Notes under the pieces: model-generated
Databases searched by the model: none
What the model was told of the DNA's origin: nothing
The model's input: only the letters and a program-made list of their open reading frames with translations
Made by a program: the position numbers and the translations under genes
Source of the DNA: Cladochytrium replicatum
Taxonomy: Eukaryota; Chytridiomycota; Chytridiomycetes; Cladochytriales; Cladochytriaceae
Assembly (NCBI GenBank): GCA_025526935.1
Contig: JAHLKD010000072.1
Span: 239,411-303,410, forward strand
Reading direction: 5' to 3'
DNA length: 64,000 nucleotides
Part shown: piece by piece, positions 1 through 64,000 of the stretch
How positions within the stretch are numbered: the stretch's first letter is position 1
Layout: each line of letters starts with the position of its first letter

Positions 1-3000
1 GGTGGTCAGAGAAGCGAAGAAGTCTGTGTTTGAAAGCAAGTAAGTCAAGTTACAGTCGACCTACTCGAAAATACCGGGAACTTACATAAAGCAGGAAACA
101 TTGCTACAATAGCAAAGATTGCAGCAAAGATGATTGCAACGCTGAAAACAGTATCCGTAAATCCACTCAGCGTTACATAGAGGACCCCACACACGAGAAC
201 AATAGGCAAGGAGACCAGGAACTCTGAGAAAAAGTGTGAGAGGTAGTACCCCGGTATACTGACGCCTGTTGTTAAAAGTAGATCTAGAGATATTATAAAA
301 AACACGATTAGGTCCCAAGAAACAAATACGGAGATGCAATTACCTCTTCGACCATTTTCTGAATCATAGACTGTTTCAACCGCAAGTGAAGCAACCATTG
401 TGGTGATTCCAGTCAAAAATATGAAGCCCTGAACAACCTGGAAGACAAGTCGCGTTATGACCTCGGCTGTAAACCTTCCTCCCGGGATCATTGTTCCTTG
501 TAAAACCATTGTAGGTTCATAACTTGATCCCGACAGTGCGGAAACCAACAACGAATTCGCGACGTTGTTGACCACACCACCACCATAGAGAAACGTCGCG
601 TTAACAAAAAGCTTCGTTCTCCAGGTTGTGTTGGCCGCTGATGATCCAGGTAGGAATACAACTGCCCCGAGTGTGGTTTCCGGCCAAGTAAATATGTCCG
701 CGTTATTAGGTTCTGTTGCCGTTGTGGAAATTCGTTTGAGTTTAATGAGAGAAGACTTCTCGAAGTTTGTGACAGCACGATCGAGGGCGGATTCCATAGT
801 TGAAATCGTTGATGCGAATCCGCTAGTTCCATCTGGAGCCTTGTTAACCACACCATACAATATTGTTTGAGGAATAGCTGGTTCCACGGCATACGGATCC
901 GCGTTCACGGTGGAATTTCCTATCTTCAGAAACAAGGAGGAGACAATGACGAGCACAACGGTGGGCAGAAGGATGGTGAACAAATAGAAAGGGCGTCGAG
1001 TCAGGTTTTTCAGGTTAACGTCGGCCAAGTAGATGACCTCGTTGAAGAAAGTAGGTTTGATGCTAGGGGCTAATTATGTCCTGGGAGTTAGAACAGTCTT
1101 GTCCACTTTGTCAATTTACTTACGAACTAACGGCTCTTCTTGAACATCCACAACTTGTTCCGTCAGAGTTTCCTGCGTGCTCGACTCCGAAATGTTGTTG
1201 ATCTTCAAATGTCGCGTCTTGATGAACACGTCCTCCATCGTTGGCGAACTTAGAGACACGGTAACGCGCACAGTACTACTACTCTGACCGCGTTTAGCTT
1301 CGTTCCAACCTTCATTCTGGATCAGGCGTTCAAGATCCTCGAATAACGTCGCCAGATCGGGTCCTTCTTGAACCGGTAGCAACCATTTCATATCGCACAT
1401 TGTCCCCCTCGCATCTTCCAGCACAAAATTCCCGCCAATGTCCATCCTTGCCGTCCCTGATGTAGTGTCCAACCTCGCTCCAGGCATAGACCCCAAAACG
1501 CACCCATGAACTCTCGCCAAAGCTTCCTCGATCGCCGCCCGCGTCTCTGCAGTATCCCTCGCATCGACATTAACATCCAGTCGTGCTCCAACACCGAATC
1601 TCCGCTTCAAAAACGACGACGTCCCAACGCATCGCAGCACACCTTCTACCATGATCCCCTTCCGATCCGCCACGACGTCCGCCTCGTCCATGAAATGCGT
1701 CGTAAGGAGGATGAGCGTGCGGTCGTTGTTTTTGAGACTCAGAAGGAGTTTCCAGATGTCGCGCCGGGAGGCGGGGTCGAGAGAAGACGTGGGCTCGTCG
1801 AGGAAGAGGATCTTTGGGGATCCGAGAAGTGCAATTGCGATCATGAGTTTACGCTTTTGTCCGCCGGAGAGAATGCGGCCGAGACGGTGCTGGTACGGGA
1901 GGAGGTCAACGCGGGAGAGTACGCGGTGGGCTTCGTCTGCGGCTTGATCGCGGGGGATGCCTTTGACTTCGGCCATGAAGCGAACGCTTTCGCCTATGGT
2001 AAGGTCGTCCCAAAAGACGTTTTCTGTATTTCATTCAGGTTGTCAATTATGCAGAGGGAAGCATACGGACGATATATACCTTGCCAGACGAACCCGATTT
2101 GCTTTCGAACGCTTTCGCGATTGGAGATGGGGTGGCCTGCAACTGTGCCAGTTCCCGAGGTCGTGGATAATATTCCGGTGATCAGCTGCAGTGCAGTGGT
2201 CTTTCCCGCGCTTTAAAAAATGGTTTAGAGATATCGAATAGTCATCTTTTGTATTCTTACCCGTTGTGGCCAAGAAGCGCAAAGATCTCACCTTGAAAGA
2301 TAGAAGTCAATCAAACTGACCACAATTATTACCGCCGATGCATACCCTCGTACAAACTCAACGTCAGATCCGCAACAGCCACTTTCTCCACATTGTTCAC
2401 ATAAAACACTTTTCTCAACCCCACGAGATCCACAAGCTTTCTCCGTCCAATAGGCTCTTCGTCCCTGATAACATTCTCCTCTTCCATCCCCCCATCAGCT
2501 TCTTCTTCCTTTCCAACTTCAACCCTTCCGCCCTTCCACCTTACACCCAACCTCCTCCCGTTCACATCCAAGTCTCTTCGGCTTCGATCGAGGTAGAACG
2601 CCAGACCCACTACCCAGCAACACGACAGCACCATCGCGCCGAAATACGCTGCCGGCCAACCACTAAACGCCGAAAATGTGAACACATTAAGCACGACGAG
2701 GTACATGAGTCCGATTGGGTAGATCAAGATCGAGAGGACGATGATGAGGGCTGGGTACTGGGGGATGAAGCCGATGATGAGCGATAGGAGAAGGACAGGG
2801 AGGAAGATCTATCAATGAAGGTGTCAGTTTAAACGCGAGAATTGGATTTTCGTAGAGGAGTTACCAATCCGGGAAGGGTTCCGGCGAGCTTGGAGTTGTT
2901 GTAAGGCGTTGCGAGGACGTAGGACGCTGCAAGGTTTGCAATCGAAAAGACAATGAAGGAAAGGAAGACTACAGATACAGACGTATTAGAGATGGGAAAA

Positions 3001-4122
3001 TATAAAGTTAGTTTGCTACCGACCCAGAAGGAAATTTGAATGCGAGCAAACTGAGATCATTATCGAGAACCCTATGATTGGGGCGATATGGTTGATCGCG
3101 TAAGGTATGAGCCACGAAAGCATCAAAGCCTTCGAGCTGATCCCGCTGAGCAATATACTTTCCTTCAACTGTTCGAAAATACGATCAGCATCCACAGAAC
3201 TCTCTCATTTCGCTGTACGTACCTTCTTCTCCTTCTCCGTAACAATATCCACGACCATCCCGCTCTGGATCAGCAAGAACGGAAGAATTAACGACAAAAT
3301 CCCCACGTTCGAAAACGCAACAAGAGACGCCTCGGCCTCCGACCCGCTCACAGGGTCCACCCTCTCCCCCGCGAAAAACGTCACGTTCACCCTCCCCGCG
3401 ACTTTCACCGACTCCACAGCCGCCGCATTCCTCGACATCGCAATATCGAACGCCTGCTGGAGCGCAAACAATCCCGAGCGCAAGAACGAGTCTGATCTGC
3501 ACGTCCAGTCCGTTTCGTCGCAGGCGAGCTTGAGGAGGACGGGGAGGGAGGATGTGTTGCGCGGGGGGAAGGTGGGGAGTGTTTTGGAGGTGAAGATGCC
3601 GTGGACGTTGGTTGTTATGCTGAGGGTGTACGAGTAAGGATTGGTAAAGGTGACCGAGGCCCAGAGGAGGTTGTTTGGATCACCTGGAGGGATTGTGAAA
3701 TCGGACATTGCGGACGGGTTGTCGAAACCGCGGGGGAGGAGCGTGGCACCGGTGGAGTTGAGTCTGCTTTTGAGGATGTCCAACACCAAATCGACCGTTT
3801 CCGTCGTGTTTGTGTTCCGCGGGGCGTAGTGGATCCATAGGCTTACGTTTTCAGGCGCGCCGGACTCGAGGATAGGTAGTTGGAGATAGGGTAGAGGTGG
3901 GAAGGTGGTTGTATAGGTTTGCTTGGGCAGATTGATGCTTGTGACCCTGTAGAAGGAGTCCCAGACCCTGTACAGGAAGAACCCTGAGAGGGCAAGGTAG
4001 ATAATCGGCCGCAAGGTTCGAAATTGGACGGTTATGTTCTTGCGGAGGAGCGGGGAGAGTTGGGAGGTGAAGGATCGTGGGGGGACCGGAGTATCATCGT
4101 AGTTTGTCGTTGATCCCGGCAT
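1..4122 (-). CDS. ABCA-type ABC transporter, 3' end beyond window
   Basis: ABC exporter subunit of the ABCA family, an ATP-driven membrane pump usually moving lipids. Exons read 4122-3223, 3168-3024, 2968-2865, 2808-2346, 2291-2261, 2210-2080, 2023-1124, 1069-86 and 23 to the left edge. The N-terminus has one TM segment (about residues 35-55), a large lumenal loop, then a TM cluster with the ABCA-like [11 protein letters not shown] stretch. The first nucleotide-binding domain shows Walker A GHNGAGKTT (near 546-554), signature LSGGQKRK (near 643) and Walker [13 protein letters not shown] (near 662). A second membrane domain starts near residue 892; the second ATPase domain must lie left of position 1. 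The exon 2 donor (GTCGGT) is weak but keeps the frame. Family is sure; the substrate is not visible. Confidence 0.88.
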
Positions 4123-5343
4123 GGGTTCGCGTATGCGGATCAGGGGCGCAACGTGCCATTTTTAACATGTAACTGGTGGAACAACTGTGCCCGCGGGACA
4201 ATACGTAGCTCACCACACCTGCGATTACTGATTAACAATATCTCTTCTTTTTCTTCGAGGATGACGTTAAAACAATTTCAGGGGCTGAAGAAAACAAATT
4301 ATAGAACTGAGGTTTTGAGGCCAAACAGACTTCTTCCTGTTACCGCCAGGAGTTGAGGAACGAACGAAAGAGCACAACCTAACTATATACTATGGTTGAT
4401 AAGCTATAGCTGCAGCTAGCTGGATCTGACTTGGGGAAACAAGATAGAGAAAGATATCCAATTGTACTCGTCTGAACTTGTAAAAACAAAGTCTGTCGGC
4501 ACCATGAAAAACCAAGGAGAGGAGAACACGCAGAAACGTAAGTCTCAAAAGGACAGGACAACAAAAACATGGTAGCAAAAGTCTCTGCATGTTCGAGTCC
4601 CAAAAACAATAAGATGATGATTCAGTTCAAACACCAAAATAAAACCGGTTCAAAAAAAAAACAGTTGTCTCGAATAGTATGACCATACAAAAACACAGAA
4701 AAGGAAATACAAAGGTGTGATTTCTGTTTCAGAAATTCACATCCAACGAAATATACCCGAAACGAAAAGGCAGACGAATGATTAAGGACTTGGGTTTCTT
4801 TTTGGGAGTACACCACAGCCTCGAACGGAATAAACGAAAAGGAAATAATGGATAAGTTTTGATTCTGAATGGATAACAATGAATGACAAAACAAGTAATG
4901 GCAAGAACAGGTGTAGATTTCCGATACGAAAGCAAATAAAAAAGAGAGGAATCAGACATCAGGGGGTTGTTGGGAGACCATTTTGGAATCTCCAAAAGGA
5001 CATAAAAAAGGAAAGGGAGATAAAACCACAAACAAATGAAAAAAAGGTACAAATCTTCTGTAACCAGAAAGGGGAGTTGCAAAACATACAAGAGTTTCTT
5101 ATTTTTGTGTAAAGGAGAGGTTTTAGTTGGAAAAATAGTGTCCAAAATATAAAAAACACTATGAGAAAAAACGGATATGTATGATGTCGCGCGAGGAAAA
5201 GAAAAAAGGATAGTGTCCCAGGAGAAGAAAAATATAACCGCCCAAAAGAAAGGAAAAGAGAAAGGAATTGCGACTAATTTCACCGCACAGATCCGTGTCC
5301 ACACTGGATCTTAAAGGAACACTACCGCATTCACTGGTGAAAT
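4123..5343. other. A-rich intergenic stretch without a gene
   Basis: About 1.2 kb between the stop of the zinc-knuckle gene and the start of the ABC transporter, both on the minus strand. The plus strand is A-rich, and the open frames are low-complexity runs (Phe/Leu-rich on minus, Lys-rich on plus) with no domain or splice support. It probably holds the 3' UTR of the zinc-knuckle gene (right part) and the promoter and 5' UTR of the transporter (left part). Confidence 0.6.
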
Positions 5344-6909
5344 TCACATAAACATCGGCACGGCGCGGTTGGAACGGTTCGGGCACTGCTGGATCCAGTG
5401 TCCCTTCACATTGCAAATCTAACAATAAAATCAGTCCGCTCATACAAATAAAACCATTTATTCCAACTCACCTTGCACACATACGTGTCCGGTGGCACCG
5501 ACATCTTCACACCCTGCGTCGGGCAGTTCTGCACCCAATGTCCCACGACCCCACAGCGTCTGCACACGTACCCTTCAGGCGGCACCGTCGTCTTTGTCGC
5601 GAGCGGACGGCCGGCCATTGTGGACATCGCCGCCGCATTGTAGCGCGCTGCGGCCGCTGCAGCGGCGTGGAGCGCGGCGGGGTTCGCCGCTGCAGAGGCG
5701 GTGAGGCCGAGAGCGGCGAGGTAGGACTGCACCTGCTGGTGTTGGTGCAGCGAGATGGTGGAGGAGGTGGAGTCGCGGCGACGTTCGCGGTACATGGTGC
5801 AGTTTTTGAGCCAGTGGCCTTCAACGAGGCTGTAGAGAGAGGAAAGAGTGTTAGAGAACGTGTTCCGAAACATGAAATCCTCATCTCTAGACAACCTCCC
5901 AAAGGTCCTTTCCCCACACATTCCAATATGGCGTATCTCCGTTTACCCACCAGAGTTTGCAGATGTATCCGGGAGGAGGGACGGTGTTGAGGGACTTTGA
6001 GTCGCCAAACATGCCGAACGAGCCATAGAGATCCTCTTGTTCGTACATTGAGTGGCGACGGGGGACGGCGGTTTGCTGCTGCTGTTGCTGAAGCAGACGT
6101 TCCGCCTGGATCTGGCGCAACTGCTGCAACTGCTGCTGCTGTTGTTGTTGCTGCTGCTGGGCGTAATGCTGCTGCAGGAGCTGCTGTTGCTGCAGAAGGG
6201 AAGTAGGGCTCACCCTGCCGTGGAGGTTCAGCAGCGCCGCGCTGGACTGGGACGGATTTGGCAGCGACAAGGGCTTTGACGGCGGTGAGCCGAACGAGGA
6301 TGCGGACGAGCCCACAACGGAGGGAAACGAGTTGCCGAAGGGGTCAAAGTTGAATCCCGAAGCTGTGCCACCATTCGCACCGATGGGAAAAGCGGTGTTG
6401 CTGGCGCGGGAGGTCGGGAGGAGTTGTAGGCGTTGCTGGGAAGCCAGTGGGGCCAAGGTATCGCTCTGTTCGTCGACGAAGGCGAGGCGGGAAGAGTGGG
6501 CGGCAAAGTCATCAAAGTTGGAGGACGGCAAGGTTGTCAAGGGAGAGATGGCAGACAATGAGGCCGAGGTTGAGGAAGATGCGGGGCGTTGGTTGTGGAA
6601 GGTGTCGAGGTAGGCGTGAGACGGGAAGAGAGAGTGGTGGGCCTGCGGAGGTGGAGGTGGTGGAAGGAGATTTGACGACTGGGGCGACGAGAGGTAGGCG
6701 CTCAACATGTCGGCGGCGGTGGGCTGGGAGGATGACGTGGAGGAGGAGAGCAGCCGGAAGGGGTCCGAGTCCTCGAGAGAGTCGTACAGAGACATTCTGG
6801 ACGGACGGCTCAGCAACGAATGCGAGAACGAATTAGACGACATGGAAAGCTCAGAAGGAGCGGACGACGAGGGCAGCGACGACGAGAACGAGGACTGAGG
6901 AGGATTCAT
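5344..6909 (-). CDS. Triple CCHC zinc-knuckle protein with polyQ region
   Basis: Predicted nucleic-acid-binding protein of about 463 aa, in three exons: 6909-5951, 5829-5472 and 5418-5344. The first 300 residues are Ser/Pro-rich and disordered, with two Gln-rich tracts (roughly 230-275). The last third carries three zinc knuckles of one pattern, PP-x-x-Y-x-C-x2-C-x4-GHW-x3-C: PPPGYICKLCLVEGHWLKNC, PPEGYVCRRCGVVGHWVQNC and PPDTYVCKICNVKGHWIQQC. An Ala-rich spacer separates the first two. Knuckles one and three are completed only by splicing, which supports both introns: a Cys or the Lys-Ile step is restored exactly at each junction. The PPxGYxCxxC...GHWIQxCP form resembles the knuckle of RBBP6/Mpe1 3'-end processing factors, but no DWNN or RING domain is present, so the role is open. 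Confidence 0.8.
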
Positions 6910-7087
6910 TTTTAAAAAGAAGAAAAGGAAACGAAAGAAAACGAAAGAAAAGAAGTTTTTGTTTGTATTGGGGAATCGAGGCAGAAAAGGGACACGTGGA
7001 GAGACACCGTAAAAAGCTGATTAATGAAAGTGGGGGCGGCGGGAATCGAACCACGGACAGACTGCGCAACGGAACAACAACCGGACA
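6910..7087. promoter_or_regulatory. Short divergent promoter, zinc knuckle/RAD2
   Basis: Only about 178 bp separate the start codons of the zinc-knuckle gene (-) and RAD2 (+). The left part is A-rich on the plus strand, suggesting an A/T tract next to the zinc-knuckle start. I see no clear TATA box. The two genes must share promoter sequence or have overlapping 5' UTRs. Confidence 0.55.
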
Positions 7088-10000
7088 ATGGGTGTCAAGG
7101 GTCTGTGGTAAGCTGGTGACTGGCTGGGCACCGGGTGATCACTATCAATGACTCTCGAGCCGATTATAGGTCGCTCGTCGAGGCTGTCGCTCAACCCGTC
7201 GCAGTAGACTCGCTGGCCGGACTGCGGCTGGCAGTCGATATCCTACCTATTTACTGACCAAACTAACAAACCTCGTCAGCTGTATCTGCGATTGTTCATT
7301 CTTCACTCTTTCTGCTTCTCCTATGCCACACGCCAGCATATGGCTACACCAGTTCCTCAAAGCAATGCGCGACCCAAAAACGGGCGACCCTCTCCGAAAC
7401 GCTCACATCCTCGGCTTCTTCCGTCGCATCTGCAAACTGATCTTCCTCGGCATCCGTCCTGTCTTTGTCTTTGACGGTGCTGCACCCGCTCTTAAACGCG
7501 CTACAATCGCTCTCAGAAAGAGAAGATTGGAGGACGGTGAGAGATCATTGGCCAGGACTGCGGAGAAGTTGCTTCAGGCGAGAATTAAGCTGCATACCGT
7601 GAAAGCGGCAAGGAGTGCTTTGGAAAATCAGGATCATGAAGAGGAGAGTGATGGAGATGAAGATGAAGATGTAAGGATTGTGGCGACAGAGTTGGCAGGA
7701 TCGAAACGGAAACGGGACGAATATGATCTGCCGGATCTCCCTTCGCAGTACGTAGAACAACAAAATATAATCCAGCATCTCAAAGGGCTCAATGTATTGA
7801 TTCATGAATGATGTTTGATATAGATCAGTAAAGTCAACCTACACTGATCCCGGCTCGGATCCCGTCACCGATCCACGGATGGTCTCCGAATCCGAGCTCC
7901 GCGCCTTTGTCAACAACCACCGCCAAAACCTCGATCTCTCCTCACTCTCCCTCGACTCCGCCGACTTTGCCGCCCTCCCCGTCGAAATCCAGCACGAGAT
8001 AATCCTCGATCTCAAAACCCAGTCCCGAGAATCCTCCTTCCGCCGTCTCTCCGACATGCTCCGCGACGCGCCCACGTCGACTGACTTTTCCCGCCTCCAG
8101 ATCCAAAATCTCGTCGTTCGGAACGAGCTTACGTGGCGGCATATCAAGTTGGTGCAGACTGCTGGGGTGAGCGTGAACCCTGCGACGAAGAAGAAGCGGT
8201 ATGTAAATACGATGAAGCGAATTGTTGCGGAGAGGAACAAGGAGTTTGTCCTTGTGAAAGGGGACGATGAAGGTGGAGGGGAGAGGGGGTTGAGGAAGGC
8301 GGCGGCGGGGTGGGTTATGAAGGCACGGAGCATGTTTAGACCCAACGAGAGCGCGGTGGAGATTGGACCGAGAGGCGAACTGAATGTGAAGAAAAGTGGA
8401 AGTGGGCATCCGAGCAGTGGAGGCGTGATTGTGCTGTCCGATGAAGAAGATGGGAAGAGTGTGCGTGGGGAGGGTGATAGTGATAGCGACAGTGTATGGA
8501 TTTTGCCTGACACGGATCAAGCCGTTGAGCCCCCACGAGAGGCATCGCGTGTGGGAGAACCACCCCCGCCATTTGACATCACCGACTCGGACGAAGAAGC
8601 CGTGTTTGAACCCATTCAAATTCCCACACTTCCACCACCGTTCGAGGACTCGGACGAAGACGTCGAGTTCGAGCCTGTGGAGATTGACACTGAAACCCTC
8701 ACAGCGCTCTTTGTACCCGACACCGTACCTATGGAAGCCGCTCCGACGCCTGCTGACCCCGACGAGGACATCCTGATCGCAACACTGGTGAACACGACCC
8801 CGAGCTCCGCATCCACGATCGAACGCATTGCGGTTGCGCTGAAGGCTATTGCGCCGTGGTGGGATGGGAGCGCCAGGGGGCTGGTTGAGGATGTAGAGGG
8901 GTGGGATGTTGAGAAGTGCGTTGAGGAGTTAAGAAGGGTTGAGAGGGTGAGTGGTAAGAAGGGAGGTGGGGATGAGGGGGTGAGGAGGGGGTTCGAGGCT
9001 TGGGAAGCGTTGGTGAGGAGTGTGCTGGAGAGGAGGGGTGGAGTCGGTGACGGTGAGAGAGGTGATGAGGAGGTATATGAGGCGTTGGAAGATGAGATTG
9101 ACGCTCGTTCACCAAGAGCTTTAAGTGACTCCGTCGAGGTTCCAGAATGCAACATGCTGTCACCTAGAGTCTTCAGCGATGTCGTAGAATATCAGGTTGA
9201 GGTTCACTCGCGTCGAGGTGCGAGTCCCCGTGAAGTTGATGCTCCTCGAACTTTGAATACTTCTATTGAGGTTCGGTCAGTATCTCCAGTGCATTCGGTT
9301 GCCTCGGAGGGTCCCGCTACACCTGAGGGATTCCAGGTGCTTGAAAATCGCTCCCCATCATTGGGCTCATCTCCACGCCCACCACCCCCACCCCGACCAC
9401 AGGCACCTTCACCCGTCACCCTCCCACTCTTCTCACGAACACCTTCTCCCGATATCCCCGACGCCCCCGCCAACATCCCCGGCGTCGTCCCCGGTGCCGT
9501 CACCGATGACGCCATCTTCCTCGAGCCGCACGAAGTCGACGGCGCCGTTGACGTCCCCGTCGCACTCACGACCGAGGAATCCGAGTACGCGCGCTTCGTC
9601 TCCTCGCTTTCCTCGCAACCCCTCGAGTCCATCCAGCACGCTCTCGAGGACGACCTTGAGCGCCTTCGTGCCGAAAAAGCGCGCGGACGACGCGACGCGG
9701 CGGGGCTAAGCGGGGAGATGGTCGAGGAGACCAAAGACGTTCTCAGACTCTTCGGGTTGCCGTTTGTTGTCGCGCCGACGGAGGCGGAGTCCCAGTGTGC
9801 TTGTTTGGAGAGCTTGGGGATCGTGGATGGGATAGTGACGGATGATTCGGATGTGTTTTTGTTCGGGGGGAAGAAAGTGTTCAGAAATTTCTTTGACTCT
9901 GCAAAGTATGTGGAGAGGTATGATGCTGTGGAGCTGGAGGAGACGTTGAAGCTTGATAGGGACAAGTTGGTCAGGCTTGCGTATTTGCTTGGGAGCGATT

Positions 10001-10795
10001 ATACGCCTGGGGTGCAGGGAGTCGGGATTGTGAGTGCTGTGGAAATTTTGGATGTGTGGAGAGGGGAGGAGGGGCTGGAGGAGTTTGCGAGGTGGTGTGA
10101 GAGGGTACACAAAGGGTTGCTTAGCGTGAAGGAGGTGCCGAAGGACAAGAAAAAGTTTGTGAGTATTCATGAAGACGAAGTAGCTGCTTCAGAAAAGTTT
10201 TCTGATGCTTAGGCTTTCATAGTTCCGACTGGCAAACAAGATCGAGCTTCCGGAACGATTTCCGGACCCTCGCGTGCGGGAATCGTACCTGAAACCCACC
10301 GTCGACGACGATGACACGGATTTTACATGGGGCATCCCAGATCTCGATGCCATCCGCGCGTACATGCTTGACAAACTCGGCTGGGCACCAAGCAAGACCG
10401 ACGAAGTGCTTCTTCCCGTAGTGCGCGAGTGCACGAAGCGTCTTCATGATAAGAAGCAGACGACGCTCGACAGGTATTTCGGCTCATCGCCGACGAAAAG
10501 GGTTGGAGCGAAAGTCAAGAGCGCGAGGTTGAGGAAGGTTGTTGCGGGGTGGATTGGGGAGGAGGGGGTGGAAGATGTGGTTGATTTGGAGGCTGAGATG
10601 GATGCGGCGAGGGGGAAGAAGGCGAGGAGGAAGAAGACTGGGGATGGAGCAGCAGCGAAGAAGAGGAAGAGAGATGACGATGAGGAAGGGGAGGGGGGAG
10701 TGGGAGAGTCAGGGCGTGGACGTGGTTCGAAGAGAGGAGGGAGAGGGCGAGCGAGAGGGAGAGCAAGAGGGAGTAAGGCTGGCGAGAGTCCATAG
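7088..10795 (+). CDS. RAD2: RAD2/XPG structure-specific DNA repair nuclease
   Basis: 5'-flap/bubble endonuclease that makes the 3' incision in nucleotide excision repair; nuclear. Exons 7088-7107, 7170-7237, 7330-7747, 7824-10158 and 10223-10795 give about 1137 aa. The XPG N-domain begins MGVKGLW and contains catalytic Asp30 (in [10 protein letters not shown]) and a second acidic site in VFVFDG near 78. A long acidic spacer separates it from the XPG I-domain near 800-930, with [21 protein letters not shown] and the helix-hairpin-helix [18 protein letters not shown]-like box QTTLDRYF (near 1026) and a basic, Gly/Arg-rich C-terminus follow. Intron 2 (7238-7329) has no GT donor; an AT-AC intron with a U12-type donor restores Asp30 exactly. 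The start is fixed by the invariant MGV-GLW N-terminus. Confidence 0.93.
7238..7329 (+). other. AT-AC intron with U12-type donor in RAD2
   Basis: Intron 2 of RAD2 starts ATATCCTA, matching seven of eight positions of the U12 donor consensus ATATCCTT, and ends in AC. Joining 7237 to 7330 makes GTC-GAC-GCC-AGC (Val-Asp-Ala-Ser), restoring the invariant catalytic Asp30 motif. No GT-AG choice in this stretch gives an open frame with the motif. A branch site is not obvious; the closest is a TTCTTCAC-like string about 23 nt before the acceptor. Confidence 0.75.
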
Positions 10796-10999
10796 CAAAT
10801 TAGAAAACAGTTTCGCACCATGCACTCCCACGCTCCTGTCCGCTTCTGACACGCAACGCGGTGTTCCCATATATGGGCTAATTGTAGCACGCCCACCAGC
10901 AGCGGTGCGCTCCAGCAATCCTCCGCCACCCTCTCCACCCCAGCAACCCGGGATTCCCCATCCAAAAAGCACCTGCCTCCCCCCAATTTTCCTCTCGAG

Positions 11000-12325
11000 A
11001 TGTCGCGCGGTCCTTCCCCGGTCATTTCGCTCACCACCGACTCGCATCGCCGCAGCTCGCGCTCTTCGCGATCAAGAGCGAACAGCACTGATCGATCCGC
11101 ACCCAGATCTTCCCGTCGCAGAGGCTCCGCCGCTGACATCCGCAATACTCCGCACACCTTACCACGTGCGTATGCTTCCAGCGCTGTCGATTCCGCCGGG
11201 CGATCTCACAACAACAACAGCAACACCAGCGTCAACACAACTGGCTTTCTTGGGTTTACCCGACGACTCAGACGCGCTGGAAGCGTCGACGAGCAACTAC
11301 GTCCTAGTCGGAGACGCAGGAGTGTTGGAAGCTCAAGGACGTCTTCGCCTCTGTTTGGTGAGCCCGCTGTAACGAACCCAACGAATACCACCACCAATCG
11401 ATCACCCCTGACTACGATTCTGGCGACCCTAACTGGATCAGGTAACAACGATAGATCTCGGGGACGTCGATCTCGCTTCAATCGCTCTGATCCGCCCTCG
11501 ACTACGCCGCCGCCCTCCTCCATCCGCTCGCGATCTGTCCCGCGACTCGTCCCACGCAGTGCGTCTGGGTCGATCTCGGACGATGATCAGAGCATGTACG
11601 TCCCCCAACCTAACTCCGACCTTTCCATCATTGAAGCACTGCTGGCCCAGTACGAGTTTGACGACGACCTGAGCTTGAGCACGCGGGTCGGAGATTTAAA
11701 CAATCAAGAGCGGTTTTCTGAGAACGAGAACCTTTTGCGCAGGGCCATTGCGGAAGGCTTTGACGCGCAGAGCGTGACCAATGCGCTTCTGGACTTGAGA
11801 AGCGAGCTGGATCAGGAGATGGCTGCTCGTGGAGACGAGAGGATAGGTTGGAGGGAAGCTATTATGATGGATGAAGCGGACTGTGAAGACGGGCAGGGTG
11901 TGATCACTTATGAAGCTCTCATGCACAGGCTCGAGAATATGAGAGCGACCGGGTACGCTCGAGCAATGAGACCTAATCAGGTTACGTCGCCACTGCGCGG
12001 GCGGAGCGGCAGAGTCGAGATCCCACTCCCTCGATCCGACACGCAGCGCGAGGCGGTATTTGCGTTGCCGCAGGTGGCCCTAAGCCACCAGAAACAACAG
12101 AAGTACATGCACCGGATGATGGATGCAGGCATCCTCCCGGTATCGGACACTGGCGGTCCGATGCTTTGCCGGGTGTGCTTTATAATGCCGATCGACAGTG
12201 TGCTGGTGGAGTGCGGGCACGTGGGGCTTTGTGGGGGTTGCGCGAACGAGTGCATTGCGATCAATGGCAAATGCCCGTTCTGCAGGGTGAATATTCGCCA
12301 GGTTGTCAAGATGTTCCCGGTTTGA
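11000..12325 (+). CDS. C3HC4 RING-finger protein, putative E3 ligase
   Basis: Single-exon protein of 441 aa. Most of it is Ser/Arg-rich and disordered (residues 1-200), followed by a mixed region with predicted helices. The last 55 residues form a RING finger of the C3HC4 type: C-x2-C in CRVC, C-x-H in CGHVGLC, C-x2-C in CGGC, and a final CPFC pair. Such C-terminal RINGs recruit E2 enzymes and make ubiquitin ligases, as in the MUL1/IAP-type arrangement. It lies about 200 bp after RAD2 on the same strand. The ATG at 11000 is the first in frame. Substrate and pathway are unknown. Confidence 0.8.
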   Translation: MSRGPSPVISLTTDSHRRSSRSSRSRANSTDRSAPRSSRRRGSAADIRNTPHTLPRAYASSAVDSAGRSHNNNSNTSVNTTGFLGFTRRLRRAGSVDEQLRPSRRRRSVGSSRTSSPLFGEPAVTNPTNTTTNRSPLTTILATLTGSGNNDRSRGRRSRFNRSDPPSTTPPPSSIRSRSVPRLVPRSASGSISDDDQSMYVPQPNSDLSIIEALLAQYEFDDDLSLSTRVGDLNNQERFSENENLLRRAIAEGFDAQSVTNALLDLRSELDQEMAARGDERIGWREAIMMDEADCEDGQGVITYEALMHRLENMRATGYARAMRPNQVTSPLRGRSGRVEIPLPRSDTQREAVFALPQVALSHQKQQKYMHRMMDAGILPVSDTGGPMLCRVCFIMPIDSVLVECGHVGLCGGCANECIAINGKCPFCRVNIRQVVKMFPV

Positions 12326-12931
12326 GATAGCACCCACCGGATGAACTCCGGTGGGTGCGAACCAAGAATACAGTTTTTAAGTTGTTCTTTAGAGTGACCC
12401 ATTTTTGTTTTGCGTTTGGGCCGAATGTTGTTTGCAAGCGGTAGAGTGTTTCTTATACACTTTTCGGCGGGGACTAGTCAAACAGTAAAATAGTTTACAA
12501 GCTCCCTTCCTTAGCGTTAAATTCTTGCCCGCAACTTTTGATTCTAAGTTTGCCTGTTCATTGTCAATGCATTTTTTTCATTCGTTTCATTCATTATCCG
12601 TTTCTTCCGGTGATATGCCCCCCTTTTGCACATTTGTGCATGTATTTATCAAGAGTCAATCTCCAGTACTGTCCTTTTGTGTTCCAATCCATGTTGCTTT
12701 GTCGTGTGTTTTTTGGAGTCAAGAATTGTTGTGCCTATTCTGAACTTCTGTACCTCGTTTCTTGAAAGTTTTTGTCGTCCTGGAAAGTCAACGCTATGGA
12801 ATGGAAAAAAGGGCGAAAAGTATTAATACGAATAAAAAATTGTGACACAGCTACAAGCTGTCAGGTATCTCTTTATTCTCCTCATTCTCCTCACTGTTTC
12901 TCAATCGCAATCCCCCAAATGCAGCCTCAAC
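12326..12931. other. Convergent 3' region, no gene seen
   Basis: About 600 bp between the converging RING gene (+) and the two-TM protein gene (-). It holds T-rich stretches and short overlapping frames with no recognisable domain; it most likely contains the two 3' UTRs. An inverted repeat (CACCCACCGGATG ... CTCCGGTGGGTG) at about 12331-12358, just after the RING stop, could fold into a hairpin in the RING mRNA. Confidence 0.55.
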
Positions 12932-13585
12932 TCACAACGCAGTCAGCAAAACTCCAACGAAATTCTCCATTTCCGCATCCAGCTTCTCAGATGCCAACCG
13001 AGCCTTTTCGCCCTCCGCCTGCGCCCACGCGCACACCTCCAAGTACTTGATATACACCACCGTGGGTACAAATACCATCCCGATCGCGATCGTCGTCGTC
13101 GCTCTCAAGAACGCCGTTGCAAATTTCGTCCCTTCTTCGGCGGCCGAAGATGCCATGCCAGCCGCGATTGTTTGGGAGAGCAAGAGCTGCGGGGAGCGTG
13201 GGAGACGAGGGGCGAGGAGTGGTGGGAGGAGGTGGATCGAGAGGGTTGTCGAGAGGAGGATGAGGATGGCGAGGAGGAGGGTTGATACAAGGGCCGTGAG
13301 GAGGATCTTGGCACCCTGATCGTGAAAAACATTTGAGTTGAAGGTCTTGGGACTGACCAGGTTTTTCCTTATTACCAGGTGGAGTTGGTGTTTTGCGTCG
13401 ATGAGCATTTGCTCGGCTATGATACGCTCGTTGATGTCCGCGCGGGCAAGCTCGAGTGCGCGGAGGAGCTCTGCTCTTCGGATGTCGGCGGCGTCCATGG
13501 AGGCTGTCTGAGAGACGGGGAATGGATTCTTGCGAGGGAGGGATTTGTTTGTGCCCTGACCTGGAGGTGACTCGATGAGGTTCAC
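12932..13585 (-). CDS. Uncharacterised protein with two TM segments
   Basis: Open frame of 217 aa that I do not recognise. After about 30 polar residues comes an amphipathic, charged helix rich in Ala/Arg/Glu (MDAADIRRAELLRALELA and onward), then a long hydrophobic stretch (about residues 92-122) and a second one near 165-190, and a charged helical tail. This suggests a small integral membrane protein with a coiled-coil-like N-terminus. A second in-frame ATG at 13498 is a reasonable alternative start. A GTCAGT...CAG segment of 42 nt between the helix and the first TM is either coding or a very short intron; both keep the frame. Confidence 0.55.
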   Translation of the reverse strand: MNLIESPPGQGTNKSLPRKNPFPVSQTASMDAADIRRAELLRALELARADINERIIAEQMLIDAKHQLHLVIRKNLVSPKTFNSNVFHDQGAKILLTALVSTLLLAILILLSTTLSIHLLPPLLAPRLPRSPQLLLSQTIAAGMASSAAEEGTKFATAFLRATTTIAIGMVFVPTVVYIKYLEVCAWAQAEGEKARLASEKLDAEMENFVGVLLTAL

Positions 13586-13804
13586 ATAGTTTTAAACCCG
13601 CTTGGGATCCGTGTCCGGTGAGTTAATGCTCTGGCGCCACCGTTATCAAAGAACGTCGTTTAGAATTCCTCGTTAGTGAAAAATTGGAAAGTTGGGATCG
13701 AGGTTCTTTATTTAGGAAATGGTTACTTTTTAAATAATTTTCGGGTCAAATTTCCGAGACCCTCGACAAAATGCACAATGTAAAGAAGACGTTTACTCTA
13801 GTTG

Positions 13805-14562
13805 AGTTTATTTAGGCGTTCACGTCTCGACACTATTGTTGCCTCGTATCAGCTCTAACCCACTCGATTTCCACCACTCAGGCACATGCGTATGACCTAC
13901 TTCCTCTGCCCAATTAAAACTATACGGTGTCCACTTCAACTGTTTCCCACTGGTGTTCCACCACTCCAAAACCTCTGCATGTCCCTCCCAACTGGCCAAG
14001 TCCATCGCATAATTAGTCCACTTCATCTCCAAACCGCTGTTTTTCCACCACACTAGCACACCCAATTGTCCATAATGGGCTCGCCATGTTCATGGCCATT
14101 GGTGTATACCGGAGCTCCAAACCGCTCGAGCGCCAACGGTCGAGGACATCGATGTGCCCGTTCTCGCTTGAGCCATCGAGAGCGCGGTGTGCGTAGACTG
14201 GATTCGGGATGGAGAGGAAGATGTTGAGAGGGAAGAGGTCGCTTCACGTCATACTCCTTTCAACCGTAGCCCGGCCGATTCAAACAGTACACGCTTTGCT
14301 TATGCTTCTTCCATGGTGGATCGCGATGATGAAGTTATAAAGGGAAAGTAAAGGCTCGTGCGCATGCGTCGTGGATCGATATCAGATTTCGAACAAGGCG
14401 TTTCTGGATGTGAGTACTTCTGAGATGAGTTGCGAGGATGAACGCAAAGGCAGGATGGTTTATATATTCTGCGAGTAGGATCATGATCTCGGGGGGAGTG
14501 ATATTTGTAAGCGAAAATTGCGATGTTGTTCTGATTGGGCGGAGTTGCTGACATTTTCCCAT
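13805..14562 (-). pseudogene. Chytrid-type ankyrin-repeat protein, decayed
   Basis: Remnant of an ankyrin-like repeat protein. The repeats have the form SGLEMKWT-YAMDLAS--GH-EVLEWW---SG, each about 33 residues, clearest at 13830-14040. An N-terminal piece (14335-14540) has the TPPEIMILLAEYI helix typical of the start of these proteins. The frame is broken: near 14070 the repeat jumps frame (GLELRYTPMAMNMAS in one frame, QLGVLVWWKNSGLEM in another), and the N-terminal piece ends in stops before the repeats. At least two frameshifts and missing repeats make this a pseudogene. Such repeats bind proteins; no specific role can be assigned. Confidence 0.75.
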
Positions 14563-15194
14563 ACTTGAAAGAGCACGTGATGATGTGTAGCGGTCACATG
14601 ACGTGTGTTATTAGTGAGCACAAGAACAACTCGGAATGAGGAAGAAGTAAATACGAATCAAAATCATCGCTGTAACTGACTTAGTTTTTTGGTGGTGAGT
14701 AGAATGTGGCAACTGCTGGTGCTTCTATAATTTTCGATCAAGATCTTGGCAAATTTGTTAATCAAGTCGCAGTTCTGACGCCATCAGGATATCGTTTCTT
14801 TGCAAGATCTCTTCAAGGGAATGAATCTCTAACCTTTCAACTTCGATGTGGTGCTATCTCCAATTTCACAAGTCTAGCGTCACATGTTCAATTGCGCAAT
14901 CATATGCTACTCTAAACCTGCTTTCAGCTCTGCAATCTGCGTAATAGTCTCTCCTTGATTTTTTAGTCATAGATTATTCAAAGTGGCATTCTTCCGCTAT
15001 ATTGTGAGCTCTCCGACTGTAGCAACGACACGCAAAGGTTGGCGAGAGTGTGTGACTTTTTAACAATCGATCGCGCAATCATGTAGCGACTTGGCATGTC
15101 CACATGCTTCATTGTTAGATGCGATAAACCAAACGGATAAAAACTGGCTGATCCCTCATTAGCAACATAGAAATCTCTTCTTGCTATCCCCAAA
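14563..15194. other. Intergenic region upstream of dioxygenase
   Basis: About 630 bp with no supported gene between the ankyrin relic and the TauD-like gene. A CACGTG E-box lies at 14574-14579. Open frames here are short and without domains. The right end should contain the dioxygenase promoter. Confidence 0.5.
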
Positions 15195-16448
15195 ATGGTT
15201 GTCGAAAGTGCACTCCCCGCAGCTGCCCACAGCGTTGGTACTAAGACTGCTTACGCTACCAAGAAGTACTCTGGAACCCTTGAAAGCTTCAAGAAGGTCG
15301 ATTTGACTCCAGTTATCGGTACCGAGATTCGAGGTGTTCAGTTGTCGCAATTGACTGACGAGCAAGTGGCGGACCTTGCGGTGTTGGTGTCTCAGCGAGG
15401 AGTTGTCTTTTTCCGTGATCAAGATATTACTATCGATCAGGAGATCGATTTGGGCAAGAAACTTGGTAGGCCAATGTTGGTTAAAAATTTGTACGTACGT
15501 TGCTAACATCTCCTGTTATAGCTGCTCCCCACGGTACTCTTCACGTTCATCCGCTCACAGAGGAAGGAAGCGAGTTTGGTGATCTCATCACGAACATCTC
15601 ATCTGAACTCACCAATGGAAAGGATGGGAAGAAGTTTGTCAGGGAAGTAGTTCCCGCGTCCACCGGCTGGCACAGCGAGTAAGCGTCAACAACTCTCACC
15701 TGTGAATTTGTTGCTTAACTATTGTTCTATTAGCATCACCTTCGAGCCCAACCCGTCCAGCTACGCTCTTCTGAAGTTGGTTGATCTTCCTGAGACCGGT
15801 GGTGACACATTGGTAGTTATGAAGTTATTGCAAAAACCTAATGCGCCAATTAAAGTTGCGTACATTTCTGAATACAGTGGGCTTCCGGATACGCTGCTTT
15901 CGAGAAGCTCAGTCCCAGCCTTCGCGCGTACGTCGAAACACTCACTGCTCGTCATTCATCCTTCGAACAATTCAACGCCATCGCTAAGTTTCGAGGAAAA
16001 GCTCTCCGCACTGAGCGAGGCCTTGGCAACAACAACGACACCTTGGAGGCAATCCACCCAGTCGTTCGCACGAACCCCGTCACGGGATGGAAGACTCTCT
16101 TTGTCAACCGCGGCTTCACGAAGCGTATCCTTGAGCTGCACAAGCATGAGTCGGACACTCTGCTGGAATATCTGATCAACATTGTGCCCAACAACCACGA
16201 CATTCAGGTAACTGTCCACCTTTGTTCAACACTTGATGATTAGTTTAATCAAAGCTGATTGATAGGTTCGGTGGAAGTGGGAGAAGAATTCTGTTGCGAT
16301 CTGGGACAACCGCAGCACTTACCACACCGCTACGCCGGACATTGGAAACCATTTCCGCCGAGGACTACGCGTCGTTCCGCTAGGAGAAGCACCTTTCTTT
16401 GACCCCAACAGCAAGACCCAATCTGAAGACACCGGGAAGGAAGAGTGA
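15195..16448 (+). CDS. TauD/TfdA-family Fe(II)/2-oxoglutarate dioxygenase
   Basis: Predicted oxygenase using iron and 2-oxoglutarate, of the taurine/alkylsulfonate dioxygenase family; cytosolic, as no signal or TM is seen. Exons 15195-15465, 15522-15678, 15734-15812, 15878-16207 and 16266-16448 give 339 aa, close to the usual fungal length. The N-terminal half has GTEIRGVQLSQL and RGVVFFRDQDIT. The metal triad is visible as His141-x-Asp143 (WHSD, built across the intron 2 junction) and His299 (TYHTAT). An Arg near 310, eleven residues on, would bind the 2-oxoglutarate carboxylate. All introns are phase-consistent. The substrate cannot be told; some family members act on sulfonates, others on unrelated acids. 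Confidence 0.88.
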
Positions 16449-16699
16449 ACACAAAATCTTGGGGGTGCTGATCTTTGCCATGCTTGCAATTGTGTGAAGC
16501 TGTACTGTTTCGTCTTTTTCATTTGCTTTCATCCATCTGCCTGCGTATCCAATTTGTAATATAAAACGAAATTTCGTTACACTCAGTATCTGATTATATA
16601 TCTGCACACTCATTCATAGAGGTAGATCGGTCGGATTAAGTACGGATCTTTTAATTGACTTTCAACCTCTTTTGCCGGCCAGACAGTCGCGCTGACTTT

Positions 16700-17790
16700 T
16701 TCATCCTAAAATACTTCCTTGCCGTCTCAAACCGAACGCTCAACCATGTGCAGTGTTCTCGCAAATGTTACTGAATGCACCCCGGGCCGCTAAAGAAATA
16801 CCGGGCCAGATCCTCCTTCCAGTGCCAAAGCTGAACATGCTCTCGGAGAGATATCCGAGTTTTGATTCACTACCATGATACTCTCGAGATGCCGTTCAGG
16901 GCGGAATCCATGAGGCGGATCGGGGTACATTTTTCATGGATTGCCGAAAAGTTAGCCATGATCATTGTGCGTTTGGGGATATTGAACCTGAAGTCGTTGA
17001 ATTCCATATTGGCATTCCCCGATGCTGCGTGAGCGATCCCAAGGGGAACAGGTGTTCGAATTCTTTCTGTCTCTCTTATGATCGATTTTGAGGATGACCA
17101 GCTTGTCTTGATCTTCATATGTTGGCGGTCGCGGCCAACAACGCGATCGAGCTCTTCATGAGCTTTGCGTGGGACATCGGGACTGCTAACGAGGAATGCA
17201 TTGATTCATTCAACACTGGTAGCGGTGGTCCCGTATTCTCCACCAATGATATCCCACCCCACTTCCAAGATACTGTTGATCAGGTGTGTCTAAATCAATT
17301 TGCTTCAAAGCAATGTCGTGTAGCATTCGGGGTGTCCAGCGTCCAAAAGCGCTTTGATCTTGTTGATTTTTTCAATATGATAGTTTGCAAGGTCAGTTGT
17401 TAGTGCCCAAGTTGAGACGTTTTCTTCAATGTATGACGTCAGTTGGTTTCGGAACGCCTCTAAGATGAGAGATCCCAAACGTTCGGGAAAGTCTCAGAAA
17501 GTCCGGGTCGTTGAGGTCTTTGTAACGAGTTCCATAAACCGCACTGAAGAGGAATTGAGAGTCATGAACTTGAGAGTGTGCGGGTGCTTGCGTAACGAGT
17601 CCATCTAGAAAGCAGGGGTACAGCCTGTAATAAGCGGCCCATGCGCGCTTGGCAAGTGCACGATGAGGATTTTCGCAACGCGGTTTGCAGAACCGATCAG
17701 CGGAAGTAGTCTCGCACCAGGTGGTTGGCCAGAATTGGAAACACGAAGAAACCACAGAGCAAGAATCCGACTAATGACTGTGGTTGCCAA
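16700..17790 (-). pseudogene. Cytochrome P450 pseudogene (relic 1)
   Basis: Decayed copy of the intact P450 gene immediately upstream on the same strand. Recognisable pieces in order are the membrane anchor and PPGARLLPLIGSA (17605-17790), AVYGTRYKDLNDPDFLRLSRTFGIS (about 17440-17560), the K-helix/ETERIRTPVPLGIAHAAS region (16870-17118) and the heme-loop region (about 16780-16866). They lie in different frames and large parts are missing. In the heme loop the motif reads FGTGRRIWPG: the iron-ligating Cys has become Trp, so the protein could not bind heme even if the frame were intact. Confidence 0.85.
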
Positions 17791-17927
17791 TGCGATGAAA
17801 GAACTGAACTATATATCATTGTCGCTAAATACACCGGCCAAAAGTTTGTGTTGCTTTGGTTGTCACAGAAAAAAACTTGTCCTAAAACGTACGGAGCATA
17901 TTTTTATTTATGACTCTCAAAAACATA

Positions 17928-19388
17928 TCAAAAGCGTAGCTTTACGTTTAGTACAAACTCATGAGGAGCAACAGTAAGACCATCTTCTTCGGCCAGGCTA
18001 ACACCCTGTCCTTCAACTGGAGAAAACTCTAGTTTGTGGAATATTCTCGCCGTGGCAACAAAGATAGTGCGAGCTGCAAGAGATACACCTGGACAAATCC
18101 GTCGTCCCGTGCTGAATGTCAACATATTGTCCGAGAGGTAACCCAATTTTGATTCGCTTGCTGCGATAGTATCGATATGGCGCTCTGGGCGGAATTCGTC
18201 GGGCGAGTCGGGGTGCATTTGTTCGTGCAGTGCGGTGATGTTTGACATAATCATTGTACCCTTAGGAATCAGGTATTTGACGCCGTTGACTTCGACCTCT
18301 CCGTCCTCTGAGGCCGCATGGGGGATACCAAGTGGAGCAGGAGGTCTCATCCTGAGCGTTTCCCTAATGATTGCCTTCAGGTAGATCAGCTTGTCCTGGT
18401 CCTCGTAGGTGGGTGCCCGATCACGACCAACAACGCGATCGAGCTCCTCATGAAGCTTGCGCTGGACTTCAGGTTTGCTCACAACAAACGCGAGAAGCCA
18501 CTCGAGCGACGTTGAAGAGGTGTCGAAAGCACCGCCGACGATGTCTCTCGTCATCCTCAAGATCGTTTCGACAGACGTATCTTCTCCCTGCTTGAGCAAA
18601 GCGGTGGTGAAGCAGTCAGGTGCAGGCTTTCCGGCGTCGAGAAGAGCCTTTATCTTGTTGATTTGGGCTCGGTGGTAATCTGCGAGCTCATTTGTGACCA
18701 CCTGAAGTTGAGACACCTCGCTCCCCGGAATATATTGAGTGATGACGTCAGTCGCTTTGGAGATGCCAGCCAGACGAGAAATCTCGATGTGGGTAAAGTA
18801 AACCTTCTCATACTCGGGATCTGTAATGTCGCTGTACCGCACGCCGTAGACAGTTGCAAGAATACCATTCGCGGTGAGCAACTTGAAGTTTCGTCGAAGC
18901 TCCACAGTTCCATTCCCGTTCTTAGTCCATCGAGAGATCAGCGCATCAACTTCCTCTTCGAGAGCGGGGCCAACTTTCGCAACAGCCGACTCTGTGAGAA
19001 TGGCGTGTACCGTCTTCCTGTATGTACGCCACGTAGGGTTGTCGGGGGAAGTTGCAAGCGAGGTGAACCCCAGACCGAATACGCGGAGTCGGATATCAAA
19101 CTGCGGGCGAGAAAGGAATGGTGCATTGGCGAGGATTTTGCGGTTATATGCGGGATCGGAGATGATAACAGTCGGATGTGGTCCGAGATAGACAGTCATC
19201 ACTGGGCCGTAGGTCTTTGCAATCTTTGCGAGGGCACGATGGGGATGCGGGTAGATCAGATGGGCTGAGCCGATAAGAGGCAGAGGTCGGGGCCCCGGAG
19301 GGAGCCTGGAGCGTGAAACTTGAAGAAACCAGAAGCCGATCAAACTTGCAAGGATCACCGTGGTGGCGATAAGCACTGTTGAGAGCAT
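17928..19388 (-). CDS. Cytochrome P450 monooxygenase, intronless
   Basis: Membrane-anchored (class II) P450 of 486 aa. The N-terminus is a hydrophobic anchor (MLSTVLIATTVILASLIGFW) followed by the proline hinge LPPGPRPLPLIGSA. Further along are the I-helix GGAFDTSSTSLEW, the K-helix ETLRMR, the PERF-like FRPERH and the heme loop FSTGRRICPGVSLA. The ATG at 19388 is chosen because it starts the anchor; the frame stays open upstream but that part has no domain. There is no intron, unlike most genes nearby. It needs a separate reductase; the two fusion enzymes next door carry their own. Two relics of this family lie at 16.7-17.8 and 37.4-38.3 kb. Substrate unknown. Confidence 0.9.
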   Translation of the reverse strand: MLSTVLIATTVILASLIGFWFLQVSRSRLPPGPRPLPLIGSAHLIYPHPHRALAKIAKTYGPVMTVYLGPHPTVIISDPAYNRKILANAPFLSRPQFDIRLRVFGLGFTSLATSPDNPTWRTYRKTVHAILTESAVAKVGPALEEEVDALISRWTKNGNGTVELRRNFKLLTANGILATVYGVRYSDITDPEYEKVYFTHIEISRLAGISKATDVITQYIPGSEVSQLQVVTNELADYHRAQINKIKALLDAGKPAPDCFTTALLKQGEDTSVETILRMTRDIVGGAFDTSSTSLEWLLAFVVSKPEVQRKLHEELDRVVGRDRAPTYEDQDKLIYLKAIIRETLRMRPPAPLGIPHAASEDGEVEVNGVKYLIPKGTMIMSNITALHEQMHPDSPDEFRPERHIDTIAASESKLGYLSDNMLTFSTGRRICPGVSLAARTIFVATARIFHKLEFSPVEGQGVSLAEEDGLTVAPHEFVLNVKLRF

Positions 19389-19461
19389 CGTGATGGATAG
19401 AATCTGTAGAGCACTGATACTGAGAGTGTGAGATAATGAAGATTCCGGGTGATGTCCAGAC

Positions 19462-19467
19462 TTTATA
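19462..19467 (-). promoter_or_regulatory. TATA box of the P450 gene
   Basis: TATAAA on the minus strand about 75 bp upstream of the P450 start at 19388, a usual distance for a TATA box with a short 5' UTR. Confidence 0.5.
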
Positions 19468-19715
19468 GCTGGTGCACTGGGGATCATTGCTGTTGGCAAC
19501 TTTTCGCACGGAGAAACTTTATTGATCACGGAGAAATATATTGGGGTGGGAAAGTGCGTAGCAAGTTCCGGTTTGTTGGCCATTTCTCCGTCATAAATCA
19601 CCGATATATTGATCCAAAACCATACATGATATCTCAACAATTGACTTGGTGAGAAAAGGGGATAAAAATGAATTTTTTTGAAACCAGCAAACCAATAAAA
19701 TGTTGAGAGAATGAT

Positions 19716-22700
19716 TCAACCCCAAACATCTTCATTGTAGCGACCAGCATCCTGTAGCTCTTGGACATGCTTTGCAGCTTCTTCAGGAGAAAGACCTCCA
19801 ATCTGCGCGGCGATTTCTTCAACAGCTGCACGGACATCTTTTGCAAGCTTGGACGCATTTCCGCACACATAAAGCACAGCCCCTTTCTTGGCAAGGCTCC
19901 ATAGCATAGCACCATCGCGAAGGAGCAAGTCCTGAACGTAGGTTTTGGGCTCTTCGGGATGTCTAGAGTAGGCGACGTGGCGTTTGGTCAGCGTTCCGTT
20001 CGCCTCCCATACCTCAACCTGCTTCTGGTAGATGCAGTGACCAGCAGTTCGGCAACCAAAGTAGAGATGAGCTTCCCCTTTTGCCCCGGTGAGCTCACGG
20101 TGCTGCAAGAATCCAAGGAACGGAGCCAGTCCAGTGCCTCCACAGATCATCACTAAGGGTGTTGAGGGGTCCGCCGGAAGGCGGAAAGTGTCTTTAACGC
20201 GGAGGACACGGGCACTGATGTGAGCCGGAGTCGGAGTCGAGCGAGCTATAAAGCCCGACGAAAGACCGTAGTAGGTTTTGATGTTTTCAGAATTGGGGTT
20301 CTTTACACGATCAGCCACGACTCCCACAGTCAAGGCCGCAATGTTTTCCTTGCCGGGGCGAACGGCAGATGCGATCGAGTATCGACGAGGAGATATTGCC
20401 TGGATGACTGACAGGACGCCTTTAAGCTTCAACTGCTTTGCAGCATGGGGGAAAGCCTCGATGAGCTCATAGACGGTGCGATACAGGCTCACGAAGCGCT
20501 CGAATTCTTCTTTGCAGCCAGGGTCAGCGAGTTTGCGCAAAACCGCACTGTGTGACTCGCTCTTTGGGAGACGATCAGCGCACACCTTAAGAAGGCTACG
20601 CGTGGGGGGTGCGGTCAAGTCGGCGTAGTAGGTTAAAGCATTCTTCACGGTGCATGGGCCATTGATAACCGCAGCCAGTGATCGTCCCGTGATATCCTCC
20701 GAAGCATTGATCTCAAAAGTTGCGTCGGGAACAAGACCCAGAGCGCGGATCACCGAGTCCACAAGAGCAGAGTCGTTTACAGGGTACACCTCGATGTGGT
20801 CTCCAGGAGCATACTTGCTGTTCTCTGGCGCAAGCTCGATCTCGACGTGTCGAATGCTCGCTTCCGCCGGGTTCGACATCAACTCTTCGTTAACCACGAT
20901 CTTGGCCGGGTAGAAATTATTGGTGTTGAGACGAGCTGCTGCCCATTTTTCGGTTTTATCGGGTGTAATCACGCAAACGTCCACACCGTCAATGTCCGTT
21001 GCACTGATCTCACCGATGCCCTTTGAAAGTTCAGCTTTGTCTCCACCGAATGTCTGCACAACAGTAGCCCAAAGCTCTGTCATGAACTCATGGAACGAGT
21101 GCTCCATGTCCTGAGTAGCATCTCCCTTTCCAGCGGCAACCAATCTAGTTCCACCCAGTTTCTCCAGGGACTCGTCAATCTTTTGCGGGAACGCTTGGAA
21201 TGTGCGCCACTGAGAGTTTCCGCATCCGAACACCGCATAACCCGCACGTTTGAAGGGCTGGGCGAGAGCAATTTCCGGCTGATCGAGCCACTTGTCAAAC
21301 TTGACGGCGTTTTCCGGCGGATATCCGTTGTAAGTTGCAGAAACAACTACCACAATTTCCTCCAAATTCACACCCATAAGCGTTTCCGCAGCTGTCAGCG
21401 CTGAATCCTTTTCCGAGGTACGAACAGCGACGTAGTCGTCCAAAGTCTTCAAAGTCAGTTTCTCGAATCCGACCTTTTTGGCAGACTTTGCGATGGTGGA
21501 GGCAAAGTCCTGTGCGGTTCCCGTGTTGGAGCCGTAAACAACGGTCAACGGAGGGAACGGAATGGATCCAACTTTGACAGACGGAACAATGACCTGTGAG
21601 GCTTCCGCGTCGACGGTTGTAATCTTTTGCGGGCTCCCAGCAACTGAGCGTTCAGGGAGCTCGGTCCTCTTCGAAATTTTCACCTTGAGATTCAAAGGAC
21701 GAGTGGTGAGCGCTCGAGGATCGTATCGCACTTCGTTGGGAGTGACCGGTGTAATCACAAACTTTCGCAGCCAGATCGCGGTAACAATAATCGCCTCTTG
21801 CAGCGCGAAGGGACGTCCAAGGCATCCACGTGGTCCAGTAGAAAACGGGAGCCAAGAGTACAGAGACCTCTGATTCTCATTCTCGGGAAGGAATCGGTCC
21901 GGATTGTATTCCTCCGGGTTCTCGTAAATCGCAGGGTTGTGGTGAATTTGGTCGACACCAATGACCACCATCTGACCCTCCTTTATCAGGTAGTCGCCTG
22001 GGAGGACAATGTCTTTTAGGCACTCTTTGACCAGGCCTCTGACCGGCGAATGAATTCGGAGAGTTTCCTGAAGAGGAGTTATTAGAGTTGTAGTTATGTG
22101 TTTGGAAAAAATCCTACCTTGAGACAGCACTCTATGTACTTCAGTTGATTCACCTGCTGCGAGGTCGGGATCCCATCTTCAGTAATTCCGACGTCGACGA
22201 TTTCCTGGAGGCACTTTTGAAGAACGGCAGGGTATCGCGAGAGCTCGAAAAAGGTCCACGCCAGAGTGTTCGAAGTTGTTTCGTGTCCTAGAAAGGGAGA
22301 ATACAAATTTGAATACTAAAGAAAGCGCAAGAAAACCAAAACCATCATACCAGCAATCAAGAACGTGATGACCTGGTCTCGGATGAGCAGATCAGTCATG
22401 GAAGACCCACTGTCCGAGTCGACAGCGTTCAACATGAACCCAAGCAAGTCTTTCTCGGAGTCTTTAGCGTCAGGAGACTCTTTGCGAGCCTTAAGAACTT
22501 CCTCGACTGTTGTCTGCATCAGCTTCAGTTCGCGCTCGTACTGGGCATTCGCACTAGTAGGCAGGTACTTCATGAACTGGGGTCGATTGGAACGAGCACG
22601 ACCCTCATTAAGTGTGAACGCCATTGCCGAAATGAAGGGGTGAACTTTCACATCAGGGCCATCAATCAGATGAAAATCGAACCCGAAACCAATCTGCGAC

Positions 22701-23677
22701 ATCGCCGCTGATTCAGTTGATAGACCTTGAGGTATGATTAAAATATACCTTGCCGATGGTTTCAAAAGTAAGGCACGTGGTCCAGAAGTCCAAAGCAACT
22801 TCCTGGTCGGTTTGCGCAAAGTGATCAAAGACTTTGGCAGCGCTCTGGGCGATCTCACCCATCTCAACCGTGTAGCGTTTGATTGCTTTCGGGGAGAATG
22901 CGGGCATCAAGAGTTTGTGCGCGAGCTTCCAGTCCGGATCATCGGTGTTGGTGGTAACTTATCGCAAAGGGATAGTCAGCAAATCGAAGAACATATCCCG
23001 TTCAACTTACAGAGTCCCTGCCCACCAACAGGCTTAACCTCGGAGAGAATACCGAGGATCTTCTTAGTGAAGTACTCTCCGTCCTTAGCAAAGATTTCAG
23101 CATACCTAAAATCAGAAGATTAGAATAAATCATCGCACTGCTCGAACAACTGTAACTCACATGGGGTCGTTAGTAGAAACAAAATCACGACCAAACACAT
23201 TAAGGTGGACAATTGGACCAAAATCAGTGTGAAGTTGTCGCATTTGAATCAATCTTAACACAAGGTTACGGGGGAATATTCTCTCGGTTTGTTATGCTTA
23301 CGGATCGGGAGTAACGTCATAAAGGTTCCCGATAACAGGACGTCCACGGGGTCCAGGGATTTTGTTGTATCGCTGCTCGGCCGGTTGCACAATAACCGTG
23401 TAGGCACTCTCGAGATCTTCGTAAGAATCGATAGGGACGCCGTTCAAATCTTTCAAGGTGAATCCTTGAGATTGGTTGAAAAGATCAGCGTCAAACACGC
23501 TCTGATACTGTACACCTTACCTTGGTCGATACCAAACTTTGCACCGACGTCCTCATAAAAGGTGAAAGGGATGGATGGATCACCGGAAGTGGACGGGGGA
23601 GGCAAACGCACGATCTGTCCATCTTTCTCGACATCGCCGCCTTTGAGCACAACCACGGTGAATCCGACTGCTGGCAT
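19716..23677 (-). CDS. Self-sufficient P450-reductase fusion, CYP505-like (copy 1)
   Basis: P450 fused to its own NADPH reductase, like fungal P450foxy and bacterial P450 BM3, which hydroxylate fatty acids near the chain end. Exons 23677-23521, 23464-23302, 23253-23161, 23105-23011, 22957-22749, 22693-22351, 22287-22118 and 22067-19716 give 1193 aa. The P450 part starts at IPGPRGRPVIGNL (near 90) and has I-helix AGHETTSNTLAW, K-helix ETLR and heme loop FSTGPRGCLG (Cys492). The reductase has the FMN loop YGSNTGTAQDF (near 590), FAD motif RRYSIAS, NADPH motif GGTGLAPFLGF and C-terminal EDVWG. No TM anchor is present. Oddly, about 85 extra residues precede the P450, resembling a beta-grasp (ubiquitin- or doublecortin-like) domain. 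Confidence 0.93.
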
Positions 23678-23739
23678 AGTATTCTTTTCTTGTCCTCGCT
23701 CTGATTTGAAGTCTTGACACCATCGATGGGTGATCCGGC

Positions 23740-23746
23740 TTTTATA
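23740..23746 (-). promoter_or_regulatory. TATA box of fusion P450 copy 1
   Basis: TATAAAA on the minus strand, about 65 bp upstream of the start codon at 23677. Confidence 0.5.
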
Positions 23747-24293
23747 CAAGTGCAGACCCTGGCCAGATCCGACTATGTCATCGCCTTTCGGAGCCTCCGG
23801 CAGTGCCAGCAGTGCAGGAACATTCGGAATTGGCCGCTGAGACATCAATCAGCATCGATCGGATGTTTGATGCACTTTTCCATTTTTTCATGCCTCGCGG
23901 TGAAAAACAAAAAAATTTGTTGCATCATCACTCGATAAGAATGATCCTAAACCGGAGGTGTCCCCGTCCTGCGATTGCAACAGAAGGTATCACAGAGGAC
24001 AGATATGGTATAATTTGAGAATTAATCTTCTCCTCAATGATCTTTGCTGGCGGCCTTCAGAATAGCGGTATGATGATCCTCCAGCAAATCTTAGTGGGAT
24101 GTCCGTTCGTATCCCACTATCAACGCAGTCCGCTCAGTTTGACGAGCTATCGATTGAGAAGAGCCCCGTGAATGCTGAAACAGGTAAATACTATTCAATA
24201 AATACAGCGCAACATCGTTGTAATACGATGATGTTTCAAGGAGCCCACCCACATCCAGCGGCAATTTATGATCGATCCCCCACGCCAAGATTC
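23747..24293. other. Spacer between the tandem fusion P450 genes
   Basis: About 550 bp between the stop of copy 2 and the TATA box of copy 1. No open frame with domain similarity is seen. It must hold the 3' UTR of copy 2 and the upstream control region of copy 1. Confidence 0.5.
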
Positions 24294-27200
24294 TTAACCC
24301 CAGACATCTTCATTGTACCGTCCACCATTCTGCAGGTCCTGGATATACCTAGCCGCCGCTTCCTGGCTCAACCCTCCAACCTGCACCGCAATTTCCTCAA
24401 CCGCTGCCCGCACGTCTCTGGCCAACTTTGACGCATTCCCGCACACAAACAGCACACCCCCTTGCTGCACCAATTTCCACAGCATTGCACCATCACGAAG
24501 CAGCAAATGCTGCACATACGTCTTCTGGTGTTCCGGGTGCCGCGAGTACGCAACATGGCGTTTCGTGAGGGTACCGCTCGACTCCCATTTCTCGATCTGG
24601 TCCTTGTAGATGCAGTGGTCCGCGGTGCGGCAGCCAAAGTACAAATGCGCCTCGGCTTTTGAGCCGGTCAGCTCGCGGTGTTGGAGGAAGCCTAGGAACG
24701 GCGCGATGCCCGTCCCAGCGCAGATCATCACGATTGGGGTGAAGGGGCTCTCGGGAAGATGGAAGGAGTCTTTGACGGGGAGCACGCGGGCGCAGATGCT
24801 GACTGGGGTCGGTGTGGAGCGAGCGATGAAGCCCGAGGAGAGACCCGGGTAGGTCTTGGATTCACCACTGATCGGGTGCTTGACGACGTCGGAAACAACG
24901 CCGACGGTCAAGGCTGCGATCCTTTCTTTGCCTGGACGGACGGCCGACGCGATCGAGTAGCGACGAGGCGACATCGCTTGAACGACCGAAAGCACGTCCT
25001 TGAGCGAGAGCTTTTTCGCTGCTTCGGGGAAGCCTTCGATGAGCTCGTAGACCGTGCGGTACACGCTCACGAAACGTTCAAACTCTTCTTTTGAGCCCGG
25101 TTCGGTAAGCTTGCGGAGGAGACCGCAGTTCGAGTCGTTTGGCGGAATACGGTCCGCGCAGGCTTTGAGAAGTGTACGCGACGGCGGTGCGCTGAGGTCG
25201 GCGTAGTATGTGAAAGCATTTTTGACGGTGCAGGGACCATTGATGACTGCGGCGAGGGAGCGCCCGGTAATGGGTTGAAGCGACTCGATTTCAAAAGTCG
25301 CATCGGGAACTAGACCAAGTGCTTTGATCGCAGAGTCCACGAGCGCGGGGTCATTTTGAGGGTAAACTTCCAAATGGTCTCCGGGTGTATAATTTGAGTT
25401 TTCCGGGGCAAGCTCGATCTCCACATGGCTGATACTGGATTCCCGTGGGTTCGGCACGAGCTCCTCGTTGACGACGATGGTGGCCGGGTATGCTTTGTTG
25501 ACGTTCTCACGTGCAGCGGCCCACTCCTCAGCATCACCCGGGGTGATGAACCGAACGTTCACGCCGTCGATCTCGCTCGAGCCGACCTGTCCAAGCGCCT
25601 TGGAAAGCTCCACATTCTCCCCACCGCCAAAAGTCTGCACGACTGTCGCCCACAGCTCGGTCACAAACTCGTTGAAGGTGTTTTCCATGTCCTGAGTCGC
25701 GTCGCCCTTCCCGGTTGAAATGATTCGAGTTCCACCGAGCTTCTCGAGAGCCTCGTCGATCTTGTTCGGGAATGCTTGGAAAGTGCGCCATTGCGAGTTA
25801 CCGCATCCAAAGACGGCAAAACCAGTGCGTTTGAAAGGCTGCGATGCTGCCACGTCTGCATTGTCGATCCATTTATCAAACGCCGCTGCGTTTTCGGGTG
25901 GATACCCGTTGTATGTCGAAGAAACAACGACCACGAGTTCCTCCAGGGTCACACCCATGAGTGTCTCCGCGGCCGAAAGAACAGAATGTTTTGCAGCAGT
26001 CGCGCGGTGAGAGACGTAATCGTCCAGCGTTCTCAAGCTCAGTTTCTCGAATCCGAGCTGTTTCGCCGATTTGGCGATAACTGTGGCGAAATCCTGTGCG
26101 GTGCCGGTGTTGGAGCCATAGACGACGGTCAATGCTGGCAAAGCGATGGAGCCGACTTTGACCGACGGCATCACCACTTGGGATTCCTCTGCATCGACGC
26201 CGGAGATTCTTTGGGCGAGGGCTCCGGCGGAAGGTTCTGGGAGCTCGGTCCTCCGCGTGATCTTCACTTTGAGGTTCATGGGCCGAGTCGTGAGAGCTCG
26301 AGGATCGTACGTCACTTGTTCCGGTGACATTGGTGTAATCACAAACCTCCTCAGCCAGATCGCCATGACGATGATGGCCTCCTGCAACGCAAACGGCCGA
26401 CCGATGCACCCGCGCGGGCCGACGGAGAACGGAAGCCACGCGTACAAAGATCTCTGGCTCTCGTTCTCGGAAAGGAAACGGTCGGGATCGTATTTGTACG
26501 GGTTCTCGTACACTTCGGGGTTGTAGTGGATCTGGTCGACGCCTACGACGACGGCTTGACCCTTTTTGATCAAGTAGTTTCCGGGGAGGACGATGTCTTT
26601 CAGACATCCTTTGCTGAGGCCTCTGACTGGAGAGTGCATTCGAAGTGTTTCCTTGAGAATTAAAAGATTGGGCATCAACACCAATGGATTAATTTGCAAC
26701 AGAAATGTACCTTGAGACAGCGTTCGATATGCTTCAGCTGGTTGACCTGCTGTGAGGTGGGAATACCGTCCTCTGTGATGCCCACATCGACAATTTCCTG
26801 CAGACACTTCTGAAGGACAGCAGGGTACCGCGAGAGTTCAAAAAACGTCCATGCAAGAGTGTTTGAGGTTGTTTCGTGTCCTATCACAAAGAACGTGAGC
26901 GAATGAAAAAACGGGATCCCAAACAAAACTCCCACCGGCAATCAAGAAAGTGATAACCTGATCGCGAATGACACGGTCAGTCATAGATGACCCCATGTCT
27001 GGGTCAACAGCGTTCAACATGAACCCGAGCAAATCCTTTTCAGAATCCTTTGCGTCGGGAGATTCCTTGCGAGTTTTGAGGACGTCCTCGACGGTCGATC
27101 GCATGAGCTGAAGCTCACGCTCGTACTGGGCGTTGATTCTCGTGGGCAAGTATTTCATGAATTGGGGGCGGTTGGCGCGAGCGAAACCTTCGTTGAGGGT

Positions 27201-28277
27201 GAAGGCCATTGCGGAGATGAAGGGGTGGACTTGAACATCGGGGCTGTCGACGAGGTGGAAGTCGAAACCGAACCCAATCTAGTGGGGGGAACAGCACGCT
27301 GGCACTGAGATCACTGTGTGAATGGGATTATGGATCATACCTTCCCGATGGTCTCGAAAGTGAGGCATGTGGTCCAAAAGTCCAATGGGACTTCCTCACC
27401 AGTCACAACAAAGTGGTCAAAGATCGCTGCAGTGCGTTGGGCGATTTCGCCCATCTCGACCGTGTACCGTTTGATCGCTTTGGGCGAGAAGGCGGGCATC
27501 AATAGCTTATGCGCAAGCTTCCAGTCAGGATCATCCGAGTTGGTGGTGACTACAAAAGTATTTGTGAGACTAAAGTATAGATTTATCGGCATTGTTTCCT
27601 CACACAATCCTTGTCCACCGACAGGTTTGACTTCGGACAGGATGCCCAAAACCTTCTTGGTAAAGTATTCGCCTTCCTTGGCGAATATTTCTGCATACCT
27701 GTATATATGGTCACGTCGGGTTGAGACAAACGCTGCGGAAAGCATACTTTGGATCGTTAGTCGTGACGATATCGCGACCGAATATGGTCAAGTGCACCAA
27801 AGGGCCGTGATCAGAATGGAGTTTCCTGAACTGGTTCAGCCTGTTTAAAGGAAAGCTGAGCACCAAGGAGCTCGTTAAGCCTCTCTTTTCGGCAACTTAC
27901 GGATCAGGGGTGATATCAAACAAGTTTCCAACGATCGGGAGCGGTCGTGGACCAGGGATCGATTTGTATTGCTGCTCGATCGGGTGTACAACAACCGCAT
28001 ATGCCCGCTCGAGGTCCGCGAATGTGTCGACACTGCTCCCATTCGTATCCTTCAAAGAAAAACCTGAAACGAAATTTCAAACAATTCTAGATCAAGGTGC
28101 ATTGGTTCGCCGAATACCTTTCTCAACGCCGAGTTTGGTGGAGACTGCGTCCATGAAAGAAATGGGAATAGACGGATCTCCCGGCGTTGGCGGAGGCGGG
28201 AGCCGAATGATAAGGCCATCCTTCTCGACTTCGCCGCCCTTTATCACCGCGACGACGAAACCGAGGGATGAGGGCAT
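24294..28277 (-). CDS. Self-sufficient P450-reductase fusion, CYP505-like (copy 2)
   Basis: Tandem paralogue of the downstream fusion gene, with the same eight-exon structure and phases: 28277-28118, 28063-27901, 27840-27748, 27698-27604, 27549-27341, 27278-26936, 26880-26711 and 26651-24294, giving 1196 aa. Motifs are intact: I-helix AGHETTSNTLAW, K-helix ETLRMH, heme loop FSVGPRGCIG (Cys493), FMN loop YGSNTGTAQDF, FAD motif RRYSIAS, NADPH motif AGTGIAPFLGF and C-terminal EDVWG. It has the same N-terminal extension (about 86 residues, with VIKGGEVEKDGLIIRLPPP and GFSLKDTNG). Exons 6 and 7 have exactly the same lengths (343 and 170 nt) in both copies, so duplication kept the whole gene. Likely fatty-acid-type hydroxylase; the substrate is inferred from the family. 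Confidence 0.93.
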
Positions 28278-28829
28278 CAATAAATGTAGCTCGAAACTGA
28301 TTATTTTCTGATGTGCTTGCAATTAATGGACGGGCAGTTTCGAGGGGTACAGGTGCCAATATAAGGAGATCAATGGCTTGATTTGCTTATGTCATACAGG
28401 CGTATCGGAGTTCCGGCACTTTTATTATCACAACTATTGCACCACGTATTACGGGGGCCCACGTACGATCTCTCGGAGAACAAAATTCGTGAAATTCTTC
28501 GAACAATTCGCTCTTCTTTTCTAAATCCACGACGAATTGCCGAATTGTGGCGTGTATTAAATCCGCTTATCAATCATTCTTCCGTGCTCAGCAGTGACAT
28601 CATCGTTTTGTGTAGGATCAAAACATGTGAAGGATATTGCTCGGGGGACGTGAAGATAACGAAAACGTCGGGTTATCTGTCGCGGTCGGGATGTTTCGGG
28701 ATACGCTATGAAACATGATGTAATCATAAAGAGCTGCGTAAGATAATAAGAGCGACGACAGAATTGGGGAAATTGTTATATTCGCATTTTAGCTGAAGCC
28801 GTTTCTTGAAAGCTGTGCAATTACCCAAG
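28278..28829. other. Upstream region of fusion P450 copy 2, no gene
   Basis: About 550 bp with only short unsupported open frames. It should contain the promoter of fusion copy 2. I see no clear TATAAA on the minus strand within 100 bp of its start. Confidence 0.45.
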
Positions 28830-29791
28830 GGAAGGGGCATAGTAAATCCTCTGTCTTATATGTGATGAGCTATTTGCTCGATTGAACCAATCCACAACCT
28901 TTTGGTGTCCATATCTCTGCAATCTGTAACGATTTACCGCTCCATTCCAATCACCACTCCAACACCTCCACTGCTCCGTAACGACCTTGCGCGATCCATC
29001 GAGCTTTCGGTGTACTTCATATCCGACCCACTGGATTTTCCCTCCCATCCGGCGAATTCGTCCGATCCCATCTGATCTCGCACGCCGCGTCCATAGCCTA
29101 ACTACCTCCAAACAGATTCGATCACTCTTGGTTTCCACCGCTCCAGCACACCGACCTTGTCCGAGCGGGGCTCGCGCCATCCATGGCGTCGGGCTGCACA
29201 CACAATCTCGAACCCGCTGGATTTACACGCACTCGAGCAGGGAAAACTCTGCAGTTCTTTGCTTGCGCAAATTCTATCGGAGCCGTTAAGCCCGGAACGT
29301 TTCCCACCAGTCGAGAACATCGAGGTTTGCGGTGGTGGGTGGGCGAGGGAGTGGAAAGTAGTATTTGGGAACCACACCGCTGGACAGCACCTCCACCACT
29401 TGAGAACGTCCCAAGTGGCCATGCTCGCTCGCAGAGTCCATTGCCTGATCCGGCACTCCAGCATCATTCGAGAACGCGGAGAGTGTCCGCACACGCTTGC
29501 GAAATGCAGCGCTTTGGAAGAGTCGTGCAGGAACGAGGTGGATCAGACGTGATTGCACGTGTTTGCGTCCCAACAGGTCAGAATGGTGTCGAGAAGTTCG
29601 AGGGGGAGGGCTGGAGAGCCGTTTGATCTGCCCATCGTCGATTTGAATGCCAACGAGGACGAGAAACGATATGGGAATATTATATCTGCGGTCAACGTGA
29701 GGGACTCTGGTGGGGCCACCGCGGTTTGCATTTCGGTGTCACTGGTGAGAACATTATTCGAGGCGATTGCTTTATTATTCTTCAAACGCAA
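28830..29791 (-). pseudogene. Second ankyrin-repeat relic of chytrid type
   Basis: Starts with the conserved N-terminal helix of this family (GSPALPLELLDTILTCWD, near 29560-29630), then hits a stop. Repeat pieces follow in alternating frames: QAMDSASEHGHL and DVLKWWRCC around 29400-29450, DVLDWWETFRA near 29300 and KVVDWFNRA near 28890. No single frame covers more than one repeat. At least three frame changes mark it as a pseudogene. Same family as the relic at 13.8-14.6 kb. Confidence 0.68.
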
Positions 29792-30151
29792 GGTTTTGTT
29801 TCTCTGGTCTGAAGAAAAACAGTAAATAAAAAATTGCGCAGCGATGGAAAGTCGCGAGAACGCAAAGAGAGAAGAAAAAAAAGATACAGAGGAATGTGCA
29901 AGGAGGGATTTGGCGGGGGGTTGTACAAAAAACGAGTCTCAGAAAGATTTATACCAAGAGGAGATACTGAGATATTCCAGTGGGTTTGTCGCTAGCAGAG
30001 AGGGCGCTTTTTGTCTTTCTTTCTCGAGAGGGTTGAGTTTCTTGGGTTAGTTCCGAACGAGTTCCGGCTCATTCCAGATAATGGTGTTTATCGGCGGGTC
30101 TTTAAAAATCTCTACCAGCGAGTTTCATTGGAGTTCATCCCTCTCACTCTC
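29792..30151. other. Intergenic, no gene seen
   Basis: About 360 bp of purine-rich sequence between the ankyrin relic and the stop of the Ecl1-like gene. Only short frames without similarity. Confidence 0.45.
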
Positions 30152-30662
30152 TCAGCTCGACTCTCGTACATCCCCACTCATCCTCTCAGCCTCAATCGCC
30201 CGACTCAACGCACTCGCCGCGCCGGGACTCGTCGTCGCCGTCCCAGCCCCAGCAGCACCTTCCTCCCACCCGACCGTCGTGTTCGGCTCGCTACGTGCAA
30301 ACGCATGAATGTTCACACTACCCCTGTAACTCCTGTTCTGGAACCCGCCGAGCGAGTACGACGTTGGAGGTGTGACGTAGTTTGCGTTGAGGAGCGGGGA
30401 GAGCGGCGGGGAGGGAGATGAGCGGTAGTTGTGTGATGAGGATGTGGGCGAGGAGGAAGGTGTTGAGAAGGTGGAAGAGGGGTAGAAGTTGTGGTGTGTT
30501 GTGGAGTCGTGGGATGCACAGGTTGTGGAGCAGTAGAGTTGTCCCTGGGAGAAGGAAGGGTACGAGGTTAGATAAGGGATCATGGGGGTGTGGTGAGAGT
30601 TAAGAACTCACAAGGTCGGTTTTCTTTCCGCAGATGCACCAGTCAAGATCTATTTCTGTCAT
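30152..30662 (-). CDS. Small Ecl1-like zinc-binding protein
   Basis: Short protein of 147 aa in two exons, 30662-30612 and 30544-30152. The N-terminus reads LDWCICGKKTDL then, across the intron, GQLYCSTTC. This C-x-C-GK ... YCS-x2-C arrangement is like the fungal Ecl1 (extender of chronological lifespan) family, whose four Cys bind zinc. The rest is Ser/Pro/Thr-rich and disordered, also as in that family. Both exons join in phase 0 with good GTGAGT and CCCAG sites, and the joining creates the zinc motif, which supports the model. A TATATA lies about 60 bp upstream. Ecl1 proteins act in stress and lifespan signalling in yeasts; the role here is inferred only from the motif. Confidence 0.6.
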
Positions 30663-31723
30663 TGTTGCGATGGTGTTTTATCGAGATTGTAGTTTGGGTG
30701 GTGGATAGTGTATGGGGGTCGATATATAAGCGAGTCGTTGTTTTGCTTTTTCCCCGTTGATGCTGTTTTCTTTTCGGGATGACACGAGTGGGTTTTAATG
30801 ATTCCGTCTTTTCAGTTGTCACGTATTGTATTGTATCAGTGTGGAATTGCGGGATGTGTCCGTGTGATTTGTGTCTGATCCGATGGCTCAAAAATGGAGC
30901 CAGCTGATTTGTTTTATTTTATTTCGTGTGATACATCCCTTGTTGCGTGCGATTGATTTGTTTCGAAACGCGACATCGCCGCCTCCGATTCCGGAATGTC
31001 GCGTATCGCAGCATGCTCGTCCAATCACACGACACCACTCATTCATGCCCTGGGCGGGCGCATGAACATCACAACCTGACGCATGCCCCGTTTGGGACAT
31101 ACTGATGTTTCACTGTTAAAAGGAGGTTGAAACGTTGACGGAAGCATGCTCTCGTCAGCTCTGGGGGACTTGGGCTTCAGATATTAGGGTTAGGTGTGCC
31201 AGAACCGGATCGTGCTAAAATTTTTGTTACCAACCATTTCCAAGGGGAATCACTCCAAATGATTTGGTTGGTTGGCTGAAAGAATAAAGGGAACGGCATA
31301 CCACAGGAGGCACTTTTGCAATGCTGGTTTAGAGGTTGTGTTCATCATCAGGTGGCACCAATAAGTTGCTATTTTCATCACTATTTTAGGGGGTTTCACT
31401 TTATGCAATTCATGTTGTCTCAGGCTCAAACAACGCAGTATCAATAATACATCATCCCACCCGAATCGCGTCGCGTGCTCTCATCATGAGACCCTTTTGA
31501 AACCAAGTTGTTGGTGCCTCACGTCTCACCGCTCATTCTTCGCAAGCTATCCAACACTAAAAACAACAATCACTGAATGTGATATTATATTATCATGATA
31601 AGACCAGAAGAAAAGAAAAGCTAACTAAAAAAGGATACTGTTGCGACCCCACCCAAACATGAGCTTGGATGCTTTGTTTCCAACTTGCTGTCAACGTAGT
31701 CGATAATATGGACTGTCTAAAAC
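30663..31723. other. Long intergenic region without gene
   Basis: About 1.06 kb between the Ecl1-like start and the HMG-CoA synthase stop, both on minus. A TATATA near 30722-30728 probably serves the Ecl1-like gene. The remaining frames are short and without domain similarity. The part near 31.6 kb is A-rich and likely 3' UTR of HMG-CoA synthase. Confidence 0.5.
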
Positions 31724-33387
31724 TCAGTGCACACCATTCACGCCATTCACCCCGTTCACCTTGCCATTCACATGCACCTTTTCCCCACCGTGAACTCCAA
31801 CACCTCGACCTCCGACTCTCGAATACCGCCTCCTAAACTTCTGATCGACCTCCTCAAGGACAAAAGTACCGTCCCAGAATTTTTCCGGCTCTACCAAAGT
31901 GACGGGAACGTATGAGCGAACGTTGTGGGTCTTCTCCCGCAGCGCCATCAGCCTCTCGTACTCGGTTGCCTCAACCCTCGTGCGCGATGCGAGTCGTGAC
32001 GCAACATCCAGCGAAGCGTGGAGAGATTCAGGCGCGTTGCGGAAACGCATTGAAAACATGGACGATGCGAGACCTGATCCGTACGAGAACAATAAAACTC
32101 GCTTTCCCGCAAGATCTTGAGGTGCGGTTGTCGACAGCAACGAGCAGAGAGTACCGTAGAGCGACGCGCAGTACATGTTGCCGACGTTCTGCGCGAGCAG
32201 CAAGCCGGGACCCACGTGCGACTTAAAGTGGGCCTTCGAGTGATCGACCATCGCCTTTTCCAGGTTCTTGTCAAAGTAGGTAGTGCGAGGGTCGGTGGAA
32301 GCGTAGGTCGTGGCGAGTTCGGGTGGGAACGAGTCGGGGTGTCGGAGAAGGTCGTTGTAGAAGAAGCGGCCGTATGCTTTCGAGATGAGCTTGTTGTATG
32401 GCGTGTGGAAGAGCGCGTACGGGAAAGTCAATGCATTCACCTTAGTCTCTCCCTAAAGTCGAGATCGAGATATTAGATCCATTGTAGGTTTGACGTCATC
32501 CAACGGCCCAACGCTCGCACCTCCTGATCCCACGCAATGACCCATCTGCATATACCTCAATTCCCAATGTGTCATTCTTTACTCACAGTAAGCTTTTCAA
32601 AGTGATCGAGGTACCGGCTGTAGCATGTGTCGATCCCACGGAGGTAGCATTCAACTGTAGCCGGGCCGTCGACTTCGGGGAACTCAGAATGGAGATCAGG
32701 CTTGTAAAAGTCGTACGCGTGTTCAATGTGGGTGACCCTGAGTTTGGGCTCAAAGACGAGATCTGCGCCGGGACCAATGAGCATGGCGACAGCGCCAGCG
32801 CCACCGGTGGGTCTAGCAGAGCCAGCCTTGTAGACCGCGATGTCAGCCGCAACAACGATGCAAAGGGAGGTGCCGTCATAAGCGGAAGACTGGAGGTAGT
32901 TCATTGTGTTGAAGAGGGCGTTTGTTGCGCCGTAGCAAGCGTTTGTGGTGTCGATGCCCTCAATGTTTGAATTTGGGTAGAAGAGGGGCATGAGAACTGA
33001 CTTCACTGATTTGGATTTGTCGATGATGGTTTCTGTTCCAACCTCCACACGTGCAATGCGGCTGGGATCAATGTTGTTGCGCTCAAGAAGGTTCTGTACG
33101 ACTGAAAGAATATGATTTAGTGCATTTGAAGTGGATCATAGCCATACGGTGCAGATACCTGTGAGGGAGACCGAGTTGATGTCCTCTCGATCCGAAACGA
33201 CCGCCATGTTGAGCTGGCCTAGGCCGATGGTGTACTTTCCCTGGGGCACATTGTCGTGGATCTCCAGATCCGACTGGGCAACGTACAGCTTTGGGATGTA
33301 AGATTCGATGGCGAGGATGCCAAAGTGGTGCGGGTTGTCCGACTCAGAAGAGTACTGCGACGCGAGCATGGTTGGGAGCAGAGACAC
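31724..33387 (-). CDS. ERG13: Hydroxymethylglutaryl-CoA synthase
   Basis: Condenses acetyl-CoA with acetoacetyl-CoA to HMG-CoA, the committed entry to the mevalonate and sterol pathway; cytosolic. Exons 33387-33159, 33101-32587 and 32452-31724 give 490 aa (484 if the second ATG at 33369 is used), close to other fungal enzymes. Catalytic residues are visible: Glu in [13 protein letters not shown], the acyl-binding Cys in [12 protein letters not shown] and the His in [17 protein letters not shown], the last just after the exon 2/3 junction. A conserved [12 protein letters not shown] motif closes the active site. The C-terminus ends in a Gly/Val/Asn-rich tail. It lies head to head with CYP51, another sterol gene, with about 490 bp between start codons. 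Confidence 0.95.
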
Positions 33388-33874
33388 AGAGATAAGGGAG
33401 AGACTGGAGATCAGGGCGGGTCAAGAGCGACTTTGAGGGCGGGGCAGACTGGCTGGGGTTTGGGACGGGGACACGGGGAGTATAAATAGAAAGCTGGGAG
33501 GGGAGTGGGCACGGCACGTGATGCATTGGAGTGTGCCAATCTGGGTGAACAGAAGACACGTGTTATTCGGAATGGACTGTTTGTTTGAATGTAATGTAAT
33601 ATTATAGCATTTAGCTGATTCAGTAGCACTAGTAGCACCACCACCGTCGCTATCGTTCGTTGCTTTTTATTATTTTCTGGTGCCCCTACAAATGTCCCGA
33701 TTTCGCATCCCCCTCCCATCGCGTGTGTTCCGTGTCGCGCCATTGCCTGTTTGGGCACATCGTCCAACTCGGCCTGTAATTCTCATTCCAGCTCACTTCC
33801 CGTCCCGATATCTCTTTTATTGCTTTCCCCACTGCCCTGCTGCTCGTGCAAGTTGATTCATATCTACAACTGCA
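33388..33874. promoter_or_regulatory. Bidirectional sterol-gene promoter with two E-boxes
   Basis: Shared upstream region of HMG-CoA synthase (-) and CYP51 (+). Two CACGTG E-boxes lie at 33515-33520 and 33557-33562. The first reads ATCACGTGCC on the minus strand, close to the ATCACGTGAC form bound by SREBP-type bHLH factors. A TATAAATA element is at 33481-33488 on the plus strand. Coregulation by a sterol-responsive factor is inferred, not shown. Confidence 0.6.
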
Positions 33875-35783
33875 ATGCTGAAAGCCTTTGACAACCTCGA
33901 CGGAACAACCCTGTCTCTGGCACTCGCCATCGTCATCTCAATCGTGGTCGCTATCGCTATCGGCACCCTGTTTTCGAAATCTGAAAAGATCCCCGATGGC
34001 GCTCAGCTTCCGCCCGTAGTTCCCTACTCCATCCCCGTCATCGGCTCGGCCATCGAGTTTGGCGTCGATCCTATTGGTTTTGTCCTCCGTAACCAGAAAA
34101 AAGTACCTAACAATTGCAATCGATTCTATTAACCCACCTGCGAAACTAATTCGTCCTTCCTAGTATGGAGACTGTTTCTCGTACGTCATGCTCGGTCAGA
34201 CTTTTACAGTTGCTCTCGGGCCCGAAGGAAACAACTTTGTCTTCAACGTTCCCATCGCTTCGGCCTCGGCTGAAAAGATTTACAACACTCTCATGGGTCC
34301 CGTCTTTGGCTCGGGTGTCGTCTACGACGTTCCCAATCATGTCTTTATGGAACAAAAACGTTTTGTCAAGGATGCTCTGTCGACCACCGCGCTAAAATCC
34401 TACGTCGACATCATCAGAGACGAGTTTAGAATGTTTGTCGACAGGAAGTGGAAGGGGGACATTGGAACTTCGGACGCCTACCATGACATGACGGAGCTGA
34501 CCATCATGACTGCTTCGAGGTGTCTCCAGGGCGAAGAGATCCGTGCGCAGATGACCGAAAGGGGTATGTATGTTAATACAGAGAGTGGGAGGCAGGAAGG
34601 ACATGAAAGATGAGCGACAGGATGGAGATGGAGCGTGTCAAACTGCCGAACGAAATGATGGAAATGCATCCAGTCAACTGCTCTTGCCACATCATATTAT
34701 TGGGACATGATCGGACGTCACTCATTGTTCTCTCTCCGTCTCTCGATCGCAGTGGCCAAACTGTACACGTACCTGGACCAAGCCCTGATCCCGATCAACG
34801 TCTACATCTCCTGGCTCCCCCACCCCCGCTACATCAACCGCGACCGCGCCAACGCCGAGCTCACACGCATCTTCTCCGCCATCATCGACTCCCGGCGGCA
34901 GAAAGGACACCCCGAGGGCAAGTTCGATGTCCTCAAAGCGCTGATGGAGTCAGAGTACAAGGACGGCTCCAAGATGACCGACGCCGAGATTGCGCACATG
35001 TTGATCGCGATGTTGATGGCGGGACAACACACGAGCTCCGCGACGATGAGTTGGATGCTCTTCCATCTCGCCGCGTACCCCGAACTGATGTATGTACAAC
35101 CCTACAATTCACTCTTGACCCATCAAAGTTGACATCCTGTCTGCTTAATCAGCACCGACTTGATTGAGGAACAAGCGACCGTGTTGACCGGAACCCCCTC
35201 CACCCCGATCTCCCAACTGCCTCCACCCAACTACGCCTCCTTGCGCTCTATGCCCCTCCTCGACTCCCTCCTAAAGGAAGTCCTCCGTCTCTACTCCCCC
35301 ATCCACATCGTCATGCGCAAAGTCGTCAAACCCCTCTCCTTCAAATCCTTCCACATCCCTCCGAACCACTCCATCTGCGCCCCCATCACCGCGACCGCGC
35401 GCGACACAAACAGGTTCGGAAGCCAACCCGAGCAATTCGACCCGCGACGGTTTGTGCAGGGAGGCGGGGACACAGGCGCCGAGTGGACTTTTGAAGAGAA
35501 ACCTCCCAGTGTTGCGGAGAAGAGCGCCGGGAACAGCTTTTTGCCGTTTGGAGCGGGACGGCATCGGTGCATTGGGGAGGCGTTTGCGTATGTGCAGATC
35601 AAGACGCTTGTGTGCGAGCTTGTGAGGGAGTTTGAGTTTGTGAAGGTTGGGGAGGGGGTGCCGAAGGCGGATTATACACAGTTGATTGTTGTGCCGGTCG
35701 AGGGGTCGTTGGTGAGGTGGATCAGGAGGCCGGATTTGAACGTCACCGCTCAGCAGTTGAGGGATCGCAAAGTGGCGGCATAA
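33875..35783 (+). CDS. ERG11: Lanosterol 14-alpha-demethylase (CYP51)
   Basis: Cytochrome P450 that removes the 14-alpha methyl group of sterol precursors in the ER; the target of azole antifungals. Exons 33875-34102, 34164-34563, 34753-35089 and 35153-35783 give 531 aa. An N-terminal TM anchor (about residues 15-35) is followed by PVVPYSIPVIGSAIEFG. The CYP51-specific substrate-recognition stretch IYNTLMGPVFGSGVVYDVPN is present, with the Tyr of VVYD conserved. Also visible are the I-helix AGQHTSSATMSW, the K-helix KEVLRLYSPIH and the heme loop FGAGRHRCIGE (Cys near 460). All three introns are phase-consistent. It shares a promoter region with HMG-CoA synthase. Requires a separate P450 reductase, not in this window. 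Confidence 0.96.
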
Positions 35784-36430
35784 ATAAGTATGGTTTGAAT
35801 CATTTCAATACAAACATGTTTTAAGCACAGTGGTAGATTGTCCATGGGTCGGCCATTATCGATGGCATTCTTTTGGCAGGTTCGTTTCAAAGCAATCCAT
35901 TGACCAAGGTCCATAGACTGACTCTTTTCCAAACCCAATGGTGGCATGGAATGAGAAGTCCTAACCATTTTGGCAAAAGTTGAGCAGAAACATGGTCGAC
36001 CACCAGTTTGAACTCGCTGTAGACCTTTCTGGAGAACCCGATTTCGCATCCGCAGCATTGAAAGGTGGCTGGACATTGTGGAAGCAGGGAATCCCGAAGG
36101 GTCGTTGAGAGATGCCATTATTGACGTTAGCGATGAAAAGTGCGTGCTGGCTGCGGGTTCGTCTTGAGGAATGTGGTGTGTATTGAAGTAAGATGAAATA
36201 GATACATACTCAATTAGGAATTACGATGATCGACCAGCGGAAACAAAGTCTGGTCCCGGAAAAGAATCAAGTCAGACAGGTTGCATTGACCAGGAAGGTG
36301 ACGAGCTCGCCTGTTATTCGAACTTCTGCGTCTTCATCGTAATAGAGTGCTTGTCATCGCCCAGCCTCAACAGTAGATGCCGTTCCTTGTTTAAAAATCT
36401 ATTGTGTTTTCCTTCTTTCAGTTGTTCCAT
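35784..36430. other. Intergenic between convergent genes
   Basis: About 650 bp between the stops of CYP51 (+) and the acetyltransferase (-). A 122-codon frame on the minus strand (35750-36118) overlaps the CYP51 end and shows no domain or conserved pattern; I treat it as chance. Confidence 0.45.
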
Positions 36431-37108
36431 CTAGCTGCGATTTTGGGACTTGGAAACTGCCTTTTCCACTGCACCTAATAATGCATCCCTCCTGCCTTCA
36501 TCAAAGTATTCGTCTCTCAGAATCGCCAGGAGCATCGAGTCCCTCCATCCACCTTTGTAAAACATGTGTTTCTTGAAGGTCCCTTCCCACGTCATTCCGA
36601 CTCGTTTCGCCAGAGCAAAGCTCGGTGTATTTAAGTGATGACACTTCCATTCCACTCGAACAATGTCTGCGTTTTCGAAAGCGTGCCAGATGAGGAGTGC
36701 TGCCAGCTCTACACCGTAACCCTTTCCCTGCTCACTCATTCCAGTCCAAATGGGTCCAATTTCAACTCGAAAGTGTTCTTTCGCCGCGTTTACGTATCCG
36801 ACGACCCCGACGATCTTGCGTCCATCTGCTGATTTGTAGCTCTCATTCTCGTATGCGACGTAAAGGAGGCTGGATTTTAGCAGAATATGGGGACGGAAGA
36901 ATTCGAGAAATTCGTCGATGGTCAAGAACGGTCCAAAAGGCATGTAGAGAAAGATATCGGTTTCGACGCACGCTTGGTTGTAGAGTTTCTTTCCCAAATC
37001 GTCGTCGAGCTCCGTAATGGGCTCAAGCGTCAGTCTTGGGCCCACCAGGATGTGTGCCGGCAGTGCGTCAAAAGGACCAGAGTATTTCGCGCTGCGCACC
37101 GAAAACAT
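36431..37108 (-). CDS. GNAT-family N-acetyltransferase (RimJ/RimL-like)
   Basis: Single-exon protein of 225 aa with the GNAT fold. The N-terminal strand LVGPRLTLEPITELD is typical of the Acetyltransf_3 (RimJ/RimL-like) group. The acetyl-CoA pyrophosphate loop is seen as QGKGYGVELAALL (near 130). Downstream, VRVEWKCHHLNTPSFALAKRVGMTWEGTFKKH is the usual C-terminal half of this group. No targeting signal. It would transfer acetyl groups to a protein N-terminus or small amine; the substrate is unknown. It sits between CYP51 and a P450 relic with no evident functional link. Confidence 0.85.
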   Translation of the reverse strand: MFSVRSAKYSGPFDALPAHILVGPRLTLEPITELDDDLGKKLYNQACVETDIFLYMPFGPFLTIDEFLEFFRPHILLKSSLLYVAYENESYKSADGRKIVGVVGYVNAAKEHFRVEIGPIWTGMSEQGKGYGVELAALLIWHAFENADIVRVEWKCHHLNTPSFALAKRVGMTWEGTFKKHMFYKGGWRDSMLLAILRDEYFDEGRRDALLGAVEKAVSKSQNRS

Positions 37109-37439
37109 TTCCGATGATGATCTGGCTGGAAGTTGAACTTTCTCCTCCGTCTTAAAGGGTCAGAAGCACAAGCCCCTCGGAAACTGAAGCTGACTAAAAA
37201 ATATGAGTACATCGCGAATTGTTAATCCGTAATGATTGCGGATTCTGAACGTTTGGAGACAATGGCGGTGATGGGCGTGCGCCTTGACCTTGACAATCCA
37301 AAAGCTTTCACTCGCATTTTCTTGTTCTAAAATCAAGCTTTTTGAAAAGGCTTGCCCAAAAGTATCACCAGAAACCTCTTTTGTAATCAACGGACCTTGA
37401 TGTTCACTTCAAATTCAAGAGGACAAACAGTCAAGCCCG
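37109..37439. other. Intergenic, no gene seen
   Basis: About 330 bp between the acetyltransferase start and the end of the P450 relic. It should hold the acetyltransferase promoter. No supported frame. Confidence 0.4.
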
Positions 37440-38340
37440 TCCTTCTCAGCTAAAACTGGCATCCTTTCCCTCCACTGACGAAAAGTCAAACTTGTGCAAC
37501 ATCCTTGCTACGGCAACGAAAACAACACGAGCAGCGAGCGACACACCATGGCATATCCTCCTCCCAGTTCCAAAACTCCAGCAAAATATCCGAAAGATAC
37601 CCGAATGTCGACTCGCTTTCGATAACGCTTTCGAGGCGCCGATCGTGACGGAAACTCATCCGGCTAGTCTGCGTCCATGCTGTCGTCAACTATACGAGCT
37701 TGGACATTATCATCGTGCCCTTGGGGATCGAGTACGTGACGCCGTTGTAATCGATCCTGGCGTCCTCCGAGGCTGCGTGGGGAATGCCGAGAGGAGCTGG
37801 CGGTCGGATTCTGAGGGACTTCCCTGATGGTCGACTTTTGATAAACCTGTTTGTCCTGGTCATCGTAAGTTGGGGATGCGAGCGCTGGCCGCAACGCGGT
37901 CGAGTTCTTCATGGGCTTTGCGCTGAACTCTGGGATTTTTTGCAAGGAAAGCGAGCATCCATTCGATGGTAATCGCGGTGGTGTCGAATGCTCCCCCGAC
38001 GATGTCTCTGGTCACTTTCAAATAGCATCGATCGGTGCGTGCTCTTTCGGTTCGCAGGACAGCTGTGTTGCAGCATTCTGGGGCCTACAAAAAGTGCTCT
38101 GATCGCATTGATTTGGTCGCATTGATAGTCGACTAGCTTTGAAGTCGTGTCAGCGAGTCGCGAAAAGTCGCTTCCCTTGAGATATCGGTCCCTTTTGGGA
38201 CGCCTGCGAGACTTGAGATCCCGAACGTGCTTATGTGCCGCAGAAAGTCTGGGTCTGTGAGGTCTTTGTGACGATACCCATAGATTGCGGCAAGGATGAT
38301 GTTGATCGTCATTAAAATGAGTGCTTCACGAGGATTCAAC
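37440..38340 (-). pseudogene. Cytochrome P450 pseudogene (relic 2)
   Basis: Second decayed copy of the P450 family seen at 17.9-19.4 kb. Pieces in order: AIYGYRHKDLTDPDFLRHISTFGIS (near 38150-38290), TYDDQDKQVYQKSTIREV (near 37830-37900), then ESTFGYLSDILLEF and, after a frame change, GTGRRICHGVSLAARVVFV (near 37490-37610) and the C-terminal tail. The membrane anchor and first quarter are missing. Several frameshifts separate the pieces. Unlike relic 1 the heme Cys codon remains, but the frame is broken just before it. Confidence 0.82.
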
Positions 38341-39561
38341 TATGAGCTGGTACAAAGAGTTGCGACCCCACAAGCGCAAGAATGAAATTCATCCCAACAT
38401 ACCGTTTCCGCTGCAAATTTCCGTTCCATTACCACCAAACCCCAGACAGCATTGAAAGCAAAGATGGTGACAAAGTAGCGTTTCTCAATATGAAACATTC
38501 CTTCAGGGCGATTTTTTCCCCAAGAAAGTGAAAGATGGAGCAATACCATGAACAAAACAACAGTGTACAGCAAAAAACTCAACTCACGGACTGCACACGA
38601 AGACGGTCCCTCTCTCCCAAAACTGCTGGCTACTAGGTGCTTTAACAGTAACCTGATGTGCATGGTTTTGGAGAGCAATCGACGGGGGAATATAAAAGCC
38701 GCGAGGAATCTCTGCATTTGTAGATGAGCTGCTAGACGTTGAAAAGGTTAACGGTGTTAAACTATGAGGAGAGTCCATTCCAGTTGCGAAGAAATCAGTC
38801 ACCAAGTTCTCACTGATGCGGGTGATTTCAGCACCGATTTGCTGTAGGCTGGCTTCAACTGTTGATTCCTCTATTTGTACTGGCGTCCTCTGCAGGTAGC
38901 TGCACGTTTGCCTGGAGAATATTTAAATTCAACATCAAGCAATTGTGAGATTGAAGTGGTCATTGTGTTGCTTTCTGGGCTGTACGAGGCCGACCAAGAT
39001 CTAATTGGAGTTGTAGCCACAGGCTGGCAGGCCATATCGCTGTTGCTATTTTGTGAGATATATGATGTTTTTGGAACCCTTATTTTTTCCACAAAACAAC
39101 AATGGAAGAGAACAGTGCGAGTCACTGTCCGTTATGGTTTGCGAATGATACGTTGTTAAACGAATCGGTTCACCGAAGATGTAAATGTTTAAGCTATAAT
39201 AATGTATTTGCAAATAACACTCAGCGGTAGGACAGTCACCAAAACTCAATAAAAACTACGACCCAACGGCACTGGTAACCACTACTCGTTCGTTCCCATC
39301 CCACCATTTTGACAAAAACAGGGCATGGAGAACGATTAGAAAAAGGCAACCGACAAATAATGAAGACAACTAGGTCAAAACGGGGGATATATGTGCGCAA
39401 CATTAACAAAAGGGGGAATTACAAAAAGAGTATAAACATGGTTTCTATACAAAATAAAAAGCTATCTCCCTCCAAATAAAAAAAAAGAAATCCTTGAATG
39501 GCACATGCGATAACCCGGTCATCATCATATCATCCCAAACTCTTTTAAGTTGCACGAAAAA
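38341..39561. other. Intergenic with one coding-like stretch
   Basis: About 1.2 kb between P450 relic 2 and the ATG13 stop. On minus, about 38590-38925, one frame stays open for over 100 codons, has a Ser-rich middle and ends at a good GTGAGT donor. No second exon fits it in phase and no domain is recognised, so it may be an orphan exon or chance. The rest, 38.95-39.56 kb, is AT-rich and probably includes the ATG13 3' UTR. Confidence 0.3.
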
Positions 39562-42500
39562 TCAAGCTGATCCATCTCCATGCAAATCAAACGAACTCAG
39601 CCGGAATATCAACTCATCCTCATCGCCAGTCGCACCAGCAACATTCCCTTCCTCGCTCGTCCTCCTCTCCCTCTTCCCCGCATCTACACCTCTCTCGTTA
39701 ACCCCTCTCACACCTCCAATCCCCATCATCGTAAATCCCTCGTGATGCGACAACGGCCTCCGTCGTCGTCCCCATCCGTCCCGGTCCTCCGCTTCCTCGC
39801 GCTGCTCCAAACCCCCGCCGCTGATTCCACCCCACCGTCGTCCGCCCGCATTCGGCACCATCATACTCATCGAAACGTACGGCTTTCTCGCCACGATCGT
39901 GTCCTCGTCGTGGTGCTGGTGCATGTCAAAGATCCCCCCGTCGGTGGCAGTGCGTCTGCGTGGGCGGGGTTCGATGGGGATCCCGCCCGGTGGCTCGATG
40001 ACTTGCGCTGCGAGCGCGTCGTCTTCGTCGTCGGTGCGCTCGGGAGATACGGCCCGCGGCGGAGAAAGAGCGGTGTACACGGGCATGTTGGTTTCGAACG
40101 CTGCGGGTCTGGACGGCGTGCCCTCGGGTTCCATGACGAGTCCTCCCACGCTCGTGTGCCTCGGGTCCTCTTCTTGCGTGGTTTCTCCGCCGACTGTAAA
40201 CGTCGTAGTTGCTCTTTCTGTTGTCGGACTCCATTGATCTAATCCATGTGCAGCTCCACTACGCACGGACACGTCGGAATCGTGTTCGATCCCGGTTGTC
40301 GATTTTGAAGACGTTGAAGTGGTCGATGGCGGTGAGACTATCGATGACGTGATGGACGAGGTAGAACCATGGACTGAAGAAAGATGCAGAGCCGACACTG
40401 GCGCGGCGTTGCTGGGTACTCGCTGCTCTACTGAGTCGCGTGGTGCGAGAACAACCGTTTCCACCTCTTCAGAGTCCAAAATTCGAGTTGTCGCAGTTGC
40501 AGAAGAATCATCAGTCCGTTCCTTGGAAGGGTCAGAGTCTGCATCGCACAGAATCGGCTCGTTTCGCGCAAGCGGCGACGTGGGGGAGATCGCCGTTCTG
40601 GCAGCTACATTGCTGGGCTCGATTGAAGAGCTGGGTTGATTTGAAGCACCGGCCAATGGTTGAGATGAACCGAATAGAACAAAACCTGTCCCGTACGAGG
40701 GCTCGGGTACTTGTTGGGAGTGTGGCGATAGTTGTTCCGGTTCAGACGCCAGAACGGAAGACAGCAGATTCTCGGCAAATGAAGCGTTCAGGTCGCGCAG
40801 TTGTTGGAATCTGGTGAGTGCCGACTGATGAACAGTTTTTGTCAGTTGATTCGTGCAAACGCGGTATATTCCCTCAAGTTACCTTGCTCTTTGTCCTTCT
40901 AGCCAGCATACTTTCCGTCATTGAACCAGACAGCAAGTAGGAAGCAGAACCGCTCGGGCTCGTGGCGATCGCTGCAGATGATACGCCACCTCTGCCAACG
41001 GACCCACCTGTATTCCCCTCGATACCTTGCTCGATGGACAGCATCGACTGACGTTTTGACGAGGTCCCCGAACGTCCGTAAGATCCTCTTGCGCTCCCCG
41101 GCCCACTATCCCCACTTTCAGCGTTGTCCCGTTGGAATCCATGTGGAGGTGAGAGTCCAGTCATTCCAGATCGAAGATCAGAATCCTCCTGTAGGGAGTC
41201 GAGCGAGACGCGTCGATTTTCTAGGACCATCAACCCGCCTCCGCGTTGGTTTCCCAAACCCCAGAACTCCATAGATGACCCAGACTCATACGATCGCTGA
41301 GAGATTGTATTGTCCAGAGAGTGCTGGCCTATTGAAGTACCGACTCCTAATCTTGGAGACCCGGTCATCGACGAGCCGGAATATGACCCGGCTGTGAGAA
41401 CACCGGTGGCAACCGCTCCCCGTACAGAGGACGCTGAAGGTACTTTCATCAACTCCGGGAACTCGTGGATCGGGAAAGTGAACGACGATCGACGTGATGA
41501 CGATGACGTTCTGTTTGGATTTGAGCTAGTTTGATTTAACCCGACGATTGGATGTGGTTGGCTTCCTGTCCCCGGCGGCGAAAATCGCGTGCTGGCACCA
41601 AGGGGGATCGCCATGGGTTGCTGTTCGAGACTCGAAGGCATCATGCTCTCAGTTACACCAAATACAGAGCTCGGTCCAACACCTGTAAGTGGACCTCCGC
41701 CTTGCGAAGAACCAGTCATGGAATTTGCTGATCCGTAAGACGCAGTATTTTGGGTTGCGGCAATGGCGGCATTCTTCACCATCAACACTCCACGCAATGA
41801 GCTAGTCGAAGGTGTTTTCTTTGCAGATCGTTGATAGGGATATGACCCAACGTACTGCCCACCACTTCCCATGAACATCAATTCGGGTGGGGAAATCGGA
41901 GACACCCCAGAGCTCCCTCCATACATTTCGTCACCACTTCCAAAACCGGAGACAAATCCCATGGCGGGACTTGCGATCGTTCGCGGGCCACCGGAATTAG
42001 GGCTCATTTGTCGCATGCCTCCGACAATTCCGGTACGGGAAACATACGGATGCTGAGATCCAATGGACCCGGCATCAGCGTCAGATGGGAACGCAACGCC
42101 TTCAGGTATTGGGGGTGGTCCAGGAGAGAACGAATGCTGTCGACTAACGGGCACCGAGGGCGTTCGTGCTGCGATTGGAAAGGGAGACGCGGATTGACTA
42201 GGCGGAGTTGATAATGGTCGGGCTAGAGCAGACGATCCAGTAGCCGCGGCACTTCGTATGCTCTGTTGTTGATACGACTGTCGTACAGTGGACTCAACGT
42301 ATTGTTCTGAACCAAGATCTGATTCGCGATGTCGTAAAGGCGGGTTTGAGGGTGATCCGACGGTTAAAGACCATCGCTGCGGTGCTGAGGATGGACCTGA
42401 GCTTCGGTCTGATGGTACTGACCTTCCCGTGAAGGCATGCTCGGATGATCTTCGCGATGACGAAAAGAAGTTCTCTTCCATGTCGGTGAACTTTGAGTTA

Positions 42501-43779
42501 AAAAACTGATCGTGCTCGTCAACTGAGAAATCACACTGCAGTCGCCAAGCGACATGTAAAGAAAACACGCTGTAGAATGTATGTTTAAAACGACTCGCTG
42601 GGGCGACATATGGAGATGATTACCCGTATGGTGTGTCGATAGTTCCAAAATTGTACTCGGAAACGCCTTTTCTCATATCTCCACCAACGTGCAAAAGATC
42701 TAAATTTCAAATATTCAGTTTCAACCTCTCACAACGTCCCAAAGTTCGGACCTAATCCGGCCTCATCAGCCGGGGTGATCCGAGACGTGGAAAGCCGGTA
42801 TCCCACTCTTAGGGAAGAATCTGCATTTCTTGTAAGACGACGAAACAGGCGATAAGCAGGCATCAGACGTACAAAAGAGTACAATGAGCGAAAAAACATT
42901 GCACTCTTCTTGTATATGACCGGGAGATCAGGAGGATTGGAGGGGACGGGATGGCTGAAAGAGAGGGCGAGAATGAGAAACAAATCGTCGCATATTCCCG
43001 TTCGTTCCACTCACGACAGAGTGAGTTGCCATGTTTCCAGCAGAATCGCTCGTTTGAGCCCCTCTTCGCCAGTATTTGGATCAATAAAACGGAGAAGATC
43101 GGGAGTCACTCTCTGGCGTCGAGACTGCTCGTCTTTGACCATCAAAGAAACTTTCTCGTGATCTAGTTCCCCGATATCCAAGAAAAGGTCGATTGTGAGG
43201 GGTGGTGGTTGAGGGGAGTTTACCGCATTTGAACGCCAGTAACGAAGCTCCTCCTTCACCGGCTCGATGTCCTCCATCTCAAGATTAAACTTAAGAGCAT
43301 CATCAGTAAGGGTGCCTAGTCTTCAGTGGATCGAGTCACGATTACCCATTTGTTGGTCTTCTTCTGGCCCGTCAGCGAGGTTCGACGCGAATCAGGAGTC
43401 GAGCTTCCAGAGTACGGATGTGACCAGCGCGCCTGGATAATGACCTGTGCGCATTTGGAGTAGAACTAGAATTCGGGAAGGTCAAGTCGTTTGTAGCGAA
43501 ACATCATTTAGCCTGCGATAGGGAACGGAAAGCACACTGAGCGCTCACATTTTGAATGACCTGCTCTGTGCGATTGATGGATGTGGTCGATGACGGTCCT
43601 GAGCGAGGAAGCGAAGCATTTGGCAGTGCGGGACTGAACATGGGTCCAGCACCGGAAGAAATGGAGCGGGTTGATGTGGATAACGGGGAATCGTCGTAGG
43701 AGCGAGGATGCGACGATATTGAGTAGACGGGGGGCCAGACAGCGCCGGATGATGGTTGGGTGAAGTTCTGGTCCGACAT
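39562..43779 (-). CDS. ATG13: Autophagy regulator Atg13 (HORMA domain)
   Basis: Regulatory subunit of the Atg1 kinase complex that starts autophagosome formation. Exons 43779-43549, 43465-43346, 43289-43015, 42954-42752, 42699-42624, 42569-40883 and 40824-39562 give about 1284 aa. The HORMA region spans roughly residues 65-320: EQVIQNFYSKCAQVII, NKWFNLEMED, RAILLETWQL, PVIYKKSAMFFRSLYSFVRL, MPAYRLFRRL and FGTIDTPYG-VFSLHVAWR. The remaining 900 residues are Ser/Gly/Pro-rich and disordered, as is usual where Atg1, Atg17 and phosphorylation sites lie, though longer than in yeasts. The exon 4 donor is uncertain: a strong GTGAGA site at 42732 gives a phase clash, while a weak GTCCGA at 42751 keeps the frame and gives AGL-DLLHVGGD. 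Confidence 0.85.
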
Positions 43780-44330
43780 TTTAAGCCGACACGAATGTGA
43801 TCGATGTGAACGGAAGGTAAGACACAGCAGGGAGGACAGCAGGACTAGACGTGGAGGGCATTTCCCTCAGGGGGCAGCAGACGCACTCCGACTTGGCAGA
43901 TCCGGTTTCGCAGTTGACTGGCCGACAGGAGAGACCGCAAGGCTAGAAGTTATAATTAATTTGCTATAAAAAGTCTAAGCCTGTAGAAAGTGTTAAGCAA
44001 CTGGAATTAAATACTGCAAAATCATCCGTTCAGTTGTTGAAATTGCCTTCTTTATTGTTGGGACTAGGCTAATCGATCAATGTGCCCACCTGCTTGTCTG
44101 CAAACAACAATGGATCGCTATGCACGGCGGTACTAAACAAAAGAAGGAAACATCACAATCCAACTTATTCGTTTCCAGAATGGGACATTTAAAACACCAC
44201 ATCCTTTCGCCGAGAGCGAAGGAGCTGTGTGCATCATAGAAGACTATTATAAAAGAATCGAATGTGCGGGGGAGGGGGGGGTAGAAATTCAGCACGTTTG
44301 GGGTATTCATAGAGTGTTCGAGGAAGTCAA
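43780..44330. other. Intergenic upstream of ATG13
   Basis: About 550 bp between the ATG13 start and the glucoamylase stop, both on minus. No gene seen. It holds the ATG13 promoter and the 3' flank of the glucoamylase. Confidence 0.45.
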
Positions 44331-46174
44331 TCAGTTCAGACCGTGGTGATGACGGCGGCAACGAGCAGCAGCCGTAAAGTTTCCGCTGTTCACGATCGCC
44401 TGGCGGGCCTCGTTGGCAGTCGAGAGTGCAGCGTACGACCAGGTCAGATCGGACACGCCTGTCGCGACACCGTCGTTGCGGCTGTACTGCTCGTTTGGCG
44501 TTGAATTTCCCGCTGCCGCGGGGGTACGTGGTTCTGGCGGCGAGACCTGCGGGACAGGCGCCGGTGAAGAAGGGCTGATTGATCGAGGTCACTGTTAGGG
44601 AACCCGCTGTCGAGGTACAGCTTGGCGAAGCGCTGGTACACCTCGGCGAAGGAGAGGGTGCAGAGGAACCAGGGGTTACCCTGGCTGTTGCCGATGCCCT
44701 TGTAGGTGTCACCGTAGTACCGGCCGATCGCGCACGGCATGCTCAGGTTGTTGTTGTCGAGGAGCGAGCGGGAGTTGAGGGCGTACCCGGTCGCGAAACC
44801 TTTGGCGAACTCGTATAGGGAGACGAGGACCTTTTCGTCGTTGGGGGCGTAGAAACCGTCGTTGGTGGAGCCGGCGATGACTCCGAGGGGAATCGCAGAG
44901 TCGAGACGCCGACCGTTCTGGGTGGTCATAATCGTTCCACCAGTGAAGAAGTTGTCGTTGATCCTCGATTGAATGGCGGATGCCTGCTGGTTGTAGAAAG
45001 CGATCGCACCGGTGTCTCCAACACTCTGGGCGAAATTGGCACCATCGAGGAGAGCTTTGCGCTGAACCATCAGCGTGAAGAAGTGGATTCCACGCTGCTC
45101 TTCCCAGAGATCGCAGTTGTTGGTGTCAAAGTATTTGGCGGACTTTGAGACGAACTCGAGATCGGGCTTGATCACCGAGTTGGTTCCGTTCCGCGCGTCG
45201 ACATCGGTCGCAAGGCTACCACTGTTGGCAAGGTAAGAGTTAAAGAATCGAACGAATGCGCTTGCCGTGAAAAAAACAGACAACTTTAGGGCAGCCATAC
45301 AGAACAGTTCTTATTGCTCCATACCTCGAATGGCAGGGTCGTCGTTTTGAGGACGGCACCAAGCTCCAGTGAAAGTTCCATCAACGTTGAACTTGGCTTC
45401 TCCGGGACCGGTGAGTGCGCCAATGTTCTGGATCTTGTGCGAGAAATCACGGTGGTCGAAGAACAACTCTGATAAGTTGTGCTCTTGGTGGAAGTGTATC
45501 ACTTGGCAACCTAATCAGAAAAGCATAGATTCGATCAGTCCACATATTCTCTTGAAGAGCAATACTACATACCATCCAAGACGAGCCCGGCGTCGCGAAT
45601 CCAGTGGAAGGAGTAGTCCTGGTTAATGGGTTGGGATTGAGGAGCTGCAATAACGAACCGGCAAGCATGTTGGCGGGGTGAATGTTTGCTGGTTTGAGCA
45701 ACGGGAACAGCCGCGGCGAGCCAGGAGTTGATGTCTGCGCCAAGACCGGGAAGTCCAGTGGAACCAGTGAGAGCAGCCGTCGTGGTTTTGGTCGTGGTTG
45801 TCACCGCAGCAGTCGTAGTAGGTTGCGTACTACATCACAATTGCACAGCATTTGCTTTTTGATCAAAAACGTTCGCGATCTTATGATACTCACCGAGACG
45901 TAGAATTGAGAAGTACCGGCAGCACTTTGTTGCTGCTGTTAGGTCCACTGCTGTAGACCGCCGCGCATGTGTTCGACTAGCTACCTTGTTGGCATAGTTT
46001 ACAGTAACGGTCCTGGGTGAACGTGTAGTTGTACAGAGTGATTGTGACAGTCGAAGTCGATCCATCGAATGAGTACGAGTTCACCTTGACTGGCGTTTCA
46101 GCCCCAACGGACATCCCCGAAAGGATGACGGTGAAGATCGCGGCGACGAAGGTACGAAGAGTTTCGGAATGCAT
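44331..46174 (-). pseudogene. GH15 glucoamylase with CBM21, frameshifted
   Basis: Secreted starch-degrading enzyme (releases glucose from starch ends) in which the frame is interrupted repeatedly. Order: signal peptide (MHSETLRTFVAAIFTVILSG), a starch-binding CBM21-like start (VNSYSFDGSTSTVTITLYNY), a Thr-rich linker (TTTAAVTTTTKTTT), then GH15 blocks INSWLAAAVPVA, DYSFHWIRDAGLVLDGM, GPGEAKFNVDGTFTGAW, IKPDLEFVSKSA and DLWEEQRGIHFFTLMVQRK (with the catalytic-region Glu pair), then GSLTVTSINQPFF and EQYSRNDGVATGVSDLTWSY. Frame changes are needed near 46020, 45690 and 45660 (a compensating pair), 44590 and 44530, and the intron near 45290 is out of phase. Neighbouring genes show none, so decay is more likely than general sequencing error. 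A GC-rich coding bias remains. Confidence 0.72.
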
Positions 46175-47450
46175 GACGTCGAAACCTGCAATTCTGCTGT
46201 CATATCAGATTCTGCTCCAAAGTTGATGCCTGTCAGAAACTCACCTGAAAATGGATGATCAAAGGTTAAGTATTGAATTTGCTGGATGAGGGTGGGGAGA
46301 CATGTTTGTTATGCAGATTCCATAGTCTTTTAACCTTCATGCTGCAAAAGAAACCCACGAACACCTTCCTGCCTGCCCGAATGACTGATCCTTCATGCAC
46401 GTCACGAGTGCACTTGTTCGCGGTGGACACGGAAAACGATGCATATGTTGAACCTTTCAGGCAACGTTTTACTGTCGATCGGTGCATCGATGACACCGCT
46501 CTAAATTCGTCAAAGAAAATTTATAATAAAGCAGCGCATAGCTCCTGTGGGTACCTTCCAGACTGTGCAGATCACGGCAAATGGCAAAAGCAACTTCAGG
46601 CGCGACGATTAAATGGGATTTGCAGAAACTCATTCGGCAAGCCAAGGTGTCCACTCCGGTTATCTTCTGTGTTGAATGTCCTTGAGCACCTCCTCTCTAT
46701 CTTGAAAGATCGGCTTAGAAATTCGACATTTCCTGAAAACTCGGTCCAGTGTGCCGTGCTCCCATACGAAGTGATTCCTCCGTGCAAATCATGGGCAAAG
46801 CAACCTTTACCTAATCTCGTGCAATGGAACATTTTTGAACGCCGGGTGCAAGAAATTCATTGCATTCCTCATGACCACTGTATGTTTAACGGCACTTCCT
46901 CGCGCTGGAACGACCCGATGAAGTGACCCAGGATATTAGAGAATTCGCATAGACAAAGGTGAGCTTTTGATCTGTCACAGACTCGTATCATTTAAACTAT
47001 TTATACTGAAGTTGTTCTGCAAGGCTGCGTCCGCTTTGCGCAACTGAAGCTGATGGAAGCAATTAATGTGGGGTCGCAGACCGTCTGATAATTTATGCTC
47101 CGAACATTTTAGGTTTTTAAAAGGTTATGGTTTATCGGAATCGTGGTGTTTTTTCAGTTTGTTGACATGTTTAAATGCCAAAGTAGAAGGACTATGAACT
47201 TGCTAGATATCCTCTGCCTTGTGCTGAGGAGAGAGACAACAATTACGTAGTTTCCGTTTTGCTCGCAACTTCTGTGAGGTGTTAAATGTGCAGACTACCA
47301 GGGCTTGTTTCTCAAATAGAAAGAGATGAACAGGAGGTGGGTCCGTCGTGTTCTCCGAAAGAGAATATGCTACTCGCGACGATCAGTATCTGGTACGCTC
47401 AACGATTGTTGCTTTTGTTCAATAATATTTGATAAGCACATAAATATAGA
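46175..47450. other. Intergenic region, one doubtful ORF
   Basis: About 1.3 kb upstream of the glucoamylase and downstream of SPC1. A 217-codon frame on plus (46273-46926) has no domain, no repeat and an unusual composition; it may be chance or a decayed gene. The remainder, 46.93-47.45 kb, is AT-rich with no open frame of note. Confidence 0.35.
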
Positions 47451-47928
47451 TCAAAAGAGTCCCAGTGACCACCACGCCGGTTTCTTCTTGGTTTTCTGAG
47501 CACCTCCATCGGATTCGGGTTCAATAGGATCCTCGATCTTTGGAAGCCATTTTACAGGATGGCGATTGAACACTGGCCAACCAGGAACAAGCAACTGATA
47601 AGGATTCAACAGTGGCGAAATGAAATTTCCATCTGGCCGGTTTGCGAATACATACCAGAAAGCTCAACGCGGTTCCGATTCCTAGACAGCCAAATACGAC
47701 TCGAATCGATTGTAATGCATACCCGACTACCAAACCGACGAACTAATGTTGTGGAATGTTATTTGTGAATTCAAATTCCTTGCACTAGCACATACGCCCG
47801 AGCTCCACAACAAGACTTGGCAGACCAGTTCGGCCTGCCGCTGCCCCTCAAAGTCCTGCAGAGTCACACATCAGCAACACCTACTTTTTATCTCTTTTTC
47901 TAATAAAAAATACCATTGTTTCCAGCAT
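47451..47928 (-). CDS. SPC1: Signal peptidase complex subunit 1
   Basis: Small ER membrane subunit of the signal peptidase complex, which removes signal peptides from entering proteins. Exons 47928-47914, 47855-47796, 47742-47656 and 47594-47451 give 101 aa, the usual size. The start MLETM-DFEGQRQAEL matches the DFxGQR-AE motif of this family. Two hydrophobic segments (roughly 20-35 and 38-60) would form the hairpin in the membrane. The signature LLVPGWPVFNRHPVKWLP, the cytosolic W-P-x-RHP-KWLP motif, follows. The tail is charged, ending KKPAWWSLGLF. All introns are phase 0. The first exon is only 15 nt, so that start needs transcript support. Head to head with the ER chaperone gene SCJ1. Confidence 0.85.
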
Positions 47929-48100
47929 TCCTAGTCTGGCCAATAGATCCGCGCCACGTTCATCCTCCAAAGTTGAGAGATCTCACCACTGGGGAAAGAA
48001 GTGTGCTGCGTGTGCATCGTAGGGGAATATCGGTACAGTACGACAGCTCGGAAGACTGGAGTTTAGAACGTGTGGTCGCCAATTACCACAAAGCACCGAA
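47929..48100. promoter_or_regulatory. Shared promoter of SPC1 and SCJ1
   Basis: About 172 bp between the divergent start codons of two ER-function genes. No clear TATA box is seen. An unfolded-protein-response element (CAGCGTG-type) is not evident. Confidence 0.5.
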
Positions 48101-49730
48101 ATGTCGAAGGGAAACAATATTGCGTCGAGGTCATCAAGGTCTCATAATCCGCCACGGAAATGGCGGTTAGCGCGTCTGATTCTCTTGATCGCAATCATTC
48201 TTCTGGTTTTGGTCGAAGTTGCGATTGCTGGGCAGGATTACTATGCAATTCTTGGGGTCTCCCGCAGTTCCAGCAAAAGAGAGGTGACGACGATAAGACC
48301 ATGGCCGATCTGGTTAAAATTCTTTGAATTGAATGTATTTGCTTTTCAGATTAAGAAGGCGTACAAAGAGCTTTCGAAAAAGTATCACCCAGATAAGAAC
48401 AAAGGGCAACAAGACAAGTTCATCGAACTCGCACATGGTTGGTAATTGCGATATTTCACAAAGTTTCTGTACTAATAGAATTTGGCCCCATTGAACGCGC
48501 AACCAACAGCTTACGAGGTGCTGAGTGACGATGAGAAACGAAGAATATACGACCAATATGGAGAGGATGGTCTGAAAAACCAGGGCCAAAAGTTCCATGA
48601 TCCTTTCGACATCTTCGCACAGTGAGCTTTTAAAATGGAAGGAATATCGCACTGGATCGCTCAATGTCATAACAGATTCGGCTTTGGAGGTGGCGGATTC
48701 GGCGGAGGATTCCGTAAGTCCGACAGGATCAATTCTAAGATGCGGAAAATTGATCCTGCAGTATCTTAGAACAAGCTGAGCGACGAGGTCCTGAGATCCG
48801 CCTTGACTTACGAGTGTCGCTTGAGGAAATTTTCAGCGGAAAGACGCTAGAGGTTTGTAAAATAATACTTGAAAGAGAGTGCAAACTTATTCACAAATTT
48901 CCTCACAGATCGACATGAACAAGCAAGTCATATGTCCTCTGTGCCGTGGGAGCGGCGCAAAATCAGAGAATGACGTGCACAAATGTTCAAGCTGCAATGG
49001 ATCGGGTGTCAGGATTGTTCGTCAGCAGCTCGGTCCTGGCATTTTCCAACAAATGCAAACAACGTATGTAGGGCTCTTCTCTCCATCACTTTTCTGTTGA
49101 TCATATTTTCTTCAATCAGGTGTGATGTTTGTGGAGGACGCGGCAAGGTAGTAAAGTCGACCTGCCCCTCATGCAAGGGCCACAAAGTCAAACGAGGCTC
49201 GCATCCGATCACAATTTCAATCGAGCGTGGAATGGCGGACGGCTCAGAACTCCGGTTTGAGCGGGAGGGTGACCAGTCTCCCGACCACTCACCCGGAGAC
49301 GTTGTTTTCACCGTCGTCACTGAGCCTCACTCTACGTTCCAGCGTAACGGAGACAATCTCTACATGAGCCGTGCCATTGGGTTGAAAGAGGCATTGCTGG
49401 GGGTTAAGTGGAAACTAGAGCATCTGGACGCCAATGTGGTTGAAATTGTTCGTGAAGGTGTCACTCAACCAGGTGAGTTATGGTGTTACTACCGTGGCCG
49501 ACAAATGACTGAAGATTTTCAATCCAAAGGGTTTGTGCAGACTGTTGCGGGCCAAGGAATGCCAAAACATGATGATCCGAGCGAGAGAGGCAACTTGTTT
49601 GTGGAATACATCGTGGCTCTTCCACAGAAACTGACAAAAGACCAGTCGAAAGGTATGAATATGTGACTCCGTCACACTTTCGATGTTCACCAACTAACCG
49701 TTTTGATTAGGTTTTGAGAAATTGCTGTAA
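48101..49730 (+). CDS. SCJ1: ER luminal DnaJ co-chaperone (Scj1/ERdj3-like)
   Basis: Type I Hsp40 that recruits the ER Hsp70 (Kar2/BiP) to unfolded proteins. Exons 48101-48283, 48350-48437, 48510-48621, 48676-48713, 48770-48852, 48909-49063, 49120-49652 and 49711-49730 give 403 aa. A signal-anchor-like hydrophobic stretch (residues 24-43, [20 protein letters not shown]) directs it to the ER. The J domain follows, with HPD in [11 protein letters not shown] Gly/Phe linker ([12 protein letters not shown]) is encoded mainly by the tiny 38-nt exon 4. The zinc region has four C-x2-C-x-G-type pairs ([32 protein letters not shown]), then the substrate-binding C-terminal domain. No HDEL-type tail: it ends FEKLL. 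All phases agree. Confidence 0.92.
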
Positions 49731-51233
49731 CGTTGTGATATTAGCTTCAATATAATCATTGGCTTGTCATGGATCTCATAGCCCATCTGCATTGATCAAC
49801 TCGCCGTTCTTTTGGTTTTCAACCAACCGGCTCGCTTCCAGCAAGTCACGATGGCAAGAAAATTCGGAGCAACAAAATATTATCAACCGTTTTTAATGTA
49901 CTATTGTTGCCCACCATTCCACAGCATGTTTGTGGTGTGATGATGTATTATGTTTTGTATGAGTGTCCAAGGCGGCAGAATGTTGCGATTCCCCACAACT
50001 ACCGAATGGTGGGGTTTCAAGGGGTAGCGGGCAACCACACATGGGACCTTTGTGCCCACAGCACAGAGAAGACCCCCTATCGAAGGAACGACTACTTTCC
50101 AGCTCGAGAGGTTTGCACTCTGGTGCAAGTTATTAGGGCTCGATTGGTTCGACGTCCAAACCATTTGATCTCGGTTGATAAAGTGGTGTAATAATTGGTT
50201 TCCCACTGATCCAGCTTTTTTGCCAATTCTAAAAATGCTGTGGATGGCACAGTTAAAACTGGCCTAAAACTGAGCTCCATCGTTTTGGATCCATCACTAC
50301 AAATATGCTAACTTCCGTTGTCGCGCGAAAGCTCAGATAGAATCCCGCCGCAACCGATGATTCCTGGAGACACCAAAATCATCATCGAATGTTTCATCTT
50401 AATGTTACCATCCCATTTCATGTTCCAAGCTGAAGTGAAAATTGGGATGTAAGTTGATCCCATCAGTGCTAAATTAATCCGGGTGCGGTGCCCAGTAGGA
50501 AAGGAAATCTATAAACGGTTAACAGAGACGCCTTGAAGAGCCAAAAAAAGATGGTTTGGCATAGAGCGAATGAAAACGCTGATCCAACACGGGAGATGCC
50601 TAGTGGTCAAGTGGGGCGAGAACGCATGCCAGCGCTGCTACAAAGAGCATACATCGGGCTCCTGGATCACTTGGGATCAGGATTCCAATTCTTTCTCCCT
50701 TCATTCTGAGTCGCTCATAAAACTGGCTAATATCGAGTGCAAGTAATCCAACGTCAAGAAAGCAGTCGAGCTAGAAAGTTCCAACGAGATAAAGAATAGC
50801 TGGAGGCAGCGAGACGTGCGGGACGGTGCATGAAAGAGACGATTTCTGGACCTTATTGTGAGATATTGATCCGTTCACTTGAGTTTTCTGACTTTCAGTG
50901 CTTGAAAATTGAATCACACTTGAAAATAAAGTGCACCAAAGCTGCCACGAATATAATGGTAGATGGATCAGTTTTTCTGGATGCGGTTCCTGGAGACAAC
51001 ACAAACAGAATGGCCGCATTTTTTGATTGCAAGGTTGTAGCTAGAAGTGGAGACTTAACCTTTCGATGAGCAGCTTCTTCAGAATGTCTGCAGTGGACTG
51101 CTGCACTGTGAGAAAAGCGAGATGTGCCCACCCATGCTGACTGTCTGGATCATCTGTTGCTGCGCAACAGAAAACTCGACTCCGCCGGGATGACTTGTAC
51201 TGCGCGTTTTAACCGTTTTAACTCGAACAAAAA
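49731..51233. other. Long intergenic region, no gene recognised
   Basis: About 1.5 kb between SCJ1 and the first MetAP1 gene. Frames of up to about 100 codons overlap on both strands at 49.9-50.3 kb but show no domain, and they mirror each other as antisense shadows. No repeat or tRNA is evident. The last 200 bp should carry the MetAP1 promoter. Confidence 0.45.
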
Positions 51234-52676
51234 ATGGCTATCTGCGAAGGCTGCACGAAGGATGGAGCGAGGCTCAAGTGTCCGACCTGCGTAAAAGACA
51301 ATCTGGGAGACTCTTACTATTGCTCTCAGACATGCTTCAAAGATAACTGGGCAGCTCACAGAGCGAAGCATGCAACCCCCAATCCAAGTGTGTATTGATG
51401 AGCATCTCAGCGTATTTTGAGCCTAATCAGATTTTTCAACAGCTCAGCGAACATATGATCCTTGGCCGAATCATCGCTATACTGGTGGACTTCGACCGAG
51501 CTATCCGCTTTCTCAAACCCGTGTCGTACCGGAGCACATCCCCCGTCCGGACTACGCTGAAGATGGTAGCTGTTTTCCACTGAAGTTTACTCTTCCGGTT
51601 ATTCAGAAATTTTTTTCCGAAAGGAAAGCCATACGGTGAATTGAAACTTCGGGGAAGTACACGTATCGAAGCTTTAAAACCTGACGAGATCGACAAGATG
51701 CGAACAGTGTGCAGGGTACCGGAATAGCTCTTTCAATTGTTTTTTGCTGATAACGGTTCAGATTGGAAGGGAGGTGTTGAATATTGGGCGAAATGCTTTG
51801 AAAGTTGGAGTGACGACTGATGAAATCGATCGAGTGGTTCACGAAGCGTGCGTCGGTGAGTACTCCATTGGTATTAATCAGCTTTAAGCTAAATACCGCC
51901 CCAATTTCCAGAACGTGACGCATATCCTTCTCCGTTGAATTACCAAAACTTTCCGAAATCTTGCTGCATATCGGTCAACGAAGTAATTTGCCACGGCATT
52001 CCGGATCAGTACGAACTTCAGAATGGGGATCTCTGCAATATCGATGTGTCGGTGTTCTACGATGGTTTTCACAGCGACTTGAATGGAACTTACTGTGTTG
52101 GAGAGGTCGATGAGGCTGGTAGGCGATTGGTTGATACAGCGAGAAAGTGCTTGGACGAAGCTATCAAAATGGGTTTGTAGTGTTAGTTAAACCATACCGG
52201 CGGTTGCTAATAGAGAACTCTAGTGCGTCCAGGAACACTCTACCGCGATGTTGGCAATGTAATATCGAAGGTGGCTTCAGCACAAGGCTTCTCCGTCGCA
52301 CGCTCCTACACTGGTCATGGGATTCATCGCCTATTCCATACTACGCCGAATATTCCACACTACGCGAAGAACAAAGCTGTTGGAGTCATGAAACCGGGGC
52401 ACGTTGTAAGTATTAGTCTAGGTCACCCTCGTTCTTCCTAATCTGTGCGCTGTTATAGTTCACAATTGAGCCGATGATTAATGAAGGATCCTGGCGAGAT
52501 GAACATTGGCTGGACAACTGGACGGTAGGCTGTTCTTTTGGTTCACGATGGGGTTGATTTTAAGTTCAGAATTGCAGGTTGTCACAGCGGACGGGAAAAG
52601 ATCAGCGCAGTTCGAAGAAACAATGATTGTGACAGAAACTGGTGTGGAGGTTTTGACAGCAGATTTCGAGAATTGA
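51234..52676 (+). CDS. MAP1: Methionine aminopeptidase 1 (tandem copy 1)
   Basis: Removes the initiator Met from new proteins; ribosome-associated metalloenzyme. Exons 51234-51387, 51443-51565, 51624-51715, 51762-51855, 51912-52172, 52224-52405, 52459-52524 and 52578-52676 give 356 aa. The N-terminus is the C6H2 zinc finger typical of type 1 eukaryotic enzymes ([16 protein letters not shown] ... YYCSQTCF ... H-x3-H). The linker [17 protein letters not shown] is the usual family motif. The metal ligands are visible: Asp in [10 protein letters not shown], Asp in HSDLNG, His in [10 protein letters not shown], Glu in FTIEPM and Glu in [11 protein letters not shown]. Around the second Asp, HSDLNGTY differs from the common HGDLNET. 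A near-identical gene follows 120 bp downstream. Confidence 0.93.
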
Positions 52677-52795
52677 GCTCTTTCTGCGCTCAGCTCCTTG
52701 AATAGAACTCGTATTTTTTGCTCAGATCATGATCCAAATGTGTGGCGCATACCTCAAAAGTCCACAGAAAACTAGAAAACTTCTCGGTGACGAGA

Positions 52796-54230
52796 ATGGC
52801 CATTTGCGAGGGATGCGGGAAGGAAGATTCGCGGCTCAAATGCCCGACGTGCGTGAAGAATAACCTCCCAGACTCATATTTCTGCTCTCAGGACTGCTTT
52901 AAGCAGAACTGGGGGAAACACAAAGAGAAACATGGACCGGTTCCAACAGGTTTTTGTTCCAGTACCTGATTGTCGTATGATTAACATGAAATTCAAGTGG
53001 TAAAAACGTTTAACCCATGGCCAAACTACTCCTACACTGGGCGATTACGGCCAATGTATCCGTTGTCGCCAAAGAGAGAGGTACCTTTACACATTCCAAG
53101 GCCGGATTATGCTGCTGATGGTAAACCGTAAGAAGTACTCTGAAAAAAGCTGAGCCGAATTTTTCGTATGCAGGGAAGCCGTACAGCGAGCTAAAAGTTC
53201 GAGGAAGCACCAGGATCGAGCAGTTAACCTCTGACGAAATCGAGAAAATGAGAACCGTTTGCAAGGTACTGTTCAGATGAAATGATCACAGTAATAAAGT
53301 CCAACAACTTATGTTCAAGATATCGAGGGAGGTGCTTAATGCTGGCAGGAAGGCGATGAAGGCCGGAGTTACAACGGATGAAATTGATCGGGTTGTGCAC
53401 GAAGCATGCATTGGTATGTTACATCAAAGAAGTTTAGCATGTTTATACATCTGATGCATTCTGCAGAGCGCGATGCGTACCCATCACCATTGAACTATAA
53501 CCATTTCCCAAAAAGTGTTTGCACATCGGTAAACGAGGTGATCTGTCACGGCATCCCGGACCAGTATGAGTTGCAAAACGGCGATATCTGCAACATCGAT
53601 GTTTCAGTGTTCTATGATGGATACCATGGTGACCTCAATGAAACCATCTGCGTCGGGGATGTTGATGAAGGCGGTCGGAAGTTAGTGAACAATGCTCGAG
53701 CATGTCTCGAAGAGGCAATCAAGATTGGTTTGTGTTCTTTGTTGAAACTAATTGGATCACTGCTGAAGTATCGTTTAGTGAAACCTGGGGCTCTGTACCG
53801 GGACATTGGAAATATTATTTCAAAAGTGGCCAGCTCGGAGGGATTTTCGGTTGTGCGTACTTATACGGGGCACGGAATCCACAAACTGTTCCATTGCGCA
53901 CCCAGTATCCCTCACTACGCTAAGAACAAGGCCGTGGGTGCCATGAAGCCAGGACACGTAGTATGTCTGACCAATGTTTTGACCGTTGAAATGTTAACAT
54001 CTTACCCTTCAGTTTACTATCGAACCAATGATCTCGGAAGGCGTTTGGCGCGACGAGCACTGGCTCGATGGGTGGACGGTAAGCTTAGATTGTAACCGAA
54101 AGAGGCTATTTGACCAATCTTTTCGATTCTTCAGGCCGTTACGGCAGACGGAAAGAGATCAGCTCAGTTTGAACACACAATGCTTGTAACAGAAACAGGC
54201 GTGGAGGTTTTGACTGCAGATTTTGAATAA
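52796..54230 (+). CDS. MAP1: Methionine aminopeptidase 1 (tandem copy 2)
   Basis: Tandem paralogue of the upstream gene. Exons 52796-52949, 52998-53120, 53174-53265, 53320-53413, 53467-53727, 53779-53960, 54013-54078 and 54135-54230 give 355 aa. The first seven exons have exactly the same lengths as in copy 1 (154, 123, 92, 94, 261, 182 and 66 nt), with unrelated intron sequence. The zinc finger ([24 protein letters not shown]), the linker [17 protein letters not shown] and all five metal ligands are intact. Around the second Asp this copy keeps the family form HGDLNET, so it is the more typical of the two. Both lie on plus with about 120 bp between stop and start. Confidence 0.94.
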
Positions 54231-54434
54231 AGACCATATCTCAAGCCATCAGTTTGTGCACTTCTATTTGATCGATCACCCAAACCACCCAAAAAACGAA
54301 CTACGCACGGGTTATCGCTAAGAAATAAATATGATTATGTCAACGGCCAACGTGTTGTTGTAGCGGAGTCCCCTGTAGAACGCTGACTCTCTCCCCTCCA
54401 AACTTCGTCCGCAAGAGAGGGTCACTGGAGAGGG

Positions 54435-54925
54435 TCACTGGTTCGGTGTTGGTCCCGATTCTGCCGCCTTCTTTGTCATTTCCAACTCAAACCGTTCTCT
54501 GGCCCTGACCACTTTAGACTGAATGTAAAACGAACCGCCTTCTTTTGGGTCGTTCGCTTTGAACATGACCTCAAATCGCTGGAAATGGTATCGATGAGCT
54601 TTATGCCAATGTAATGCGCAACAGAATAGTCTCCACACCTTGACCACATCTTCTACGGACGAATCTTTCTTTACATTCAGAACCTGTGCTGCCTCTTCTA
54701 TGGTGATTCCGGTTTTGCGAGTGGCCGCGTCTGCTGCTCCTTTAGCCCCAGCTTCAATTGAGTGCCGCCCTTTTATATGAACGGGTAAGATTCGCCAAAC
54801 CGCATAGTCCTGATTCACCCACCTGCAGCAGCAGCCTCTTTGTATGCCTCAACAAAAGCTCTTCCGATGATCTGAGCACCGGATCCAATAATTTGGCTCA
54901 GCAGTCTCGCCTGTAAATAGCACAT
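54435..54925 (-). CDS. PAM16: Mitochondrial import motor subunit Pam16/Tim16
   Basis: J-like protein of the TIM23 presequence translocase motor; it holds Pam18 and restrains its activation of mitochondrial Hsp70 on the matrix side of the inner membrane. Exons 54925-54823, 54751-54639 and 54578-54435 give 119 aa, near the usual length. The N-terminal helix GSGAQIIGRAFVEAYKEAAA is hydrophobic and matches the family. The degenerate J domain has ITIEEAAQVLNV, then RFEVMFKANDPKEGGSFYIQ, with no HPD, as expected for Pam16. The start at 54925 (MCYLQARLLSQIIG) is the first in-frame ATG; an upstream mini-exon is possible because a TTTACAG acceptor lies just inside. Head to head with GPN2. Confidence 0.88.
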
Positions 54926-55022
54926 GCATGGTCAATAATTCCTCCTCGCTGTGCTTTCCAGTACATTACGTTGACCATTTCAATCTGCGAAAATTTCACC
55001 GGAACTGTGTGGCTTGCGAGGA
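54926..55022. promoter_or_regulatory. 97-bp divergent promoter, PAM16/GPN2
   Basis: The start codons of PAM16 (-) and GPN2 (+) are only about 97 bp apart, so transcripts must start within or beyond each other's 5' region. No TATA box is seen. Confidence 0.5.
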
Positions 55023-56160
55023 ATGGGTGTGCAGTTTGGCCAGGTTGTTTTTGGCCCTTCGGGTGCCGGAAAGTCCACGTACGTGCATGGGATGGCACAA
55101 GCGTACTCACAAATAAACAGGTAGAAGGTTGTTTATCACCGAGAAGGAGAACCAGTGTCTCATCGGAATTGGAATTTGCCTGCAGGCCATTCATCCTCGT
55201 AAATCTGGATCCGGCAAACGAGAACTTGCCGTAATTAAGGTCAAAATCTTGCACCTTTGCATTGATTCTGAGAACTCGTAGATATCAAGTCGATGTTGAT
55301 ATACGCGAACTGATAACGTTGGAGGAAGTGGCCGAGGAACTTGGACTGGGTCCAAATGGAGGTAGTCTCTGATTTTCCGGATCTAATAATTTCGCTAACC
55401 AATACCTTCAGCTCTAATTTATTGCATTGAATATCTGGAAAAAAATGTGGACTGGCTGTTGAACAAGTTATCACAACACCAAGGTAAGTGTTACATTTCT
55501 TCAACGATCGCTGTGCTACTTAGACGTCTGACAATGTCAGAAAGCTACGTTATGTTTGACTGCCCTGGCCAGATCGAACTGTATATGCATCACACATCCA
55601 TGCGCAACATCGTCGAGATCATGATGAAAAACAACAAGCGGGTGTGCAGCTATTGACGCAAACTTCGCCTTCGCTGATCAAATCTCTATTTCAGCTCTGC
55701 GCGGTTAACCTGATCGATGCCGTTCACTGTGCAGATCCTGCGAATTATATCTCGGCAGTTTTGCTCTCGTTACAAATGATGATACATATGGAGCTTCCGC
55801 ACATTAATATTCTGTCCAAGGCAGATTTACTGGGAAACTATGATGGACTTGGTAATTTAGAAAAATGTTCTGAAATTGATGAGGAAGCTGAATTTCAGCG
55901 CAACAGCATTCAACCTCGACTACTACACCGAAGTCCAAGACTTAAATTACCTTCTCCCGCATCTAGAAGAAACTCAGTTTGGTGCTCGTTTCGCTAGCCT
56001 AAGCCGAGCGCTCTGCGAACTTATTGAAGGATTCTCTCTTGTATCCTTCCTGACGTTGAGCATCCAAGAAAAAGAGTCCGTTGCCAATGTAATCAAAGCT
56101 GTCGATAAGGCAATTGGATTTACACAAGCAACTGTGGATGATCTCAATCCCATCACTTGA
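55023..56160 (+). CDS. GPN2: GPN-loop GTPase 2
   Basis: GTPase needed for assembly and nuclear import of RNA polymerase II and III in yeast and human cells. Exons 55023-55120, 55186-55230, 55282-55361, 55412-55483, 55541-55641, 55695-55851 and 55907-56160 give 268 aa. The P-loop is GPSGAGKST (residues 11-19). Next come VNLDPANENLP, the diagnostic Gly-Pro-Asn loop in GLGPNGG, the Walker-B-like FDCPGQIELYMHH and the guanine-specificity motif NILSKADLL. The family-typical FNLDYYTEVQDLNYLL and QEKESVANVIKAVDKAIG follow. AFNLDYY is built across the last intron, whose acceptor (AACAG) is chosen because it keeps both motif and phase. It is somewhat shorter at the C-terminus than human GPN2. Confidence 0.92.
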
Positions 56161-56467
56161 TTATTATTTTTTTATTTTTTTGCTTTTTTGGCAGTTGTTA
56201 ATTGAAGTGGATTCAGATCAACTTAAAAATTTTCCATGCTGTGCTTCGGTGCAGATGAAGAGCTTCCAAGATCCAATCCAGCAATCGAATCAATGTCCAC
56301 CAATCACCAATCACATCAACTCTCTTCTTATTTAGCCTCGCTGGTTTTCGACTTCTGAGGTAAACTTTTTCGCTCAAACACTTGCACGACATATGTGAGC
56401 AACCGCTAAGTTTTGTCATCGCATTCTTATGGTTGTGGACAGAAATCCAACAGGCGGTCACTCCATA

Positions 56468-59390
56468 ATGGGGAACTCGGCCTCGAACCCGCCAATCCAA
56501 CAAACTTCTGCGGACGTTCATTGTCGGGACAAGCTCCCAAAGCTCCCATCTCAACCACACCTACATCACCACGGCTATCCTTCACCAGCGACTCGGAATA
56601 CACACACCCTCTCCCACAACCGCCACAGCAATAAACAAGGAAAGTCGAAAGGTGCACATCCTCGCCCTACGCTGTCCACCAGCGCCTCTGTAGATTTTGA
56701 CGCTCAAACGAAGATCACCGAATTCAGTGGAAGCATTCCCCGGCCAAACTCTCACAGGATTATCAGAACAGAATCTTTTCAAGATGAATATCCAAACAAC
56801 ACTGTTCCAAGAAATAGCCTTGTTGACAAGAGCAGCGGACTATCGAGGTTGACAGAGGAGTGGGTGGAGGTGAAGAGAACGCATGTTGCGGACCATCAGC
56901 CATTGGAACCCGAGCACCGAAATTCAGAGGCGAGTCGTCTCCCCCTCCAGCGCACGGAACCGTTGATGAAGCAACAGAGACACTCGGAGGTCGAAAGGGT
57001 TTCTCATCGTCTCATCGAGCCGACTCGAACATTTGTTCATCCAGATGCCACACTTGCTCGCGGGTCGGAAGTGCGTAGACCTTCGGAAGTGCAAAAAGTG
57101 GCTGAAGTGAGCAGAGCGTCGGAAGTGCGCATATCTTCGGTTAACCTGCCAGCACATTTGCATCAAGAGTTGCGACGTGGTTTTGCAACAGATGACGAGG
57201 GGGATGAGATCAAAGACTCAATTTTGCTTGATATTCGACCGGAAGGATCTGTTTCTGCTGCAAAATCAATATCTCACCGCCAAGTACAGGAACTTCAGTC
57301 CATCCACTTGGACGATGGTGCCGTCATTTTGCAAATACAAGACTTTGCTGGGCCGACCTTCGGTGACCACAGTAGTAACGAACAAAACTCTCATGGAGTG
57401 TTTCACTCGAGCTATGACATACTTCCACCAATATCGAACAATAATTTGCAGCAACAATGCCCTTCGTATCCAGTTCCTTACCCAAACCATACCCCTTTCT
57501 CTTACCAACCTCAGCTTGCCCAACCTCAAAATCAGTATCAACAGCAGCATCGCCCTTCAATTCCACGATCGACTAATCAGAGTTGGTGGCCAACTGTTCC
57601 GAACAGTACTACATCGACAGAATGTCATATGGATACGAGCCAAGTGCGCTCGCTGTTTGATGATGTTAATGGCGCACTTAGTTTTGAACTACAACCGGAG
57701 AACAGCGACTCTGGACCCATTCAGCGATCGTCACTGCATTCGCATATTCAGCTCTCTCACATGCAGCCAACTCAACTGCTACACGAGCAGTCAGCAGATC
57801 TCCCTATTCCAACGACATCTTTGTTTCAGCCGAGTTTATCACAATTCGACACTCCACTCCCCCTTTCACAACAGTGCAACTTGAACGCCGTCCGCGTCGT
57901 CCATCCTATCGACACAGACCCCCACTCACCATCTACAACGCTACGAGTGTCCGTTATCGGCTCAAATTTTTGTATGCACTCCGAATCAGTCCCGCCAAAC
58001 TCGTCGCAACCTTCCCCAACACACTTTGTGGAAGCGCCGCCTACATTAGTCAATGCTAGGGCCGTCCTGATGAAGAGAAACGCATTACTGCTGAATTTGA
58101 ACTCGTACACCCAAAATCAGCGTCCAACGTCGATGATGGAGCCACGGCGACCTAGAGTGCCATTTCGACGACCGCTGGCCCAAGTTCCGAAATTTAATTC
58201 TTGCTCAACATTGTTCGCCGACTCAACCCTGACCTGCACTGACTTGCAACAAACGTTGAAATGGTAGGAAATCCAAATCAGATTTTCCTTCCGCTCACTG
58301 TCTTTTGGTTGTGCTAGCGTTGCACTATCACTTGCGAGCACGATACGTTCTTCAGAAGAATCGGGAGACTTCCGAACCAGCGATATTCTGTCGGAAAGAG
58401 TGCATCCACTTTCTGTAAGCTAAAAGTATCGCTTGCAGTTGCGTGCAGTTCAATATTTTTTGTGTTTACAGAGCCAAGTCCAATTCTGCAACAAGATGCC
58501 GACTGACGACGATATTTTCCGATTCCTCGAGTGTCTCTTCCAAGCAGCCGAGTTGACGGTTGAATGTGCCATTATCTCTTTGGTGAGACCTTTGTTTCTG
58601 TGTCGATTCACCATGCTGACGCTGTCTGGGTAGATATACGTGGAGCGGATGATGATTGGAGCTGGAATCAGCCTATGCACCTCGAACTGGGCTCGTGCTT
58701 TGCTTGGCGGACTCCTTTTGGCATCAAAAGTGTGGGACGACCACGCCGTTTGGAATGCTGATTTCTGCCAAATTTTTCCGGACGTCCAACTCAAAGACAT
58801 GTAACCGACATTCCAGACGTCCATTTCCTGCAGATGATAATGGATATACTTTACAGGAACGAGCTGGAGCGCTTCTATATGTCAGCCATCAACTTTAACG
58901 TTTCGATCAAAGCCTCGATCTACGCTAGTTACTACTTTGCTCTACGTGATCTAGTCGAAGCGCCATTCAAGCGGGCCGGAGTGAATGTCATGAGTGGTAC
59001 CAATCGCGAAGTCAAAATGACTAACCCAGATATATTAGAGGTAAACACCAGATATTTATTCACACCATCCAGTTGACATTGCATTGAAAGGCAAAGACAA
59101 CAGCTGCTCAGGAACGCCTCACGATCGAACAGCACCCTCCAATTCCACCACGTCCTTCTGTACAAGTTTACAAAGACCCAGTGACAGGGCTTGTCAAAGC
59201 TGGGAGCATACTACTTTCGGGTAAGAGCAACCCAATCCACTCAGCTGCGGGACCTTCCGGCACGAGTGCTAATAACCCAAGCGAGGATTCAAAGGGGATC
59301 ACAGCACCAACCGTTGGAACCGAGAAAGTGAAGCGCTCGAGAAGTGACTTTGTTTTTGTTCCCTCCAGACCCCCAGCGTGCGTAATGTGA
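56468..59390 (+). CDS. Cyclin Y-like protein with long disordered N-terminus
   Basis: Cyclin of the CCNY family, membrane-tethered partner of PFTAIRE/CDK14-16-type kinases in animals. Exons 56468-58263, 58318-58414, 58472-58582, 58634-58800, 58857-59040 and 59091-59390 give about 884 aa. The chosen start gives MGNSASNPP, an N-myristoylation signal like the MGN start of animal cyclin Y; a frame-open ATG 39 nt upstream would mask it. Residues 10-590 are low-complexity, with His/Gln/Ser/Pro runs. Then come FNSCSTLFADSTL-KCVALSLA, HPLS, FLECLFQAAELTVECAIISLIYVERMM, NWARALLGGLLLASKVWDD, NADFCQIFP and MNELERFYMSAINFNV, all matching the CCNY cyclin box. Animal cyclin Y is near 340 aa, so the N-terminus is greatly extended. 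Confidence 0.88.
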
Positions 59391-59750
59391 TGAGAGGGGT
59401 CTTCCAAGTTTGACTTTCTGCAGCAACATGTATTTATCTGGCGCAATTTTCCCCAATGAAATGTTACATCGAACTGCTCAATTTCTGAAGTAAACCATTT
59501 CATTTTAACAATCTTGGAACTATTCCGTTTTTTTCATTTTCTTTTCAATTGTGGTGGTTGGTGTTTAAAGCGCCACAACAGAACTCTTTTTCAGCCGTGA
59601 GTCGAAAGGTAAATATTTGTTGAAATACTAACTAACCAAAAAGGCTGCCGGGGTGGTTGTGATGCATTTCTAACGTAATCCCCCTCTTTGTACATATCTA
59701 CACTGTCTACGTCCATCAGTTCTTTTGGCGAGGATCCTCGGAGTTTCCAA
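59391..59750. other. Intergenic between cyclin and hydrolase genes
   Basis: About 360 bp with no supported gene. It holds the cyclin 3' UTR (T-rich around 59520-59550) and the promoter of the downstream hydrolase. Confidence 0.45.
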
Positions 59751-62159
59751 ATGAATAGGGTTGCTCGTAGGGTCTGCGACGGCCTGGTCTCAAGAGCTAC
59801 CTCTTCCTCAAACTCTTTTGGAGCGAATTCGTTAGTTCCATTGCCCCTGACCACTGCAACATCATCAATCGGTCGACGAACACTTTTCCTTTCGTTCCAA
59901 CGCCCCCGATCTGTATTTACTCGAGTTAAGGTGAACGGCTTTGATCGACCAGCGAGAGTCATGTCGGGACCAGCCAAGCGGATCCGTCAAATAGCCAACA
60001 CGTTGAGCGACGCGAGAACGGTATGGTTGTAGAACTTTGCCCCGATCCTAAAGTCTCATAACTGGATAACTGAAAATCAGATGGCGACTGCTGCGTCTTT
60101 GAAGGCCGGCAGTTCAGATTCCAAGCAATCAAACCCTGGTGGCCCGCAGACGCGATTACCCAACACGGATGTCTTTAGTCGAAAGCTTCAGTCTGCCCGC
60201 GTGTTCGTTTTGAACCGACCAAAAGCTCTCAACTCCCTCACTCTGCAGATGGTCTATCAGATGCTTCCTCAATTACAAGTATGGGAAACCGCTGATCTCT
60301 GCAAGGTCATTGTGTTGACCTCGGGCGAGGGGAGCAAGGCGTTCTGCGCTGGAGGTGATGTGAAAGGTATGCTTAATCTAGTCTCATTTCCGATATACTC
60401 TAACTTAACGATTTAGCTGTGGTCCAGGATGCCCAAGAAGGTCCGGAAGGATTTGTAAACGCCCTCAAATTTTTCGAGGAGGAGTATCGTTTGAACCACC
60501 TTATCGGAACTTTAACGAAACCTTTCGTTGCTATCATGAACGGAATTACCAGTTTGGAGAACATTCGATCGTGCATCACTGGATACCTAACTTGCATTTG
60601 CATTACAGTGGGTGGTGGAGTCGGTCTCAGCGTACACGCGCCATTCCGCGTCGCAACAGAAAATACAGTATTTGCCATGCCCGAAACCGCGATCGGATTG
60701 TTTCCCGATGTCGGTGGAAGCTTCTTCCTTCCGCGTTTGGATGGGGAGCTTGGGACGTATCTTGGAATCACTGGGAAACAGCTTAAAGGCGAAGAAGTGT
60801 TGTATGTGCACGCATCATTTTTTATAATTCGGGGTTTAATACCGTTCTGACAGTTTCGCCGGCATCGGAACACACTACATTCCGAGCGCCCGACTTCCGA
60901 TGTTGATGAACAGACTTGCAGAACTGGAGACTTCAGAGATTGAGGCTGTGAATATGGTTCTCGAGGAGTTTGTCGCAGAAACTAGCATAAGCAAGTGGCG
61001 TAACTGGTCTCTCGGAGGAAAGGTTCTGGAAGCTATTCAGAAGTATGTTTGGATTCGCATCACCTTCTGGGATCTTTCGGTAATTGCTAGACCAGGTGTT
61101 TCCGCTTCAATTCGCTGGAAGAGATTATTGCTGAGCTCGAGGCAACCGCGAAGGGCAATAGTAATGCGACAACAGAGGTTTCAAAATGGGCCGGAGCAAC
61201 TCTTGAAACCATGAAAACAATGTCCCCAACAAGTATGAAGGTTTGGAGAATTTTCTTATTTTCGGACGGAATTGTTTAGTCTTAAACGACGATATTTATT
61301 ACAGGTTACTCTGGAGCAATTGCGGCGTGGACGCAAGAAAAACTTTGCTGAGTGTTTCCAACAAGAATTTCGCCTTGTCCAGCAATGTTTGGTGGGTGGA
61401 CTTTTTTTTCAAAGCGATTTGTTTAGCTGATTTGTTTGATGTTAAATCTGCAGCGGAGCAAAGATTTCATTGGAGGAGTTGCACATAAACTCATCAACAA
61501 GTCTAAGGAACCGCCGACGTGGTCGATTTCCTGGGAAGAGATGTCCAAACTCACTCCCGAAGTGATTGATGCTCTCTATTTCTCCAATGAAGTTCCAGGC
61601 GAAAGGTATGGAAGCCTCACACTTGCTGGCAATTGCGCTGATTATTCGACTTCAAATTTGAAGCGGTTACACTCCCCACCGCTTGGAACTTGGTCGAGCA
61701 TGGTCGTACTTCGATTACCCCCATCGACCTCTTTCGGGCCTTCCCACGGAGCTCGATGTATATCGTGCAGTGCAGGGTAATACAACACACTTCCCGTTGC
61801 TCAGGACGTATTAATCTGCTTTGTCCATGACAGGACGCGCCCGTAAACTTGGCTCGGCAGAACCTAAGACAAAGCAAGAAGTTCTTGAGTTGTAAGAAAT
61901 TTCGTTTTATGATTGGAATGTCAGTGGTTAATGCGAATACTTGCACCTTAGCTTCTTACTCAACTGGGGAGGGTACGATGCGAGTATGATGGGTCCATAC
62001 AATCTTCGTCCGCGGATCACTATTGAAGGTGGATTTGGCCGAGGGAAAGTTGGCTTGGTTGAGAAAGTGACAACAATTTTGGAGTCACGTTGCGATGAAC
62101 AACAAGGCAAATTGTCCTGGACCGGACCGTTGCCTTACGACCCTGCACCAACAGTTTGA
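59751..62159 (+). CDS. EHD3: 3-hydroxyisobutyryl-CoA hydrolase, mitochondrial
   Basis: Crotonase-fold enzyme that hydrolyses 3-hydroxyisobutyryl-CoA in valine breakdown. Exons 59751-60020, 60081-60366, 60417-60551, 60609-60801, 60854-61042, 61096-61240, 61305-61391, 61454-61605, 61664-61776, 61834-61891 and 61952-62159 give about 611 aa. Exon 1 encodes an Arg/Ser-rich presequence ([20 protein letters not shown]) fitting a mitochondrial protein. The oxyanion-hole stretches [12 protein letters not shown] and [17 protein letters not shown], the catalytic region [19 protein letters not shown] and [11 protein letters not shown] are seen. The C-terminal LPTEL and [11 protein letters not shown] sections extend beyond bacterial relatives, as in fungal Ehd3. 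A second ATG at 60081 would give a cytosolic form. Confidence 0.9.
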
Positions 62160-62935
62160 GCATGCGTCAAAATTATTCTTGTCTGTAGGAAAAAGAGATC
62201 TGAACAAATAAAAGCCTCCTTGATCCCATTGTGGCATTTGCAGACTACCGCTAGTAGCTGAAAGAGATTTGAGGCAAATTTTCCTGGATCCGACGGTTGC
62301 CTTATGACCCTGAAGATAAATCCTTTGCAGACGACTTAAATTGAACTTGGTATTGTAAGCAGTAGAGTAGCCTTGTTGCTACGATCTGCTGAGATTAAGC
62401 CTTTGTTCATAGATTTGTTCTCTAGTAATAGAGGACAAATAATGTTGGTTCCTTAGTGTGCTTAATAACTGGACTCTAATGGCGCTAGCAGGTTTACTAT
62501 AGAGGCTGCTAGAGGAAAGGAGCCCATGGGGCTATAATGTTCCTCTAGCAGGTTTTCTAGTAATCTTGGTAGGGCCTTGCTAGGGGCCTTTACTTGGGCT
62601 CCTGTAGGGGAATTTGGACGGGACTCCATCCGAGCGGGCGTTCTGGGTGGAAGTCGTAATCCGCGTAGGCCTTTACATGGTCTTTATCTCAGGGCTGGGG
62701 TGAAGATAGTAGAAACTCTCTCTAAGCTGGGTCTCGAAGAAAGATTTTTGGCAAAGTCCCACAGAACAGCGACTTTCTAGTAGGGATGCCTATAGAGATG
62801 CTGTAGAGCAGGTAGAGGGTCTCCAGGTAGAGGATGTTTCTAGAGAAGTTTGCTAGAGGTAAGGATAGAGGTGTTAGAGAAGGTTCTCTCAGAGAGCGTT
62901 GGAGCAGGGTGTTAAGATTGCTAACCCCAAGCACT
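62160..62935. repeat. CTAG-rich degenerate repeat region, no gene
   Basis: About 775 bp without a coding gene. From about 62430 the sequence is dense in short motifs such as CTCTAGCAGGTT, TCTAGTAA and GCTAGAGG, in both orientations. CTCTAGTAA is also part of the tandem array that follows, so this may be its decayed edge or a related dispersed repeat. The short stretch 62210-62330 also resembles the end of the preceding gene (TTTTCCTGGATCCGACGGTTGCCTTA versus the coding TTGTCCTGGACCGGACCGTTGCCTTA, compared in pieces), a partial duplication of the 3' coding end. Confidence 0.5.
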
Positions 62936-63915
62936 GACTAACCCTGTCTAACAAACACGTTAGAGCCCCCCCCTAGTAAACACGCTAGCCCTGTCTAACA
63001 TGCACGTTAGAGCCCCCTCTCTAGTAAACACGCTAACCCTGTCTAACAAACACGTTAGAGCCCCCCCCTAGTAAACACGCTAGCCCTGTCTAACATGCAC
63101 GTTAGAGCCCCCTCTCTAGTAAACACGCTAACCCTGTCTAACAAACACGTTAGACCCCCCCCTCTAGTAAACACGCTAACCCTGTCTAACATGCACGTTA
63201 GAGCCCCCTCTCTAGTAAACACGCTAACCCTGTCTAGCATGCACGTTAGACCCCCCCTCTAGTAAACACGCTAACCCTGTCTAACATGCACGTTAGAGCC
63301 CCCCTCTAGTAAACACGCTAACCCTGTCTAACAAACACGTTAGACCCCCCCTCTAGTAAACACGCTAGCCCTGTCTAACAAACACGTTGGAGCCCCCTCT
63401 AGTAAACACGCTAACCCTGTCTAACATGCACTTTCGACCCCCCCCTCTAGTAAACACGCTAACCCTGTCTAACATGCACGTTAGACCCCCCCCTCTAGTA
63501 AACACGCTAACCCTGCCTAACATGCACGTTAGAGCCCCCTCTCTAGTAAACACGCTAACCCTGTCTAGCATGCACGTTAGACCCCCCCCTCTAGTAAACA
63601 CGCTAACCCCTGTCTAACATGCACGTTAGAGCCCCCTCTCTAGTAAACACGCTAACCCTGTCTAACAAACACGTTAGACCCCCCCCCTCTAGTAAACACG
63701 CTAGCCCTGTCTAACATGCACGTTAGACCCCCCCTCTAGTAGGCCCACTAGCCCCCCACTAGTAAACCTGCTAACCCCCTGTCTAACATGCACGTTAGAA
63801 CCCCCTCTAGTAGGCCCACTAGCCCCCCACTAGTGAAACCTGCTAACCCCCTGTCTTAACAAACACGTTAGAACCCCCCTCTAGTAGGCCCCGCTAACCT
63901 TGTCTAACACACATG
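62936..63915. repeat. Tandem array, about 20 copies of a ~48-bp unit
   Basis: A direct-repe array of roughly 20 units of 45-50 bp. Each unit contains in order CCCTGTCTAAC, six bases (ATGCAC or AAACAC), GTTAGA, a variable C run, a CTCT/TCT link, CTAGTAAACACGCTAA. The TCTAAC...GTTAGA pair is a perfect 6-bp inverted repeat around six bases, so every unit has a dyad. Two unit types (ATGCAC and AAACAC spacers) are mixed. The C run varies from about 4 to 9. From 63730 the units become longer and irregular, with inserted GGCCCACTAGCCCCCCACTAG. Antisense frames here encode only the repeat and are not genes. Confidence 0.92.
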
Positions 63916-64000
63916 CTAGAGCCACTAGTAACAAAGCTGCTGACAACTGCACACACATACTACAGCACTCACACTTGTGCTATTCATTAGTAGTCCAACG

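Follow-up and report, generated by a model that had tools for sequence, protein, structure and literature searches.

How could the second intron of the RAD2/XPG gene be removed, if none of the possible GT-AG cuts joins the reading frames on its two sides? This question was raised by the window, the whole 64-kb stretch of DNA that was analysed. The preliminary description had proposed an AT-AC intron of the U12 type, which would recreate the catalytic Asp30 of VDASIW, and a minor spliceosome retained by the organism. Both proposals gained support, and a difference in the U6atac snRNA and in many minor donors was revealed in addition, which is more unusual than the RAD2/XPG intron itself.

Structure of the RAD2/XPG gene

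Table 1. Position and basis of the RAD2/XPG features and of other features described in the text (L032 is a locus outside the table's default reference, the window)
Feature	Position	Strand	Basis
RAD2/XPG exon 1 (MGVKGLW, initial part)	7088..7107	+	
RAD2/XPG intron 1, ordinary GT-AG	7108..7169	+	intron enumeration
RAD2/XPG exon 2, last base is base 1 of codon 30 (Asp)	7170..7237	+	enumeration, alignment
RAD2/XPG intron 2, AT-AC minor-type, 92 nt, phase 1	7238..7329	+	enumeration, alignment
Intron 2 donor ATATCCTA, 7/8 to ATATCCTT	7238..7245	+	sequence read, pairing table
Intron 2 top branch-site candidate TTCTTCAC, 6/8	7299..7306	+	equals shuffles
RAD2/XPG exon 3	7330..7747	+	enumeration, XPG_N match, alignment
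RAD2/XPG intron 3, GT-AG	7748..7823	+	enumeration
Long open frame containing RAD2/XPG exon 4 (frame limits, not exon limits)	7824..10212	+	open frame
P450 and P450-reductase-like frames	17928..26837	-	
LSU rRNA 3' end match	62315..62416	+	
Major U4 snRNA, 77.6 bits	L032 1504..1661		
tRNA, about 280 nt off the U4 gene	L032 1938..2010	opposite to U4	

Possible cuts for intron 2 were enumerated downstream of exon 1 and the GT-AG intron 1, with introns of at least 26 nt, donors at 7175-7331 and a last base not beyond 7399. The borders read directly were GCAGTCG / ATATCCTACC (7238) ... CCTATGCCAC (7329) / ACGCCAGCATATGG. In the full enumeration of donors 7175-7331, no GT-AG intron kept the frame into the start of exon 3, and a looser protein target again gave none in the same region, which upheld the claim that intron 2 could not be spliced as GT-AG. 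Three GC-AG introns were in frame into exon 3, with Asp30 lost in all of them, and three more were added by the looser target, including GC-AG 7212-7336, which gave VDSIW with loss of the conserved strand before it. Models with GT-AG, GC-AG and AT-AG ends were discarded from the enumeration with strict and looser targets.

The complete LAVDASIW was kept by three cuts, AT-AC 7238-7329, TA-CA 7239-7330 and AT-AC 7240-7331, which are one 92-nt removal offset by 0, 1 or 2 bases. The last of them gives an identical protein with GAT instead of GAC, and a U12 donor is present in the first alone. Four further cuts, with a shortened exon 2 and the ends CT-AC, AC-AC, CT-CA and TC-AC, kept AVDASIW.

The joined RAD2/XPG exons matched XPG_N with 100.4 bits, and the joined protein matched yeast Rad2 (4q0r) with an E value of 4.1e-36. 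The intron 2 junction lies within residue 30, and the alignments with Rad2 and human ERCC5 run across it, gap-free up to residue 44, in agreement with the recreation of Asp30 by the cut 7238-7329.

The donor match over seven of eight positions, claimed earlier, was confirmed, and ATATCCT has a chance of about 5.6e-5 at one given position, calculated from base composition. In the pairing table this donor, with T at +7 and A at +8, was suboptimal for both U11 and U6atac. The best branch site, 23 nt from the intron end, was equalled or surpassed in 6610 of 20000 shuffles. Judged from its sequence, intron 2 is most plausibly a minor AT-AC intron whose donor is good though not ideal and whose branch site is unremarkable, and it is very probably a real intron of this rare class. 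Inside it, at 7254-7279, CGTCAG stands behind the U2-like motifs CTGAC and CTAAC and forms a decoy for a 3' splice site of the major class.

Minor introns elsewhere in the genome

The genome around the window (50.5 Mb, 198 contigs) was searched with donor and branch-site patterns. The pattern ATATCCTT..TCCTTAAC..AC gave eight rows at five places, with 0 for the reversed control. ATATCCT..TCCTTRAC was matched 19 times (2 reversed), and GTATCCT..TCCTTRAC three times (3 reversed). AT donors were enriched in this +7 T class and GT donors were not, and none of the three GT hits (L055-L057) held a convincing intron. Going by the +7 T class, the minor-intron set may be almost all AT-AC.

A total of 19 distinct minor-intron joins, with intron 2 of RAD2/XPG included, were run through protein searches, and 14 of them matched a known family or structure across the junction. 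These were the joins of XPG in the window, DNA polymerase delta, CstF-64, SETD3-like, Clp1, Glyco_transf_22/PIGB-like, YL1, Exportin-5, ChAPs (L075), MICU-like (PDB match only), inositol polyphosphate multikinase (4frf, 37.7 bits, whose Pfam match and top-scoring chain begin at or after the junction), LRR_4 (27.0 bits, at the cut-off), kinesin (27.0 bits, cut-off 29.3) and Treslin_N (19.0 bits, cut-off 26.5). As short sequences, the joins of CstF-64, Treslin and SETD3-like had no Pfam match at 0.01; matches came with longer stretches, with less strict thresholds or in PDB. The other five joins (L037, L052, L053, L062 and L070) gave no match in these searches, and L070 was CDK-like by eye. The further AT-AC minor introns in conserved genes support the U12-type reading of RAD2/XPG intron 2, whose own branch site is at chance level.

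Raw hits beyond the 19 joins were assessed by frame and eye only. Among the 40 raw hits with AT donors, L038, L039, L041, L042, L046-L048, L050, L051, L054, L061, L067-L069, L072-L074, L076 and L078 were put down as chance, coding or unclear, and L049 and L066 were judged possible minor introns. A TTLL-like frame was seen by eye at L038. Going by the style of such genes, with ChAPs as another, the organism may be a fungus outside Dikarya, perhaps a zoosporic one. Two ChAPs-like paralogues (L060 and L075) share an intron position to the codon, with the donor ATATCCA, TCCTTAAC and AC at the end, while the intron sequences have diverged.

Minor snRNA genes and PDCD7

The snRNA searches, which had been proposed in the preliminary description as a check on a retained minor spliceosome, were compared with 14 control genomes. 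U6atac was identified as one full-length match of 34.4 bits (Rfam cut-off 33) among the 46 of 1956 first-look candidates that were scored. A TATA box lies about 31 nt upstream of it, its 3' end has a T run, and none of the 14 controls matched. It was the only one of the four minor snRNAs above its Rfam cut-off.

U4atac was also full-length; its 42.8 bits fall short of the cut-off, 53, and one of the 14 controls matched, likewise below the cut-off. The U4atac and U6atac genes sit on separate contigs, and their RNAs are complementary: the duplex had -41.6 kcal/mol, where shuffles had -23.6 (sd 3.8) and 0 of 2000 were as low. A second U4atac match was rejected as the major U4 snRNA, with a tRNA nearby (Table 1).

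The U11 candidate (L030 1360-1617) scored 36.0 bits against a cut-off of 39, with an E value of 0.0011 in the locus-level search of three loci; genome-wide the alignment was shorter, with E 0.067, and one of the 14 controls matched below the cut-off. It carries an Sm site and a TATA box about 31 nt upstream, and is 258 nt long against 134 for the model, owing to an enlarged internal region. A normal-sized U11 (L030 1501-1617), whose 5' end would pair with A7 donors, was dropped, because the TATA box suits the longer form starting at 1360.

For U12, a family search of the genome at E 0.001 gave no match, and the same was true of the control genomes. A weak candidate of 19.7 bits (cut-off 53, genome E 2.4) contains GAGTAAGGA and has a TATA box about 33 nt upstream; 7 of the 14 controls match at that loose threshold. 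Its pairing with U6atac was no better than that of shuffles (553 of 2000), and a loose U12 motif which also hits it gave 79 matches against 100 for the reversed pattern.

The protein PDCD7 (U11-59K) was represented by 22.2 bits in a single exon and 35.7 bits on joined exons, with a cut-off of 27. The proposed snRNA check was borne out for U6atac and its pairing partner U4atac; for U11 and U12 it gave candidates below the cut-offs, of which the U12 one is weak. Together with PDCD7 and the AT-AC introns in conserved genes, the minor snRNA genes favour a retained minor spliceosome. The genome seems to possess one in which an snRNA that recognises donors and many of the splice sites it targets have undergone a joint change.

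The U6atac box and two proposed classes of donors

Minor donors are regarded as almost free of variation, since each has to pair first with U11 and afterwards with U6atac. In the U6atac found here, the donor-binding site reads GAGUGGAGAGAUUG against the Rfam consensus GAAAGGAGAGAAGG, without gaps. Opposite +4 to +8, the box has GUGGA and not AAGGA, a difference of two bases, so its complement is UCCAC and not UCCUU.

A donor search without T at +7 was designed to test this altered complement. ATATCC[ACG]..TCCTTAAC gave 21 matches in the genome against 2 reversed, and comparable raw hits with +7 T and TCCTTAAC numbered 11. Of the 21 donors, 16 had A at +7, 4 had G (one of which, L073, resembles coding sequence) and 1 had C, and 8 of the 16 A7 donors continued with C. 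The order A > G > C is the one expected for U as a partner. The background after ATATCC was flat (A26 T23 C24 G22, counted over 275,088 bases from the window and the flanks of the loci).

The pairing table held 16 donors, 14 of them protein-matched (the exceptions were L060 and L070), with A at +7 in eight, T in six and G in two. UCCUU occurred in 5/16, a departure from the canonical code of T at +7/+8 with an AAGGA box. All five T7 donors besides XPG were UCCUU, which suits the Rfam-consensus box and U11 (CAAGGG), and the ten A7 or G7 donors matched the GUGGA box at four or five positions, wobble included.

It is moderately probable that this lineage has a rewritten minor donor code, in which the box AAGGA became GUGGA and over half of the minor introns observed followed it, from UCCUU to UCCAC, UCCAU or UCCGC. 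Two donor classes would result, the first suited to U11 and the second to U6atac, in a set that is maybe almost all AT-AC.

The variation at +7 and +8 could instead reflect a relaxation of constraint, or the genome could have another U6atac of canonical sequence, with the match to GUGGA being coincidental. Relaxation would predict a flat +7, against the bias to A in the non-T donors over a flat background, although UCCUU donors are still present and the association of +8 with +7 was modest in Fisher tests on the raw hits (T8 in T7 against A7, p 0.04; C8, p 0.43). A second U6atac might lie among the first-look candidates, of which 46/1956 were scored, yet a canonical copy ought to outscore the one found. 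Coincidence is opposed by the fact that the donor search had been made to test the U6atac complement. This explanation is possible and rather doubtful.

Splicing of intron 2

Intron 2 might also be an AT-AC intron of the U2 type, spliced by the major spliceosome. Its weak U12 branch site and the presence of CTGAC and CTAAC at 7254-7267 agree with this, but the donor ATATCCT is unlike GTAAGT, the AG behind the U2-like motifs (7278-7279) yields no usable frame, and minor snRNA genes occur in the genome along with further ATATCC introns that have TCCTTRAC, which makes major splicing improbable. A sequence error or a decayed RAD2 gene with no functional intron is more improbable still, since, even though the evidence rests on one assembly, long conserved frames stand on both sides, the XPG core aligns and a 92-nt insert with a 7/8 U12 donor lies precisely at the break.

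The leading explanation of the whole, of high confidence, is a U12-dependent AT-AC intron in codon 30, phase 1, of RAD2/XPG, in a genome which would have kept the minor spliceosome with an altered U6atac box and altered donors. U11 and U12 would recognise the donor and the branch site, then the U4atac/U6atac complex would bring U6atac, which would take the place of U11 at the donor, and exon joining would recreate the catalytic Asp30. In this lineage the U6atac box GUGGA would be fitted by the more than half of minor donors seen that carry A or G at +7, mostly followed by C, and the older class UCCUU would still suit the Rfam-consensus box and U11. The splicing itself, the contacts of U11 and U6atac, the change of box and donors in response to each other, and the direction of that change are predictions, built on the frames, protein junctions, snRNA genes, U4atac/U6atac complementarity and donor counts read from the sequence.

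Relation to other minor splicing systems

Human XPG/ERCC5 has an AT-AC intron. It belongs to the same gene family, and the protein aligns through the intron 2 junction, a likeness at the level of the gene family. Larue and co-workers reportedly described in 2021 a transformed minor splicing in Physarum polycephalum, a lineage-specific change of the system like the one suggested here. More than 20,000 minor introns are given for that organism in PMC8329584, unlike the 40 raw AT-donor pattern hits of the present genome, in which the change at +7/+8 is matched by U6atac.

U12-type AT-AC introns have an RTATCCTTT donor and an UCCUUAACU branch site, according to PMC2846911, where RTATCCTT is required and change is tolerated only at +5 or +6. 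The AT-AC ends, the ATATCC donor core and the TCCTTRAC branch site of the pattern-found introns agree with this. Unlike those introns, many donors here have no T at +7, so they fall outside that donor rule, and the XPG intron has no significant branch site. The share of AT-AC among minor introns is about 26% in human and 77% in Blastocystis (PMC10639083), and Phycomyces EST data gave AT-AC to GT-AG ratios of 9:8 by one method and 8:12 by another (PMC2846911).

As with the minor spliceosomes of non-Dikarya fungi (PMC10639083), minor snRNAs, minor introns and PDCD7 were found in a fungus-like genome; the U6atac box GUGGA, and enrichment of AT donors alone in the +7 T class, set the present genome apart. 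In the major system, two classes of 5' splice sites are fitted to U5 and U6 (PMC11732430). The donors here are likewise split by the best-pairing snRNA, with U11 and U6atac in place of U5 and U6. A joint change of the U6atac box and donors was not found reported in the titles and abstract openings searched, which cover few subscription journals.

If true, a change in U6atac and in a large share of donors would be a natural experiment in compensatory mutation. It would show a splicing code being rewritten with old and new sites coexisting, and whether different donors can satisfy U11 and U6atac. The RAD2/XPG minor intron and the others in conserved genes are added to the fungal record.

Additional observations in the window

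At gathering cut-offs, Rfam gave a single match in the window, 102 nt long and isolated, to the 3' end of eukaryotic LSU rRNA (73.9 bits). On the minus strand, a frame for a P450 was observed, and two more frames that combine P450, flavodoxin, FAD and NAD domains and resemble P450-reductase fusions.
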